DNA from: Actinokineospora bangkokensis
GTDB taxonomy: Bacteria; Actinomycetota; Actinomycetes; Mycobacteriales; Pseudonocardiaceae
Reading direction: 5' to 3'
NCBI RefSeq assembly: GCF_001940455.1
Contig: NZ_MKQR01000032.1
Location: 1-64,000, forward strand
Length of the DNA stretch: 64,000 nt
Made by a program: the position numbers and the translations under genes. Shown in pieces: positions 1 through 64,000 of this stretch; within the stretch, counting starts at the first letter, position 1; every line of letters starts with the position of its first letter. The notes beneath the pieces were generated by a model, which searched no databases, was not told the origin of the DNA, and worked only from the letters and a program-made list of their open reading frames with translations.

Positions 1-60
1 AGGTCGGGGGGGGGGCGGCGGCGGGGGGGGCCCCGGGGGGGGGGGGGCGCGGGTCCACCG
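1..60. repeat. G-rich low-complexity tract
   Basis: Nearly uninterrupted runs of G with a few C, including stretches of 8 or more G. No coding frame or hairpin with convincing arms is visible. It lies just downstream of the stop of the minus-strand regulator at 70-588. It may be a contig edge or a sequencing/assembly artefact rather than a biological element. Confidence 0.5.
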
Positions 61-69
61 CCGCGCCGG

Positions 70-588
70 TCAGGGCTCGATGGAGATGAGGTCGGTCGCG
101 TCGAACTGGTAGCCGACGCCGCGCACCGTGCGGATCAGCGGCGCGTCCGGGTCGACCTTGCTGCGCACCCGGCGGACGTGGACGTCGACGGTGCGCTCGC
201 TGACGTAGTCGGTGCCCCAGACCTCGCGCATCAGGGTGTGCCTGCGGTGCACCCGGTCGGGGTGCTCGGCCAGGAACAGCAGCAGGTCGAACTCCAGCCT
301 GGTCAGCTCGACCTCCGCGCCGCGCCAGCTCACCCGGCGCGCGCCGCGCAGCACCCGCAGCGGGCGGTCGGCGCGCCGCGGCAGCGGGACCACCACGCCC
401 AGGGCGGGCGCGGAGTCGACGGTGACGTCGGCGTGCACGTCGTCGTGGTGCCCCAGCTGCTGCAGGGCGTGGGCGAACTGCGCGGCGAGCAGCGGCACGC
501 GCGCCGCCTCCGCGGTCAGGTGGACGGTGACGGTGAGGCGGGCGGGCGCGGGCGCGGTGCCCGCGCGCAGGTCCAGTGGTGCGGCCAT
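70..588 (-). CDS. OmpR-type winged-helix DNA-binding protein lacking a receiver domain
   Basis: 172 residues. The C-terminal half (about residues 80-165) is a typical transcriptional-regulator C-terminal winged helix: LTRLEFDLLLFLAEHP, then VWG, then the recognition-helix region RTVDVHVRRVRSKVD and the wing IRTVRGVGY. The N-terminal ~75 residues do not contain the aspartate pocket of a response-regulator receiver and resemble nothing I recognise. It probably binds direct-repeat DNA sites as a dimer, but it cannot be controlled by phosphorylation in the usual way. No histidine kinase is adjacent in the window. The ATG start is preceded by a GGGGAA purine stretch. Winged-helix assignment is firm; the target is unknown. 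Confidence 0.85.
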   Translation of the reverse strand: MAAPLDLRAGTAPAPARLTVTVHLTAEAARVPLLAAQFAHALQQLGHHDDVHADVTVDSAPALGVVVPLPRRADRPLRVLRGARRVSWRGAEVELTRLEFDLLLFLAEHPDRVHRRHTLMREVWGTDYVSERTVDVHVRRVRSKVDPDAPLIRTVRGVGYQFDATDLISIEP

Positions 589-612
589 GGTCGTTCCCCG
601 GGTTCAGGTGGC

Positions 613-627
613 GGGGGGGGGGGGGGG
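613..627. repeat. 15-nt homopolymeric G run
   Basis: Fifteen consecutive G residues in the 167-bp gap between the two minus-strand genes at 70-588 and 756-1820. It is a candidate slipped-strand site or a homopolymer length error. Confidence 0.6.
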
Positions 628-755
628 TGCGGCGGTCAGCCGCGACATCGCCCGCCGGTCACTGTCGGGAACACGGGGGAGAGTCGACCAGTCGGCGGAC
701 GTCCTGGTCAACGGCGTCCGCCCCCTGGGACGGGTTGCGGGGCGGACCCCGCCGG

Positions 756-1820
756 TCACTCCCCGTCGTCCTCCACGCCCAGGTACGGGTGCAGCACGTC
801 GCCCGCGTTGCGCGGCAGGAACCACTCGTCGAAGTCCAGGCCGGGGGTGCCGAGCAGGTCGATGTCGTCCTCGCCGCCGCCCGCCCCGCCGCCGTCGATG
901 TCGTCGTAGAGCCGCTCGTGCTCCAAGCCGCCGAGCACGTGCTCGTCGAAGGCCGCCATGACCTGCTTGACCGGCAGCTCGTCGAGCAGCCCGGCGATCT
1001 CCAGCTGGAGCAGCGCCTGGTTCTTGAGCAGGTGCAGCGCCAGCGCCTCGGCGGTGCACAGCGGGCCGGTCCAGCCCGGCTGCGACAGCCGGTAGCCCAG
1101 GATCGCGGTGGTCACCAGGAACTGCTTGGCGAACAGCGGCCCGTAGTGGTCGGCGTAGCGGGCGGGCAGCTGGTCGAGGACGTTGACCGCGTCCAGCTCG
1201 GCCACCGGCTCCTCGGCCTCCTCCAGGTCCTGCACGTCGCCGAACAGGTCGTCGGTGAGGTTCTCCATGCCCTGCACCAGCGCGCCCGCAACCAGCCGGG
1301 CCGCCTCCAGCGACACCGCCGGGGCCGGGTCGGCCGGGTCGTGGCCGAAGGCCTCCGGGCCCACCGCGCGCAGCCGGTCGGCCGAGGCGAGCAGGTCCTC
1401 GCGCAGCGCGGCCTGGTCGGCCTCGGAGAGCACCTCGTCGTCCTCGTCGAGGTCGTCGACCACCTCGGCGTCGCTGAGCGCGGCCTCCAGGTCGTCGTCG
1501 GTCGCGATGACCTCGCACCGGCCGACCTCCCAGCCGCCGAGCAGCTCGTTCTGCCCGAGCAGCTCGGTCAGCACGTGCCGGGCGGCCTCCTCGGCGAAGG
1601 CCAGCGCGGGGGCGTCGAGCAGCCAGGTGATGACCGCCCCGCCGGGGTGCACCGCGACCCGGTGGTCCAGCGGCTCGACCTCCAGCCCGTCGGGCCCCTC
1701 GATGCCCGCGAGCAGGTCGAGCTGCTCGTCGAGCAGGGCGGCCACGCCGTGCTGCTGGAGCGGGTCGAGGGCCGGGGAGCCGCTCGCGGGGGTGACGTCG
1801 GCGGTGAGCTGGTATTCCAC
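756..1820 (-). CDS. Acidic conserved hypothetical protein
   Basis: 354 residues, rich in Asp, Glu and Leu, with no signal peptide and no membrane segment. Two strongly acidic patches stand out, around residues 110-135 (a run of D and E) and near 315 (Gly-rich then acidic). The middle contains Leu/Ala-rich amphipathic helices. I recognise no catalytic motif and assign no function. The start is GTG, with a TACACT hexamer seven nucleotides upstream and no Shine-Dalgarno, so the mRNA is probably leaderless. It is transcribed toward the winged-helix gene, 167 bp away. Coding quality is good (uniform third-position GC); the product is unknown. Confidence 0.75.
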   Translation of the reverse strand: MEYQLTADVTPASGSPALDPLQQHGVAALLDEQLDLLAGIEGPDGLEVEPLDHRVAVHPGGAVITWLLDAPALAFAEEAARHVLTELLGQNELLGGWEVGRCEVIATDDDLEAALSDAEVVDDLDEDDEVLSEADQAALREDLLASADRLRAVGPEAFGHDPADPAPAVSLEAARLVAGALVQGMENLTDDLFGDVQDLEEAEEPVAELDAVNVLDQLPARYADHYGPLFAKQFLVTTAILGYRLSQPGWTGPLCTAEALALHLLKNQALLQLEIAGLLDELPVKQVMAAFDEHVLGGLEHERLYDDIDGGGAGGGEDDIDLLGTPGLDFDEWFLPRNAGDVLHPYLGVEDDGE

Positions 1821-1827
1821 GCCCCTG

Positions 1828-1833
1828 AGTGTA
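1828..1833 (-). promoter_or_regulatory. -10-like TACACT, leaderless start
   Basis: TACACT on the minus strand, 7 nt before the GTG at 1820. It fits the TANNNT pattern of actinobacterial leaderless promoters. Confidence 0.45.
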
Positions 1834-1842
1834 TGAGCACCC

Positions 1843-3468
1843 TCACCCGGTCAGGCTGATGGGCGGCAGCGGGCGCAGCCGCGGGTCGCCGCCCACGTCG
1901 TCGGCGCGCTCGATGACCATGTCGGCGCGCCGCCCGCGCACCCGCAGGGTGGCCACGGCGTTGCCGAAGAAGGGCCCGGCCGTCTTCTCCCAGGACACCG
2001 GCAGCGGCTCGACCTGCGGCGAGCGCAGCATCCACCGGCGCAGCACCGCGGCCAGCGGCTTCCACCAGGCCAGCCGGAACAGCGGGCGCATGAACCGCTC
2101 GACGCTGTTGTGCAGCGGCGAGCAGGTCAGCTGCCAGACCCGGGCGCCGACCGGCCGGTCGAAGGTGGCCTCGGCGGCGTAGACGTGGTGCACGTCGCCG
2201 GAGAGCACGCACACGGTGGCCGCCTCGCCCTCGGCGATGCGCCGGATGAGCCTGGTCAGCCGGTCCGAGGACTGCCGGAAGGAGGGCCAGTGCTCCAGGT
2301 CGGCGGCCTGGCGCAGCTTCTCGGCGAGCCTGCCGCGCCAGTCGGTGCGCCGGGCGGCGACCTCGTTCATCGACTGCACGTGGCTGATCACGTGCGGCAT
2401 CAGCCAGGGCAGCGAGGAGCCGATGAGCAGGTGGTCGTAGTGGCCGTCGGCGTTGGCCTCGATCCACTCGAACTCCCCGTCGCCCACCATCGAGCGGTGG
2501 CCGTCGCGCAGGATGCGCCCGGAGCGGGTGTCGACCACCAGCAGCCGCACGTTGCCGAAGTCGCGCCGGTAGCTCCACCGGGTGCCCTTGCGGCCGTTGA
2601 CCTCCCGCGCGGCCAGCTCGGCGAACTCGCGCAGCACGCCGCCCGCGTCGCCGGAGCGGCCCTCGGCCAGCACCTGCGCGTAGGTCTTGTCCTCGGCCAG
2701 CTCGGTGGGGGAGAGGTTGCCGATGTGCTGGTAGATCCAGTAGGTCGCCAGCGCCCCCAGCTCGCGCTCGGCCCACCAGCTCGTCGCCTCGATGCCGTCG
2801 CGCCAGGTCTGCGAGGTGTTCCAGTCGTCGCGCACGTCGTGGTCGTCGAAGACCATCGAGGTCGGCACGGTGGACAGCAGCCAGCGGATCTCCGGGGTCG
2901 ACCACGACTCGTGGTAGAGGTGCACGTACTCCTCGAAGTCGCGCACCTCGACCCCGGGCGGCTCCTGGAGCGAGCGCCGCCGGGAGATCCACTCCTGGGT
3001 GGCCTTGCTGGTCTCGTCGGCGTAGACCTGGTCACCGACGAGGAACAGCGAGTCCGGCCAGTCCTTCTCGTCCTGCTCGCGCATCCGCCAGGAGTAGGCG
3101 GCGAGGGCGTCGGTGCCCCACTGCTTGTGCTCCTTCGGGTCCTCGCTCTCCGGCTTGCGGCAGGACCCGAACAGCATGAGGAAGTCCTTGTCGCCGCCGA
3201 CCGGCAGCGTGCGGACCCGCGACGGCGGGAACTCGCTGTCCGGCAGCGGCCAGCGGGTCTCGCCGTCGAGCCGGACCTGGTACTCGACGGTGGAGGCGGG
3301 TTCGAGGTCGGTGAGGACCACCAACGCGTAGTGATGGTCGTTCACCTGGAAGGTGGGCACCGTCACCCCACCGATGGCCACCGAGCACGCCGAGTCGGTC
3401 TCCACCCAGATCGTCGCCGACGTGTCGTCGACGTGCCGCAGCAGCGGACCCAGCAGCAGCTCGGCCAT
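1843..3468 (-). CDS. PhoD-like alkaline phosphatase / phosphodiesterase family protein
   Basis: 541 residues. The metallophosphoesterase core shows the PhoD-type metal ligands in order: GDQVYADE near residue 145, DDHDVRDDW near 208 and GDVHHVYAAE near 424. An N-terminal beta-sandwich (about residues 1-95) precedes it, as in this family. No signal peptide or twin-arginine motif is seen, so it may be cytoplasmic, unlike secreted Bacillus PhoD. Substrate is presumably a phosphoester; which one is unclear. I chose ATG at 3468, preceded by GAAGGGGTGGAG, rather than the much longer upstream open frame, because homology begins here (MAELLLGPLLRHVD). It lies 22 bp downstream of nothing on its own strand and runs toward the acidic hypothetical. 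Confidence 0.88.
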   Translation of the reverse strand: MAELLLGPLLRHVDDTSATIWVETDSACSVAIGGVTVPTFQVNDHHYALVVLTDLEPASTVEYQVRLDGETRWPLPDSEFPPSRVRTLPVGGDKDFLMLFGSCRKPESEDPKEHKQWGTDALAAYSWRMREQDEKDWPDSLFLVGDQVYADETSKATQEWISRRRSLQEPPGVEVRDFEEYVHLYHESWSTPEIRWLLSTVPTSMVFDDHDVRDDWNTSQTWRDGIEATSWWAERELGALATYWIYQHIGNLSPTELAEDKTYAQVLAEGRSGDAGGVLREFAELAAREVNGRKGTRWSYRRDFGNVRLLVVDTRSGRILRDGHRSMVGDGEFEWIEANADGHYDHLLIGSSLPWLMPHVISHVQSMNEVAARRTDWRGRLAEKLRQAADLEHWPSFRQSSDRLTRLIRRIAEGEAATVCVLSGDVHHVYAAEATFDRPVGARVWQLTCSPLHNSVERFMRPLFRLAWWKPLAAVLRRWMLRSPQVEPLPVSWEKTAGPFFGNAVATLRVRGRRADMVIERADDVGGDPRLRPLPPISLTG

Positions 3469-3819
3469 CTCCACCCCTTCGCTAGGAACGCCCGTCGAAG
3501 GGTAATCGCCGTTCAGCCCAGCCGCCCAACGCCGATTCGGTCCACAGTAGAGCGATCCGGCACGCTTGGTCACCTCGGCGCAACGCGCTGTCCCCCGGAC
3601 GGCGCAGCGGGGGGTCGCGGCGCGGTCGGGCGTCGGGCGTACCCCGATCGAGTAGTCCCGGCACCCCGCCCTCGCCGCGCCGCCCGGCGTGCGCCAAGGT
3701 GTAGCGCTGGGGGAGCGCGCACGTGAAGATCCTTCGGTTGCGCGGCAGCGCATCGGGCGCGGCGCAGCACCCCCGCGGGCACGTCGAGCGCCGCCGTCGC
3801 CGGCGGGGAGGGGACACCG
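3469..3819. other. Divergent intergenic region, 351 bp
   Basis: Lies between the minus-strand PhoD-like gene and the plus-strand DUF4239 gene, so promoters for both should be here. I see no credible small gene. It contains the 14-mer CGATCGAGTAGTCC at 3645-3658, repeated exactly upstream of ctaD at 36054-36067, and a GGGGAGGGGA purine stretch just before the GTG at 3820. Confidence 0.5.
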
Positions 3820-4584
3820 GTGGACACCTACTTGCAGGGCCTGCTCTGGGTCGTGGGCGCGGCGGTGGTGACCGCCGCGGTGGCCTACCTCATCCGCCGG
3901 GTCGGCGAGACCCAGGGCGTCGTGGACAACAACGAGGCCGCGGGCCAGGTGTTCACCATCGTCGGCGGCCTGCACGCGGTGCTGCTCGCCTTCGTCCTCA
4001 TCTCGCTGTTCGACGGCACCACCGCCGCCGAGGACGGCTCCTACCGGGAGGCCGACGGCCTCGTCGCGGCCACCTGGGCGGTCGACGCGCTGCCCGAGCC
4101 CGCCCGCACCGAGCTGCGCGACCTCGCCGCCCGCTACGCCCAGCTCGTCGCCGACGAGGAGTGGCCGCAGATGTCCACCGGCGACGGCGAGGTCACCGGG
4201 GACGGCTGGGCCCTGCTGGACCGGATGCGCGCGGTGGTGCAGGGCGCGCAGGCGGGCGAGGACTTTCAGGTCGACCAGAAGGGCAAGGCGCTCGACGAGC
4301 TGTGGGACGTCTACGAGGCGCGCACCGAGCGGCTCAACGCCGCGGGCGGCGACGGCGTCACCGACGTGGTGTGGTTCGCCCTGGTGCTGGGCAGCGTGAT
4401 GACGGTGGCGCTGGCCCTGCTCTTCGGCGGCCCGCAGCCGCTGACCCACATCGTCATCGTCTCGGTGCTCGCGGGCATCCTGTCGCTGCTGCTGTTCGCC
4501 ACCTATCAGCTGCAGAACCCGTACGCGGGCGGGGCCAAGGTCGACCCGACCGCGTTCGAGTCCGTCCTGGCCCGCCTGCGGTGA
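3820..4584 (+). CDS. DUF4239-type membrane protein
   Basis: 254 residues. One membrane segment near the N-terminus (about 5-25), a second around 45-65 (FTIVGGLHAVLLAFVLISLF), a soluble middle of about 120 residues and two closely spaced C-terminal helices around 185-235. This two-plus-two layout with a GLHAVLLAF motif is typical of bestrophin-like DUF4239 proteins of actinobacteria, whose role is not established. Start is GTG with a strong GGGGAGGGG upstream. Its TGA overlaps the GTG of the next gene by four bases, implying translational coupling to the secreted protein that follows. Confidence 0.8.
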   Translation: MDTYLQGLLWVVGAAVVTAAVAYLIRRVGETQGVVDNNEAAGQVFTIVGGLHAVLLAFVLISLFDGTTAAEDGSYREADGLVAATWAVDALPEPARTELRDLAARYAQLVADEEWPQMSTGDGEVTGDGWALLDRMRAVVQGAQAGEDFQVDQKGKALDELWDVYEARTERLNAAGGDGVTDVVWFALVLGSVMTVALALLFGGPQPLTHIVIVSVLAGILSLLLFATYQLQNPYAGGAKVDPTAFESVLARLR

Positions 4585-5843
4585 GGCGCGCCGCGGTCGT
4601 GCTGTCCGGTGCCGCCGCCGCGGCGGTGCTGGCGGGCACGGCGCTGATCACCACCGACCCGCGCGGCGCCACCCCGGCGCAGGTGCGGCCCGCGGCGGCG
4701 TCCTGCGCGTTCTACCGGGTGCACCGCGACGGCCTGGGCCTGTCCACCCTGACCCGGGTGGACCTGCGCACCGGCGGCGAGACGACCCTGCGCACGCTCG
4801 ACCAGCGGGTCGACGCCCTGGGCCACGCCGACGGCAGGCTCTACGCGCTGGCCGCCGGCGGGCGCGACGGGGTGTACCTGCCCAGCAGGCTGTTCACCCT
4901 GGACCTGCGCGGCAACGTGCTGGCCAGCGCCCCGCTGGGCGGTGCGCTGCTCGGTGGGCTGGTCATCCGCGGCGGCGGGGTGGCGGGTGGCCGGTTCTAC
5001 GCCGTCACCGCCACGGCGCTGCTCACCATCCGGCTCTCCGACGCCGTGGTGGAGGCCCGCCGCCCGATCACCCCGCTGCTCAGCGGTCTCGGGGTCGACG
5101 ACCTGGCGCTGCGGGCCGCCGACGGCCAGCTCTACGGCGTCGCGACCCCCCTGCTGGCCGCGGGTCCGGGCAGGCTGGTCCGGATCAACCCCGCCACCGG
5201 CGCGCTGAGCTGGCCGCCGAGCCCGCAGCTGCCCCCGAGCGCGTCCTACGGCGCGGTGACCTTCGGCAGCGACGGCGCCCTCTACGCCATGTCCAACCGC
5301 ACCGCGGGCCGCGCGCGCCTCTACCGGGCACCGCTGGGCGGGACGCCGCAGGAGGTCGCGGTCGCCCCCAGCACGACCTTCCAGGACGCCTCGGAGTGCG
5401 TGGCGGTCCCGGCCCCGCCGCCACCGACCGCCACGCCGCCGACCGTCACACCACCGATCACCACACCACCGACCACCACGCCGCGGCCCCCGGGCCCGCC
5501 CGGTGCGACCACGGTCCCGGCCACGACCACGCCGCCCTCGTCGGTCAGCCCGGAACCCGCCCCGGGCGCCCCGCCGCCGGAGGGCCCCACCCCACCTGCG
5601 GCACTTGCCCCGCCCGCCGTGGTGCCGCCACCGCCGGAGCCATCGGGGGCTCCTGCCGCGCCCGGGATGCCCGCCCAGGTGCGCCAGCGCGCCCAGGAGG
5701 AAGAGGAGCAGGCGCCCACGCCCAAGCAGCGCGCGCAGGAGTCGACGGAGAAGAAGCGCCGCTGGGGGCTGACCACGCTCGCCCTGCTGTTCGGCGCGGG
5801 CGCGGCGGCGGCGTCCTCGCGCTCGGGGTCGCGTCGCCGCTGA
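4581..5843 (+). CDS. Exported protein with repeat beta-structure and Pro/Thr-rich stalk
   Basis: 420 residues from the GTG overlapping the upstream stop (GTGA). A basic start (VRRAAVV) and an Ala-rich hydrophobic stretch to about residue 28 form a Sec-type signal. Residues ~35-275 contain repeated short blocks of the LYALAAGG / LYGVATPL / LYAMSN kind, suggesting a beta-propeller. A low-complexity region rich in Pro and Thr follows (about 275-355), typical of cell-wall-spanning stalks. The tail has a basic/acidic segment, a short hydrophobic helix (LTTLALLFGAGAAAAS) and a final RRR, so it may be membrane-anchored at its C-terminus. I see no LPXTG motif. Function unknown. The much longer upstream extension of this frame overlaps the DUF4239 gene and is rejected. 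Confidence 0.75.
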   Translation: MRRAAVVLSGAAAAAVLAGTALITTDPRGATPAQVRPAAASCAFYRVHRDGLGLSTLTRVDLRTGGETTLRTLDQRVDALGHADGRLYALAAGGRDGVYLPSRLFTLDLRGNVLASAPLGGALLGGLVIRGGGVAGGRFYAVTATALLTIRLSDAVVEARRPITPLLSGLGVDDLALRAADGQLYGVATPLLAAGPGRLVRINPATGALSWPPSPQLPPSASYGAVTFGSDGALYAMSNRTAGRARLYRAPLGGTPQEVAVAPSTTFQDASECVAVPAPPPPTATPPTVTPPITTPPTTTPRPPGPPGATTVPATTTPPSSVSPEPAPGAPPPEGPTPPAALAPPAVVPPPPEPSGAPAAPGMPAQVRQRAQEEEEQAPTPKQRAQESTEKKRRWGLTTLALLFGAGAAAASSRSGSRRR

Positions 5844-5903
5844 TCACCGCCCCCGGACGTGCTGGAGATCGCCTATGGCGCGCGTCACATTTGGCACCGG
5901 GCG

Positions 5904-5960
5904 CACTGTATCGATCACTTGATCGTCACTGGATGATGGGACGCCGGTCACTGAATCGAT
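5904..5960. promoter_or_regulatory. Three phased direct repeats and a palindrome upstream of edd
   Basis: CACTGTATCGAT (5904-5915), CACTGGATGAT (5927-5937) and CACTGAATCGAT (5949-5960) recur every 22-23 bp, about two helical turns. The first overlaps a perfect inverted repeat CGATCA-CT-TGATCG (5912-5925). The region is AT-richer than its surroundings and ends about 70 bp before the edd start. It is a likely operator array for a sugar-acid regulator not encoded beside it. Confidence 0.5.
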
Positions 5961-6028
5961 TTTGACCGCAGCCCCCCGCGCTCGGTAGCGTCGGACGCGC
6001 CCCGACGAGCGCGAGGACCGGAGATGCC

Positions 6029-7909
6029 ATGCCCCACCAGCCGATGAACCCCGTCGTCGCCGAGGTCACCGAGCGGATCGCGGCCCGCAGCGCCAGTGCC
6101 CGGCAGGCCTACCTGCGGCGGGTCGAGGCGGCCGCGCGCGCCGCCGCCGACCGCCCCACCCGGGCCGGGCTCGGGTGCAGCAACCTCGCGCATGGCTTCG
6201 CCGCCTGCGCCGGGCCGGACCGCGACGCGGTCAAGGCCGTCAGCGTGCCCGGCGTGGCCATCGTGTCCGCCTACAACGACATGCTCAGCGCCCACCAGCC
6301 GTTCCAGGACTACCCGGCGTGGATCAAGGCCGCGGTGCGCGCGCACGGCGGTGTCGCCCAGTTCGCGGGCGGCGTGCCCGCCATGTGCGACGGCATCACC
6401 CAGGGCCGCGCGGGCATGGAGCTGTCGCTGTTCAGCCGCGAGGTCATCGCCATGGCCACCGGCATCGCCCTCGCGCACGACATGTTCGACGCCACGCTCC
6501 TGCTCGGCGTCTGCGACAAGATCGTCCCCGGGCTGCTCATCGGCGCGCTGGCCTTCGGCCACCTGCCCGCCATCCTGGTGCCCGCGGGCCCGATGGCCTC
6601 CGGGCTGCCCAACGCGCTCAAGGCCAAGGTGCGCCAGGCCTTCGCCGAGGGCCAGGCCAGCCGGGAGGACCTGCTGGCCGCGGAGTCGGCGTCCTACCAC
6701 TCGCCCGGCACCTGCACCTTCTACGGCACCGCGAACTCCAACCAGCTCGTCGTCGAGGTCATGGGCCTGCACCTGCCGGGGGCGAGCTTCGTCCCGCCGG
6801 GCACCCCGCTGCGCAAGGCGCTCACCGAGGCCGCCGCCCGCCGGGCCGTGGAGATCACCGCGCTGGGCCCGGAGTACACCCCGATCAGCGCGGTGGTCGA
6901 CGAGAAGTCCGTGGTCAACGGCGTGATCGCGCTGCTGGCCACCGGCGGGTCGACCAACCACACGCTGCACCTGGTCGCGATCGCCGCCGCGGCGGGCATC
7001 CAGCTCACCTGGGACGACTTCGCCGACCTGTCCGCGGTCGTGCCGCTGATGGCCCGCGTCTACCCCAACGGCACCGCCGACATCAACCACTTCGCCGCCG
7101 CGGGCGGCGTGCAGTTCCTCGTCGGCGAGCTGCTCGACGCGGGCCTGCTGCACGGCGACGTGTCCACCGTGGCCGGGCCCGGCCTCGACCGCTACCGGCA
7201 GGAGCCGGTCCTCGACGGCGGCACCGAGCTGGTCTGGCGCGACGGCGTGCGCGCCTCCGGCGACCTCGACGTGCTGCGCCCGGTGGCCGAGCCGTTCGCC
7301 GCCGACGGCGGGCTGCGGATGCTCGCGGGCAACCTCGGGCGCGCGGTCATCAAGGTCTCGGCGGTCGCCCCGGAGCACCGGGTCGTGCAGGCGCCCGCGG
7401 CGGTGTTCACCAGCCAGGAGGCCGTCGACGCGGCGTTCCAGGCTGGCGAGCTCGACCGCGATGTGGTGATCGTGCTGCGCCAGCAGGGCCCGCGCGCCAA
7501 CGGCATGCCCGAGCTGCACGCCCTGACCCCCGCGATGAGCGCGATCATGAGCCGGGGGCACCAGGTCGCCCTGGTCACCGACGGGCGCATGTCCGGGGCC
7601 TCGGGCAAGATCCCGGCCGCCATCCACTGCACCCCCGAGGCCGCCGCGGGCGGTCCCATCGCCCTGGTGCACAGCGGCGACCTGATCCGCGTCGACGCCA
7701 CCACCGGCAGGCTGGACCTGCTGGTGGACGCCGACGTGCTGGCCGCCCGCACGCCGACCGACGCCCCCGCCGACGACCTGTCCTGGACCGGCACCGGGCG
7801 CGAGCTGTTCGCCGCGCTGCGCCGCTCGGTCGGGCCCGCCGACCACGGGGCGAGCGTCTTCGGCCCCGCGTCGGCGCCCTCGGCCGAGGACTTCGAGTTC
7901 TCCGCCTGA
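6029..7909 (+). CDS. edd: 6-phosphogluconate dehydratase
   Basis: 626 residues, the usual length of Edd in the IlvD/Edd family. It dehydrates 6-phosphogluconate to 2-keto-3-deoxy-6-phosphogluconate using an iron-sulfur cluster. Family blocks are intact: [13 protein letters not shown] (about 75-87), [11 protein letters not shown] (about 115) with a cluster cysteine, GVCDKIVPG (about 165) with another, [11 protein letters not shown] (about 307) and [18 protein letters not shown] near the C-terminus. ATG start. The KDPG aldolase gene follows after 43 bp, so both Entner-Doudoroff enzymes are co-transcribed. The repeats at 5904-5960 probably control the operon. The Edd rather than IlvD assignment rests on length, the adjacent eda and the [11 protein letters not shown] block. 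Confidence 0.95.
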
Positions 7910-7952
7910 ACACCTGAACCGCCTGACACCCGAACCGGAACCTGGAGGTCCC

Positions 7953-8561
7953 GTGAGCCTGCTCGACCTGTCCCCGGTGGTCCCCGTCGTGGTGGTGGAG
8001 GACGTCGCGCACGCCGTGCCGCTCGCCCAGGCGCTGCTGCGCGGGGGCGTCGGCATCGTCGAGGTCACCCTGCGCACCCCGGCGGCGCTGGACGCCATCC
8101 GCGCGATCGCCGCCGAGGTGCCCGGCACCGTCGTCGGCGCGGGCACCGTCACCGCCCCCGAGCACGCCAAGGCCGCCCTGGAGGCGGGGGCGAGGTTCCT
8201 GGTGACCCCCGGCAGCACCGACCTCGTGCTCGGCGCCGCCGAGGACACCGGGCTGCCGCTGCTGCCCGGCGCCGCCACGGTCTCCGAGGCGATGCGCTTG
8301 GCCGAGCGCGGGTACACCGAGCTGAAGTTCTTCCCCGCCGAGGCCGCGGGCGGCGTGCCGTACCTGAAGTCCATCGCCGGGCCGCTGCCGCAGCTGCGGT
8401 TCTGCCCGACCGGCGGCATCTCCGCGGCCACCGCCCCGGACTACCTCGCCCTGGCCACCGTGGGCTGCGTCGGCGGCAGCTGGCTGACCGCCGACCCGGC
8501 CGACACCGCGCGGATCGAGGAGCAGGCCCGCCTTGCCGCCGCTCTGCGCGCGGATGCATGA
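7953..8561 (+). CDS. eda: KDPG aldolase (2-keto-3-deoxy-6-phosphogluconate aldolase)
   Basis: 202 residues, class I aldolase that splits KDPG to pyruvate and glyceraldehyde 3-phosphate. Family signatures are present: a catalytic glutamate in [11 protein letters not shown] (about 40), GAGTV (about 68), the Schiff-base lysine in ELKFFPAE (about 130) and the phosphate-binding TGGIS (about 152). GTG start with GGAGG eight nucleotides upstream. Directly downstream of edd, and followed after 43 bp by the SIS-domain gene. It may also accept 2-keto-3-deoxy-6-phosphogalactonate, given the galactose-type enzymes downstream; that is inference. Confidence 0.95.
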
Positions 8562-8604
8562 TGTGGCCGCCTGACATCCAGCGCTGAGCAGGGGGTCTCG
8601 ACCG

Positions 8605-9450
8605 GTGTCCCACGTCCTCGACGAGATCGCCGGTCAACCCGGGTGCTGGCGCCGGGCCGCCGAGGCGGCCCGGCCGCTGGCCGAGCCGGGGCAGGCGGTG
8701 GCGGTGGTCGGCTGCGGCACGTCGTGGTTCATGGCGATGGCCTACGCGGCGCTGCGCGAGGCGGCCGGGCACGGGCGCACCGACGCCTTCGCCGCCTCGG
8801 AGTTCCCGGCCCACCGCGACTACGACCGGGTCGTGGCGATCACCCGCTCGGGCACCACGACCGAGGTGCTGGACCTGCTGCGCGGGGTCCCGGCGACCGT
8901 CCTCACCGCGAACCCCGACCTCGGCGGCGACACCGTCCTGCTGGACTACGCCGACGAGCGGTCGGTGGTCCAGACCAGGTTCGCCACCACGGCGCTGGCC
9001 TACCTGCGCGCCTCGCTCGGCGCCGACCTCACCGGCGCGGTCGCCGACGCCGAGGCGGCGCTGGGGGTCGACGTCAGCGGGTGGGTGGGCGCCGAGCAGG
9101 TCACCTTCCTCGGTCGCGGGTGGACGGTGGGCCTGGCGCACGAGGCGGCGCTGAAGCTGCGCGAGGCGGCGTCGGCGTGGACCGAGGCGTACCCGGCGAT
9201 GGAGTACCGGCACGGGCCGATCAGCGTGGCCCAGCCCGGCAGGCTCACCTGGATGTTCGGCGCGGCCCCCGCCGGGCTCGCCGCCGACGTGGAGCGCACC
9301 GGGGCGGGCTGGGTGGACAGCGACCTCGACCCGATGGCGCACCTGGTGGTGGCGCAGCGGCTCGCGGTGGCCGTCGCCGAGCGGCGCGGGCTCGACCCCG
9401 ACCACCCCCGCCACCTGACCCGCTCGGTCGTGCTGCCGCCGTGCCCCTGA
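8605..9450 (+). CDS. SIS-domain sugar-phosphate isomerase/deaminase (AgaS-like)
   Basis: 281 residues with two SIS-type phosphosugar-binding halves. The first contains VVGCGTSWFMAMAYAAL and AITRSGTTTEVLDLL; the second FLGRGWTVGLAHEAALKLREAA and the conserved EYRHGPIS. This matches the isomerase part of GlmS and the AgaS family (galactosamine-6-phosphate deaminase/isomerase). There is no glutaminase domain, so it is not GlmS itself. Its stop lies inside the start of the class II aldolase gene (10-bp overlap), and a PfkB kinase follows. That trio fits conversion of an amino-sugar or keto-sugar phosphate to tagatose 6-phosphate, phosphorylation and aldol cleavage. The exact substrate cannot be read from sequence. 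Confidence 0.82.
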   Translation: MSHVLDEIAGQPGCWRRAAEAARPLAEPGQAVAVVGCGTSWFMAMAYAALREAAGHGRTDAFAASEFPAHRDYDRVVAITRSGTTTEVLDLLRGVPATVLTANPDLGGDTVLLDYADERSVVQTRFATTALAYLRASLGADLTGAVADAEAALGVDVSGWVGAEQVTFLGRGWTVGLAHEAALKLREAASAWTEAYPAMEYRHGPISVAQPGRLTWMFGAAPAGLAADVERTGAGWVDSDLDPMAHLVVAQRLAVAVAERRGLDPDHPRHLTRSVVLPPCP

Positions 9451-10340
9451 CCCCCACCGCCGACCTGCTCGCCGCCGCCGTCCGGGACGGCCGCGGCGTG
9501 GGGGCGTTCAACGTCGTCCAGCTGGAGCACGCGCACGCCCTGGCCGCGGCCGCCGAGCACGCCGGGCGCGCGGTGGTGCTCCAGATCAGCGAGAACTGCG
9601 TGCGCTACCACGGGTCGCTGGCCCCGCTGCTCGCCGCGACCCTGGCCGTGGCCGCCGGGTCGAGCGCGCCGGTGGCCGTGCACCTGGACCACGTGGTGTC
9701 CCCCGGGCTGGTGGACGAGGCGCTGGGGTCGGGGATCGGGTCGGTGATGTTCGACGCCTCGGCCCTGCCCTACGCCGAGAACGTGGCGCGCACCCGCGAG
9801 GTCGCGGCCCGCTGCCGCGCCGCGGGGGTCGCGGTGGAGGCGGAGCTGGGCGAGGTCGGCGGCAAGGACGGCGTGCACGCCCCCGGCGCCCGCACCGACC
9901 CGGCCGAGGCCGCCGCGTTCGCCGCGGCGACCGGGGTGGACGCCCTGGCCGTGGCGGTGGGCAGCTCGCACGCCATGCGCACCCGCGACGCCGCACTCGA
10001 CTTCGAGCTGGTCGCCGCGCTGCGCGCGGCCGTGCCGGTGCCGCTGGTGCTGCACGGCGCCTCGGGCATCGCCGACGCCGACCTCACCAGGGCGGTGCGC
10101 GCGGGCCTCGTCAAGGTCAACATCTCCACGCACCTCAACGCCGCGTTCACCGCCGCGGCGCGGGCCGCGCTGGCCGCCGACCCCGAGCTGGTCGACCCCC
10201 GCCGCTACCTGGGGCCCGCGCGCGACGCCGTCGCCGAGGAGGCGGCCAGGCTGCTCGACCTGCTCGACGCCGTGCCCGCCGCCGCGCTGCCCGCGACCGG
10301 GCCGCCCGGCGCGCCGGGCCGCGCGACCCCCGGCGCCTGA
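9441..10340 (+). CDS. Class II fructose/tagatose-bisphosphate aldolase family protein
   Basis: 299 residues starting at the GTG that overlaps the end of the SIS gene. Zn-dependent class II features: GVGAFNVVQLEHAHA at the N-terminus, the zinc/catalytic block AVHLDHV (about 77), EAELGEVGGKDG (about 137), a HAMRTRD segment near 180, HGASGI (about 210) with a zinc histidine, and GLVKVNISTHLN for phosphate binding. These suit the GatY/KbaY/FbaA family, which cleaves tagatose- or fructose-1,6-bisphosphate. The neighbouring SIS isomerase and PfkB kinase favour a tagatose-type route. The C-terminus carries an extra Pro/Ala/Gly tail of about 20 residues not needed for the barrel. Confidence 0.88.
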   Translation: MPLTPTADLLAAAVRDGRGVGAFNVVQLEHAHALAAAAEHAGRAVVLQISENCVRYHGSLAPLLAATLAVAAGSSAPVAVHLDHVVSPGLVDEALGSGIGSVMFDASALPYAENVARTREVAARCRAAGVAVEAELGEVGGKDGVHAPGARTDPAEAAAFAAATGVDALAVAVGSSHAMRTRDAALDFELVAALRAAVPVPLVLHGASGIADADLTRAVRAGLVKVNISTHLNAAFTAAARAALAADPELVDPRRYLGPARDAVAEEAARLLDLLDAVPAAALPATGPPGAPGRATPGA

Positions 10341-10442
10341 GGTGGCGCACCTGGTTTCCCGGACACCCGCGGCGGACCCCGCGGGGCCGGGGCGCGCGGC
10401 CCGCCCGCGGGGGGCGGACCGCCGAGCGAGAAGGGAGCGGGC

Positions 10443-11336
10443 GTGATCCTGACCGTCACCGGGAACCCGGCCTTGGACGTGAGCTACCGGGTGGCCGAGC
10501 TGCGGCCCGGCCAGACCCACCGGGTGCGCACGGTGCACGAGCGGGCGGGCGGCAAGGGCCTCAACGTCAGCCGGGTGCTGCACGAGCGCGGGGTGCCCAC
10601 GCTGGCGCTGGGCCCGGTCGGGGGCATCCTGGGCGACTCGCTGCGGGCCGACCTGGCCGAGGCCGGGGTGCCGCACGAGCTGCTGCCGGTCGCCGCCCCG
10701 ACGCGGATGACGATCGCCGTGCTCGACGACGACGCGGGCGCCACGCTGTTCACCGAGCCGGGCGGGCCGCTGTCCGAGGTGGACTGGGGGCGCCTGCTGG
10801 CCGTGGTGGACCGCCACCTCGACGAGGCGTCGGTGCTCGTCTGCTCCGGCAGCCTGCCGCCCGGCGCGCCGGTCGACGGCTACGCCCAGCTGGTCGAGCG
10901 CGCCCGGCGGGTCGGGGTGCCCGCCGTGGTCGACACCAGCGGGCCCGCGCTGCTGGCCGCGGCCGCCGCGGGCGCCGACGTGGTCAAGCCCAACCTCGAC
11001 GAGCTGCGCGAGGCGGTCGGCTCCGACGACCCGGCCGCGCTCGCGGAGGTGGGGGCCGGGGCCGTGGTGGTCTCGCTCGGGGTGGACGGCGTGCGCGCGC
11101 ACACCCCCGAGGGCGCCTTCACCGCCCGCCCGCCGCACCGGGTGCCGGGCAACCCCACCGGCGCGGGCGACGCGGCGGTGGCCGCCCTCGCGCACACCCA
11201 CGGCCTGCCGTGGGCCGAGCGCCTGCGGGCGGCGGTGGCGTGGTCGGCGGCGGCGGTCGCGGCGCCGCTGGCGGGCAGCCTGGACGCCGACGTCCTGGCC
11301 GAGGTCGTCGACCTCGTCGAGGTCAGCGGGCCGTGA
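10443..11336 (+). CDS. PfkB-family sugar-phosphate kinase (1-phosphofructokinase / tagatose-6-phosphate kinase type)
   Basis: 297 residues. The N-terminus VTGNPALDVSYRV and HERAGGKGLNVSRVL are PfkB signature 1 of the FruK/LacC/PfkB subgroup; the C-terminal NPTGAGDAAVAAL is signature 2, with the catalytic Asp in GAGD. It transfers phosphate from ATP to a ketose phosphate. Next to a class II aldolase and a SIS isomerase, tagatose-6-phosphate or fructose-1-phosphate are the obvious substrates. It starts at GTG after a purine-rich GAAGGGAG. The 102-bp gap from the aldolase has no strong terminator, so it is probably in the same transcript. A 15-bp hairpin right after the stop ends the operon. Confidence 0.88.
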   Translation: MILTVTGNPALDVSYRVAELRPGQTHRVRTVHERAGGKGLNVSRVLHERGVPTLALGPVGGILGDSLRADLAEAGVPHELLPVAAPTRMTIAVLDDDAGATLFTEPGGPLSEVDWGRLLAVVDRHLDEASVLVCSGSLPPGAPVDGYAQLVERARRVGVPAVVDTSGPALLAAAAAGADVVKPNLDELREAVGSDDPAALAEVGAGAVVVSLGVDGVRAHTPEGAFTARPPHRVPGNPTGAGDAAVAALAHTHGLPWAERLRAAVAWSAAAVAAPLAGSLDADVLAEVVDLVEVSGP

Positions 11337-11340
11337 CGTG

Positions 11341-11378
11341 CCCGCGCCCGCCCGGTGGGACGGCCGGGCGGGCGCGGG
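11341..11378. terminator. Bidirectional GC hairpin terminator
   Basis: Perfect 15-bp inverted repeat, CCCGCGCCCGCCCGG (11341-11355) and its complement (11364-11378), with an 8-nt loop. It sits between the convergent ends of the kinase gene and the secreted protease gene. No U-tract, as is usual in high-GC actinobacteria. Confidence 0.7.
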
Positions 11379-11390
11379 AGGGGGAGCCGA

Positions 11391-12497
11391 TCAGCCGGTG
11401 ACCAGGGTCAGGCCGTAGGCGGAGAGCGCCTCGTTGATCGGCTGGAAGTACGTCGTGCCGCCGCTGGAGCAGTTGCCCGAGCCGCCCGAGGTCAGGCCCT
11501 GGGCCTGCACGCGGGTGCCGGTGCCGGGGTTCGACACGAACGAGCCGCCGGAGTCACCCGGCTCGGCGCAGGCGTTGGTGCGGGTCAGCCCGTAGACGAT
11601 GTCGCCGCCGCCGTAGTTGACCGTCTGGTTGTAGGCCTGCACGGTGCCGCAGCGCCAGCCGGTCGTGGAGCCGGAGCGGCAGACGCCGCCGCCGATGGCG
11701 GTCACGCTGCTGCCCGCGACGGTCACGTCCGAGCCGGAGGAGTAGCGGTCGACCAGCGGGGTGGACACCGCCGAGGTGCTGGAGACGGTGATCCGGCCGT
11801 AGTCGTTGGTGGGGAACGACGAGCCGCTGACGCTGCCGATGGTGCCGCCGGTGCCGCGCACCGACCCGCCCAGCTCGGTGCAGTGCCCGGCGGTGATCAC
11901 GTACCGGGTGCCCGAGGAGCTGCGGGCGTTGAACCCGACCGAGCAGCGGCCCGCGCTGAAGTTGATCGCCTGGCCGCCGATGATGTCCCACAGCGGCCGC
12001 GGCGCGTCGGTGACCGACTCCACCCGGGTGCCGCCGGTGCCCGCGGACTTCGCCCAGGCCAGGGCGGCGGCGTCACCGCGCACGACGGAGACGACCAGCT
12101 CGTTGGTGGTGACGTCGACGTACCAGCCGGTGACGCCCGCGGGCACCGCCCCGGGCGCGGTGGCGGCCTTGCGGTCCAGGGTGGACTGCAAGCCCGCCAG
12201 CTCGGCGGCGCTGCGCGCGACCAGCTTCGGGGTGGCGCCCGCGGCGCGCACCTCGGCCAGCCGGGACGCGTCGGTGACGCCGACGGTCAGCGCACCGGTG
12301 GTGCTGTCCAACCAGGACCCGGAGTAGGAGCCGCCGAGGCGCGACTGCAGGGCCTGCTGGGTGGCGGCGACCGCGCCGGTGCCGGAGCCCGCGGTGAGCA
12401 GCGGCGGCAGGGCCGCCTGGGCGGGGGCGGCCAGCGCCACGGCGGTGGCCGCGGCACCGGCGAGGGTGAACAGGGAACGCAGGGGAGAACGACGCAC
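11391..12497 (-). CDS. Secreted S1-family serine protease with alpha-lytic-type propeptide
   Basis: 368 residues. Signal peptide with basic start (MRRSPLRS) and Ala-rich core ending at AAPAQAA (about 29). A propeptide of about 140 residues follows, with the alpha-lytic prodomain-like [17 protein letters not shown]. The mature chymotrypsin-like domain has the full triad: His in ITAGHC, Asp in TNDYGRI and Ser in PGDSGGS. Cysteines are placed as in streptogrisins (CSVGF...GHC, GVCRSG...[15 protein letters not shown]...GNC), giving the expected disulfides. The enzyme is exported, folds with its propeptide and self-cleaves. GTG start with a GGAGG about 8 nt upstream. It is monocistronic and closed by the hairpin at 11341-11378. 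Confidence 0.93.
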
Positions 12498-12769
12498 GAA
12501 CGGCCTCCAAGGCAGGGAGAGGGTTCGGTGGTGGGTCTACCGGTTATTTCCCGACAGCGGCGGTGAGCCGCTTGCCGGAGGACGCTACGCGGTGGCGGGG
12601 GCGGGCGACAGCAGCCGAACGAGCAGTGGCGGACGGGGTCCCGATGTCCGTTTCGTGACGGCGGGTGTCCGCTGTGGTCCATCGGGGGCGGCCCGCCCCC
12701 CGGGCGGCGGCTGGAGATCGACACCACCCGTGCACTTGCCATTTTCCCAGTTCGCGGGCACCGCCTGGC

Positions 12770-12775
12770 TAGGAT
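12770..12775 (+). promoter_or_regulatory. -10 hexamer TAGGAT, leaderless start
   Basis: TAGGAT lies 6 nt before the ATG at 12782 and no Shine-Dalgarno is present, so the transcript probably begins at or next to the start codon. Confidence 0.5.
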
Positions 12776-12781
12776 GTGGGA

Positions 12782-13147
12782 ATGGGCAGGTGGGCGGAGC
12801 GGGTGCGGGTCACCGAGGGCGAGGAACCGGACTACCGCTTCTCCCTCGCCAACGAGCGCACCTTCCTGTCCTGGATCCGCACCTCGCTGGCGCTGCTGGC
12901 GGGCGGGGTGGCGGTCTCGCAGTACCTGCCGGGCGTCCCGGCCGGGCTGCGGCTGGCCGTCGCGCTGCTGCTCATCGCCCTCGGGGTGGTGCTGGCCGCG
13001 CTCAGCCTGGCCCGCTGGCGCCGGGTGGAGCGCGCGATGCGCCTGCGCGAGCCGCTGCCGCAGACCACGCAGCTGCCCGCGCTCACCCTCGGCATCACCG
13101 CGGTGGCCGTCGGTGTGCTGGTCCTCGTCCTCGCCTCGGCCCGGTGA
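12782..13147 (+). CDS. DUF202 (YidH-type) membrane protein
   Basis: 121 residues. The N-terminal FSLANERTFLSWIRTSLALLAGGVA is the DUF202 hallmark, followed by three membrane helices (about 28-48, 55-75, 98-118). Members are small inner-membrane proteins of unknown role. I start it at ATG 12782, six nucleotides after a TAGGAT -10 box, rather than at the in-frame GTG two codons earlier, which would lie inside the promoter spacer. The stop overlaps the GTG of the next DUF202 gene, so the two are translated together. Confidence 0.85.
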   Translation: MGRWAERVRVTEGEEPDYRFSLANERTFLSWIRTSLALLAGGVAVSQYLPGVPAGLRLAVALLLIALGVVLAALSLARWRRVERAMRLREPLPQTTQLPALTLGITAVAVGVLVLVLASAR

Positions 13148-13452
13148 CCGGCCCGGACCGGGGGTTGCAGGCCGAGCGCACGCGGCTGGCCTGGTCGCGC
13201 ACGGCGTTCGCCGCGGCGGTGCTGGGCACCCTGCTCACCCACTCCGCGCGCGGCCCGTTCGCCCTGGTCGCGGGCCTGTGCTCGCTGCTGGTGCCGGTCG
13301 TGGTGCTGGGCTTGGGGGTCGCGCGGTACCGGCACGTGCGCCGCGCCGTGGCGGGCGGGTCCCCGGCGACGACCCCGGGGGTGCAGGCGCTGCTGCTGGT
13401 GGTGGTGCTCGTTCCGGCGTTCGCCGCGCTCCTGATCGTCCTGTCGCAGTGA
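13144..13452 (+). CDS. Second DUF202 membrane protein
   Basis: 102 residues starting at a GTG that overlaps the upstream TGA by four bases. The shortened motif LQAERTRLAWSRTAFAAAVLG replaces the canonical NERTFLSWIRT, and three hydrophobic segments follow. It is a diverged partner of the preceding YidH-type protein. Such YidH-YidG-like pairs are common in actinobacteria and may form a heteromeric membrane complex; that is inference. No function is known. Confidence 0.82.
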   Translation: MTGPDRGLQAERTRLAWSRTAFAAAVLGTLLTHSARGPFALVAGLCSLLVPVVVLGLGVARYRHVRRAVAGGSPATTPGVQALLLVVVLVPAFAALLIVLSQ

Positions 13453-13884
13453 TCGGCTGGACGGCCGTCGCGCGGCGCGGTGGCCGGTGAGCGGGGACGC
13501 GTCCGTTGAGGATTCCCGCGCCCGTGGCACGGGTGGTGGTTTGCCGTCCGGGGCCCGCGCGGCACCGCGGTCCCCGGACGGCGCACCTGCGCGGTCCCGC
13601 CCCGCCGAGGAGGGGGCGGCGGGGTCTCGACGCGGGATCCGTCCGACTGGTGCCACGGCAGTATCGGGCGCGCGGGCCGTGGCGTCCAGACCTACCGGTC
13701 AGTACACACCGGACTGATGAGTTCTACTCACCGTGTCACGAGGACGGACGTCCTTCACTCGTTCGGGCGGTTGTTGGCCCGGTGAGGGTATCGCCGGGGC
13801 GGATGTGCGTAGCGTGACAAACCGCGGGGAAGACCGCAGGTCAGCAGGGTCGCCGCCAGGCGGCGCGGGAGGGGTAGCGGGGGT
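13453..13884. other. Intergenic region, about 430 bp
   Basis: No credible coding frame. It contains an AT-richer stretch around 13690-13760 (GGTCAGTACACACCGGACTG and a nearby AGGAC-GGAC-GTCCT inverted repeat at 13741-13754), which may hold promoter or operator elements for the XRE regulator downstream. Confidence 0.4.
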
Positions 13885-14340
13885 GTGGTGATGGACGGGG
13901 TGGCGTACCAGCGGGCGCTCGGCCGGGAGTTGCAGCAGATGCGGATGCGCCGCCGGTGGACCAGGGCGCAGCTGGTCCGCCGGTTGCCGGTGGAGCTGTC
14001 GGCGCAGGCGCTGGCCTCCTACGAGACCGGGACGCGCTCGTGCACGGTCGTGCGGTTCGTGGAGCTGTGCATGGCCCTGGAGACCTCGCCGCACGACCTG
14101 CTGGAGCGCGTGCACGACCAGGTCAGCCGCGACGACCACCCGGCCTCGCTCAAGGTCGACCTGACCCGGCTGGCCCTCGACGACCGGCAGCCGCTGGCCC
14201 CGGCCCGCCGCTGGGCCGCGGCCGAGGTGGGCAGGCAGGCGGGCGGCAGCCGCGACCTCGACCTGTCCGCGCTGGAGTCGCTGGCGGCGCTGTGCGGGCT
14301 GCCGGTGGTGGAGCTGGTGCGGATGCTGCGCCAGGACTGA
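13885..14340 (+). CDS. XRE-family helix-turn-helix regulator
   Basis: 151 residues from the GTG at 13885 (an ATG two codons later is also possible). YQRALGRELQQMRMRRRWTRAQLVRRL begins a Cro/CI-like helix-turn-helix, with LSAQALASYETGTRSCTVVRFVELC as its second half (about 35-60). The C-terminal half is predicted helical and unlike known ligand domains. This kind of short regulator, with YQRALGREL and YE.GTR motifs, is recurrent in Pseudonocardiales. Its targets are unknown. A STAS-domain gene follows 74 bp downstream on the same strand. Confidence 0.85.
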   Translation: MVMDGVAYQRALGRELQQMRMRRRWTRAQLVRRLPVELSAQALASYETGTRSCTVVRFVELCMALETSPHDLLERVHDQVSRDDHPASLKVDLTRLALDDRQPLAPARRWAAAEVGRQAGGSRDLDLSALESLAALCGLPVVELVRMLRQD

Positions 14341-14414
14341 TCTTCACCCTTTCGGGCGGGCCGCCCACCCCGCGGCAGGCGGTACCGTCGAACGCCCCGA
14401 CGGTGGAGACGAGA

Positions 14415-14762
14415 GTGGACCTGCGACTGGACGACCCGCCCGCCCCGGGCGTCGTCGCCGTGGCCGTCGGCGGCGAGGTCGACCTGCTGGCCGCCGGGGT
14501 CCTGGAGCGGTTCCTGCTCGGCGCGGTCGCCGACCAGCGCGGCCCGCGCCCCGGGCTGCTGGTGGACCTGTCCGACGCGGAGTTCTTCGGCTGCGCGGGG
14601 CTCAACGCGCTCATCGCCGCCCAGCACCGGCTCGACCGCGCGGGCGGGTGGCTGCGCCTGGTCGACATCTCCCCGGCCGTGGCCCGCCTGCTCGACGTCG
14701 CGGGCATGAACACCGCGCTGCGCGTCACCAGCTCCGCGGACCCCAACCCGGACCTGCGGTGA
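14415..14762 (+). CDS. STAS-domain protein (anti-sigma-factor-antagonist-like)
   Basis: 115 residues, a single STAS domain: an N-terminal beta strand, VAVAVGGEVDLLAAG, then LLVDLSDAEFFGCAGLNALI and a C-terminal helix. In SpoIIAA/RsbV-type antagonists the motif is DxSxxxFxDSSGL, with the second Ser phosphorylated by an anti-sigma kinase. Here that position reads G-C, so the phosphoacceptor is missing. It may act as a constitutively unphosphorylated antagonist or have another binding role. GTG chosen because GGAG lies seven bases upstream; a GTG four codons earlier is also in frame. Its stop overlaps the start of the ankyrin gene (GTGA). Confidence 0.82.
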   Translation: MDLRLDDPPAPGVVAVAVGGEVDLLAAGVLERFLLGAVADQRGPRPGLLVDLSDAEFFGCAGLNALIAAQHRLDRAGGWLRLVDISPAVARLLDVAGMNTALRVTSSADPNPDLR

Positions 14763-15349
14763 CCACCTCCCCGCACCGCGTCACCGAGTTCGCCACCCCC
14801 GCGGACGAGTTCCTGGCCCACGCCTGTCTCACCTACGGCGGGGACAGCCCGGCCCGCCGCGACCACGCGCGCGCCCTCCTCGCCGCGCACCCCGACATCG
14901 CGGGCGCGTCCCTGCACACCGCCGCGGCGCTGGGCTCGGCGGACGTCGTCGCGGACCTGCTGTCCCGGGGGCAGCGCGCCGACGAGCCGGGCGGGCCGTT
15001 CGGGTGGGAACCGCTGCTGCACCTGGCGTTCAGCCGCGTCGGTGACGGCGACCCGGTGGAGTGCGCCCGGCTGCTGGTCGGGGCGGGCGCCGACCCGAAC
15101 GCCGGCTATCTCTGGGAAGGCCTCACCCCGCCGTTCACCGCACTCACGGGTGCCTTCGGCGGGGGAGAGGACGCGGCGAACTGCCCCCCGCACCGGGCGG
15201 CGACCGAGCTGGCCGAGCTGCTGCTGCGGGCAGGCGCGGATCCCAACGACGGGCAGGCGCTGTACAACCGGATGTTCACCGCGGACGACTCGCACCTGGA
15301 ACTGCTGTTCGCGCACGGTCTCGGCAGGCCCTGCGCGACGAGCCCGTGA
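14759..15349 (+). CDS. Ankyrin-repeat protein, N-terminal part (gene split by a stop codon)
   Basis: 196 residues up to an in-frame TGA at 15347-15349. Repeats such as GASLHTAAALGSADVVADLLSRG and CARLLVGAGADPNAGY are ankyrin units, and HRAATELAELLLRAGADPND is a third. Reading through the TGA, the same frame continues as PARLGDALHTPARMLHDQ into the second half without any shift. Homologues I recall carry a Pro-Trp before the RLGDA-like block, so a single TGG-to-TGA change would explain the break. Start is the GTG coupled to the STAS gene stop. Probably an inactivated gene or one read through at low level; a sequencing error is also possible. Confidence 0.7.
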   Translation: MTTSPHRVTEFATPADEFLAHACLTYGGDSPARRDHARALLAAHPDIAGASLHTAAALGSADVVADLLSRGQRADEPGGPFGWEPLLHLAFSRVGDGDPVECARLLVGAGADPNAGYLWEGLTPPFTALTGAFGGGEDAANCPPHRAATELAELLLRAGADPNDGQALYNRMFTADDSHLELLFAHGLGRPCATSP

Positions 15350-15388
15350 CCGGCCCGGCTCGGCGACGCCCTGCACACCCCCGCCCGG

Positions 15389-15928
15389 ATGCTGCACGAC
15401 CAGCTGCTCAGCGCCGCCGCCGACGACCGCCCGGCGCGCGTCGCCCTGCTCCTGGCGCACGGCGTCCCCGCCGACGGCGACGAGCCCGGCCACCCGGTGC
15501 ACGGCGGCCGCCCGGCGCTGGAGCTGGCCCTGCTCGCGGGCGGCACCGAGGCCGTCGACCTGCTGGTCGCCGCCGGGGCCCGCGCCGAGCTCGACGATGC
15601 CGAGCGGGCACTGGCCACCCTCATGCGCGGCGAGCCCGCGACCAGCGCCGAGGCCGTCGCCCGCTTCCCCGGGGCCACCGCCCGCGCCGCCGCGCTCGGC
15701 AAGGTCCCCGCCCTCCGCGCGCTCGCCGCGGCCGGGTTCCCGCTGGAGGTGGGCAACCCCCTGCACGAAGCCGCGTTCCACGGCCACCGCGACGCCGTCG
15801 ACGCGCTCCTCGCGCTCGGCGCCGACCCGACCGCCCGGGACCCGCGCTTCCACGCGCCCCCGTCCGGCTGGGCCGAGCACAACGGGCACCGGGACCTGGC
15901 CGCCCACCTGCGGTCGATCGAGGGCTAG
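15389..15928 (+). CDS. Ankyrin-repeat protein, C-terminal part
   Basis: 179 residues in the same frame as the preceding ORF; homologous sequence already begins at 15350, right after the TGA. It holds further ankyrin units (ARVALLLAHGVPADGDEPGHP, NPLHEAAFHGHRDAVDALLAL). Without its own good ribosome-binding site it is more likely the severed C-terminus of the 14759 gene than an independent gene. Its TAG stop (15926-15928) is part of the CTAG target site at which an insertion sequence has landed; the duplicated CTAG preserves the stop, so the insertion did not change the protein end. Confidence 0.65.
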   Translation: MLHDQLLSAAADDRPARVALLLAHGVPADGDEPGHPVHGGRPALELALLAGGTEAVDLLVAAGARAELDDAERALATLMRGEPATSAEAVARFPGATARAAALGKVPALRALAAAGFPLEVGNPLHEAAFHGHRDAVDALLALGADPTARDPRFHAPPSGWAEHNGHRDLAAHLRSIEG

Positions 15929-15943
15929 GGCCTGTCCTCAAAG
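15929..15943 (+). repeat. Left terminal inverted repeat of the IS
   Basis: GGCCTGTCCTCAAAG, preceded by the CTAG target copy at 15925-15928. An exact inverted copy of these 15 bases is present at 55665-55679. Confidence 0.85.
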
Positions 15944-15975
15944 TGGGTGTGGTTGATCTGCTTTGATCTTGTCCC

Positions 15976-16377
15976 GTGGTGCGCAGGCATGAGTTGACCG
16001 ATGAGCAATGGCAGGTCGTGGAGCCGTTGTTGCCGCCTTCGGGTGTGAGGGGTCGTCCGAGGGTGGATGACCGCAGGGTGGTGAACGGGATGTTGTTCAA
16101 GGCCAAGACGGGGATCTCGTGGCGTGATCTGCCGGAGCGGTATGGGCCGTGGAAGACCGTCTACAACCGGTTCTGGCGGTGGTCGCGCAACGGGACCTTG
16201 GCCGCGCTGGTCGCCAGGGTGCGGGTCGTCGCCGAGGCGGTCGACGAGCTGGACCGGGAGGTCTCGGTCGACTCCTCGATCGTGCGGGCGCACCAGCACG
16301 CGGCCGGGGCCCGTCACGCCGTCGACCCCGGCGCGGGGGGCGGGGCGATCCCGCGGCGGGCAGGGCGAACCAGGTGA
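15976..16377 (+). CDS. IS5-family transposase, upstream frame (orfA)
   Basis: 133 residues. Start MVRRHELTDEQWQVVEPLLPPSG is typical of the helix-turn-helix N-terminus of IS5/IS427 transposases, followed by GISWRDLPERYGPWKTVYNRFWRW and the first catalytic aspartate region VSVDSSIVRAHQHAAG. The frame then drifts and stops at 16375-16377, whereas the homologous continuation (GEPGDHAIGRSRGG) lies in the +1 frame. Group members often use programmed frameshifting to join the two parts; a G-rich stretch around 16334-16345 is a possible slip site. A disabling indel is the alternative. Confidence 0.88.
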   Translation: MVRRHELTDEQWQVVEPLLPPSGVRGRPRVDDRRVVNGMLFKAKTGISWRDLPERYGPWKTVYNRFWRWSRNGTLAALVARVRVVAEAVDELDREVSVDSSIVRAHQHAAGARHAVDPGAGGGAIPRRAGRTR

Positions 16378-16858
16378 TCATGCCATCGGCCGCTCTCGGG
16401 GCGGGCCCTCGACCAAGATCCATCTGGCGTGTGACGGGCACGGGCGTCCGTTGTCGGTGGTGTTGACCAGCGGCAACGTCAACGACTGCACCATGTTCAC
16501 CCAGGTCATGGACGGGATTCGGTTCCGACGCCCCGGCCGGGGACGCTCGGGCGCCCGCCCGCGCAGGGTGCTCGCGGACAAGGGCTACTCCTCCCGCGCC
16601 ATCCGCGCCTGGCTGCGGGCCCGGCGCATCCCCACCACCATCCCCGAACGCCGCGACCAACAGGCCGGACGACAACGACGAGGCCGAGCAGGCGGCCGCC
16701 CACCAGTCTTCGACCCGGTCGCCTACCGGCGACGCAACGTCGTCGAGCGCTGCTTCAACCGACTCAAGCAGTTCCGGGCCATCGCCACCCGCTACGACAA
16801 GACCGCCCTGTCCTTCCAGGCCATGATCGACCTCGCCACCCTCACACTCTGGCTTTGA
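16124..16858 (+). CDS. IS5-family transposase, downstream frame (orfB)
   Basis: The frame is open from 16124, but recognisable transposase begins near 16360 with GEPGDHAIGRSRGGPSTKIH, followed by LSVVLTSGNVNDCTMF (second catalytic Asp region), VLADKGYSS, and RRRNVVERCFNRLKQFRAIATRYDK containing the conserved catalytic Glu of the DDE triad. No start codon suits this part, so it is expected to be made as a frameshift fusion with orfA. The stop codon lies within the right inverted repeat. Confidence 0.85.
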   Translation: MICRSGMGRGRPSTTGSGGGRATGPWPRWSPGCGSSPRRSTSWTGRSRSTPRSCGRTSTRPGPVTPSTPARGAGRSRGGQGEPGDHAIGRSRGGPSTKIHLACDGHGRPLSVVLTSGNVNDCTMFTQVMDGIRFRRPGRGRSGARPRRVLADKGYSSRAIRAWLRARRIPTTIPERRDQQAGRQRRGRAGGRPPVFDPVAYRRRNVVERCFNRLKQFRAIATRYDKTALSFQAMIDLATLTLWL

Positions 16859-16867
16859 GGACACGCC
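16853..16867 (-). repeat. Right terminal inverted repeat of the IS
   Basis: CTTTGAGGACACGCC, the complement of the left end except for one base, followed by the CTAG target copy at 16868-16871. The orfB TGA stop is embedded in it. Confidence 0.85.
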
Positions 16868-16943
16868 CTAGGCCCCTGCCCGCCAGTGGGGCGGTCCGTC
16901 GTCGTGCCGGGTCGCCCCGGGCGGGGCGGCCGGGTCCCGGGCC

Positions 16944-18359
<1,416 letters not shown>

Positions 18360-18436
18360 TCGTCTCCTTCGCGGCCCCGGCGCGGGTCCCCGGGGTTGCC
18401 GGGTGCCCCGCGCCGGGTGCCTGGTGTCGGGAACGG

Positions 18437-19420
<984 letters not shown>

Positions 19421-19430
19421 CGCGGGTGCC

Positions 19431-21438
<2,008 letters not shown>

Positions 21439-21442
<4 letters not shown>

Positions 21443-22455
21443 GAGGCCTCCCCGGCGTGCAGCCAGCAGGCCGCCCAGTGCCCGTCGTCGTCCACCGCCA
21501 GCTTGGGCGGCTGCTCGGCGGTGCACCGGGCCATCACGTGCGGGCAGCGCGGGGCGAACCGGCAGCCCGGGGGCGGGGAGATCAGCGACGGCGGCTCGCC
21601 GCGGCCGCCGTCCTTGGCCTCGCCGAGCCGGTCGGGGTCGGGCGCGGAGTCCACCAGCAGCTGGGTGTAGGGGTGCGCGGGCCGCTGGGTCACCGCCTCC
21701 CCGCCGCCGCCCTCGACGACCTGGCCCGCGTACATCACCATGACCTCGTCGGCGAAGTAGCGGGCCGAGGCGATGTCGTGGGTGATGTAGAGGATCGCCA
21801 GGTCCAACCGGGTGCGCAGGTCGTGCAGCAGGTTGAGCACGCCGAGGCGGATGGACACGTCGAGCATCGACACCGGCTCGTCGGCCAGCAGCGCCTCGGG
21901 GTCGGCGGCCAGCGCCCGCGCGATCGCCACCCGCTGCCGCTGCCCGCCGGACAGCTCGTGCGGGAACTTGTCCAGGTACCGCGACGGCGGGGTGAGCTGG
22001 ACGCGGGTCAGCAGCTCCTCCAGCGCCCCCGGGCCCATCCGCCCGTGCACGGTGAGCGCGCGGGTGAGGTGGTAGCGGATGGTGTGCACCGGGTTCAGCG
22101 AGGCGAACGGGTCCTGGAACACCATCTGCACCTTGGCGCAGTAGCGGCGGAAGGCCCGCCCGCCGCGCACCGACACCTCCTCGCCGTGCAGGCTGATGCG
22201 CCCGGAGGTGTGCGGGTAGAGCTGGGCCAGCAGGCGCGCGATGGTGGACTTGCCGGACCCGGACTCGCCCACCATCGCCGTCACCCGGCCCCGGCGCAGC
22301 TCCAGGTCGACCCCGTCGACCGCGCGCACCGCCCGCCGGGTCCGCGCGAGCACCTCGCGCAGCCCCCGGCGCACCGGGAAGTGCTTGGTCAGACCGGTGG
22401 CCGCCAGCACGACGTCGCCGTCGGCGGCCACCGGTCGCGCGGACGCGGTCGTCAC
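21439..22455 (-). CDS. Dpp/Opp-type ABC transporter ATP-binding protein (DppF-like)
   Basis: 338 residues. Walker [10 protein letters not shown] (about 55), Q-loop [16 protein letters not shown], signature LSGGQRQRV, Walker [13 protein letters not shown]. The domain-terminal [17 protein letters not shown] is the oligopeptide-family cysteine motif. The start TKHFPVRRG is the usual DppF/OppF N-terminus. GTG overlaps the stop of the binding-protein gene (GTGA). It is the second ATPase of the same importer; the two copies are different subfamilies (D and F), as expected. Confidence 0.93.
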
Positions 22456-24116
22456 TTGCCCGCGGCCTTGAGGTGCAGCACCACGTCGAGCGCGTTGATC
22501 AGGGTCGGCTGCGCGTCGGCGTAGGGGTCCTCGGCCGAGGGCCAGCCCACCCAGTTCTTGGTGTTGTACTCCGCGCCCGCGTTGGCGGCCATCACCGGGA
22601 TCACCGGCATCTGCTCGACCATGACGTCCTGCAGGGTGTCCATGGCGGTCTTGCGCGCGGTGTCGGAGTCGGCGTTGGCGTAGGTCTCCAGCGCCTTGGT
22701 GGCGGTGTCGTTCTTGAACCGGCCGAAGTTGCCGTTGACCCCGGGGGTGCCGACCGGCTTGTACAGCGCGCCGTCCATCACGGACTGGTAGATGTCGTAG
22801 GGGGTCGCGCCGGAGTTGGTCCAGTGCAGCGAGGCCTGGAACTGGCCGGTGTCGATGGCGGTGGTCCACGCGTCCTGGTTGGCCTTGTCGACCGTGGCGG
22901 TGATGCCGATGCCCGACAGGTTGTCCTTGATGATCTCCAGGTCGGTGATGTAGTCCGACCAGCCCGCCGGGTTCGACAGGGTGATCGAGACCGGCTTGCC
23001 GGTGGGGTCGAGCAGCTTGTCGCCGTTGAGGGTGAAGCCCGCGCCGGTCAGCTCGCGCTTGGCGCCCTCGACGTCGAGGCCGGTGGTCTTGCCCTTGTAC
23101 TTGTCGGAGATGAAGCTCTCGCCGGCCGGCGTGGGGATGCCGGTGACGTTGTCGACCTTGGGGTAGAAGTAGCCCGCCTCGCCCTGCTGGAAGATGTCCT
23201 CGCGGTTGATGACCTTGCTCATCGCGCGGCGCAGGGCCGGGTTGTCGAACGGCGCCTGCTCGGTGTTGAGGAACAGCCCGTGGATGGCCAGGGTCGGCGG
23301 GAACCACAGCTTGTGGTGCTCGGGGTCCTTGTCGACGTAGACCGACTTGTAGTTCGGGATGAACACGAACGACCACTCGACCGAGCCGTTGGCCAGCGCG
23401 GTGGTCTGGGCGTTGTTGTCGTTGTAGGAGGTGTACCGCAGCTCCTTGACCTCGGGCGCGGTCTGCCAGTAGCCCTCGCGCGCGACCAGCGTGGTCGTCT
23501 GCGGGGTGAACGACTTGAGCGTGTAGGGGCCGGTGCCGATCGGCTGCTTGACCGGGTCGGTGGCCGGGTCGGCGAAGGTGGACCACTGGTGCTGGGGCAG
23601 CACGACCTGGTTGAGGATCTTGATCTGGTTGACGAACTGAGAGGTCGGGAAGGTCACCGTCACGGTGCTGCCGGACGAGGTGATGTCGCCCCAGGGGATC
23701 GCGTTGATGTTCAACGCCTTCGTGCTCTTGAGCAGCGTGAAGGTGTAGGCGACGTCGGCGGCGGTCATGGGCTTGCCGTCGGACCAGGTCACGCCGTCGC
23801 GGATGGTCAGGACGAGCTTCCTGTAGTTGTCCGACCAGTCCCACTTGGTCGCCAGCCACGGCTTGCCCTCGCGGTCCGGGGCGGTCTGCGACGTCATCAC
23901 CAGCGGCTCCCAGATGACGTACCGGTAGCCCAGCGACGCGCTCGCGGAGGTGGAGATGAGCGGGTTGTGGTTCTCGGTCTGCGGGCCGTTCGGCATGCCG
24001 ACGGTGAGCACGCCCGCTCCCGCCCCAGCGGTGGACGACCCCCCGCCGCCGCAGGCGGTGAGCGTCAGGGCCAGCAAGGCGGCGGTGGCCAGCGCGGCGC
24101 GTCGTCGGATCCGCAT
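22452..24116 (-). CDS. Solute-binding lipoprotein of ABC transporter (family 5, peptide/oligosaccharide)
   Basis: 554 residues. The leader [22 protein letters not shown] ends in a lipobox whose Cys (about 22) is lipidated, followed by a flexible Gly/Ser linker. SBP_bac_5 features include [31 protein letters not shown] and [10 protein letters not shown]. It captures the solute outside the membrane and delivers it to the DppB/C permease. Family 5 includes both peptide binders and cello-oligosaccharide binders; the beta-glucosidase in the operon favours the latter. ATG with GGAGG eight bases upstream; first gene of the operon, with three inverted repeats in its promoter region. Confidence 0.92.
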
Positions 24117-24171
24117 CGGTCCTCCAGGGTCCAGGGCCTCGGTGCTCCGGGGCGTCGGGGACGGGGTTTCG

Positions 24172-24193
24172 GTCCAGACCAATGGGTCTAGAC
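24172..24193. promoter_or_regulatory. Inverted repeat near transporter operon start (putative operator)
   Basis: GTCCAGACC (24172-24180) and GGTCTAGAC (24185-24193) are complementary at 8 of 9 positions around a 4-bp spacer, 56 bp upstream of the binding-protein start. A candidate operator for the divergent ROK regulator. Confidence 0.5.
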
Positions 24194-24211
24194 AACGTGG
24201 GACGGTGTCGA

Positions 24212-24225
24212 GTGAACTAGCTCAC
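24212..24225. promoter_or_regulatory. Near-perfect palindrome in the divergent promoter region
   Basis: GTGAACTAGCTCAC pairs with itself at 12 of 14 positions (GTGA.CTAG.TCAC). It lies midway between the divergent transporter and ROK genes. Confidence 0.4.
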
Positions 24226-24266
24226 CGCCGCCACCGTCAATAACCCCCCGGTAACGAAATCGAGCC

Positions 24267-24287
24267 TTAGTTCAAGTCGCGAACGAA
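24267..24287. promoter_or_regulatory. TTAGTTC-N7-GAACGAA inverted repeat upstream of the ROK gene
   Basis: Arms pair at 6 of 7 positions. TTAGTT/AACTAA-like dyads are typical of XylR/NagC-type ROK operators, so this may be the autoregulatory site, 33 bp before the ROK start. Confidence 0.45.
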
Positions 24288-24319
24288 GGTAGGGTGGTGG
24301 TCGGCCGGATGGGGGAGCG

Positions 24320-25567
24320 ATGGACCGACGACGCGCGACGGTGCGGGACCTGCGCAGGCAGAACCGCTCCGGCCTGCTGGGCACGCTGTTCTTCCACGGC
24401 CCGCTGAGCCGGGCCGAGCTGGGCGCGCGCACGGGGTTGAGCGCCGCGACGGTGAGCACGCTGACCGCCGAGCTGGTCGAGGACCGGCTGGTGGTGGAGG
24501 CGGGCCAGGTCGACTCCGACGGCGGCCGCCCGCGCGCGCTGCTGCGCGTGGACCCCGGCTACGCGCACGTCGTGGGCGTCGACCTCGGTGAGACCGGGGC
24601 CCGCGTGGAGCTGTTCGACCTGGGCCTGCGCCGGGTGGCCACCGCCGAACGGCCCATGCCCTCCACCCGCCCGGACCCCGCCGACGTCGTCCGCTCGGTG
24701 GTGGCCGCGGTGCGCGACCTGCTCGCCGAGTCCGGTGTGGACGACCTGCTCGGGGTCGGGGTGGGCGTGCCGGGCACGGTCGAGGACGGCAGCCGGGTGC
24801 ACGCGCAGACGATCGGCTGGGACGGGGTCCCGCTGGCGGAGCTGCTGCGGGCGGGCGGGCTGCGCTGGCCGCTGCACCTGGAGAACGGCGCCAAGACGCT
24901 GGGTCAGGCCGAGATGTGGTTCGGCGCGGGTGCCGGGGCCGAGCACGCGGTGATCGCGCTGCTGGGCTCGGGCGTGGGCGCGATGGTCGTCACCGACGGC
25001 GCCACCTACCGCGGCGCCACCAGCAGCGCGGGGGAGTGGGGGCACACCACGCTGGTCTACGGCGGCCGGGGGTGCCGGTGCGGCGCGCGCGGCTGCCTGG
25101 AGGCCTACGTCGGCGCGGAGGGCATCCTCGACCGCTACCGCAGGGCCCGCTCCGGCAAGCCGGTGCCGCGCGGGGACGACCCGGCGCGGCTGGCGTTCCT
25201 GCTCGACGCCGCCGAGCGCTCCCCCGCCGCGGCCGCCGTCCTGGACGAGACCGTGGGCTACCTGGGCGCGGGCATCGGCAACCTGGTGAACCTGTTCAAC
25301 CCCGAGCGGATCGTGCTCGGCGGGTGGGCGGGCCTGCTGCTCGGCGCCCGGCTGCTGCCGCGCATCCGCGCCGCGACCGCCGAGCACGCGCTGCGCCACG
25401 CCTTCGAGCGCACCTCGATCGAGCTGTGCACGCTGGGCCCGGACGCGGTGGCCGTCGGCGCCGCCACGCTGCCGGTCGCCGCGCTGCTGGCCCGCGGCGC
25501 CGACCCCCGCGCCCACCGGGCGGCCGGTGGGCGCGGGGTGCTGGGCACTACCGCTTCGCCAGCGTGA
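24320..25567 (+). CDS. ROK-family transcriptional regulator
   Basis: 415 residues. N-terminal winged helix (about 10-70): FHGPLSRAELGARTGLSAATVSTLTAELVEDRLV. Then a ROK sugar-kinase-like fold with VVGVDLGETGARVELFDL, GVGVGVPGTV and the ROK zinc motif GEWGH...GCRCGARGCLEAY (about 235-265). Such proteins repress or activate sugar uptake genes in response to a sugar or sugar phosphate. It is divergent from the ABC/beta-glucosidase operon, separated by 203 bp that hold three inverted repeats, so it is the probable local regulator. Its 3' end overlaps the convergent secreted-protein gene by 20 bp. ATG start. Confidence 0.92.
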   Translation: MDRRRATVRDLRRQNRSGLLGTLFFHGPLSRAELGARTGLSAATVSTLTAELVEDRLVVEAGQVDSDGGRPRALLRVDPGYAHVVGVDLGETGARVELFDLGLRRVATAERPMPSTRPDPADVVRSVVAAVRDLLAESGVDDLLGVGVGVPGTVEDGSRVHAQTIGWDGVPLAELLRAGGLRWPLHLENGAKTLGQAEMWFGAGAGAEHAVIALLGSGVGAMVVTDGATYRGATSSAGEWGHTTLVYGGRGCRCGARGCLEAYVGAEGILDRYRRARSGKPVPRGDDPARLAFLLDAAERSPAAAAVLDETVGYLGAGIGNLVNLFNPERIVLGGWAGLLLGARLLPRIRAATAEHALRHAFERTSIELCTLGPDAVAVGAATLPVAALLARGADPRAHRAAGGRGVLGTTASPA

Positions 25568-26900
25568 GCTCCAGGCTGGTCCGGCCGGAGAACAGGCTCG
25601 ACACGAGCGGGCCGTTCACCCCGCAGCCGGTGGGCTTGGCCAGCTGGTACCCACCGGTCGCGGTGCCGCCCGCCTGGCCGAAGCCCGCGGCCGACAGGCG
25701 CAGCGGCACGCCGTCCGCCCCGCAGGTGGCGGGCACCTTCACCGGGAAGCCGAACACGGTGATCCCGTCGAAGCGGGCGCTGACGGTGGACTCGGTCGTC
25801 AGCGTCCCCGCGGTCAGGGTGCCGGTGGTGGGCGCCTGCTCGGTGAGGGTGACCCGCGCGGAGACGGGGAACACCCCGCCGTAGTTGCCCGCGACGGTGG
25901 TGGGCGCCAGTTCCAGCTTCGCCGCGGTCGCGCCGGTGGAGGTGGTCACCGTGGTGGCGAGGGTGCCGGAGACCTCACCCGCGAGGCCGGAGGCGAACCT
26001 GGTGCCGCCGGTGGCGGCGTAGGTCGCCTGCACCTTGTCGCTGCGGGCGGTCCTGGCGTGCATCGGGCCTGCTCCGCCGGTGCCGAAGCCGGTGGGGGTG
26101 CGCGCGTTCACGGTGAACCAGTAGTCGGTGTTGGGCTGCAGGCCGGTGACGGTGCCGCTGAGGCCGGTGGTGATGACGCCCGCGGGCTTGCCGTCCACCA
26201 GGACCTCGTAGTCCGCGATGTCGCCGAAGACGAAGTACGCCCGGCTCCAGGTGAGGCTGACGCTGGTCGCGGTGACGTCGGTGATGCCGGTGACGTCGCC
26301 GCCCTGGATGCCGTCGGCGATGCCGTTGACGATCGGCAGGTCCAGCCAGCGGTCCGAGCCCGCGCACGTGGTGTCGAACGCGCCGACGGGGGTGCCCTGC
26401 GCGCTGACCGGGGTGACGGTCAGGGACAGGTCCACCAGGTCGACGGTGATCTTCGTCGAGCCGCTGGCGTCGGGCAGGTACGGGGTGAACGAGCGCACGG
26501 CGGCGGTGGCGTAGCCGCCCGGCGCCCCGGTCGGCAGGTCGTGCGCGTAGACGACCATCGGCCGCTCGGTGGTGCGGCCCAGGCTGTCGGTCATCCGCAG
26601 CAGCGCGGTGCCGTCCACGTCCACCGTGGCCGCCCCGGCGAACCCGGTGACCGGGAACGAGAACGAGCCGCCGACCTGCACCGGCGACGCGGGCGGGTAG
26701 AGGAACAGCGGCGTGGAGTAGGTGGCGGTGAACGTGGCGCGCACCGGCTTCCCCTGCAACTGGGGGCCGGAGCACGCCCGCTCCACCTGCACCGTGCCGG
26801 TCGTCGCCGCCGACGCGCTCCCGCCGCCGAGCGCCACCGCGCCCCCGATGGCCAGCCCGACCGCCGCCACCGCCGCTGTGATCTTCGATCTCCTGCGCAT
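25548..26900 (-). CDS. Secreted FN3-containing protein
   Basis: 450 residues. Signal peptide MRRRSKITAAVAAVGLAIGG with cleavage near SASAA (about 32). An N-terminal region with one Cys pair (VERACSG...FDTTCAGS) resembles secreted actinobacterial beta-sandwich domains of the DUF6801 type. A fibronectin type III domain is clear at about 205-290 (VTATSVSLTWSR...VTGLQPNTDYWFTVNART). The C-terminal ~150 residues are another Thr/Gly-rich beta domain with Cys pair ATCGADG...TGCGVNG. No catalytic motif and no anchor, so it is released or binds a surface ligand. ATG chosen at the signal peptide; the longer frame adds unrelated sequence. It converges on and overlaps the ROK gene by 20 bp. Confidence 0.8.
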   Translation of the reverse strand: MRRRSKITAAVAAVGLAIGGAVALGGGSASAATTGTVQVERACSGPQLQGKPVRATFTATYSTPLFLYPPASPVQVGGSFSFPVTGFAGAATVDVDGTALLRMTDSLGRTTERPMVVYAHDLPTGAPGGYATAAVRSFTPYLPDASGSTKITVDLVDLSLTVTPVSAQGTPVGAFDTTCAGSDRWLDLPIVNGIADGIQGGDVTGITDVTATSVSLTWSRAYFVFGDIADYEVLVDGKPAGVITTGLSGTVTGLQPNTDYWFTVNARTPTGFGTGGAGPMHARTARSDKVQATYAATGGTRFASGLAGEVSGTLATTVTTSTGATAAKLELAPTTVAGNYGGVFPVSARVTLTEQAPTTGTLTAGTLTTESTVSARFDGITVFGFPVKVPATCGADGVPLRLSAAGFGQAGGTATGGYQLAKPTGCGVNGPLVSSLFSGRTSLELTLAKR

Positions 26901-27307
26901 GCCCTCTGCCTCCCAGAACCCGTGGACCAACCGTGAGGAGTGCTCAAAACCGTTGTCCTGCAACGGAAACGACGAGAAGCGTAGGGTGTCCGGCGAGGGC
27001 GCCACAACCGTGCCGAACTGCCAGGAATCGGCGGTGGGCTGTGCCCCGCGGATGAGAAAACCAGCGCTGCCCGTACGCGGGACGGTTCGCAGGCGCCGCG
27101 TGGCACACCCACGGCACCCCCTGTCGTCGCGGCGGACACGTGGCGGCGCGGTGACGCGCGGTGCCACCTGACGGCTGGCGACGCCCGGTTCGCCAAGGGT
27201 CAACCTGCGCCACCGGGCGGCCGGTGTGGGATTTTCGCCCGGGTGGGCCGCCTCGGTGCCCGTTCTCGCTATGCTGACCTTCCCACGCCGACCTCCGGGG
27301 GCTGTCC
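26901..27307. other. Divergent intergenic region, 407 bp
   Basis: Between the secreted FN3 gene (minus) and the LacI-family gene (plus). No convincing small gene. It holds an inverted repeat at 26950-26966 near the FN3 gene and a TATGCT hexamer around 27269 that could be a -10 box for the regulator. Confidence 0.45.
26950..26966. promoter_or_regulatory. Inverted repeat CCGTTG-N5-CAACGG
   Basis: Perfect 6-bp arms with A-rich flanks (AAAA before, AAA after), 50 bp upstream of the secreted FN3 gene start. Candidate operator; the nearby LacI-family protein is one possible ligand. Confidence 0.4.
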
Positions 27308-28291
27308 ATGCGAGTGACCATCGCCGACGTCGCCCGCCGGGCGCGGGTCAGCAAGGCGACCGTGTCCAGGGTGCTCAACAACCGCGGCGAGGTGGACGCG
27401 GCCACGGCCATCCGGGTGCGCGAGGTCATCGCCGCCACCGGCTACACCCCGAGCGCGGGCGCGGTGGGCCTGGCGACCGGGCGCACCAGGACCATCGGCA
27501 TCCTCGTGCCCGACCTCGCCAGCCCGTGGACGGCCGCGGTGCTCCAGGGCGTCGCGGACGTGCTGGAGGAGCACGGCTACGGGCTGCTGGTCAGCACCAC
27601 CCACCGCGGCCCGGACGCGCTCACCCGCTTCGCCCGGCGCGTCTCCGGCAAGTCCTTCGACGCCTCGCTGCTCGTCGAACCCCCGGACCAGCCGTCCTAC
27701 CTGGCCGAACTGCACGCCTCGGGCCTGCCGATCGCCGTGGTCGACGACCGCCGCGAGCACCCGGGGTTCGCCTGCGTCGTCGCCGACCACCGGGCGGGCG
27801 CGGGCGCCGCCGCGCGCCACCTGCTCGCCGCGGGCCGCACCCGGCCGCTGGTCCTGGCCACCGGCGGCACCCGCTGCGCCCGCGAGCGGGACGCGGGCTT
27901 CGCGGAGGCCTTCACCGCCGCGGGCCACCGCGTCACCCACCGCGTGCTGCCCGCCGCCACCCGCGAGTCGGGCGCGACCACCACCGCCGACGCCCTCGCC
28001 GCGGGCGCCACCTTCGACAGCGTCTTCGCCCACGCCGACCTGCCCGCACTCGGCGCCCTGGACGCCCTGCGCGCGGCGGGCAGGCGCGTTCCCGAGGACG
28101 TCGCGGTCGTCGGCTTCGACGACAGCGACCTGGCCACCCACGCCGACCCGCCGCTGACCACCGTCCGCCGCCCGGCCCGCTCGGTGGGCGAGGCGGCCGC
28201 CCGGATGCTGCTGGCCAACCTGGAGGGCAACCCCTTCCCCACCGACCCCGTGGTCGTCCCCACCGAACTCGTCGTCCGCACCTCCGCCTGA
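27308..28291 (+). CDS. LacI-family transcriptional regulator
   Basis: 327 residues. The N-terminal VTIADVARRARVSKATVSRVLNN (residues 3-25) is the LacI helix-turn-helix, followed by the hinge helix region SAGAVGLATGRT. The periplasmic-binding-protein-like sensor domain shows IGILVPDLASPWTAAVLQG, AVVDDRREHPGFACVVADH and the C-terminal VAVVGFDDSDLATHADPPLTTVRRP. It should bind a sugar and release a palindromic operator. No carbohydrate gene lies directly downstream; the divergent neighbour is the secreted FN3 protein, so its regulon is unclear. An 8-bp dyad overlaps its stop codon. Confidence 0.92.
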   Translation: MRVTIADVARRARVSKATVSRVLNNRGEVDAATAIRVREVIAATGYTPSAGAVGLATGRTRTIGILVPDLASPWTAAVLQGVADVLEEHGYGLLVSTTHRGPDALTRFARRVSGKSFDASLLVEPPDQPSYLAELHASGLPIAVVDDRREHPGFACVVADHRAGAGAAARHLLAAGRTRPLVLATGGTRCARERDAGFAEAFTAAGHRVTHRVLPAATRESGATTTADALAAGATFDSVFAHADLPALGALDALRAAGRRVPEDVAVVGFDDSDLATHADPPLTTVRRPARSVGEAAARMLLANLEGNPFPTDPVVVPTELVVRTSA

Positions 28292-28304
28292 TCCCCGGAT
28301 CAGG
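28287..28304. terminator. Inverted repeat over the lacI-type gene stop
   Basis: CCTGATCC-CC-GGATCAGG, perfect 8-bp arms spanning the TGA stop. A short hairpin (possibly terminator) or an operator-like dyad; a second hairpin CGGCTC-N6-GAGCCG follows at 28328-28345. Confidence 0.35.
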
Positions 28305-28540
28305 TCGGACCGGGGCTGCCGGGTCCGCGGCTCCTCGACGAGCCGGGGCCGCCGCGCACCAGCGATCGGCCCGGTGGACCTGGCCACTTCACGCCAGGTT
28401 CCCGCCGTCGAGCCTTGGTGGGACGGAAGCCGGTTGGGCGGGGCAGGTCAGCCTGGATCGTGCGGCTGCCCGCGCCGGCGCATTCGCGCCAACGGTGCCT
28501 CGCGTCTGCGGACCGGGGACGTCCGCGCGTGGGCCGAGGT

Positions 28541-28574
28541 CCTGCGGCAGGTCGCGGTGGCGACCTGCCGCAGG
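28541..28574 (-). terminator. Strong hairpin terminator after tex
   Basis: Perfect 15-bp stem CCTGCGGCAGGTCGC (28541-28555) with its complement (28560-28574) and a 4-nt loop, starting 4 bp past the tex stop codon. It probably also blocks read-through from the opposite strand. The rest of the 287-bp gap 28292-28578 shows no gene. Confidence 0.75.
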
Positions 28575-28578
28575 GCGA

Positions 28579-30954
<2,376 letters not shown>

Positions 30955-31075
30955 TCGCTGCGCTCTCCCAAGTACCTGCCGTGCGGTCAACGTCGCTGTC
31001 CCGGCCATTGTTGCGGACCGGGGGGCCGCGCGGGCCCACGGGGCACCGGCCTGTGGACAACCCCCCGGACGCCGA

Positions 31076-31108
31076 CGGGCCCCGCCCCCCACCAGGGGAC
31101 GGGGCCCG
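31076..31108 (-). terminator. Hairpin terminator after the cold-shock gene
   Basis: CGGGCCCCG (31076-31084) and CGGGGCCCG (31100-31108), 9-bp perfect arms with a 15-nt loop, 20 bp downstream of the cold-shock gene stop. Confidence 0.6.
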
Positions 31109-31127
31109 GAAGCCTCGGCGGTGAGAC

Positions 31128-31331
31128 TCACATGGGGACGACCCCGGTGGCCTGCGGCCCCTTCGCGCCCTGCCCGACCTCGAAGGTCACCTTCTGGTTC
31201 TCCTCCAGGGTGCGGAACCCGTTGGTCTGGATCTCGGAGTAGTGGACGAACACGTCCGGTCCGCCACCGTCGGGGGCGATGAAGCCGAACCCCTTCTCGG
31301 AGTTGAACCACTTCACGGTGCCCTGCGCCAT
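31128..31331 (-). CDS. Cold-shock protein (CspA family)
   Basis: 67 residues, a complete cold-shock domain. [18 protein letters not shown] contains RNP1 (KGFGFI) and VFVHYSEI contains RNP2. It binds single-stranded RNA/DNA and acts as an RNA chaperone. The sequence is of the constitutive actinobacterial CspA type with the GPQATGV C-terminus. ATG start with an AGGAG stretch about 8 nt upstream. A long AT-poor 5' region of about 170 bp separates it from its upstream neighbour and likely carries its promoter and leader. Confidence 0.96.
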
Positions 31332-31508
31332 GCTGATCTCCTAGCTGTCCTCTCCGGCGCCCACTGCGGGCGCCGTGGCCGCCGATCACGCACGTGCACC
31401 GGACGACCACGGGCAGTCAAGCACACCATCCCGCCGAGAGGTAGGCCTTGCGCGGACGACCTCACCGTGCGACAAGCGCTCGGGTGCCCCCGGGTCACCC
31501 GATCGGGG

Positions 31509-31883
31509 TCAGCTCCCGGCGGCCAGCGCCGACAACCCGCACAGCGCCGCCCAGCCGCCCGCCACCAGCGCGGAGTTGCGCCGGGCGTCGGCCCCGGGCA
31601 GGCCGGTGCCGAAGCCGACGGCGTCGGCGAGGTCGGAGACCACCCGCACGGCGATCGCGGCGCGCAGCGGGGCGCCCGCGGGGGCCAGCGCCATGGCCAG
31701 GCCGGTGGCGACGTCGCGGACGCCGATGCTGCGGGTGAGCACCGCCACCCCGCGCGAGGGCGAGCCCGCCGCGTTCACCAGCCCGGTGGGCTTGGCCATC
31801 AGGGTCGGGCGGGCGGTCACGGCCGCCCCGTACACCGCGGTCGCCACCCCGAGCGCCCGGGGGATCCACGTCAGCTGAGCCAT
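31509..31883 (-). CDS. Small membrane protein, DUF4267-like
   Basis: 124 residues, four hydrophobic segments (about 8-28, 45-65, 70-90, 103-121). The SIGVRDVATGLAMAL motif is seen in DUF4267 and related small membrane proteins. No function is known. ATG start with TAGCCT six bases upstream and no ribosome-binding site, so probably leaderless. Divergent from the M50-like gene with 81 bp between starts. Confidence 0.75.
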   Translation of the reverse strand: MAQLTWIPRALGVATAVYGAAVTARPTLMAKPTGLVNAAGSPSRGVAVLTRSIGVRDVATGLAMALAPAGAPLRAAIAVRVVSDLADAVGFGTGLPGADARRNSALVAGGWAALCGLSALAAGS

Positions 31884-31889
31884 TCCCGC

Positions 31890-31895
31890 AGGCTA
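31890..31895 (-). promoter_or_regulatory. -10 hexamer TAGCCT, leaderless start
   Basis: On the minus strand, 6 nt before the ATG at 31883. Confidence 0.45.
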
Positions 31896-31951
31896 CCGGC
31901 GGTGGTGGCGGCGCACCGGGCGAGCCGCGGCACCCCCGCGCGCGGGGGTGC

Positions 31952-31957
31952 CACTAT
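31952..31957 (+). promoter_or_regulatory. -10-like CACTAT, leaderless start
   Basis: Seven nucleotides before the GTG at 31965. It fits NANNNT only, so it is weaker than the others. Confidence 0.35.
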
Positions 31958-31964
31958 CGGGGGT

Positions 31965-32678
31965 GTGCTGACGACCGACGCCCCCGACCTCTGGCAGCGG
32001 ATCTTCGGGGAGGCCTGGGAGCCCCCCGCCACCATGGTGCTGGTCACCGCCGGGGTGGCGCTGCTGGTGGTGCTCGTGCGCCCGGTGTGGGTGGTGGCCC
32101 GCAACGTCATCACGATCGTGCACGAGGCGGGGCACGGGCTGGTCGCGCTGCTGGCGGGCAGGCGGCTGTCGGGCATCCGGCTGCACTCGGACACCTCCGG
32201 GGTGACGGTGTCGCGCGGGCGCCCGGAAGGGCCGGGCATGGTGCTCACCGCGCTCGCCGGGTACGTGGCGCCGTCGCTGCTCGGGCTGGCGTTCGCGGCG
32301 CTGCTCGCGGGGGAGCGCACGAGCGCGGTCCTGGTGATCTGCGCGATATTGCTTTTCGGGGTGCTCGTCATGGTGCGCAACGCCTACGGGGTGCTGTCGG
32401 TGGTGGTGACGGGGCTGCTGCTGTTCGCGGTGTCGTGGTTCGCCCCGGCGGAGGTCCGTGCGGCGTTCGCCTACTTCATCGCCTGGTTCCTGCTGGTCGG
32501 GGGCCTGCGGCCGGTCGTGGAGCTCCAGCGCAAGCGGGCCCGCGGGCGGGCCGGGGACTCCGACGCGGACCAGTTGGCGCGGCTGACCGGGGCACCCGGC
32601 TTCTTCTGGGTCGGCTCCTTCGCGCTCATCGATCTGGGCGCGCTCGCGCTCGGCTGCGCGTGGTTGCTCCTACCGTGA
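31965..32678 (+). CDS. M50B-like membrane metalloprotease family protein
   Basis: 237 residues, about six membrane helices. The motif IVHEAGHGLVALLAG (about 48) has the HExGH arrangement of M50 site-2 protease-like zinc enzymes. The second zinc ligand (an NPxxD-like motif) is not obvious, which is common in the M50B group of actinobacteria. A GYVAPSLLGLAFAALLAG helix follows. Activity as intramembrane protease is therefore uncertain. GTG start, likely leaderless. Confidence 0.8.
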   Translation: MLTTDAPDLWQRIFGEAWEPPATMVLVTAGVALLVVLVRPVWVVARNVITIVHEAGHGLVALLAGRRLSGIRLHSDTSGVTVSRGRPEGPGMVLTALAGYVAPSLLGLAFAALLAGERTSAVLVICAILLFGVLVMVRNAYGVLSVVVTGLLLFAVSWFAPAEVRAAFAYFIAWFLLVGGLRPVVELQRKRARGRAGDSDADQLARLTGAPGFFWVGSFALIDLGALALGCAWLLLP

Positions 32679-32703
32679 CCAGGTACCGCTGGTATTCGGG
32701 CGT

Positions 32704-32709
32704 TAGGCT
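32704..32709 (+). promoter_or_regulatory. -10 hexamer TAGGCT, leaderless start of TetR gene
   Basis: Six nucleotides before the ATG at 32716. An ACCAG-N6-CTGGT inverted repeat at 32678-32693 sits just upstream, where an autoregulatory operator would lie. Confidence 0.45.
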
Positions 32710-32715
32710 GCCCGC

Positions 32716-33318
32716 ATGCCCCGACTGAGCAGGGTCGAGAGCCAGGCCCGCACCCGCGAGCTGCTGGTCGCCACCGCCAAGGAGCTGTTCCTGCGCGACG
32801 GCTACCACGCCACGTCGCTGGAGAAGGTGGCCGAGGCCGCCGGCTTCTCCAAGGGCGCGGTCTACTCGAACTTCCGCAACAAGGACGAGCTTTGCCTGGT
32901 CGTGCTCGACGACATCCACGCCGAGCACATCAAGGCCGTCGGCGAGGCGATCGCGGGCAGGCCCTTCGACGACGCCGTGGCGCTGTTCTCGCAGTGGGCG
33001 GAGCGGATGATCGGTGACGAGGGGTGGACGGTGCTGGAGGTCGAGTTCGGCCTCCAGGCCCGCCGCGACCCCGCGCTGCGGGCGGAGCTGGCGGTGCGCG
33101 ACCGGGCCGTCCGCGACGCCATCGCCGCGCTCGCGCGCACCTTCGACACCTCGGCGCACCCGGCGCCGCTGCCCGCCCAGGACCTCGCCACCGCCCTGCT
33201 CAGCCTGGGGATCGGGCTGGGGATCCAGCGCGTGATCGACCCGGGCATCCCGGTGGGTGTGCTCGCCGACACGCTGCGCTCGCTGCTCGGGCTGCCGAAG
33301 TCCGAAAAGGACGCCTGA
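32716..33318 (+). CDS. TetR-family transcriptional regulator
   Basis: 200 residues. Helix-turn-helix at about 28-52: TSLEKVAEAAGFSKGAVYSNFRNKDEL. The C-terminal part is a helical ligand-binding/dimer domain with no recognisable ligand signature. ATG start, leaderless by the TAGGCT box. It follows the M50-like gene by 37 bp and is followed by a second TetR gene 155 bp later. The target is not evident; no transporter or enzyme is paired with it. Confidence 0.9.
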   Translation: MPRLSRVESQARTRELLVATAKELFLRDGYHATSLEKVAEAAGFSKGAVYSNFRNKDELCLVVLDDIHAEHIKAVGEAIAGRPFDDAVALFSQWAERMIGDEGWTVLEVEFGLQARRDPALRAELAVRDRAVRDAIAALARTFDTSAHPAPLPAQDLATALLSLGIGLGIQRVIDPGIPVGVLADTLRSLLGLPKSEKDA

Positions 33319-33351
33319 GCGGGCGCTCACTCCGATGTGGCCGGTGTGAGT

Positions 33352-33363
33352 GCGACCGGTCGC
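33352..33363. promoter_or_regulatory. Perfect 12-bp palindrome between the two TetR genes
   Basis: GCGACCGGTCGC, self-complementary, 110 bp before the second TetR start. Candidate operator. Confidence 0.35.
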
Positions 33364-33432
33364 GATGTCGCCACCTGTTCGTGTCACCCCGGACCCGCTG
33401 TGGCGCAAGCGAAGTCCCACAACGATCATGGA

Positions 33433-33451
33433 TAGTCGGCAGTACCGGCTA
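33433..33451. promoter_or_regulatory. TAGTCGG-N5-CCGGCTA inverted repeat before second TetR gene
   Basis: Arms pair at 6 of 7 positions; the dyad ends 22 bp before the GTG at 33474. Likely autoregulatory site. Confidence 0.4.
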
Positions 33452-33473
33452 CCCAGATCGAGAGGGACCCCCA

Positions 33474-34100
33474 GTGACCGACCCGGCCGAGGCCACGCCG
33501 CCGCGGCGGCGCACCCAGCGCGAGCGCCGCGAGGCGACCGTGGGCAAGCTCGTCGACGCGACCATCGCCGCGATCTCCGAGGTCGGCTACGCCCGCGCCT
33601 CGGTGCAGGAGATCTGCAGACGGGCCGGGGTGTCGCACGGCGGGCTCTTCCGGCACTTCGAGACCCGCCTCGACCTGGTCGTGGCCGCCGCCGAGGAGGT
33701 CGGCAGGCGGCTGGCGGCGAACTTCTGGGAGCAGGTCGGCCCGGTGGCCGAGCGCGGCGCGACCCCGCACGAGGTGCTGCGCGCCATCCGCGCCGCCTGC
33801 CGCTCGCCGCTGAACCTGGTGTGGTTCGAGGTGCTGGTCGCCGCCCGCACCGACGCGCCGCTGCGGGCCAGGCTCGCGCCCACCGTGGACGCCCTGGGCG
33901 AGGAGATCTACCTGACCGCGCTGCGCATCCCGGCGGTGGCCGCGCAGCCGGTGGAGACCCGGCAGGCGGTGGTCTCGTCGGTGCTGCACATCTTCGACGG
34001 CGAGACCTTCGCCAACGCCGTGCGCCCCGGCCACGACCTCGACGAGAAGCGGCTTGAGGTGGCGGCGTCGCTGTACCGGGTCCCGGTGGCCGGGGACTGA
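33474..34100 (+). CDS. TetR-family transcriptional regulator
   Basis: 208 residues starting at GTG with a GAGAGGGA stretch upstream. The helix-turn-helix is about residues 37-62: ASVQEICRRAGVSHGGLFRHFETRLDLV. The C-terminal half resembles TetR_C domains found in regulators of fatty-acid or aromatic metabolism, but no ligand can be named. It is not similar to the first TetR protein beyond the DNA-binding domain, so this is not a recent duplication. The 270-bp gap after it holds no gene. Confidence 0.9.
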   Translation: MTDPAEATPPRRRTQRERREATVGKLVDATIAAISEVGYARASVQEICRRAGVSHGGLFRHFETRLDLVVAAAEEVGRRLAANFWEQVGPVAERGATPHEVLRAIRAACRSPLNLVWFEVLVAARTDAPLRARLAPTVDALGEEIYLTALRIPAVAAQPVETRQAVVSSVLHIFDGETFANAVRPGHDLDEKRLEVAASLYRVPVAGD

Positions 34101-34370
34101 GCCGAACCGGCCGCGCGCCACCGTCCACCCCGGACCGCTAGTCGAGCGGTCCTCGTGCACCGTCCACTTCGACCCGTTCGCCGCGCAACGTGCAGTCCGC
34201 AACTCGCTGTCATCGGGATCGATCCAGGTCACCACCGCGGGGTGACCCCCGGCCGGGGTGTGCGTCCGCCCTGTGGATAGCGGGGAGCGTCCGCGCCCGA
34301 TTCCTGGCAACCTCGGGTCGTCGGCGGGGCGCCGACCACGCGGGCGGTCGGGGACGGGAGGACGGGTGGC

Positions 34371-34700
34371 ATGACGGGCTTCTCCGGTGGAGGGGTGCTT
34401 GAGGCGCTGACGTGCTTCGAGCAGGCGACGGTGGTGCTGGCGCTGTGCGACGGGCCGGACCTGGTGGTCCGCACGGTCAACGCGGCGGGCCGGGCGGCCC
34501 TCGGCGACGACCTGGTCGGCGGGCCGCTGCCGGTCGAGGGGCACGCCGAGGGCGTCGCGGGCGTGCTGGCGGGCGCGGACGAGTACCGGGCCGAGGGCGT
34601 GCGGGTCGGGGCGGCCACCGTCGACGCGGTCTTCCGCCCGGTGCGCAACCGCGACGGCGGTGTCACCGGGGTCACCTTCGAGGGCCGCCTGCGCGGCTGA
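34371..34700 (+). CDS. Stand-alone PAS-like protein
   Basis: 109 residues. The pattern DLVVRTVNAAGRAALG, then an EYRAEGVRVGAATVDAVFRPVRNRDGGVTGVTFEG tail, is that of a PAS fold as found at the N-terminus of actinobacterial GAF/PAS-PP2C or sensor proteins. Here it has no output domain. It could be a stand-alone sensor, an adaptor or a remnant of a longer protein. ATG with GGGAGG upstream. The proA-like gene follows 49 bp later. Confidence 0.65.
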   Translation: MTGFSGGGVLEALTCFEQATVVLALCDGPDLVVRTVNAAGRAALGDDLVGGPLPVEGHAEGVAGVLAGADEYRAEGVRVGAATVDAVFRPVRNRDGGVTGVTFEGRLRG

Positions 34701-34749
34701 GGCACACTCCACCCGGCACACGGCCGGGTGAGGCGAGAGGACGAGGGAC

Positions 34750-35982
34750 ATGAGCGACGTGCACGAGGTCGTGGCGGAGTGCGCGCGGCGGGCGGCCGCG
34801 GCCGCCCCGGCGCTGGCCGCGGCCTCCGACGAGGCGATCGACGCCGCGATCGGGGAGATGGCGGCCCGGCTGTCCTCGGCCCGCGCCACCGTGCTCGCCG
34901 CCAACGCCGAGGACGTGGCCGCCGCCGAGGCCGCGGGGATGTCCGGCGGCCTGCTCGACCGGCTGCGCATCACCGAGGCCCGGCTGGCCGACATGGCCGA
35001 GCAGCTGCGCCTGCTCGCCGGGGTGGCCCACCCGCCCAGGCAGACCCCGGTCCGGGTGCTCGACGGCGGGTTCCGGCTGGTCGAGCTGCGCAGGCCGGTG
35101 GGGGTCATCGGGGCCAACTACGAGGCCCGGCCCAACGTCACCGTCGACGTGGCCTCCCAGCTGGTCAAGTCGCGCAACGCGGGGGTGCTGCGCACCGGCT
35201 CGGCCGCGCTGCGCTCGGCCACCGCGCTGCTGCGCCACGTCATCGCCCCCGCGCTGGACGAGGCGGGCCTGGACCCGGCCGCCGTGCAGCTGGTGCCCAC
35301 CGCCGACCGGGAGGCCGCGGGCGCCCTGGTCGAGCAGGCCGGGCTGATCCCGCTGGTCATCCTGCGCGGCAGCGGCGAGAGCACCCGGGAGCTGGGCCGC
35401 CGCGCCGCCCAGGTCGGCGTCCGCACCCTCGCGCACGCCGACGGCGGCGGTGTCCTCTACTACGACAAGGGCGCCGACCACGCCTTCGCCGCCGACCTCA
35501 TCCGCCGCAGCCTCGACCGGCTGGGCGTGTGCAACCGGCTCAACCTGCTGCTGGTCCACCGCGAGGTCTACGACGCCGCGCTGCCCGGCATCGAGGCCGC
35601 GCTCAAGGAGGTCGACGTGGTCGCCTCGCTGCCCCCGCACGAGCACCCCATCGGCTACGAGTGGGCACTCGACGGCGACCGCGAGGCCACCGTGACCATC
35701 GCCCCCGTCGCCGACCTGGCCGAGGCCGCGAAGATCGCCAACGAACGCACCTCCGGCCTCGCCGCGGGCATCGTGACCAGCGACAGCGCGGCCGCGGCGG
35801 GGTTCATGGCGGCCTACACCGGCACCGGGGTGTTCTGGAACGCCCCCACCCGGCTGCTCGACGGCTTCAAGCTCCTCGGCGTCCCGGAGACCGGGATCAA
35901 CATCGACCGCGTGCCCGGCCCCCGAGGCCCCGTCACCTTCACCGACCTGACCCTGCGGCAGTACGCCGTGCTGCCGGATTGA
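34750..35982 (+). CDS. proA: Glutamate-5-semialdehyde dehydrogenase-like protein (ProA family)
   Basis: 410 residues. It has ProA blocks: RRPVGVIGANYEARPNVTVDVASQLVKS (about 115-142), LPHE-like SLPPHEHPIGYEW and TNIDRVPGPRGPVTFTDL-like end. The catalytic Cys aligns with GVCNRLNLLLVH (about 260). Compared with standard ProA (which has GVIGMIYEARPNVT and an SVCNAMETLLVH block) it is diverged, and no proB is adjacent. ProA reduces gamma-glutamyl phosphate to the semialdehyde in proline synthesis. It is probably a ProA, though a specialised paralog is possible. ATG with GAGAGGACGAGGG upstream. Confidence 0.85.
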   Translation: MSDVHEVVAECARRAAAAAPALAAASDEAIDAAIGEMAARLSSARATVLAANAEDVAAAEAAGMSGGLLDRLRITEARLADMAEQLRLLAGVAHPPRQTPVRVLDGGFRLVELRRPVGVIGANYEARPNVTVDVASQLVKSRNAGVLRTGSAALRSATALLRHVIAPALDEAGLDPAAVQLVPTADREAAGALVEQAGLIPLVILRGSGESTRELGRRAAQVGVRTLAHADGGGVLYYDKGADHAFAADLIRRSLDRLGVCNRLNLLLVHREVYDAALPGIEAALKEVDVVASLPPHEHPIGYEWALDGDREATVTIAPVADLAEAAKIANERTSGLAAGIVTSDSAAAAGFMAAYTGTGVFWNAPTRLLDGFKLLGVPETGINIDRVPGPRGPVTFTDLTLRQYAVLPD

Positions 35983-36003
35983 GCAGGTACGACGAGAAAC
36001 GCC

Positions 36004-36024
36004 CCGGGCGTCCGGGATGCCCGG
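36004..36024 (+). terminator. Possible hairpin after the proA-like gene
   Basis: CCGGGC-N9-GCCCGG, 22 bp past the stop codon. Short stem, low confidence. Confidence 0.35.
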
Positions 36025-36053
36025 CGCCGGGGGTGTGAGCTGGGCAACTGACG

Positions 36054-36067
36054 CGATCGAGTAGTCC
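36054..36067. repeat. 14-mer CGATCGAGTAGTCC (second copy)
   Basis: Exact copy of 3645-3658, here about 130 bp upstream of the ctaD start. Both copies are intergenic and in the same orientation relative to the plus-strand gene that follows. Confidence 0.5.
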
Positions 36068-36110
36068 ACAGCACACCAAGCCCACACGAGCCCGCTGGTC
36101 GGCAGCGGGC

Positions 36111-36116
36111 TACGAT
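36111..36116 (+). promoter_or_regulatory. Possible -10 box of ctaD
   Basis: TACGAT, 77 bp before the ctaD start. No convincing -35 hexamer at the right spacing, so tentative. Confidence 0.3.
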
Positions 36117-36193
36117 CCCCCCAGAGCCGCACCGGCGTGGCCGGCCGCGCGCTCGGATGGACGCCCACCACCCATCAGTTGCAGGAGGCAGGA

Positions 36194-40069
<3,876 letters not shown>

Positions 40070-40085
40070 CGCAGGCGGCCCTGGC

Positions 40086-40697
40086 TCAGGTGCCCGCGGC
40101 GAACAGCAGGCCGACGGTGACCGCGCCGGGGTCGACGACGCCGATCGCGTGGTCGCCGACGTAGCTGGCCCGGCCCCGGCGGGCCCGGACGTCCGCCGTT
40201 GACCGGGCGCCCTCGTCGGCCGCCCGCGCGGCGGCGGCGAACGCCTCGGCCAAGGGGGTGTCGTCCGGCAGGGCGGACAGGGCGTCGGCGGCGGGGGAGA
40301 GGGCGTCGACGAGGGTCTTGTCCCCCACCTCGGCCTCCCCGACGCGCTGGATGGCCGCCAACCCGGCGGACGCGCCCGCCGCGAGGGCCGCGGTGGTGAA
40401 GCCGCCCGCCTGGCGGGTGGCGGCGGCGAACTCCTGGAAGAGCAGGCCGAACAGGGGGCCGCTGGTGCCGCCGACCCGGTCCAGGAACGCGCTCGCGGCC
40501 GCGGAGATCACCTCGTCCTCGGCGGCGCCCGCGGCCAGCGCGTCGAGGTCGGCCAGGGTGAAGCGGACCGCGCCCGCGATGTTGGCGCCGAAGTCGCCGT
40601 CCCCGGCGGCCTGGTCCAAGGCGGTGAGCCGGTCCTCGGCGTCGAGGACGGCGGTGGCGAAGGCGCGCAGCCAGGTCGCCGCGGTGGTGTCGGTCAT
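40086..40697 (-). CDS. dhaL: Dihydroxyacetone kinase subunit L (ADP/ATP-binding)
   Basis: 203 residues, all-helical nucleotide-binding subunit. LTALDQAAGDGDFGANIAGAV (about 27) carries the Mg-binding aspartates of the GDxDxG motif, and GGTSGPLFGLLF (about 77), VGDKTLVDALSPAADAL (about 123) and RASYVGDHAIGVVDPGA (about 175) are standard DhaL blocks. It acts with DhaK just upstream (2 bp apart) to phosphorylate dihydroxyacetone. No DhaM (phosphotransferase component) is present here, so the phosphate donor cannot be decided from the window. Confidence 0.93.
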   Translation of the reverse strand: MTDTTAATWLRAFATAVLDAEDRLTALDQAAGDGDFGANIAGAVRFTLADLDALAAGAAEDEVISAAASAFLDRVGGTSGPLFGLLFQEFAAATRQAGGFTTAALAAGASAGLAAIQRVGEAEVGDKTLVDALSPAADALSALPDDTPLAEAFAAAARAADEGARSTADVRARRGRASYVGDHAIGVVDPGAVTVGLLFAAGT

Positions 40698-40699
40698 GC

Positions 40700-41698
40700 T
40701 CAGGCCTTCCAGGCGGGGGCGGTGGCGGGGGCGTCCCAGAGCGCGGTGAGCCCGTCGTCGGTGCGGGTGGCGGACAGGGAGAAGCCGCGCATGTCCAGGG
40801 CGGTCACCACGGAGCCGACCAGCACCCGCTCCAGCACCACGCCCCGGTCCGCCAGCGCCGCGGCGAAGTGCCGGTGGATCCCGTAGAGCTCCATCGGCGT
40901 CGTCCGGCCCAGGCCGTTGACCAGGGCGATCACCCGCTCGCCCGGCGCCAGGCCGAGCGAGCCGAGGAGTTCCCCGGTCATGTCGCGCACCAGGTCGGCC
41001 ACCTCGCCCAGCGGGCGGGTGCGGCCGGAGCGCTCGCCGTGGATGCCCACGCCGTACTCGACCTCGCCCGCCGGGAGGTCGAAGGCGGGGGCGCCGGTGG
41101 CGGGGGAGGTGTGCGCGGCGGAGGCCACGGCGATGCTGCGGCTGCCCGCCACCACCCGCTCGCCCAGGGCGACCAGGGCGTCGAGGTCGGCACCGGTGTC
41201 GGCGGCGGCGCCGAGCAGCTTCTCCAGCACCGCGGTGGCGCCGGTGCCGCGGCGGCCGACGGCGATGTCGGCGGAGTCGGTGGCCACGTCGTCGTCGACC
41301 AGGACCCGGGCGCAGCGGATGCCGTCGTGCTGCAGGCGCTCGGCCGCGATGGCGAAGTTGATCTTGTCGCCGGTGTAGTTCTTCACCACGTGCAGCACCC
41401 CGCCGGGGCCCGCCACCGCCTTCGACGCCGCGTAGACCTGGCGGTTGTGCGGGGAGGCGAACACCCGGCCGGGGCAGGCGGCGTCGAGCAGCCCGGCGCC
41501 GACGAACCCGGCGTGCAGCGGCTCGTGGCCGGACCCGCCGCCGGAGACCAGGCCGACCACCCGGGTGGGCGCGGGGGCGACGGCGGTGACGTACCCGGGG
41601 TCGGGCACCAGCCGCACCAGGTCGGCGTGGGCCAGGGCGAACCCGGCCAGGGCGTCGTCGACCAGGGCGTCGGGGGACGCGGCGAAGTAGGGGCTCAT
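40700..41698 (-). CDS. dhaK: Dihydroxyacetone kinase subunit K
   Basis: 332 residues, substrate-binding subunit. GLVSGGGSGHEPLHAGFVG (about 50) and VKNYTGDKINFAIAAERL (about 107) line the active site, and the His that covalently binds dihydroxyacetone is in YGVGIHGERS (about 218). VALVNGLGRTTPMELY-like sequence is near 270. Paired with DhaL in an operon, it feeds dihydroxyacetone into glycolysis. ATG at 41698; the longer upstream frame is not homologous. Confidence 0.95.
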   Translation of the reverse strand: MSPYFAASPDALVDDALAGFALAHADLVRLVPDPGYVTAVAPAPTRVVGLVSGGGSGHEPLHAGFVGAGLLDAACPGRVFASPHNRQVYAASKAVAGPGGVLHVVKNYTGDKINFAIAAERLQHDGIRCARVLVDDDVATDSADIAVGRRGTGATAVLEKLLGAAADTGADLDALVALGERVVAGSRSIAVASAAHTSPATGAPAFDLPAGEVEYGVGIHGERSGRTRPLGEVADLVRDMTGELLGSLGLAPGERVIALVNGLGRTTPMELYGIHRHFAAALADRGVVLERVLVGSVVTALDMRGFSLSATRTDDGLTALWDAPATAPAWKA

Positions 41699-41870
41699 GC
41701 GGTGGTTCCCGTCGGGGCGGTGAGCGGGGGCATGCCGCCATCCTCTGCCCTCACCGGCGCCCCGGCCAGTGCTCGCCCGCGCCACCCGGTCGGGGGGTTT
41801 CGCCGAGCGCGCCCGCCCGAGCGCGACCATCCTGGGGGTGACCATCTTGGGGCGAGGCAGGGAGATCGCG

Positions 41871-42440
41871 ATGAGCGCGGCGTTCACCATCACCCCCGGG
41901 GCGCAGGCCCTGCACCGGCTGACCGCCCGGTGGTGGGTCCCGGTCCTGCTGGGCTTCCTCGTCGCCGTCCTCGGCGTGCTGCTCATCGGCAACCTGGCCA
42001 CCGCGGCGGGCGCGCTCGCGGTCCTGGTGGCGATCGGGCTGATCTTCGACGGCGCCGCCGAACTGGCCACCGCGGGCCGCCACCACCAGGGCTGGCCCGC
42101 CTACGTGCTGGGCGGGCTGTGGCTGCTGGTCGGCGTGCTCGCCCTGGTCTGGCCGGGGCTGACGCTGCTGGCGCTGGCCACCTTCGTCGGCGTCGGGTTC
42201 CTGCTCGGCGGCGTCGTGCAGGTCGCGGCCGCGATCCGGGCGCGCAAGCGCTTGCCGATGTGGGGGCTGTGGCTGGCCCTGGGCGTGCTGACCGCCGTCG
42301 CGGGCGTGCTGGCGCTGGTGCTGCCCGGCCTGACCATCCTCACCCTGGCGCTGTTCCTGGGCATCGCCCTGCTGCTGCGCGGCATCGGCATGGTGTGGTT
42401 CGGGTTCAGCCTGCGCCGGGTCCACAACGCGACGCGCTAG
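41871..42440 (+). CDS. HdeD/DUF308-family membrane protein
   Basis: 189 residues with six hydrophobic helices arranged as three hairpins, each containing a Gly/Leu-rich stretch (GFLVAVLGVLLI, GGLWLLVGVLALVWPG, LGVLTAVAGVLALVLPG). The repeated G.L....GVL.L..P pattern is typical of HdeD-like proteins, linked to acid resistance in E. coli but of unknown role in actinobacteria. I choose the ATG at 41871, preceded by GGCAGGGAG, over longer upstream frames. Divergent from dhaK across 172 bp. Confidence 0.82.
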   Translation: MSAAFTITPGAQALHRLTARWWVPVLLGFLVAVLGVLLIGNLATAAGALAVLVAIGLIFDGAAELATAGRHHQGWPAYVLGGLWLLVGVLALVWPGLTLLALATFVGVGFLLGGVVQVAAAIRARKRLPMWGLWLALGVLTAVAGVLALVLPGLTILTLALFLGIALLLRGIGMVWFGFSLRRVHNATR

Positions 42441-42545
42441 GTCCCCGGTTCGGCGAATCGGCCGCTCACGGGCGCCTGTCCCGCCCGAGGCAACCCGGCA
42501 CGGCGACGAACGGGATCTGGCGCCGCCCCTCTGGTGGCGGACGCC

Positions 42546-42884
42546 CTAGTCCGAGGCCTCGCCGCGCTGCCAGACCACGAACAGGCCGTCCTCGACGGTC
42601 GTCATGCTCTCCACGAACGCGTCGTTGTCGAACCCCGGCAGCGACTGCAACCGCGACATCAGCTCGTCGGCGCTGGGGTGCCCGGCGGGCACCGCGCACC
42701 CGCCGCCGCCCTCGCGCATGAGCAGGAAGAACACGTCCTCCTTCCACGGCCCCTCCGGGGTGGTGCGGATGGCGACCTCGGCCAACTCGGCCCAGTCCAC
42801 CGACTCCACGCTCCCGTCGGCGAGCTGCCTGCGCACGCCCTGGTCGTCGACGGTGATGCCCGCATCACCGGGGTTGCTGGACAC
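42546..42884 (-). CDS. Small conserved hypothetical protein
   Basis: 112 residues, soluble, no membrane segment. It begins with ITVDDQGVRRQLADGSVESVDWAELAEVAIRTT, a beta-rich start seen in several uncharacterised bacterial proteins, and contains GPWKEDVFFLLM and FVVWQR. I do not recognise a function. GTG start with GGAGG seven bases upstream. It lies 35 bp downstream of dinG on the same strand and may be co-transcribed. Confidence 0.75.
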   Translation of the reverse strand: MSSNPGDAGITVDDQGVRRQLADGSVESVDWAELAEVAIRTTPEGPWKEDVFFLLMREGGGGCAVPAGHPSADELMSRLQSLPGFDNDAFVESMTTVEDGLFVVWQRGEASD

Positions 42885-42919
42885 GCGTCCTCCGTGAATC
42901 GTCTCGTCCCGCGCCGCGC

Positions 42920-44962
42920 TCAGCCCGCCGCCGCGGCGAGCCTGCTCAGCGCGCCCCGCACCACGGCGGGGTCGGTGGTCGACCAGAACGGCGGCAGCGA
43001 CGCCCGCAGGAACCCGCCGTAGCGGGCGGTGGCCAACCGGGGGTCCAGCACCGCCACCACGCCGCGGTCGTCCATCGACCGCAGCAGCCTGCCCGCGCCC
43101 TGCGCCAGCAGCAGCGCGGCGTGGGTGGCCGCGACCGTGAGGAACCCGTTGCCGCCGCGGGCCTCCACCGCGCGCTGCCGCGCCGAGGCCAGCGGGTCGT
43201 CCGGTCGGGGGAACGGGATCCGGTCCATCACCACCAGCGACAGCGACGGGCCGGGCACGTCCACCCCCTGCCACAGCGACAGGGTGCCGAACAGGCAGGT
43301 CGCCGGGTTCTCGGCGAACTTCTTCACCAGCAGCGACGTCGAGTCCTCGCCCTGGCACAGGATCTCCGAGGCCGCGCCCTCCCGCAGCTGCGCGGCGGCC
43401 TGCTTGGCCGCGCGCATCGAGGAGAACAGCCCCAGGGTCCGCCCGCCCGCGGCCTCGACCAGCTCGCGCAGCTCGTCGAGGTAGGCCGGGGGCAGGCCGT
43501 CGCGCCCCGGTGGGGGCAGGTGCTTGGCCACGTACAGGATGCCGGACTTCCCGTGGTCGAACGGGGAGCCGACGTCCATCCCGGTCCAGTGGACCGCGCC
43601 GTCGTCGGAGGGCGGTTCCTTGTCCAGCGCGGCGCCCTCGGCGCGCGCGCCGCTGCTCTGGCGCACCGGCAGCCCCCACTGCCGGGCGAGCGCGTCGAAC
43701 GACCCGCCCAGGGTGAGGGTGGCGGAGGTGAGCACGGTGGTGTGCTCGCCGAACAGCTTCTCCCGCAGCAGCCCGGCCACGTTCAGCGGCGCCACCCGCA
43801 GCGTCGGCGGGCGCGGGTTCTGCGAGCCGAAGTCCCCGGTCACCCACACCACGTCGCGCTGGTGGGCGGTGTCGGCCTCGAACGCCTCCAGCACCCGCAC
43901 GGCGGTGTCGTGCACGTCCTCCAGCGCGGCGAGCGCCTGCTTGCGCTGGCTGGCCTCGTCGGCCTCGGTGCCGCGCTTCTCCGGGCCGATGGCCGTGGTG
44001 CAGTGCTGGGCGGCGTCGCGCAGCGCGGTCAGCGTGACCTTCAGCGGTTCGGGCAGCGCGTCCAGCCTGCCCACCGCGACGTCCTCGAGCAGCATGGCCA
44101 GCCCGTCGCCCGCCTCGGCGAGCCGGTCGGCCAGGTCCTCCTCGACGAGCCTGCCGGTGCGCCGGGCGGCCACCGCGACCGCGGCGGCGGACAGCTCGCC
44201 GGTCGCCGCGGAGGTCACCCGGTCGACCAGGTCGTGCGCCTCGTCGACGACCACCACGTCGTGCTCGGGCAGCACCTGGGCGGTGCCCAGGGCGTCGATG
44301 GCCAGCAGCGCGTGGTTGGTGACCACCACGTCGGCCCGGCCCGCCTCGGCCCTGGCCCGCTCGGCGAAGCAGTCGGTGCCCACCGGGCAGCGGGACACCC
44401 CCAGGCACTCGCGCGCCGACACCGACACCTGCCGCCACGCCTGCTCGGACACCCCCGGCACCAGCTCGTCGCGGTCGCCCGCCTCGGTGTCGCTGGCCCA
44501 CTCCCGAAGCCGGGTGACCTCCCGCCCCATCCGGGAGATCGCGAACGGGTCGAACAGCGCCTGGTCGTCGGGGTCGTCGGCCGGGCCGCCGTCGAGCTTG
44601 TGCAGGCACAGGTAGTTGCGCCTGCCCTTGAGGATGGCGAAGCTCGGCGTCCGCTTGAGCGGCTTGGCCAGCGCCTTGGCCACCCGGGGCAGGTCGCGGT
44701 CGACCAGCTGGCGCTGCAGGGCGATGGTCGCGGTCGAGATGACCACCGTGGTGCCCTTCTCCACCGCGTGCCGGATCGCGGGCACCAGGTAGGCCAGCGA
44801 CTTGCCGGTGCCGGTGCCCGCCTGCACGGCCAGGTGGTCCCCGGTGCGGATGGCGTCCTGCACGGCCTCGGCCATCGTCGTCTGCCCAGGCCGCTCCGCG
44901 CCACCCACGGCGGCGACCGCCGTGGCCAGCAGCTCGCGGAGGGGAGGCAGGGAGTCCGGCAC
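42920..44962 (-). CDS. dinG: DinG-family ATP-dependent DNA helicase
   Basis: 680 residues, XPD/DinG superfamily 2 helicase. Motif I AVQAGTGTGKSLAYLVPAI (about 45), the four iron-sulfur-cluster-type cysteines within CLHKLDGG...ECLGVSRCPVGTDCF (about 115-195), motif II VVVDEAHDL (about 235), LTSATL (about 427), and motif VI QGAGRLLRS (about 625). It unwinds DNA 5' to 3' and removes R-loops or D-loops. GTG at 44962, seven nucleotides after TACCGT on the minus strand, suggests a leaderless mRNA. In M. tuberculosis dinG neighbours pncB1; here the surface-protein island separates them. Confidence 0.93.
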   Translation of the reverse strand: MPDSLPPLRELLATAVAAVGGAERPGQTTMAEAVQDAIRTGDHLAVQAGTGTGKSLAYLVPAIRHAVEKGTTVVISTATIALQRQLVDRDLPRVAKALAKPLKRTPSFAILKGRRNYLCLHKLDGGPADDPDDQALFDPFAISRMGREVTRLREWASDTEAGDRDELVPGVSEQAWRQVSVSARECLGVSRCPVGTDCFAERARAEAGRADVVVTNHALLAIDALGTAQVLPEHDVVVVDEAHDLVDRVTSAATGELSAAAVAVAARRTGRLVEEDLADRLAEAGDGLAMLLEDVAVGRLDALPEPLKVTLTALRDAAQHCTTAIGPEKRGTEADEASQRKQALAALEDVHDTAVRVLEAFEADTAHQRDVVWVTGDFGSQNPRPPTLRVAPLNVAGLLREKLFGEHTTVLTSATLTLGGSFDALARQWGLPVRQSSGARAEGAALDKEPPSDDGAVHWTGMDVGSPFDHGKSGILYVAKHLPPPGRDGLPPAYLDELRELVEAAGGRTLGLFSSMRAAKQAAAQLREGAASEILCQGEDSTSLLVKKFAENPATCLFGTLSLWQGVDVPGPSLSLVVMDRIPFPRPDDPLASARQRAVEARGGNGFLTVAATHAALLLAQGAGRLLRSMDDRGVVAVLDPRLATARYGGFLRASLPPFWSTTDPAVVRGALSRLAAAAG

Positions 44963-44969
44963 AGCGCAG

Positions 44970-44975
44970 ACGGTA
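44970..44975 (-). promoter_or_regulatory. -10 hexamer TACCGT, leaderless start of dinG
   Basis: Minus strand, 7 nt before the GTG at 44962; no Shine-Dalgarno. Confidence 0.45.
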
Positions 44976-45104
44976 CCGGTGGGGTCCGACAAACCCGCCG
45001 CGCGGTCACGTCCCCCGTCCGGGTTGCACCCGTTGCTTCGCCTGGCGGCCCCCCGGTGCGCCGGGTGCACTGGGGTCGTTGACCCGAACAGAGGAGTGAT
45101 CGGA

Positions 45105-45851
45105 ATGGCACGCCGCGCTGTGACGACCCTGCTGGCCGCGACCGCCCTGGCGGTGGTCCCCACCACGGCGTCAGCGTCCCCGCAGCCCGCAGGCGGCGCC
45201 GCGGGTTCCTCGCCGGTGGCAGGCACCGCCGCGGCCCTCTCGCGGCTCACCGGCTCCGCGGGGGCGGCTCCGCAGGCCACCGACAGCAGCGCCACGGTCG
45301 GGGGCGGGATGGCCCTCTTCGGCATCGACGCGGTCGACCTCGGCCCCCTCGCCCCCTGCGCGGCGGGCGGCCCCACCTCCGCCACCACCCCCGGCGCCGC
45401 CTCGGACAACCAGTCCGTCGTCTACGGCTCCGGCAGCACCACCTGCGCCACCGACCCCGCCACCGGCGAGTCCAGGGCCACCGCCACCGGCCGCACCTTC
45501 AAGCTCGACGCCCTCAAGCCCTACGGCGGCCCCGCCATCCGCGTGTCCTCCTACTCGGCCACCTGCTCCACCACCCCGAACGGTTCCCGCTCCTCCATCA
45601 CCCTCGGCGGCGTCACCGGCCTCGACCTGCCCACCACCATCCCCCAGAACTTCTCCACCAAGATCCCCGGCGCCACCCCCACCGACCCGCCCCTGGCGCT
45701 CGTCACGGCCAACTCGGTCGTCACCCCCGAACCCGGCGACGGCTCCGCCACCGTCAGCGCCCTGCGCATCCAGTTCTTCCCCCAGGGCGGCCAGGGCAGC
45801 GGCACCATCACCCTCGCCACCGTCACCTGCACGCCCGACTCCGGGGACTGA
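45105..45851 (+). CDS. Secreted protein related to choice-of-anchor-P proteins, no anchor
   Basis: 248 residues. Signal peptide MARRAVTTLLAATALAVVPTTASA (cleavage about 25). The body is Ser/Thr/Gly-rich beta sequence with three paired Cys regions (APCAAG, TTCATD, ATCSTT, VTCTPD). The layout, two halves with a TGRTFKLDALKPYGG...SYSATC block and VSALRIQFFP...GTITLATVTC at the end, parallels the choice-of-anchor-P protein at 48111 (NGLHVRLLP...GTGDLVLGSATC). Unlike that protein it stops right after the last Cys without a membrane tail, so it should be released. ATG with GAGGAGTGA upstream. Function unknown; structural or adhesive is a guess. Confidence 0.75.
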   Translation: MARRAVTTLLAATALAVVPTTASASPQPAGGAAGSSPVAGTAAALSRLTGSAGAAPQATDSSATVGGGMALFGIDAVDLGPLAPCAAGGPTSATTPGAASDNQSVVYGSGSTTCATDPATGESRATATGRTFKLDALKPYGGPAIRVSSYSATCSTTPNGSRSSITLGGVTGLDLPTTIPQNFSTKIPGATPTDPPLALVTANSVVTPEPGDGSATVSALRIQFFPQGGQGSGTITLATVTCTPDSGD

Positions 45852-45868
45852 CCCCTCGACCGCCTGCT

Positions 45869-45913
45869 CGACCGCCGCTGGGCACCCGATCACACCGGGC
45901 CCAGCGGCGGTCG
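45869..45913. terminator. Bidirectional hairpin terminator
   Basis: Perfect 15-bp arms CGACCGCCGCTGGGC (45869-45883) and its complement (45899-45913) with a 15-nt loop, exactly between the convergent ends of the secreted-protein and glycosyltransferase genes. Confidence 0.75.
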
Positions 45914-45924
45914 TCGTCCGGGGG

Positions 45925-47298
45925 TCAGTGGTCGAGGGCGACGACGTGGAGGTTCTGGCGTTCGGTGTTGCGGCGGGTCTTGGTCCAGCCGTTGTGGCCG
46001 CGCAGCAGGCGGATCGCCGCGCGCCAGGAGGTGATGTAGAAGGTGTAGATGTAGACGGCGTAGGTGAGGCCGTAGAGGACCGCTTTGGCGAAGCCGACCT
46101 GGGGTTCGCAGCGGGCGCGGTAGATGGGGCCCCAGATGACGAAGGGGAGCAGGCCGAAGGAGCCGTAGACGGCGAAGAGGATCCAGGCGCCGCCGGTGAA
46201 CCAGGTCCAGACCTCGGTGGGGGCTTGGGCGGTGCGGAAGAACAGCAGCAGGAACGGGATCGGGTAGATGAGGGTGCCCAGCAGCTGCATCCAGGGCTGG
46301 GCGAGGTAGTACATCATCTCGGCCGCGCCGAGGGTGGTCAGGTGGGCGGAGTCCCAGATGCGGCGGACGTAGCGGCCGCACTGCATGGTGCCCTGGCCCC
46401 AGCGGGTGCGCTGGGCCAGGAAGCGGCGCATGCTGTAGAGCGCCTCCTGGTCGACGTGGGTGTCGACGGTGAAGCCGGTGCGCCAGCCGCGGGTGAGCAG
46501 GTGCACGCCGAGTTCGAAGTCCTCCAGCAGGGCGCCGCGCCAGGGGCCGGGGCCGGTGGCGATGGAGTCCAGGGCGGACAGGCGGGTGAACTGGCCGTTG
46601 CCGCCCATGGAGATGGTGCCGGTGTGCCCGCGCGACATCTGGATCGCCGCGATCGCGCCGCGGAACTCCAGGTCCTGCATGCGGACCAGGGCCGAGGACA
46701 GCTGCCTGCGCAGGAAGCCGCCCTCCGGCGGCGGGGTGCCCCGGTTGCCCATCCGCACGTCGACCTGCACCGCGCCGATCGAGGCGTCGCCGAACAGGTG
46801 GGCGGCCGCGCAGGTCTCCAGGCAGTTCGCCGCCGGGCGGCCGTCCGCGTCGACCACGACCACCACGGCGCGGTCGGTGTCGGCGTAGCGGCCCATCCAG
46901 GCCTTGAGCTCGCGGTAGGCGGCGTTGAGCGCGTCGCCCTTGCCGGTGCGGGCCTGCGGGCGGCGGCGCTGGACCAGGTGCAGGTGCGGGTCGCCGCCGT
47001 GGCGGGGGCCGCGCAGGTCGCGCACCACCTGGGCGGTGGCGTCGTCGGAGTCGTCGTCGATCACCCACACGTGGGCCACCGGGAAGGTGGTCCGCAGGTA
47101 CACGACGGTGTCCCGGATGACGGCCTCCTCGTCCCGGCAGGGGACCAGGAAGTGCCACTCGAACCGGTCCGGGTCGCCCGTGCCCGCGTGCTTGTGCCGC
47201 AGGTAGGGCACCACGATCAGGCCCACGTAGCACAGGAACGCCACGCTCATCGTCAGCGCGAGCGCCTGGGTGAACCCCAGCAGCAGCGACAGGTTCAC
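45925..47298 (-). CDS. Membrane GT2 glycosyltransferase of the exosortase locus
   Basis: 457 residues. One N-terminal helix (about 5-30), a GT-A domain with WHFLVPCRDEEAVI (about 49), VIDDDSDD (about 80) and VVVVDADGR (about 140), then FEDFELGVHLLTRGW-like LLEDFELGVHLLTRGWRT (about 250) and the processive-enzyme motif QRTRWGQG (Q..RW, about 290). Four or more helices follow. This is the layout of cellulose/chitin/hyaluronan-synthase-like GT2 enzymes, which polymerise or attach sugars at the membrane. Its GTG overlaps the exosortase stop by four bases, so both are translated together. Sugar and acceptor are unknown; modification of the sorted proteins is an inference. Confidence 0.85.
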   Translation of the reverse strand: MNLSLLLGFTQALALTMSVAFLCYVGLIVVPYLRHKHAGTGDPDRFEWHFLVPCRDEEAVIRDTVVYLRTTFPVAHVWVIDDDSDDATAQVVRDLRGPRHGGDPHLHLVQRRRPQARTGKGDALNAAYRELKAWMGRYADTDRAVVVVVDADGRPAANCLETCAAAHLFGDASIGAVQVDVRMGNRGTPPPEGGFLRRQLSSALVRMQDLEFRGAIAAIQMSRGHTGTISMGGNGQFTRLSALDSIATGPGPWRGALLEDFELGVHLLTRGWRTGFTVDTHVDQEALYSMRRFLAQRTRWGQGTMQCGRYVRRIWDSAHLTTLGAAEMMYYLAQPWMQLLGTLIYPIPFLLLFFRTAQAPTEVWTWFTGGAWILFAVYGSFGLLPFVIWGPIYRARCEPQVGFAKAVLYGLTYAVYIYTFYITSWRAAIRLLRGHNGWTKTRRNTERQNLHVVALDH

Positions 47299-47894
47299 CC
47301 GGCCTCCCGGGGCTTGCGCGTGGCCAGCCGGACGAACAGGACCAGGGCGGCGGCGCCGCCGAGCACGCTGACCATCGACCCCAGCAGCGTGTGGCCCCAG
47401 TAGTAGCCGCGGTCGGTGCCCAGCCAGCCCACCAGGCCCACCAGGGTGAGGATGCGCAGCTGGTTGACCACGACCACCGCCACCGCGGCGACGCCCAGCG
47501 CCAGCAGCACCCGGCTCGAGATCCGCGGCCGCAGCGCGATCATCACCGCGGCGACCAGCACCAGCGGCAGCACCAGGAACGCCGAGGTGCACTCGGGGCT
47601 CATCGCCAGGCCGAACGGCCGGTCACCGCCGAGTCCGAAGTAGAGCGCCTGCCGGTCGGCGGCCAGGTAGACCCCGTGGTCGCTGGTCCAGCTGACGAAC
47701 ACCGACGCCAGCGCCATCTCCCCGGTCCGGTACTGCCGGTTCACCACCACCAGCGCCGCGGCCAGGCCCACCAGGGCCAGCACGAGCAGCCGGACCAGCG
47801 GTGGCGACGGCCCCCGGACGGGGGCCGGGTCGGCGAGCGCCACGGCACCTCCCATGGTCGGCGCCACCGCGGTGGTGGCGTGCCCACCCATCAT
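47295..47894 (-). CDS. Exosortase/archaeosortase-family protein
   Basis: 199 residues, about five or six membrane helices. The exosortase catalytic triad is present in order: Cys in MSPECTSAFLVLP, Arg in VVNQLRILTLVGLVG and His in GYYWGHTLLGSM. These enzymes cut a C-terminal PEP-CTERM-like signal (motif, helix, basic tail) and transfer the protein to an anchor, in parallel to sortases. It is short compared with proteobacterial EpsH-type exosortases but matches the compact actinobacterial kind. ATG at 47894 (MMGG) chosen; a further 45 codons upstream are open but unlike the family. It is divergent from the choice-of-anchor-P gene and coupled to the glycosyltransferase. Confidence 0.83.
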   Translation of the reverse strand: MMGGHATTAVAPTMGGAVALADPAPVRGPSPPLVRLLVLALVGLAAALVVVNRQYRTGEMALASVFVSWTSDHGVYLAADRQALYFGLGGDRPFGLAMSPECTSAFLVLPLVLVAAVMIALRPRISSRVLLALGVAAVAVVVVNQLRILTLVGLVGWLGTDRGYYWGHTLLGSMVSVLGGAAALVLFVRLATRKPREAG

Positions 47895-48110
47895 CGGTGT
47901 CCCACCCGGAGCGGGTGTATCGCTGAAACGGGTGACAGGGCCCGAGCAGTGGTGACCGTACGGGTGAGTTCGGACTGTCCACACCCGACATCCCACACGA
48001 ACAGATGAGTTGTCGTTGCGCCGCCGCACCTACCTCGTTGACCCCCACACGAGGGAGCCAGGAGCGCGCCCACCGCGCCCCGGCCCCACCTCTCCCACCA
48101 GGAGGACCCG

Positions 48111-48851
48111 ATGATCTCGCAGAAAACGCGCCGGGGAGCCGTCATCGGCGCGCTCACCGCCGCGGTGCTGATGGCGGGCGCCGCGCCCGCCTCCGCGGCG
48201 CCCGGTGACGGCTCCGCCTACGTCGCGGCGGGCACCGTGACGCTGCTGGGCGTCCCGGCCGTGACCATCCCGCCGCAGGCGGCCACCAGCACCGACGGGC
48301 CCAACACCGCGCAGCTGGCCGGGCTGGGCTTCCCCGGCGTGCTCAACGCCGGGCTGGTCAGCAGCGCGTCCACGCGCGACGACAGCACCGGCGTCGTGCA
48401 CTCCGAGGCCACCCTGGCGGGCGTCGGCCTGACGCTGGGCAACCTCGGCACCATCCAGGCCATCGACGTCGTCTGCGACGCCACCCAGGCGGGCATCACC
48501 GGCGGCACCACGCTGGCGGGGGTGGCCATCGCGGGGGTCAACGTCCCGGTGAACCCCGCGCCGAACACGGTGATCGCGGTGCCGCCCGGCCCGCTTGCGC
48601 TGGTCTCGCTGACCTTCAACGAGCAGATCGCCAACCCCGACGGCAGCCTCACCACCAACGGGCTGCACGTGCGCCTGCTCCCCCTGCTCGGCACCGGTGA
48701 CCTGGTGCTCGGCAGCGCCACCTGCGGACCGGCCGCCGCCCCGGTCCCGCTGGCCTCCGGCGCCGGGCTGTGGATCGGCCTGGGCCTGCTGGGGGCGCTC
48801 GCGCTGCCGGTCGGCCTGCACGCGGTGCGCAGGCGCACCGCCGCGGCCTGA
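48111..48851 (+). CDS. Choice-of-anchor-P-like surface protein with C-terminal sorting tail
   Basis: 246 residues. Signal peptide (RRGAVIGALTAAVLMAGAAPASAA, about 8-31). The domain has the pattern of actinobacterial choice-of-anchor-P proteins: ASTRDDSTGVVHSEATLAGV, LGTIQAIDVVCDAT, VNPAPNTVIAV, LTFNEQIANPDGSLTTNGLHVRL and GTGDLVLGSATCG. The C-terminus is PVPLASGAGLWIGLGLLG, a helix of about 20 residues, then VRRRTAAA, a tripartite sorting signal. The likely processor is the exosortase encoded on the opposite strand 217 bp away, although no PEP motif is evident and PVP is only a candidate. ATG with AGGAGGA upstream. Confidence 0.8.
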   Translation: MISQKTRRGAVIGALTAAVLMAGAAPASAAPGDGSAYVAAGTVTLLGVPAVTIPPQAATSTDGPNTAQLAGLGFPGVLNAGLVSSASTRDDSTGVVHSEATLAGVGLTLGNLGTIQAIDVVCDATQAGITGGTTLAGVAIAGVNVPVNPAPNTVIAVPPGPLALVSLTFNEQIANPDGSLTTNGLHVRLLPLLGTGDLVLGSATCGPAAAPVPLASGAGLWIGLGLLGALALPVGLHAVRRRTAAA

Positions 48852-48861
48852 GGGGCCGCGG

Positions 48862-49023
48862 GTGTACAGGGCACCGGGAGCGGGCCTGGGTGTCGGCGGC
48901 GGCACCGCGCTCGCCGTGACCGGTGCGGACGTGGGGTGGTGGATCGCGCTCGGGATCGCGCTGCTCATCACCGGCGTCCTGCTGCTGCGCGCCGCGCGGC
49001 GGCGCCGATCGGCCGCTGGGTGA
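48862..49023 (+). CDS. 53-residue protein consisting of an LAVTG sorting signal
   Basis: Starts at GTG 48862, ten bases after the previous stop. The sequence is a Gly-rich N-terminus (YRAPGAGLGVGGGT), then ALAVTGAD, a hydrophobic helix VGWWIALGIALLITGVLLL and RAARRRR. LAxTG-helix-Arg is the signal used by class E sortases of actinobacteria. There is no export signal before it, apart from the helix itself. It may be an anchor module, a remnant of a longer surface protein, or chance coding; codon bias and the exact sorting architecture favour a real product. A 14-bp hairpin follows 4 bp downstream of the stop. Confidence 0.6.
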   Translation: MYRAPGAGLGVGGGTALAVTGADVGWWIALGIALLITGVLLLRAARRRRSAAG

Positions 49024-49026
49024 GAC

Positions 49027-49060
49027 GGCGTGGCCCCCGGCTCCCCCCGGGGGCCACGCC
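49027..49060 (+). terminator. Hairpin terminator after the LAVTG gene
   Basis: Perfect 14-bp arms GGCGTGGCCCCCGG (49027-49040) and complement (49047-49060), 6-nt loop, just before the WecB-type gene, which therefore needs its own promoter or read-through. Confidence 0.7.
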
Positions 49061-49078
49061 CCGGAGGTGAGGTGCGCG

Positions 49079-50215
49079 ATGCGTGAGCGGGTGCTGGTCC
49101 TGGTCGGCACGCGGCCGGAGGCGGTCAAGTGCGCCCCGGTGGTGCTGGAGTTGCAGGGGCACCGGCGGTTGGCCCCGGTGCTGGTGCACAGCGGCCAGCA
49201 CGGGCCGGTCGTCGAGCAGGCCCTGGCGCCGTTCGGGCTGACCGCGGAGCTGACCCTGCCGGTGCGCCGCGCGGGCGGCGGGCAGGCCGAGCTGGTCTCG
49301 GCGCTGCTGCCCGCGCTGGACGCGCTGCTGGAGCGGGTGCGGCCCGCGGCGGTGCTCGTCCAGGGCGACACCACCACGGCGCTGTGCGGGGCGCTCGCCG
49401 CGTTCTGGCGGCGGGTGCCGGTGGCCCACCTGGAGGCGGGCCTGCGCACCGGCGACCTGGCCTCGCCGTTCCCGGAGGAGGCCAACCGGCAGGTGCTCGC
49501 GCGGTTGGCGGCGCTGCACCTGGCGCCGACCCCGGCCGCGGCCGACGCGCTGCGCGCGGAGAACGTCGCGCCCGGGTCGGTCGTGGTCACCGGCAACACG
49601 GTGGTGGACGCGGTGCGCCTGATCGCCACCGCCGACCGCCCGCCGGTCGACCCGCTGCTGCGCGCGGCGGGCGCCACCGGGGAGCGGTTGGTGCTGGTCA
49701 CGATGCACCGCCGCGAGTCGTGGGGCGCCCCGCTGGAGGAGGTGCTGCGCAGCGTGCGCACCCTCGCCCACCGCCACCCGGACGTGCGGGTGGTGCTGCC
49801 CGCGCACCCCAACCCGGCGGTGCGCGCGCAGGTCTCGGCGGTGCTCGGCGGGCACCCCAGGGTGGTGGTCACCGAACCGCTGGCCTACCCCGACCTGGTG
49901 TGGCTGCTGCGCCGCAGCGCGCTGGTCATCACCGACTCGGGCGGCATCCAGGAGGAGGCGCCCACCTTCGGCGTCCCGGTCCTCGTCGCCCGCGACACCA
50001 CCGAGCGCCGCGAGGCCGTCGACGCGGGCTGCGCCTGGCTCGTGGGCACCAGCCCGGCGCGCATCCTCGACGCGGCCGACCGCGCGCTGCACGGCGCGCT
50101 GGTCGTGCCGCGCACGGCGAACCCCTTCGGCGACGGCCACGCCGCCGCCCGCGTCTGCGCCGCGCTCGACCGCACCCTGCGCGTCGACCCGCACCTGGCC
50201 GCCGCGGGGTTCTGA
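49079..50215 (+). CDS. wecB: UDP-N-acetylglucosamine 2-epimerase (WecB-type, non-hydrolysing)
   Basis: 378 residues. N-terminal VLVGTRPEAVKCAPVVLEL, VHSGQHGPVVEQAL, VQGDTTTAL, HLEAGLRTGDLASPFPEEANRQ, then VVTGNTVVDAV, VTMHRRESWG, and SALVITDSGGIQEEAPTFGVPVLVARDTTERRE: all the WecB/MnaA blocks. It interconverts UDP-GlcNAc and UDP-ManNAc for wall or surface polysaccharides. ATG start after GGAGGTGAGG. Lying beside a GT2 glycosyltransferase and exosortase, it may supply the sugar nucleotide for that system, though WecB genes occur in many contexts. Confidence 0.92.
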   Translation: MRERVLVLVGTRPEAVKCAPVVLELQGHRRLAPVLVHSGQHGPVVEQALAPFGLTAELTLPVRRAGGGQAELVSALLPALDALLERVRPAAVLVQGDTTTALCGALAAFWRRVPVAHLEAGLRTGDLASPFPEEANRQVLARLAALHLAPTPAAADALRAENVAPGSVVVTGNTVVDAVRLIATADRPPVDPLLRAAGATGERLVLVTMHRRESWGAPLEEVLRSVRTLAHRHPDVRVVLPAHPNPAVRAQVSAVLGGHPRVVVTEPLAYPDLVWLLRRSALVITDSGGIQEEAPTFGVPVLVARDTTERREAVDAGCAWLVGTSPARILDAADRALHGALVVPRTANPFGDGHAAARVCAALDRTLRVDPHLAAAGF

Positions 50216-50231
50216 CCCGCGGCCGCCGGGC

Positions 50232-50807
50232 TCAGCCGACGGCGGGGGAGCCGGTGAGGGTGACGCCCGCGCCGGTGAGCTGGGCGAGCGCCTTCTCCAC
50301 CGTCGCGGGCGCGACGCCCGCGGTCAACCCCAGCAGGACGGTGACCCCGAAGCCCGCCGCGGCGGCGTCGAGCGCGGTAGCGCGGACGCAGTGGTCGGTG
50401 GCGATGCCGACGACGTCCACCTCGGACACCCCCGCCGCGCGCAGCCAGTCGGTCAGCGACGCGCCGCCGGGGCCCTCGCCCTCGAAGCCGGAGTAGGCCG
50501 CGGCGTAGGCGCCCTTGGAGAACACCGCCTCCACCGCGGACACGTCCAGCTCCGGGTGGAACGAGCTGCCGGGGGTGCCCGCCACGCAGTGCACCGGCCA
50601 CGAGTCGACGTAGTCGGGGGTGTCGCTGAAGTGCGCGCCCGGGTCGACGTGGTAGTCGCGGGTGGCGACCACGTGGTCGTACGGGGTGCTCGCCGCGTGC
50701 CGGGAGATCGCCGCCGCGACGGCCGCCCCGCCCGCGACCGCGAGCGAGCCGCCCTCGCAGAAGTCGTTCTGCACGTCGACGACGATCAGGGCCCTCTTGC
50801 CGCTCAT
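50232..50807 (-). CDS. pncA: Nicotinamidase
   Basis: 191 residues, cysteine hydrolase of the isochorismatase-like fold. Catalytic Asp in VVDVQNDFCEGGSL (about 10), metal ligands in DYHVDPGAHFSDTPDYVDSWPVHC (Asp and His around 52-72), active Lys in FSKGAYAAAYSGFEG (about 98) and nucleophilic Cys in IATDHCVRATALDA (about 140). It converts nicotinamide to nicotinate, and is the enzyme that activates pyrazinamide in mycobacteria. Its ATG overlaps the stop of pncB, the next step of the NAD salvage pathway. Confidence 0.95.
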   Translation of the reverse strand: MSGKRALIVVDVQNDFCEGGSLAVAGGAAVAAAISRHAASTPYDHVVATRDYHVDPGAHFSDTPDYVDSWPVHCVAGTPGSSFHPELDVSAVEAVFSKGAYAAAYSGFEGEGPGGASLTDWLRAAGVSEVDVVGIATDHCVRATALDAAAAGFGVTVLLGLTAGVAPATVEKALAQLTGAGVTLTGSPAVG

Positions 50808-52114
50808 GCCTGCTCCTGCGCTGGGTGGACGGTGGGGATGGCGGGCTCGCCCGCCGACAGCTTGAGACCTTCCCACGGCAGGCTGACCAACCCCTGCCGG
50901 ACGCGGGCGCGGCTGTCGCCCAGGGTCGGCAGGTCGTCGACCGGGTCGCCGCCGCGCAGCAGCGGGACCTGCAGCAGCCGGTCGTGCTCGCCCAGCTCGG
51001 GGGCCGGGCCCGAGGCCAGGTAGACGACCTCCTCCAGCGCGGTCCCGGTGGGCTTGTGCCGCCGCAGCGCCAGCTTGCGCCCGCCGCGCGACTCCTTGTG
51101 CGACGAGCGCTTGGCCACCGGGCGCCCGTCGACCTCCACCAGCTTGTAGACCATGCCCGCGGTGGGGCTGCCCGAGCCGGTCACCACCGAGGTGCCCACG
51201 CCGTAGGCGTCCACCGGTTCGGCGCGCAGCGCGGCGATGGCGTACTCGTCGAGGTCGCCGGAGACCACGATCCTGGTCCCGGTGGCGCCCAGGGCGTCGA
51301 GCTGCTCGCGGGCCTGGCGGGCCAGCACGCCCACGTCGCCGGAGTCGATGCGGATGGCGCCGAGCCGGGGCCCGGCCACCGACACCGCCGTCTCGATGCC
51401 GCGGGTGATGTCGTAGGTGTCGACGAGCAGGGTGGTGCCCACGCCCAGGGCGGCCACCTGCGCCTCGAACGCCTCCTTCTCCGAGTCGTGCAGCAGGGTG
51501 AACGCGTGCGCGCAGGTGCCCGCGGTCGGGATGCCCCAGCTGCGCCCGGCCTCCAGGTTGGACGTGGTGTCGAACCCGGCGATGTGCGCCGCGCGGGCCG
51601 AGGCGACCGCGGCGGCCTCGTGCGTGCGGCGGCTGCCCATCTCGATGATCGGCCTGCCGTTGGCCGCGCTGGCCATCCGCGCCGCCGCCGAGAGCACCGC
51701 GCTGTCGTGGTTGAGGATGGACAGCACCAGCGTCTCCAGCACCACCGCGTCGGCGAAGGTGCCGGTCACCGTCAGCACCGGCGACCCGGGGAAGTACAGC
51801 TCGCCCTCCGGGTAGCCGTCGACGTCCCCGCCGAAGCGGTAGTCGGCCAACCAGCGCAGGGTGTCCTCGTCCACCACCCCGGTGGCCCGCAGGTGCTCGA
51901 CCTCGGCCGGTCCGAAGCGGAAGTCCGCGATGGCCGCCACGACCCGCCGGGTGCCGCCGACCACGCCGTAGCGGCGGCCGTCGGGCAGCCTGCGGGCGAA
52001 GACCTCGAAGGCGCACCGGCGCTGCGCCGTGCCGTCGGCCAGCGCCGCGGACAGCATGGTCAGCTCGTAGTGGTCGGTCAGCAGTGCGGTGCTCAGCCCC
52101 GTGGTCGCAGCCAT
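50804..52114 (-). CDS. pncB: Nicotinate phosphoribosyltransferase
   Basis: 436 residues. Starts TALLTDHYELTMLSAALADGTAQRRCAFEVFARRLP, then EGELYFPGSPVLTVTG, MGSRRTHEAAAVASARAAHIAGFDTTSNLEA and the PRPP-binding region IRIDSGDVGVLARQAREQLDALG, typical of actinobacterial PncB. It joins nicotinate to PRPP to give nicotinate mononucleotide, using ATP. It is coupled to pncA and divergent from clpS across 128 bp, the same pncB-clpS junction as in mycobacteria. Confidence 0.95.
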   Translation of the reverse strand: MAATTGLSTALLTDHYELTMLSAALADGTAQRRCAFEVFARRLPDGRRYGVVGGTRRVVAAIADFRFGPAEVEHLRATGVVDEDTLRWLADYRFGGDVDGYPEGELYFPGSPVLTVTGTFADAVVLETLVLSILNHDSAVLSAAARMASAANGRPIIEMGSRRTHEAAAVASARAAHIAGFDTTSNLEAGRSWGIPTAGTCAHAFTLLHDSEKEAFEAQVAALGVGTTLLVDTYDITRGIETAVSVAGPRLGAIRIDSGDVGVLARQAREQLDALGATGTRIVVSGDLDEYAIAALRAEPVDAYGVGTSVVTGSGSPTAGMVYKLVEVDGRPVAKRSSHKESRGGRKLALRRHKPTGTALEEVVYLASGPAPELGEHDRLLQVPLLRGGDPVDDLPTLGDSRARVRQGLVSLPWEGLKLSAGEPAIPTVHPAQEQA

Positions 52115-52242
52115 GGACGGCAGCCTAAGCGGGCGCGGGCCGCCGCGGGGGCGGGCCGGGCGGAAGCGATCTGTGACGTTGTACTCCGATCGAATGAAGA
52201 TCCGCCGGACCCCGGGAATGCGGACGTGCCACCATTGACCCC

Positions 52243-52542
52243 ATGACCGCGCCAGTCGACATGGAGCAGACCCAGGCCAGCCCGGTCGGTGCCGAGGTGG
52301 TCGCCGAGGACCGGCCGTGGCAGACCGTCGTGTGGAACGACCCGGTCAACCTGATGTCCTACGTGACCTACGTGTTCCAGAAGCTGTTCGGCTACACCCG
52401 CGACCAGGCCACGAAGCTGATGCTCGACGTGCACCACGAGGGCAAGGCGATCGTGTCCAGCGGCTCGAAGGAGAAGGTCGAGGGCGACGTCGCGAAGCTG
52501 CACGCCGCGGGGCTGTGGGCGACGATGGAGCACACCTCGTGA
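52243..52542 (+). CDS. clpS: ATP-dependent Clp protease adaptor
   Basis: 99 residues. The core [46 protein letters not shown] shows the ClpS fold with the N-degron pocket residues (NDPVNLM) and the ClpA/C contact. It delivers N-end-rule substrates to ClpC1P. An N-terminal acidic extension of about 20 residues precedes the domain, as usual. ATG start; the following gene starts at a GTG overlapping its stop (GTGA). Confidence 0.95.
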
Positions 52543-53096
52543 AGCCGTGGAAGCGGTCCGGGGGCACCGTCACCGCGCACATCGACCGGCAGGAGGCCGC
52601 GGTGCTGCGCGGCCTGGTGTCCCAGGTCGACGACATGCTGCGCGCCAGGGTCGAGGACACCCCGCAGGACGAGCTCGCCGAGCTGACCGGGATCCGCACC
52701 GGCCCGACGACCTCCCCCGACGACCCGATCCTGTCCCGGCTGCTGCCCGACTTCCACCGCCTCGACGACGACAACCCGTCGAAGGAGGACCTGGACTCCG
52801 CGGCGATGCTGCGCTCGCTGCACGAGCCGCGGCTGCTGGAGGCCAAGGTGGGGGTGGCGGCGGTGGTGCTGGAGACCTGCCCGGCCAACGGCGGTGACCT
52901 GGCGCTGACCCCGGAGCAGGCCGACGCGTGGCTCTCGGCGCTCAACGACGTGCGGCTGGCCCTGGGCACCGCGATCGAGGTCAGCGAGGACATGCCGGAC
53001 GAGCTGCCCGACGACGACCCGCGCAGCCCGCACCTGTCCGTCTACCACTGGCTCACCTGGGTGCAGGAGTCCCTGGTGCAGGCACTGTCCTCGTGA
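52539..53096 (+). CDS. DUF2017 protein
   Basis: 185 residues from the overlapping GTG. The SV-type acidic helical protein contains [37 protein letters not shown] and [18 protein letters not shown], hallmarks of DUF2017, which follows clpS throughout actinobacteria (Rv1332 in M. tuberculosis). Its role is unknown; linkage suggests partnership with ClpS or the Clp protease. Its stop overlaps the next start (GTGA). Confidence 0.9.
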
Positions 53097-53740
53097 CGGT
53101 CCTGGTCGGACGCAGCGGCGGCGCGGTGGTGGTGCTGCTGCCCGAGGGCTCCGTCGGCGGCGCGGACGCCCGCGGCGGCCCGGCGGGCACCCGGGAGGTC
53201 GAGGTGCTGGCGCCGGAGAACCTGGTGGCCAGGGTGGACGCGGTGTGCGTCGGCTCGGGCGGCCCCGCGGGGCTGGCCGCCGCGGACGGGGTGATGCGCT
53301 GGTTGCGCGAGCGCGACCGGGGCTTCCGCGTCGGGGACGACCCGGGGCAGGTGGTGCCCATCGTCCCGGCCGCCACCGACCCCGGCGGGGAGGTCGCCTC
53401 GGCGGAGGCGGGCCACCTGGCGTGCGAGGCGGCGGAGCCGGTGCCGGAAGGCTCCTGGGTCGCCGTCGGTGACCACCGGGTGCAGGCCGTGCCTGCGGGC
53501 GCCGTGGCCGTGGTGGTCACCGACGCCCCCCTGGACAAGGCGCAGTGCAGGCGGTTGGCGATCTCCGCGCGGGACGGGGCCGTGCGCGCCGCGGGCGCGG
53601 GCGGGCTGGGCGCGTTCACGGTGTTCACCGCGGCGACGGGGCAGGCGGCGGCGCCGGTCGGGCCTGCGGCGCTGGACCGGTTGTGCGGTGCCGCCGCCGA
53701 CGCGGTCGCCGGGGCGTGGGGCGGGGCGTCGCGGCCCTGA
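53093..53740 (+). CDS. P1-family (DmpA/S58-like) peptidase homologue, shortened and probably inactive
   Basis: 215 residues. It keeps P1-peptidase blocks (DARGGPAGTREVEVLAPENLVARVDAVCVGSGGPAGLAAADGVMRWL, and AVVVTDAPLDKAQCRRLAISARDGAVRAAG), with the position between DUF2017 and mec, where mycobacteria carry a full-length P1 homologue. Two things are missing. The protein is more than 100 residues shorter than usual, with the central GGLGSAS-type region gone. The self-cleavage and nucleophile site before VVVTDAPL (usually N-T/S-T) reads P-A-G-A. So autoprocessing is not expected. It may be decaying or retain a binding role. Confidence 0.75.
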   Translation: MTVLVGRSGGAVVVLLPEGSVGGADARGGPAGTREVEVLAPENLVARVDAVCVGSGGPAGLAAADGVMRWLRERDRGFRVGDDPGQVVPIVPAATDPGGEVASAEAGHLACEAAEPVPEGSWVAVGDHRVQAVPAGAVAVVVTDAPLDKAQCRRLAISARDGAVRAAGAGGLGAFTVFTAATGQAAAPVGPAALDRLCGAAADAVAGAWGGASRP

Positions 53741-53792
53741 GCAGGGGCGCCGCCCGCCGCTCTCACCGACTGGGACGCCGCCGACCAGCAAG

Positions 53793-53798
53793 TAGGAT
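53793..53798 (+). promoter_or_regulatory. -10 hexamer TAGGAT, leaderless start of mec
   Basis: Seven nucleotides before the GTG at 53806. An ATG at 53797 overlaps the box and is therefore a poor start. Confidence 0.5.
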
Positions 53799-53805
53799 GG
53801 GCGCC

Positions 53806-54258
53806 GTGCTGACGATCCGCCGAGACCTCGTGGACGCGATGGTGGCCCACGCCCTGCGCGACCACCCCGACGAGGCGTGCGGTGTCATCGCGGGACCCGA
53901 CGACGGCTCGGACCGCCCGGAGCGGTTCATCCCGATGGTCAACGCCGCCCGCTCGCCCACCTTCTACGAGTTCGACTCCGCGGACCTGCTCCGGCTCTAC
54001 CGGGAGATGGACGCCAACGACGAGGTGCCGGTGGTCGTCTACCACTCGCACACGGCCACCGAGGCCTACCCGTCGCGCACCGACGTCTCCTACGCCTCCG
54101 AGCCGTTCGCCCACTACGTGCTGGTCTCCACCCGCGACCCCGAGGTGCGCGAGGTGCGCTCCTACCGGATCGTCGACGGCGAGATCACCGAGGAGGAGGT
54201 CGAGGTGGTGGAGTCCTACCACCTCGCAGGCACCGGACCGGACGCTCCCGTGGAGTGA
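53806..54258 (+). CDS. mec: Mec+ (JAMM/M67) metallopeptidase of the CysO-cysteine pathway
   Basis: 150 residues. JAMM zinc protease: Glu in HPDEACGVIAGP (about 26) and the motif YHSHTATEAYPSRTDV (HxH...S..D, about 80-92). In M. tuberculosis Mec+ (Rv1334) cleaves cysteine from the C-terminus of the CysO-cysteine adduct made by CysM. Gene order mec-cysO-cysM is conserved here. I choose GTG 53806 (leaderless, VLTIRRDLVDAM) rather than the upstream ATG. Because CysO here ends with two residues after Gly-Gly, Mec+ might also trim them. Confidence 0.93.
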   Translation: MLTIRRDLVDAMVAHALRDHPDEACGVIAGPDDGSDRPERFIPMVNAARSPTFYEFDSADLLRLYREMDANDEVPVVVYHSHTATEAYPSRTDVSYASEPFAHYVLVSTRDPEVREVRSYRIVDGEITEEEVEVVESYHLAGTGPDAPVE

Positions 54259-54346
54259 TCCGACCCCGCCCCGGAATACCCGGGGCGGTCCCGCACGTCT
54301 TCACCACTGGACCCAGCAGCACGCCCACCCCGGAGGTTCGACCACC

Positions 54347-54625
54347 ATGGCCGTCACGGTCTCCATCCCGACCATCCTGCGCACGCACACCGGCGGCGAG
54401 AAGTCCGTCCCGGCGGCGGGTTCCACCCTGGCCGAGGTGATCGACGACCTCGAGGCCAACCACGGCGGCATCAAGCAGCGCCTGGTCAAGGACGGCGCGC
54501 TGCACCGGTTCGTCAACGTCTACGTCAACGACGAGGACGTGCGCTTCGCCGGTGGCCTGGAGGCCGCGGTGGCCGACGGCGACAACGTGACGATCCTGCC
54601 CGCGGTCGCGGGCGGCGCGCGCTGA
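54347..54625 (+). CDS. cysO: CysO sulfur-carrier protein (ubiquitin-like)
   Basis: 92 residues, MoaD/ThiS fold: VTVSIPTILRTHTGGEKSVPAAGSTLAEVIDDLEAN, FVNVYVNDEDVRFAGGLEAAVADGDNVTILPAVAGG. The Gly-Gly end is the site where MoeZ-type activation forms a thiocarboxylate, which CysM uses to sulfurate O-phosphoserine. Unlike M. tuberculosis CysO, which to my memory ends at Gly-Gly, this one continues with Ala-Arg, so the tail may have to be trimmed before activation. ATG with GGAGG upstream; 65 bp before cysM. Confidence 0.94.
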   Translation: MAVTVSIPTILRTHTGGEKSVPAAGSTLAEVIDDLEANHGGIKQRLVKDGALHRFVNVYVNDEDVRFAGGLEAAVADGDNVTILPAVAGGAR

Positions 54626-54648
54626 CGCCCCTGATGCCGACCACCTGA

Positions 54649-55641
<993 letters not shown>

Positions 55642-55694
55642 GGCCTGCTCTCTCACAGAGCAGGCTTTGAGGACAGGCCCTCGGGCCTGTCCTC
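55642..55694. mobile_element. Footprint of the IS427-like element family (solo ends)
   Basis: CTAG (55638-55641, overlapping the cysM stop) is followed by GGCCTG; CTTTGAGGACAGGCC at 55665-55679 is the exact inverted copy of the left terminal repeat of the IS at 15929. GGCCTGTCCTC at 55684-55694 repeats the first 11 bases of that end. The bases 55669-55694 form a 12-bp palindromic stem. No transposase lies between, so these are remnants or a minimal non-autonomous element. Confidence 0.65.
55644..55664 (+). terminator. Hairpin right after cysM
   Basis: CCTGCTCT-N5-AGAGCAGG, perfect 8-bp arms followed by CTTT, 3 bp past the cysM stop. It could serve as terminator, but its outer bases coincide with an IS-end footprint. 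Confidence 0.55.
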
Positions 55695-55709
55695 GGCGCG
55701 GCGCGCGGG

Positions 55710-55715
55710 TACTGT
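55710..55715 (+). promoter_or_regulatory. -10 hexamer TACTGT, leaderless start
   Basis: Seven nucleotides before GTG 55723; just downstream of the IS footprint. Confidence 0.4.
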
Positions 55716-55722
55716 GCCCGCC

Positions 55723-56184
55723 GTGCCGACCCACTCCGCCACCCGGTTCGTGCCCGCCCCGGTCGGGGCGGTGTGGCCGGTGGTGTCCGAGGCGTCCCGG
55801 CTGCCGGACTGGTGCAGCTTCGCCGACCGGGTGGACGTGGTCTCCGGGTCCGGGGTCGGCCAGCTGCGCCTGGCCCGCGCCCTGCTCGACGGCGGGCGGC
55901 GCCAGGAGGTCGACCAGGAGGTCGTGGAGTTCGAGCCCGGCGCCCGGGTCGCCTGGCGGCAGCTGGCCGAGCGGGTCGAGGACGCCCCGGCCCCGGTGCG
56001 GGCCACCGGGGTCGTCTTCCGCGTGGTGCTGGCCCCCGAGGGCGACGGCACCCGCGTGCGCTTCGAGACCTCCCGCACGCCCGTGGGCCTGGGCAACCTG
56101 CTGGCCCTGCACCTGTTCGGCGGCCCGCGGCTGACCCGCACCCTCGACGAGTCCCTGGTGCGCCTCACCCGCTCCCTCGCCTGA
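55723..56184 (+). CDS. SRPBCC-family (START-like) protein
   Basis: 153 residues. The pattern ATRFVPAPVGAVWPVVSEASRLPDWCSFADRVDVV, a central beta sheet and a long C-terminal helix LTRTLDESLVRLTRSL is that of the polyketide-cyclase/START-like hydrophobic-ligand-binding fold. Ligand unknown. GTG 55723 is chosen for the leaderless spacing; a GTG three codons earlier is also in frame. It is the first gene of a four-gene insert between cysM and the rhomboid gene. Confidence 0.8.
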   Translation: MPTHSATRFVPAPVGAVWPVVSEASRLPDWCSFADRVDVVSGSGVGQLRLARALLDGGRRQEVDQEVVEFEPGARVAWRQLAERVEDAPAPVRATGVVFRVVLAPEGDGTRVRFETSRTPVGLGNLLALHLFGGPRLTRTLDESLVRLTRSLA

Positions 56185-56229
56185 AGTTCCCCTGTGGACC
56201 GACCGGCGCAATCCGCTGGCGCCCCCGGG

Positions 56230-56235
56230 CAGGAT
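56230..56235 (+). promoter_or_regulatory. -10-like CAGGAT, leaderless start
   Basis: Six nucleotides before GTG 56242; first base deviates from TANNNT. Confidence 0.35.
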
Positions 56236-56241
56236 GGGGGT

Positions 56242-56934
56242 GTGAAGCTGATCGGGTTGCTGGGCGGGATGAGCTGGGAGTCCTCGGCGGAGTACTACCG
56301 CGTGCTCAACGAGCGGGTGAAGCAGCGGCTGGGCGGGCTGCACTCCGCGCGCTGCGTGCTGTACTCGGTGGACTTCGCCGAGGTCGAGCGCATGCAGGCC
56401 GAGGGCCGCTGGGACGACGCCGGGCTGCTGCTGCGCGACGCGGCGCGGGCGCTGGTGCGCGCCGGGGCCGAGCTGGTGGTGCTGTGCACCAACACCATGC
56501 ACAAGGTCGCCGCGGCCGTGGAGGACGACCTCGGGGTGCCGTTGCTGCACCTGGCGGACACCACCGCGCAGGCCGTGCGCGACGCCGGGCTGCACCGGGT
56601 CGGGCTGCTCGGCACGGCGTTCACCATGGAGCAGGACTTCTACACCGGCAGGCTCGCCGAGCGCGGCGTGCGGGCCATCGTGCCCGAGGCCGAGGACCGG
56701 GCCGAGGTGCACCGGATCATCTACTCCGAGCTGGTGCTCGGGCGGGTGGAGGAGGCCTCCCGGCAGGTGTACCGGGAGGTCATCGCCCGCCTGGTGGCCC
56801 GCGGCGCGCAGGGCGTGGTGCTGGGGTGCACCGAGATCGAGCTGCTGGTGTCGCAGGCCGACAGCCCGGTCCCGGTGTTCCCCACCACGCGCCTGCACGC
56901 CGAGGCCGCCGTGGACGCCGCCCTCAGAGGGTGA
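56242..56934 (+). CDS. Aspartate/glutamate racemase family protein
   Basis: 230 residues. IGLLGGMSWESSAEYYRVLNE at the N-terminus, the first catalytic Cys in VVLCTNTMHK (about 83) and the second in VVLGCTEIELLV (about 192) are the aspartate racemase (RacD/YgeA) hallmarks. It acts without cofactor by two-Cys proton exchange; YgeA-type members racemise broad amino acids. Distinct from the MurI encoded at 59267. Its 3' end overlaps the convergent aldo/keto reductase gene by 11 bp. Confidence 0.88.
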   Translation: MKLIGLLGGMSWESSAEYYRVLNERVKQRLGGLHSARCVLYSVDFAEVERMQAEGRWDDAGLLLRDAARALVRAGAELVVLCTNTMHKVAAAVEDDLGVPLLHLADTTAQAVRDAGLHRVGLLGTAFTMEQDFYTGRLAERGVRAIVPEAEDRAEVHRIIYSELVLGRVEEASRQVYREVIARLVARGAQGVVLGCTEIELLVSQADSPVPVFPTTRLHAEAAVDAALRG

Positions 56935-57766
56935 GGTCGGCCAGGTCCTGCTCGGTGAGGGTGATCTCGCCCACCGCCAGGTTGGACTCCAGGTGCTCCA
57001 CCGACGAGGTGCCCGGGATGAGCAGGATGTTCGGCGAGCGGTGCAGCAGCCACGCCAGCGCCACCTGCCGGTCGCTGACCCCGTGCCGCTCGGCCACCCG
57101 GTGCAGCACGTCGGCCTGGATGGGGGTGAACCCGCCGAGCGGGAAGAACGGCACGTAGGCGATGCCCAGCTCGTTGGTCAGGTCCACCATGGGGTCGTCG
57201 GAGTGGTCGACGACGTTGTAGAGGTTCTGCACGCACACCACCGGGGCGATGTCGCGCGCCTCCTGCAGCTGCTCGGCCGAGACGACGCTGACGCCCAGCT
57301 CCTTGATGAGCCCCTGCTCGCGCAGCTCCGCCAGCACCCCGAACGGCTCGGCCAGCGACATCTCCACCGGGCGCCCGTCCGGGCTGGGCAGCCGCAGGTT
57401 CACCACGTCGAGGGCGTCCACGCCGAGCCGGTCGAGGTTGTCGCGCACGGCCTGGCGCAGCTCCTCGGGCGCCAGCGCGGGCGGCCAGCCGCCCTCGGCG
57501 TCGCGCTTGGCCCCGACCTTGGTGACCAGCACCAGGTCCTCGGGGTAGGGGTGCAGCGCCTCCTTGATGATCTCGTTGGTGACGTGCGGGCCGTAGTAGT
57601 CCGAGGTGTCGATGTGCCGGATGCCCAGCTCGACCGCGCGCCGCAGCACCGCGACGCACGCGGCGCGGTCGGCGGGCGGGCCGAACACGTGCGGGCCCGC
57701 CAACTGCATGGCCCCGTACCCGATCCGACCGACCTCGGCCCCGCCCAACTTCCCTGTCATCTGCAT
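56924..57766 (-). CDS. Aldo/keto reductase
   Basis: 280 residues, TIM-barrel NADPH oxidoreductase. IGYGAMQLAG, GIRHIDTSDYYGPHVTNEIIKEAL with the catalytic Asp/Tyr, LVTKVGAKRD with the Lys, and the cofactor region IPGTSSVEHLESNLA near the C-terminus. The expected active-site His sits in a VVNLRLPSP stretch that lacks it, as in several AKR members. Substrate cannot be inferred. ATG with AGGTGGAGG upstream. Divergent from the LuxR-type regulator, 67 bp apart, which may control it. Confidence 0.9.
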   Translation of the reverse strand: MQMTGKLGGAEVGRIGYGAMQLAGPHVFGPPADRAACVAVLRRAVELGIRHIDTSDYYGPHVTNEIIKEALHPYPEDLVLVTKVGAKRDAEGGWPPALAPEELRQAVRDNLDRLGVDALDVVNLRLPSPDGRPVEMSLAEPFGVLAELREQGLIKELGVSVVSAEQLQEARDIAPVVCVQNLYNVVDHSDDPMVDLTNELGIAYVPFFPLGGFTPIQADVLHRVAERHGVSDRQVALAWLLHRSPNILLIPGTSSVEHLESNLAVGEITLTEQDLADLTL

Positions 57767-57833
57767 GCCTCCACCTTGCTGCACCCGCCGCGGGCGGTCA
57801 TCTCCTGGCAGGACCTTGCCACCCGGTGCCACC

Positions 57834-58478
57834 ATGGTGGTGATGAGGACCGAGGGCATCGCGGTGGTCCACGGCATGCGCGAGCTGTGGGAGCGCACCG
57901 CACACCTGTTCACCGGCGCGCGCAGCGAGGTCAGCTGTGCGGCCGACCAGTACGCGAACTGGGTCCGGCTGGTCTCGCCCGCGCGGCGCTCGCCTGCCGG
58001 GGTCCGGGTCCGCAAGCTCTACCACGCGGGCCTGATGCTGGACCCGGGCTTCTCCGACTACGCCCGCCGGATGGCGTCGCTGGGCGCGCAGGTGCGCGTG
58101 CCGACCCGGGAGATGGGGGAGACCATCCTCATCGACGGCCGGGTGGCGATCCTGGCGGGCGGCAGCGACGCGGGCACGCCCACCTTCAGCGTGATCACCG
58201 TGCCGGAGGTGGTCCACGGCGTCAGCGGCCTGTTCGAGTCGGCGTGGGTGGGCGCCACGCCGCTCGCGGCCTGGGACGCCACCAGCGCCGAGCTGCGCGC
58301 GATCGCGCCGCGGGTGCTGGAGGTGCTGGCCGCGGGCGCCAAGGACGAGACCGCGGCCCGCACGGTGGGCCTGTCGGTGCGCACCTACCGGCGCCGGGTG
58401 GCCGAGCTCATGGCCGCCCTCGGCGCCGAGACCCGCTTCCAGGCAGGCGTCCGCGCCCGCGAGCTCGGCCTCATCTGA
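57834..58478 (+). CDS. LuxR/TrmB-like helix-turn-helix regulator
   Basis: 214 residues. The C-terminal ~60 residues form a LuxR-type helix-turn-helix (RVLEVLAAGAKDETAARTVGLSVRTYRRRVAELMAAL). The N-terminal part (VRKLYHAGLMLDPGFSDYARRMASLGAQVRVP, then ILIDGRVAILAGG) resembles the phospholipase-D-like effector region of TrmB-type actinobacterial regulators, without the winged helix that usually precedes it. Probably a shortened form. It is the divergent partner of the aldo/keto reductase. I start it at ATG 57834. Confidence 0.78.
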   Translation: MVVMRTEGIAVVHGMRELWERTAHLFTGARSEVSCAADQYANWVRLVSPARRSPAGVRVRKLYHAGLMLDPGFSDYARRMASLGAQVRVPTREMGETILIDGRVAILAGGSDAGTPTFSVITVPEVVHGVSGLFESAWVGATPLAAWDATSAELRAIAPRVLEVLAAGAKDETAARTVGLSVRTYRRRVAELMAALGAETRFQAGVRARELGLI

Positions 58479-58621
58479 GGCCCCCACCCGGACCAGCCGA
58501 TCGCGGCGGGACAACCGGGCGACGCCTTCCCCGCCGGGCCGGGCGAGCCCGCGCCCGAGCCGCCAGGTCGGAGGCGATGCCGGGCGGGACAAGGGGACGG
58601 GTGGTGGGAGGAATGAGCACG

Positions 58622-58627
58622 TAGCCT
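58622..58627 (+). promoter_or_regulatory. -10 hexamer TAGCCT, leaderless start of rhomboid gene
   Basis: Seven nucleotides before GTG 58635. Confidence 0.45.
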
Positions 58628-58634
58628 GGGTGGT

Positions 58635-59270
58635 GTGAGCTCATCTCCGGTCAAGGCGCCCGGGAGCCGGGTGCTGCCGCCCAACCCGGTCCAGGCGGCG
58701 GTCGTCATCGGGTGCCTGACGCTGGTCCTGTACCTGGTCGAGGGGGTCGACTCGGTCATGGGCGGGCGGCTGGACCAGAACGGGATCGTGCCGCGGGCGG
58801 CCACGGGCCTCGACGGCATCCTCTGGGCGCCGCTGCTGCACGCGGGCTGGGGGCACCTGATCAGCAACACGCTGCCGTTCGCGGTGCTGGGCTTCCTGGC
58901 CATGGCCAACGGGCTCGCGCAGTGGGTGGCGGTGACCGCGACCATCTGGGTCGTGTCCGGGGTCGGGGTCTGGGTGAGCGGCAACGGCGGCAGCGTCACC
59001 GTCGGCGCGTCCGGCATCTGCTTCGGGTGGCTGCTGTTCCTGCTGGTGCGGGGCATCTTCAACCGCAGCGCGCTGCAACTGGGGCTGGCGGTGGTGCTGC
59101 TGGCCTACTGGGGCACCATGCTGTTCGGCGTGCTGCCCGGCGACCCGCGGATCTCCTGGCAGGGGCACCTGTTCGGCGCCCTCGGCGGGGTGGTCGCGGC
59201 GTGGCTGGTGGCCCAGGCGAACAAGGGCATGGCCAAGCGGGAGCAGTCGCCTCCCCCCTTCGCGGCGTGA
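58635..59270 (+). CDS. Rhomboid-family intramembrane serine protease
   Basis: 211 residues, six helices. Oxyanion/structural region [18 protein letters not shown] (about 73), catalytic Ser in [13 protein letters not shown] (GASG, about 122) and catalytic His in [13 protein letters not shown] (about 178). It cleaves transmembrane substrates within the bilayer. GTG, leaderless. It is the start of the conserved rhomboid-murI-PDE-rph-rdgB run (Rv1337-Rv1341); the murI start overlaps its stop. Confidence 0.92.
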
Positions 59271-60073
59271 GCCCGGCCAACGACGCCCCCATCGGGATCT
59301 TCGACTCCGGGGTGGGCGGGCTGACCGTGGCGCGCGCGATCGCCGACCAGCTCCCGGGCGAGCGGCTGCGCTACATCGGCGACACGGCCAACGGCCCCTA
59401 CGGTCCCCAGCCCATCGCGCGGGTGCGCGAGACGGCGCTGGGGGTGGCCGACCGGTTGGTGGACAGCGGGGTCAAGGCGCTCGTCATCGCGTGCAACACC
59501 GCTTCCTCCGCCTGCCTGCGGGACGCGCGCGAGCGCTATGACGTGCCGGTGGTGGAGGTCATCGTGCCCGCGACGCGCCGCGCGGCGGCGGCCACCCGGT
59601 CCGGGCGGGTGGGAGTGATCGGAACCGCTGGAACGATTCGGTCGCGGGCCTACGACGACGCGTTCGCCGCCGCGCCGGGGGTCGAGCTGACCAGCGCGGC
59701 GTGCCCGCGGTTCGTCGACTTCGTCGAACGCGGCGTGACCGCCGGGCGCCAGGTGCTGGGCCTCGCGCAGACCTACCTGGAGCCGCTGCAGGAGGCCGGG
59801 GTCGACACCCTGGTGCTCGGCTGCACGCACTACCCGCTGCTCACCGGCCTGATCCAGGTGGTGATGGGGCCGGGGGTGACGCTGGTGTCCAGCGCCGAGG
59901 AGTGCGCCAAGGACGTGTTCCGGGTGCTCACCGAGGGTGACCTGCTGGCCGGGCCGGACCGGCCGGTCGAGCACGAGTTCCGGGCCACCGGGCCCGCCGA
60001 GCCGTTCGAGCGGTTGGCCCGCCGGTTCCTCGGCCCGGCCTTGCTCGGGGCGACCGGGAGCGCGGTTCGGTGA
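59267..60073 (+). CDS. murI: Glutamate racemase
   Basis: 268 residues. [16 protein letters not shown] (about 9), [14 protein letters not shown], first catalytic Cys in [12 protein letters not shown] (about 74) and second in [13 protein letters not shown] (about 186). It makes D-glutamate for peptidoglycan. GTG overlaps the rhomboid stop (GTGA). Confidence 0.96.
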
Positions 60074-60108
60074 TCGTGCCGGGGCCGCCCGTGTGACACC
60101 CTGTCCGG

Positions 60109-60879
60109 GTGCTGCTGACCGTCCTCGGCTGTTCCGGGAGCGTCCCCGGACCCGGTGCCCCCGCCTCCGGCTACCTCATCGAGGCCGAGGGGTTCCTGCT
60201 CGGCGTCGAACTCGGCAACGGGACCTTCTCCGCGCTGCAGGCGCTGCGCGACCCGTTCGAGCTCGACGCGCTGCTGTTCTCGCACCTGCACGCCGACCAC
60301 TGCGCGGACTTCTCCGGGCTGGCGGTGTACCGGCGCTACCACCCGGCGCCGACCATCGACCCGCGGGCGAACAAGCTGCCGGTGCACGCCCCGGCCGAGG
60401 CGCCGACGCGGTTCAGCGCGCAGTACGGCACCGACGAGGCCGACCGCAAGGTCACCGACCTGTCGGACGTCTTCGACTTCATCCCGCTCAACGTGGGCAA
60501 GTTCCAGGTTGGCCCGTTCGAGGTGGTGGCCGCGCCCGCCGCGCACCCGTGCGAGTCCTACAGCTTCCGCATCAGCCACGGCGGGCGCAGCCTGGGCTAC
60601 ACCGGCGACACCGGGGTCAACTCGGTGCTGCCCGACCTGGTGCGCGGGGTGGACGCCTTCCTCGCCGAGGCGTCCTGGACCCACGGCGGGGCGGTGATCC
60701 CCGACCTGCACATGTCCGGCCGGGAGGCGGGCGAGATCGCCGCGCAGTCCGGGGTCGGCAGGCTGCTGCTGACCCACGTGCCGCCGTGGACCGACAGCTC
60801 GGCGGTGCTCACCGAGGCCCGCGCGGCCTTCCGCGGCGACGTCGTGCTCGTCCGGCAGGGCGAGAGCTACGAGGTCTGA
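60109..60879 (+). CDS. MBL-fold phosphodiesterase (Rv1339-like)
   Basis: 256 residues, metallo-beta-lactamase fold of the RNase Z/cAMP-phosphodiesterase branch. Metal ligands: FSHLHADHCADFSG (HxHxDH, about 59), APAAHPCESYSF, LGYTGDTG (Asp, about 166) and LLLTHVPPWTD (His, about 222). The M. tuberculosis homologue at this position, Rv1339, hydrolyses cyclic nucleotides. GTG start, between murI and rph as in other actinobacteria. Confidence 0.92.
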   Translation: MLLTVLGCSGSVPGPGAPASGYLIEAEGFLLGVELGNGTFSALQALRDPFELDALLFSHLHADHCADFSGLAVYRRYHPAPTIDPRANKLPVHAPAEAPTRFSAQYGTDEADRKVTDLSDVFDFIPLNVGKFQVGPFEVVAAPAAHPCESYSFRISHGGRSLGYTGDTGVNSVLPDLVRGVDAFLAEASWTHGGAVIPDLHMSGREAGEIAAQSGVGRLLLTHVPPWTDSSAVLTEARAAFRGDVVLVRQGESYEV

Positions 60880-60887
60880 GCGCCCTC

Positions 60888-60893
60888 TAGGCT
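60888..60893 (+). promoter_or_regulatory. -10 hexamer TAGGCT, leaderless start of rph
   Basis: Seven nucleotides before GTG 60901. Confidence 0.45.
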
Positions 60894-60900
60894 GGCCGCC

Positions 60901-61662
60901 GTGGCGAGAAGCGATGGCAGGGACGACGACCAGCTCCGGGACGTCCGGATCACCCGCGGCTACCAGGACTGGCCCGCCGGGTCGGTGCTGGTCGAATTCG
61001 GCCGCACCCGCGTGCTGTGCGCGGCCAGCGTCACCGAGGGCGTGCCGCGCTGGCGCAAGGGCTCCGGGCTGGGCTGGCTGACCGCCGAGTACGCGATGCT
61101 GCCCTCGGCCACCAACACCCGCGGCGAGCGCGAGTCGGTCAAGGGCCGCGTCGGCGGGCGCACGCACGAGATCTCCCGGCTCATCGGCCGCTCGCTGCGC
61201 GCCTGCATCGGCCTGGCCGCGCTGGGCGAGAACACCATCCACCTCGACTGCGACGTCATCCAGGCCGACGGCGGCACCCGCACCGCGGCCATCACCGGCG
61301 CCTACGTGGCCCTGGCCGACGCGGTGACCTGGTTGGCGGCCGCGGGCAGGCTGGCCGACCCGCAGCCGCTGTCGTGCGCGGTGTCGGCGGTGAGCGTGGG
61401 CGTGGTCGGCGGCCGGGTGCGGCTGGACCTGCCCTACGAGGAGGACGCGCGCGCCGAGGTCGACATGAACGTCGTGGCCACCGACGCGGGCACCCTGATC
61501 GAGGTGCAGGGCACCGGCGAGGGCGCCACCTTCGCCCGCTCCACCCTCGACCGGATGCTGGACCTGGCCATGGCCGGGTGCGCCGAGCTGAACCGGGTGC
61601 AGGCCGAGGCGCTGGCCGCGCCCTACCCGGGGACCCTGCCCACCCCGAAGGGGGCCAAGTGA
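60901..61662 (+). CDS. rph: Ribonuclease PH
   Basis: 253 residues. [56 protein letters not shown] and [22 protein letters not shown] are full RNase PH signatures. It trims tRNA 3' ends phosphorolytically. rdgB starts at a GTG overlapping its stop, the usual rph-rdgB coupling. Confidence 0.97.
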
Positions 61663-62270
61663 CCAGGGTCCTGCTGGCCACCCGCAACGCCAAGAAGCTC
61701 ACCGAGCTGCGCCGGATCGTCGCCGCCGAGTCGATCACCGGGCTGGAGGTCGTCGGCCTGGCCGACCTGCCGCCGTTCCCCGACGCCCCGGAGACCGGCG
61801 CGACCTTCGAGGAGAACGCGCTGGCCAAGGCCCGCGACGCGGTGCGCGAGACGGGCCTGCCGGTGATCGCCGACGACTCCGGCATCGCCGTGGACGCGCT
61901 CAACGGCATGCCCGGGGTGCTCTCGGCCCGCTGGTCGGGCCGCCACGGCGCCGACGACGCGAACCTGGAGCTGGTGCTGGCGCAGCTCAACGACGTGCCC
62001 GAGGAGCGGCGGGGCGCGGCGTTCGTGTGCGCGATCGCCTACAGCTTCCCCGACGGCGACGAGGGCACCCTGCGCGCGGAGTGGCGCGGGTCGGTGATCC
62101 GGGAGCGGCGGGGCACCGGCGGCTTCGGCTACGACCCGATCTTCGTGCCGGAGGGGGAGACCCGGACGTCCGCGGAGCTGTCCGCCGAGGAGAAGGACGC
62201 GGTGTCGCACCGCGGGCAGGCGCTGCGCCTGCTGGTGCCGCACCTCAAGGCGCTGGCGCAGCAGGCCTGA
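61659..62270 (+). CDS. rdgB: Non-canonical purine NTP pyrophosphatase (dITP/XTP)
   Basis: 203 residues, HAM1 family. [14 protein letters not shown] at the N-terminus, [28 protein letters not shown] (catalytic Asp, about 70) and [12 protein letters not shown] (about 155). It removes dITP, dXTP and related damaged nucleotides. GTG start coupled to rph. Its 3' end overlaps the convergent serine hydrolase gene by 26 bp. Confidence 0.96.
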
Positions 62271-63123
62271 CGGGCGCGGTGGCGCCGAGCAGGGCGGCCA
62301 GGGCCCGCGCCCCGGCCGTCACGGCGGCGGCGTTGGTGGAAAATGTCGCCGCGGTCGGTGATTCCGTCATCAGCACCACGACGTAGCGGTCGTCCACCAG
62401 GCCCGTGCTGTGCACGGCGGTGAAGCCGCTCCCGTTGCCCCACCCCTGCTTCACCGCCCAGGTGCCGAACGCGGACGGGATGCCGAAGGACTGGTCGAAC
62501 CCGTCCGCGGCGGTGGCGGTCGCCCGCGCCATCTCCGCCAGCGCGCCGGGCAGGCCCACCAGGAGATGGCGGTAGACCTGGGCCACCGCGGCGGGGCTGA
62601 TCAGCGTGTTGCCCCAGCGCCCGGGGATGTCGGGGTCGGACACGCCGGTGATGCCCAGCGCGGCGGCGGTGGCGCTGGGCAGGGTGTCACCGCCCAGCAG
62701 CGTCCACAGGGCGCTGGCGTCGTCGTCGTCGCTGGTGGTGAGCATCCCGGTGACGCGCTCGGCGTGGGCGGGGTCGCCCGCCGCCGCGATCGCGATGAGC
62801 AGCTTGACCACCGAGGCCGAGCGGAACCGCAGGTCGGCGTTGGCCGAGAGCACCGTCTCGCCGGTCCGCGAGTCCCAGACCAGCACGCCCACGGTCGCGG
62901 ACGGCTGCACCGCCCGCACGGCCGCCACGACCGGCTCCGCTGACAGCGATCGCGCCTGTGGCGCCGGTGCCGCTGCCGTGGTCGTCCCCACGTCGTCGGG
63001 CACCCGGGTGAGCGGTGCCTGGGCCCGCGGGCGCTCGCAGGCCTCGGCGGCGGACCCCACCAGGGTCGTGCTCAGCGCCAGCACGGCGGCGGTGGCCACC
63101 AGCCCGGTCCCGCGGCTCCTCAT
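62245..63123 (-). CDS. Exported serine hydrolase of beta-lactamase/D-Ala-D-Ala fold
   Basis: 292 residues. Signal peptide MRSRGTGLVATAAVLALSTTLVGSAAEA, then a Pro/Ala linker. The active-site SxxK is in FRSASVVKLLIAIAAAG (about 103), and GTWAVKQGWGNGSG (about 220) provides the K-x-G strand; the SDN-like element SDDDDASALW is modified. It is like the class-A-type hydrolases of actinobacteria with no proven beta-lactamase action. The next gene upstream is a paralog of the same size and motif order. Confidence 0.8.
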   Translation of the reverse strand: MRSRGTGLVATAAVLALSTTLVGSAAEACERPRAQAPLTRVPDDVGTTTAAAPAPQARSLSAEPVVAAVRAVQPSATVGVLVWDSRTGETVLSANADLRFRSASVVKLLIAIAAAGDPAHAERVTGMLTTSDDDDASALWTLLGGDTLPSATAAALGITGVSDPDIPGRWGNTLISPAAVAQVYRHLLVGLPGALAEMARATATAADGFDQSFGIPSAFGTWAVKQGWGNGSGFTAVHSTGLVDDRYVVVLMTESPTAATFSTNAAAVTAGARALAALLGATAPVRPAAPAP

Positions 63124-63170
63124 GCCCGGTCAACGCCCCGACCCGCGGGATGGTTCACAGATCAACGAAC

Positions 63171-64000
63171 TCACAGGAACAGCACAGCGAGGCTGCGCGC
63201 GCCCGCGGTCACCGACGCGCACGCCGTCGACCACCGCGTCGGTCGCGGGTGCTCGGTCAGCAGCACCACGACGTAGCGCCACCCCTCGCCCACCAGGCCC
63301 GTGCTGTGGGTGACGATGTCGGTCGCGGAGTTCGACCACCCCTGCTTCACCGCCCACCGGGCGGCCAGCCCGTCCGGGATGCCGAAGTGCTGGTCGAACC
63401 CGTCCGCTGCCCGGCGCGGCGCGGCGGCCAGCGCGTCGACCACCAGCGCGCGGTCCGCCCCGGGCAGCTCGTCGAGCACGTGGTCGTACACCCGGGCGAC
63501 GTCCCGGGCGGTGATCAGCACGTCGCCCCACTGCCCCGGCCGCGCGGGCGGGCGGGTGCCGGTGAGGCCCACGCGCCCGGCCACCCGCGCCACCAGGGCA
63601 GACCCGCCCCTGGCCACCCACAGCTCGCTGGCGATCCCGTCGTCGGACAGCCGCAGCATCGTCGCGACCCGCTGCCGCAGGCCCGCGTCGGCCCCCGCCG
63701 CCAGGACGTCCACCGCGATCAGCAGCTTCACCAGCGAGGCCGAGCGGAACCGCCGGTCCGCCCCGGACGCCAGCAGGTCGTCGCCCGTCTGCCGGTCCAC
63801 CACCAGCACGCCGACCTCGGCCGACCCCTCCACCCCGCGCACCGCGGCCACGACGTCGGCCGCCGCGGGTCTCGGGGGAGGCGCGGGGGCGGGGGGCGCC
63901 GCGGGGGCGGGGATGGCGAGCCGGGGCGCCGCGAGCACGGTGGTGTGGGCGGGAACGGGGCTCGCGCACCCCGCCGCCAGGGCCAGGATCGGGAGCAGGG
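63171..64000 (-). CDS. Lipoprotein serine hydrolase, partial (start beyond window)
   Basis: Paralog of the preceding gene: FRSASLVKLLIAVDVLAAG, SDDGIASELWVARGG, RWAVKQGWSNSATDIV and the C-terminal VTAGARSLAVLFL. The frame stays open to the window edge, and just upstream of the first internal GTG it reads LLPILALAAGCASPVPAH, a lipobox. So the true start lies past 64000 and the protein should be a lipoprotein. Both paralogs share SxxK and a K-x-G strand; a tandem duplication is likely. Confidence 0.78.
   Translation of the reverse strand, partial: LLPILALAAGCASPVPAHTTVLAAPRLAIPAPAAPPAPAPPPRPAAADVVAAVRGVEGSAEVGVLVVDRQTGDDLLASGADRRFRSASLVKLLIAVDVLAAGADAGLRQRVATMLRLSDDGIASELWVARGGSALVARVAGRVGLTGTRPPARPGQWGDVLITARDVARVYDHVLDELPGADRALVVDALAAAPRRAADGFDQHFGIPDGLAARWAVKQGWSNSATDIVTHSTGLVGEGWRYVVVLLTEHPRPTRWSTACASVTAGARSLAVLFL

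Follow-up and report, generated by a model that had tools for sequence, protein, structure and literature searches.

An exosortase P sorting island of Actinokineospora bangkokensis and a small LAVTG protein with glycosyltransferase-linked relatives

Organization of the locus

The window, a stretch of 64,000 nucleotides from an Actinokineospora bangkokensis contig (NZ_MKQR01000032.1), contains a real six-gene locus at positions 45105-50215, and every feature named in a preliminary description of this DNA was found in its place. The features are as follows.

45105..45851, + strand: P0001, a secreted choice-of-anchor-P-like protein that lacks an anchor (profile comparison with CoaP)
45925..47298, - strand: membrane family 2 glycosyltransferase (GT2), predicted processive-synthase type, glyco_with_XrtP (NF053846, 715.2 bits, cut-off 520)
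47295..47894, - strand: exosortase P, XrtP (NF012139, 242.9 bits, cut-off 200)
48111..48851, + strand: CoaP, choice-of-anchor-P substrate (NF040603, 98.6 bits, cut-off 27; NF053845, 58.2 bits, cut-off 35)
48738..48842, + strand: CoaP_CTERM sorting signal, with PVPLASGAGLW, a membrane helix and an Arg tail (tail search, alignment)
48862..49023, + strand: Met-Tyr LAVTG microprotein, 53 residues, GTG start (NF058583, 84.9 bits, cut-off 65)
49079..50215, + strand: WecB, UDP-GlcNAc 2-epimerase (TIGR00236, 370.5 bits, cut-off 210.15; found in 77/77 XrtP loci)

Four of the proteins score over curated NCBIfam cut-offs: XrtP, glyco_with_XrtP, the choice_anch_P protein with its CoaP_CTERM tail, and the LAXTG_small_WW microprotein. 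XrtP, the CoaP tail and the XrtP-associated glycosyltransferase, which together identify an XrtP system, are therefore all present. The set is not unrecognised, as NCBIfam names these four proteins besides WecB. What NCBIfam offers is nothing different in kind from the window's own set. Full-text literature searches found no published study of the XrtP/CoaP/GT2/LAVTG system. The island is an actinobacterial surface-protein sorting island that is already catalogued in NCBIfam and apparently unstudied in print; the novelty, we think, sits in the 53-residue LAVTG protein and its wider GT2-linked relatives.

Across 77 loci chosen on XrtP alone, WecB, the microprotein, CoaP, XrtP and GT2 occur in identical order and strand pattern without exception, and a relative of P0001 was called in 35. 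This agrees with the proposal that an exosortase, a GT2, a choice-of-anchor-P substrate, a sortase-type signal and an epimerase make up a single conserved locus. No sortase gene lies inside the island (45105-50215).

The exosortase and its substrate

The window exosortase also matches the general exosortase/archaeosortase signature TIGR04178 (32.1 bits, cut-off 23). The Pfam profile PF09721 scored it at 15.8 bits, under the cut-off of 25.7, and had zero matches in the whole genome; the suggested profile check thus came out positive with NCBIfam (XrtP and TIGR04178) and negative with Pfam, and the assignment made here is that of the NCBIfam models. The ordered Cys, Arg and His that had been read from the sequence proved to be Cys102, Arg147 and His168, invariant in 29 aligned exosortase sequences, the window's own among them (28 of the 29 other matches were taken in; the exception, L029, had 22.4 bits). 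This triad and the curated models place the protein among the exosortases and archaeosortases. Its structure model is mostly helical, with three short strands (pLDDT 84.7).

As had been supposed, there is a relationship between the two secreted proteins (hhalign probability 99.1% for P0001 against CoaP), P0001 itself having neither an NCBIfam nor a Pfam match, and only that at 48111-48851 carries the helix-Arg membrane tail. Nine aligned CoaP proteins share the tail consensus P-x-P-[LM]-A-S-G-A-G-[LM]-W, and the PVPLASGAG stretch first offered as a guess is therefore a conserved motif. That such tails should be commoner alongside the exosortase had been set beforehand as a test, which the proposal passed. 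In a survey of 180 genomes of the order, 13 with XrtP and 167 without, CoaP_CTERM exceeded its cut-off in 12/13 and 1/167, respectively, among the candidates scored, which in many genomes were only some (at most 40), so that misses are possible; in the thirteenth XrtP genome the tail is masked by a run of N. All 15 genomes with any CoaP_CTERM match have one each among the candidates scored, including the source genome (40 of 111 candidates scored).

The glycosyltransferase and the epimerase

The GT2 gene has a GTG start and a 4-base overlap with the end of the exosortase gene, consistent with the coupling described earlier, and the two genes remain together in diverged loci. The Q..RW motif reported in the preliminary description corresponds to Q296, R299 and W300, which are invariant, together with Asp 82, 150, 152 and 260, in 28 rows chosen by hand; the decayed copy of congener G014 is not among them. 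In that congener the GT2 has lost conserved motifs, and no XrtP, CoaP tail or microprotein was found. Against the PDB, the GT2 profile aligns with cellulose, hyaluronan and chitin synthases over the catalytic region with Q..RW; its best-scoring match covers the front half and is 6yv7, described no further than as family 2. With DxD, general-base Asp and Q..RW, the protein has the motifs of the cellulose/hyaluronan synthase type of GT2 and is predicted to be processive.

The neighbouring epimerase is, as proposed, a WecB (49079-50215). One genome has a GT2-WecB fusion in a single 931-codon frame, with a microprotein and an exosortase-like gene beside it, which points to UDP-ManNAc. WecB also lies inside the fetched stretch of 30 of 38 GT2 relatives in the order, including stretches in which no exosortase was seen.

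The LAVTG microprotein

The mini sorting-signal protein noted earlier is well founded, as the 48862-49023 frame is an LAXTG_small_WW member with an LAVTG motif. A microprotein is present in 77/77 XrtP loci (71 distinct sequences), 2-22 bases from CoaP, and all 77 keep the TG. LAXTG_small_WW exceeded its cut-off in 13/13 XrtP genomes and 0/167 others, among the candidates scored, which in many genomes were only some (at most 34), so that here too misses are possible. The median dN/dS over 729 same-length pairs is 0.41, with 97% below 1, and the microproteins look selected, under purifying constraint. A glycine inside the helix is invariant in 21 aligned members. In alignment A3, the invariant Y2, T20 and G21 partly reflect the choice of rows, which were picked for a Met-Tyr (or Val-Tyr) start with L120, L128, L129 and L130 omitted, the last three being without TG.

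The LAVTG, membrane helix and basic tail form the layout of class E sortase substrates (PMC5148588). Read by eye, the N-terminal signal peptide of such substrates is absent from the microprotein, where no more than 16 residues precede LAVTG; insertion would therefore need another route. The tail was also considered as a second exosortase signal and rejected (hhalign probability 0.9% against the CoaP tail).

Class E sortases cut LAXTG (PMC5148588). A class E sortase was matched in all 15 genomes that were searched, and in 14 the score exceeded the cut-off. A sortase gene lies directly beside the microprotein-GT2 pair in two relatives, L297 (class E model, 177.7 bits, cut-off 160) and L287 (140.1 bits, under that cut-off), and in the cluster, two genes past the GT2, in L102 (199.5 bits). 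The available portion of a 2026 study of SrtE in Actinoplanes does not contain the terms glycosyltransferase or exosortase (PMC13251363).

Relatives in other bacteria and in phages

Throughout Actinomycetota, relatives of the microprotein adjoin GT2 genes, in many cases with no exosortase detected. They have about 50 residues, with a Tyr near the N-terminus, a stretch rich in Gly and Ala, a motif that is usually L[A/P]xTG, a single helix and a basic tail; VATTG, LPLTG, LPQTG and LTYAG occur as variants, and the TG is kept in 18/20 wider microproteins opened. Nine bacterial relatives scored 14.8-33.5 bits and four phage relatives 15.3-26.1 bits against LAXTG_small_WW (cut-off 65), and we therefore call them relatives and not members.

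With repeats removed, a GT2 lay within 1.5 kb of 14/15 Tyr-start loci versus 1/47 loci with other LPXTG-type tails, counts that retain two questionable scores: the VY of L268 (Tyr-start, no GT2) falls within a frame of great length, and L260 (non-Tyr, with GT2) is G632, whose microprotein begins MYKPP and was missed by the pattern. The GTtwo profile used here was partly built from three tested loci (L223, L227 and L245), all of which an independent profile matched too. Small LPXTG-like frames without the N-terminal Tyr (L211, L212, L214, L216, L217 and L218) had no GT2 in the fetched stretch. As a counterexample, the second GT2 of L215 is accompanied by an LPLTG protein lacking the Tyr (MSANQELPLTG, 3991-4131). 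The microprotein was not found in 9 of the 38 GT2 relatives, and in four of the 38 the one-helix partner lacks both Tyr2 and TG. G062 has a Met-Tyr partner without TG, and LTYAG replaces LAxTG in L295 and L296. Neither Tyr2 nor the sortase motif is thus universal.

In actinophages, the microprotein lies directly downstream of the GT2 in 10/10 GT2 loci opened (7 distinct sequences). The part of a Microbacterium phage genomics paper available to us mentions, for cluster EC, a pair of glycosyltransferase genes; it does not contain the term sortase (PMC7302621). The LAVTG protein had been taken as part of the exosortase system only, and we dropped that view; its relatives pair with GT2s where an exosortase was undetected, so the microprotein seems to belong with the glycosyltransferase.

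Proposed function

We propose, with a probability of roughly 55%, that XrtP sorts CoaP, that a surface glycan is produced through WecB and GT2, and that the microprotein is the sortase-anchored partner of GT2. The locus would build one surface layer by two coupled routes. In one, XrtP would act as an intramembrane Cys/Arg/His transpeptidase that cuts CoaP, its dedicated substrate, at the C-terminal PxP(L/M)ASGAG-helix-Arg tail and hands the cut protein to an acceptor. In the other, WecB would supply UDP-ManNAc, which GT2, with its cellulose/hyaluronan synthase build, would turn into the surface glycan. The microprotein would insert N-terminus-out as the dedicated partner of GT2, and a class E sortase encoded elsewhere, near the pair in some relatives, would cut it at LAxT|G; its N-terminal peptide, fixed to peptidoglycan, would bring the glycan, or the process that makes it, to the wall. 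Of the predicted parts, processing of CoaP by XrtP is very probable and joint action of the microprotein with GT2 scarcely less so; cleavage of the microprotein by a class E sortase is likely, and use of the WecB product by GT2 somewhat likely. Comparison of sequences supports the scheme through the triad, the tracking of XrtP by the CoaP tail, the gene order, the GT2-WecB fusion, the microprotein-GT2 pairing, the sortase genes near some pairs and the purifying selection. We infer the chemistry throughout, the CoaP acceptor, the identity of the sugar and the role of the microprotein towards GT2.

PgaD is a small protein encoded next to PgaC, and the microprotein might similarly be a non-catalytic membrane subunit of GT2, its LAxTG-like stretch being structural and not a sortase site. 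The invariant helix glycine fits this, as do the Met-Tyr partner of G062, the LTYAG of L295/L296 and four exosortase-free GT2+WecB loci in which a one-helix protein of similar size, without TG, lies 0-12 bases upstream of the GT2. However, the TG is kept by 77/77 XrtP-type and 18/20 wider microproteins, sortase genes lie near some pairs, and class E substrates have this same layout of LAxTG, helix and basic tail (PMC5148588). We consider this possible but distinctly less probable than a sortase-anchored partner. GT2 could instead make a lipid-linked sugar that is XrtP's acceptor for CoaP, in one glycolipid-anchoring pathway with the microprotein as accessory, as the 4-base overlap, the persistence of the GT2/exosortase pair in diverged loci and the existence of an NCBIfam model for an XrtG-associated glycosyltransferase might suggest. 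This seems doubtful, given the profile matches to polymer synthases over the catalytic region, although 6yv7 scores best, and the GT2 relatives that have a microprotein where an exosortase was undetected. It is very unlikely that the microprotein is a second substrate or cofactor of XrtP: its closeness to CoaP and its restriction to XrtP genomes, among candidates scored, would agree, but its tail is unlike that of CoaP and its relatives pair with GT2s in phages and where no exosortase was detected. That the reading frame, short, GTG-initiated in the window and given in the first ORF listing just as the closing part of a longer one, is spurious can practically be dismissed, given its 71 distinct sequences in 77/77 loci, its dN/dS and the annotation of a same-sized frame as a gene in phage records.

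The proposal of a sortase-anchored GT2 partner has a bolder form. Glycogen synthesis offers an analogy, in that glycogenin begins its polymer on a tyrosine. The Met-Tyr microprotein could, by a speculative extension that we hold improbable, serve a peptide-primed polysaccharide both as its primer and as its anchor in the wall: the peptide would insert N-out, GT2 would start the polymer on the N-terminal Tyr, and a class E sortase would join peptide and glycan to peptidoglycan. If so, this would be a general, portable actinobacterial means of tethering a sugar polymer to the wall, of which the XrtP island would be an elaborated version and phages would carry the two-gene version, a module that would recoat the host through the host's own sortase.

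On either form, a catalogued exosortase system gains a testable function, and the component that has drawn least notice, at 53 residues, proves to mark a two-gene module of much broader occurrence. Should that module make a wall-tethered glycan, actinobacteria and their phages would have a new route of surface change, and class E sortases would gain substrates that signal-peptide searches would miss.

Comparison with known systems

The island resembles the PEP-CTERM/EpsH (XrtA) system of diderm bacteria (PMC1569441) in the invariant exosortase Cys/Arg/His, the motif-helix-Arg substrate tails and the neighbourhood of polysaccharide genes. PEP-CTERM is there reported only from outer-membrane bacteria, with none in Actinomycetes, and the median tail count per genome is 8 (PMC1569441), versus one CoaP tail here among the candidates scored. 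With chaplins and other class E substrates, the microprotein shares the LAxTG, helix and basic tail; it differs in having no signal peptide and no more than some 20 residues before the motif (PMC5148588).

Neither TIGR03110 nor TIGR03111 was among the NCBIfam matches of the window exosortase or GT2, and two exosortase-free GT2s scored 23.8 and 25.4 bits against TIGR03111 (cut-off 363.95). From the model names, we take XrtG and its associated glycosyltransferase (TIGR03110/TIGR03111) to be an exosortase-GT2 pair of Gram-positives, like that of the island. The NCBIfam LAXTG_small model ends at the XrtP type, with the nine bacterial and four phage relatives scanned under its cut-off. The window GT2 has processive-type motifs in common with PgaC and with cellulose and hyaluronan synthases, and the PgaC model scores it at 39.6 bits (cut-off 422.3). 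PgaC, too, has a small membrane partner; the microprotein is set apart from that partner by its sorting signal and its N-terminal Tyr.

The XrtP island and its probable substrate

A preliminary description, made from the sequence alone, had read 45105-50215 as one island of an exosortase, a GT2 glycosyltransferase, two anchor-P-like proteins, an LAVTG peptide and WecB. All six genes are present in the sequence.

Genes of the island, with NCBIfam model scores (cut-offs in brackets)
45105-45851: protein matched by no model
45925-47298: GT2; glyco_with_XrtP, 715.2 bits (520)
47295-47894: exosortase XrtP; exosort_XrtP, 242.9 bits (200)
48111-48851: CoaP, choice-of-anchor-P protein; choice_anch_P, 98.6 bits (27), and tail model CoaP_CTERM, 58.2 bits (35)
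48862-49023: 53-residue Met-Tyr LAVTG microprotein; LAXTG_small_WW, 84.9 bits (65)
49079-50215: WecB; WecB model, 370.5 bits (210.15)

The exosortase assignment stands with the NCBIfam model, but not with the Pfam exosortase model, which reached 15.8 bits on the window gene (cut-off 25.7) and found nothing across the whole genome. Cys102, Arg147 and His168 of XrtP are invariant in 29 aligned sequences (one 22-bit survey match was omitted), and the AlphaFold2 model has a mean pLDDT of 84.7; a profile search against solved structures gave no match. Because the family of the 45105-45851 protein (four members) aligns with the CoaP family (nine members) at a profile probability of 99.1%, this protein is a secreted domain of the CoaP kind without an anchor.

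In the nine aligned CoaP proteins the tail has the core P-x-P-[LM]-A-S-G-A-G-[LM]-W. A CoaP_CTERM match was obtained in 15 genomes, a single one in each among the part of the candidates that was scored, so XrtP and CoaP probably constitute one enzyme with one substrate. Other choice-of-anchor-P relatives in the source genome bear different tails; at locus L121 (2654-4854), two such proteins in tandem carry other C-terminal anchors, one of them LASTG.

Conservation and loss of the island

We surveyed 180 genomes of the order, including the source genome, and assessed co-occurrence by Fisher tests. XrtP exceeded its cut-off in 13 genomes, and the GT2 model in all 13 versus 7 of the 167 others. 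LAXTG_small_WW was above cut-off in the identical 13 and in 0 of 167, and CoaP_CTERM in 12 of 13 versus 1 of 167, although absences for these two short models are incomplete, only part of the candidates having been scored in many genomes. The CoaP tail is thus commoner alongside XrtP, in line with the preliminary suggestion that anchor-P proteins may be the substrate. In the thirteenth XrtP genome this tail is interrupted by a run of N; in the sole non-XrtP genome with a match (G125), the tail and an exosortase-like gene lie on different contigs.

Independently of this survey, named genomes were scanned by pattern with ten XrtP query sequences, an approach that could miss distant XrtPs and yielded 77 loci from Lentzea, Amycolatopsis, Actinokineospora, Saccharothrix and allied genera, with one record labelled Nocardia; two loci come from one strain. 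WecB, CoaP, GT2 and the microprotein (the latter by a pattern requiring Tyr at position 2, L..TG and a W) are each present in all 77, in constant order and strands, with WecB, the microprotein and CoaP facing XrtP and GT2. XrtP was called as a gene in 74 and has a tblastn match in all 77; a relative of the 45105-45851 gene was called in 35. A single Actinokineospora iranica genome contains two XrtP loci (L141 and L144).

Among the loci displayed, the island's flanks vary between genera. The downstream flank in the window (50232-54625) is a housekeeping run that recurs in congeners, with genes that by eye are nicotinamidase-like, nicotinate phosphoribosyltransferase-like and ClpS-like. G014, a congener with matching housekeeping flanks, yielded neither XrtP nor the CoaP tail in genome profile searches; no microprotein was seen near its GT2 (L117, 8650-9996), which has lost conserved residues and catalytic motifs. 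Where relatives carry the island, genome G168 has GT2 remnants in pieces only (L119, about 9080-9960).

A microprotein paired with GT2

No signal peptide is apparent by eye in the microprotein, whose LAVTG is preceded by 16 residues. Among 21 aligned members, selected for a Met-Tyr start, M1, Y2, T20, G21 and G38 show no variation, and L17-A18 almost none; a longer Met-Tyr protein (L120) and three proteins without TG (L128, L129, L130) were left out. Few proteins other than microproteins have Tyr as their second residue: among the 2603 called in the loci it occurs in 118, 99 of them microprotein-like and 19 not.

We examined 38 GT2 relatives in the order, excluding G033, which was fetched and in which GT2 was not called. 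Of these, 24 have a TG-bearing Met-Tyr microprotein within 4 kb, with variants VATTG in G072 and LPFTG in G035. At one more (G062) the Met-Tyr microprotein lacks TG, and four have a one-helix protein 0-12 bases upstream that lacks both Met-Tyr and TG. No microprotein was found at the other nine (G040, G127, G113, G071, G164, G064, G079, G041 and the decayed G014). At loci L107-L112 an exosortase-like gene accompanies GT2 and no microprotein was found; the GT2 of L108-L112 is extended at its C-terminus by a long low-complexity segment.

We also searched 346 genomes from the phylum and 296 from the class with the microprotein profile, with at most 18 and 22 candidates scored per genome, respectively. 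Pooling the top matches of the two runs with seven loci already in hand gave a sample of 65 loci, three of them repeat places. GT2 lies within 1.5 kb at 15 of the 16 loci with a plausible start and Tyr at positions 2-4, versus 1 of 49 others; with repeats removed, the comparison is 14 of 15 versus 1 of 47 (Fisher p = 7.6e-12). Twenty wider stretches from the class run, 12 of them already among the 65 and 8 additional, were chosen for a short or N-terminus-reaching match, a choice biased to complete microproteins and not a rate for all matches; all 20 have a GT2 no more than about 1 kb from the microprotein, and in some an exosortase gene intervenes. Tyr is the second residue in 17 and the third or fourth in three, the TG motif is kept in 18 (L295 and L296 have LTYAG), and six stretches have an exosortase-like gene. 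Among stretches fetched earlier, a Met-Tyr LAVTG or LPLTG protein adjoins GT2 in L213 and L215. Beside the second GT2 of the latter genome is a 46-residue LPLTG protein without the N-terminal Tyr (L215, 3991-4131).

The pair in actinophages and on a megaplasmid

The GT2 of L287, of the exosortase-free type, matched 29 of 50,697 phage records, 12 of which were opened. In all ten actinophages among these (Merry, RobsFeet, Count, Sparcetus, Fireman, Tyrumbra, SilentRX, RikSengupta, Cantare and AWGoat; hosts Microbacterium, Arthrobacter and Brevibacterium; loci L301-L303 and L305-L311), the frame immediately downstream of GT2, some 50 codons long, encodes a microprotein with Met-Tyr, L-A-x-T-G, a helix and a basic tail. 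Seven of these are distinct (RobsFeet, Fireman and Tyrumbra are identical, as are Sparcetus and RikSengupta); in AWGoat the annotated start is two codons upstream of Met-Tyr. They are annotated as hypothetical or membrane proteins, and those scanned gave only weak PHROGs matches. In two Firmicute phages, the frame adjoining GT2 is unrelated to the microprotein (Javan622) or the gene table has no small frame directly downstream (phiOE33PA). An Embleya megaplasmid also carries the pair, its microprotein seen within a longer listed frame. The phage pair may possibly change the host surface by way of the host sortase.

Candidate sugar donor and sortase

Cellulose, hyaluronan and chitin synthases are among the PDB matches to the GT2 profile, the best-scoring match being a family 2 enzyme (6yv7) over the front half only. 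D82, D150, D152, D260 and Q296-R299-W300 are invariant in 28 chosen rows. WecB, whose product is UDP-ManNAc, is encoded within the stretch retrieved around 30 of the 38 GT2 relatives (at most about 9 kb per side), whether or not an exosortase is present. In genome G543 (L283, 2105-4897, minus strand), GT2 (residues 59-295) and WecB (537-884) are fused in one 931-codon frame, which was also compared with NCBIfam and is adjoined by a microprotein and an exosortase-like gene. This fusion suggests UDP-ManNAc as the likely GT2 donor.

Neighbors were scanned for sortases at some pairs only. Genes with a match to the class E sortase model directly adjoin the pair at two loci, L287 (140.1 bits, short of the 160 cut-off; PF04203, 86.4) and L297 (177.7 bits); in L102, an exosortase locus, one lies two genes beyond GT2 (199.5 bits). 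At L286 the Pfam sortase match is weak (27.4 versus 26.6). Class E sortases matched in all 15 genomes searched, above cut-off in 14, and the source genome has two strong matches on contigs other than that of the window. A class E sortase is quite likely to cleave the microprotein, at a probability of roughly 0.7, lowered from 0.75 because one of the three near-pair sortases is below cut-off and another is not adjacent. Other neighbors of the pair, GH26 glycoside hydrolases (L287 and L295) and a DUF2334 protein (L118), fit a secreted glycan and do not prove one. In the simplest account, the microprotein would be a sortase-anchored partner of GT2, where it might act as primer, anchor or subunit.

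Relation to known systems

Our literature search found no published study of the XrtP set, which NCBIfam curators have already recognized, since their models bear XrtP-set names. What is new, to our knowledge, is the extension of the microprotein family past the XrtP type (the 13 members outside that type that were scanned gave 14.8-33.5 bits versus the LAXTG_small_WW cut-off of 65), its tie to GT2 genes and phages, its N-terminal tyrosine, and the GT2-WecB fusion.
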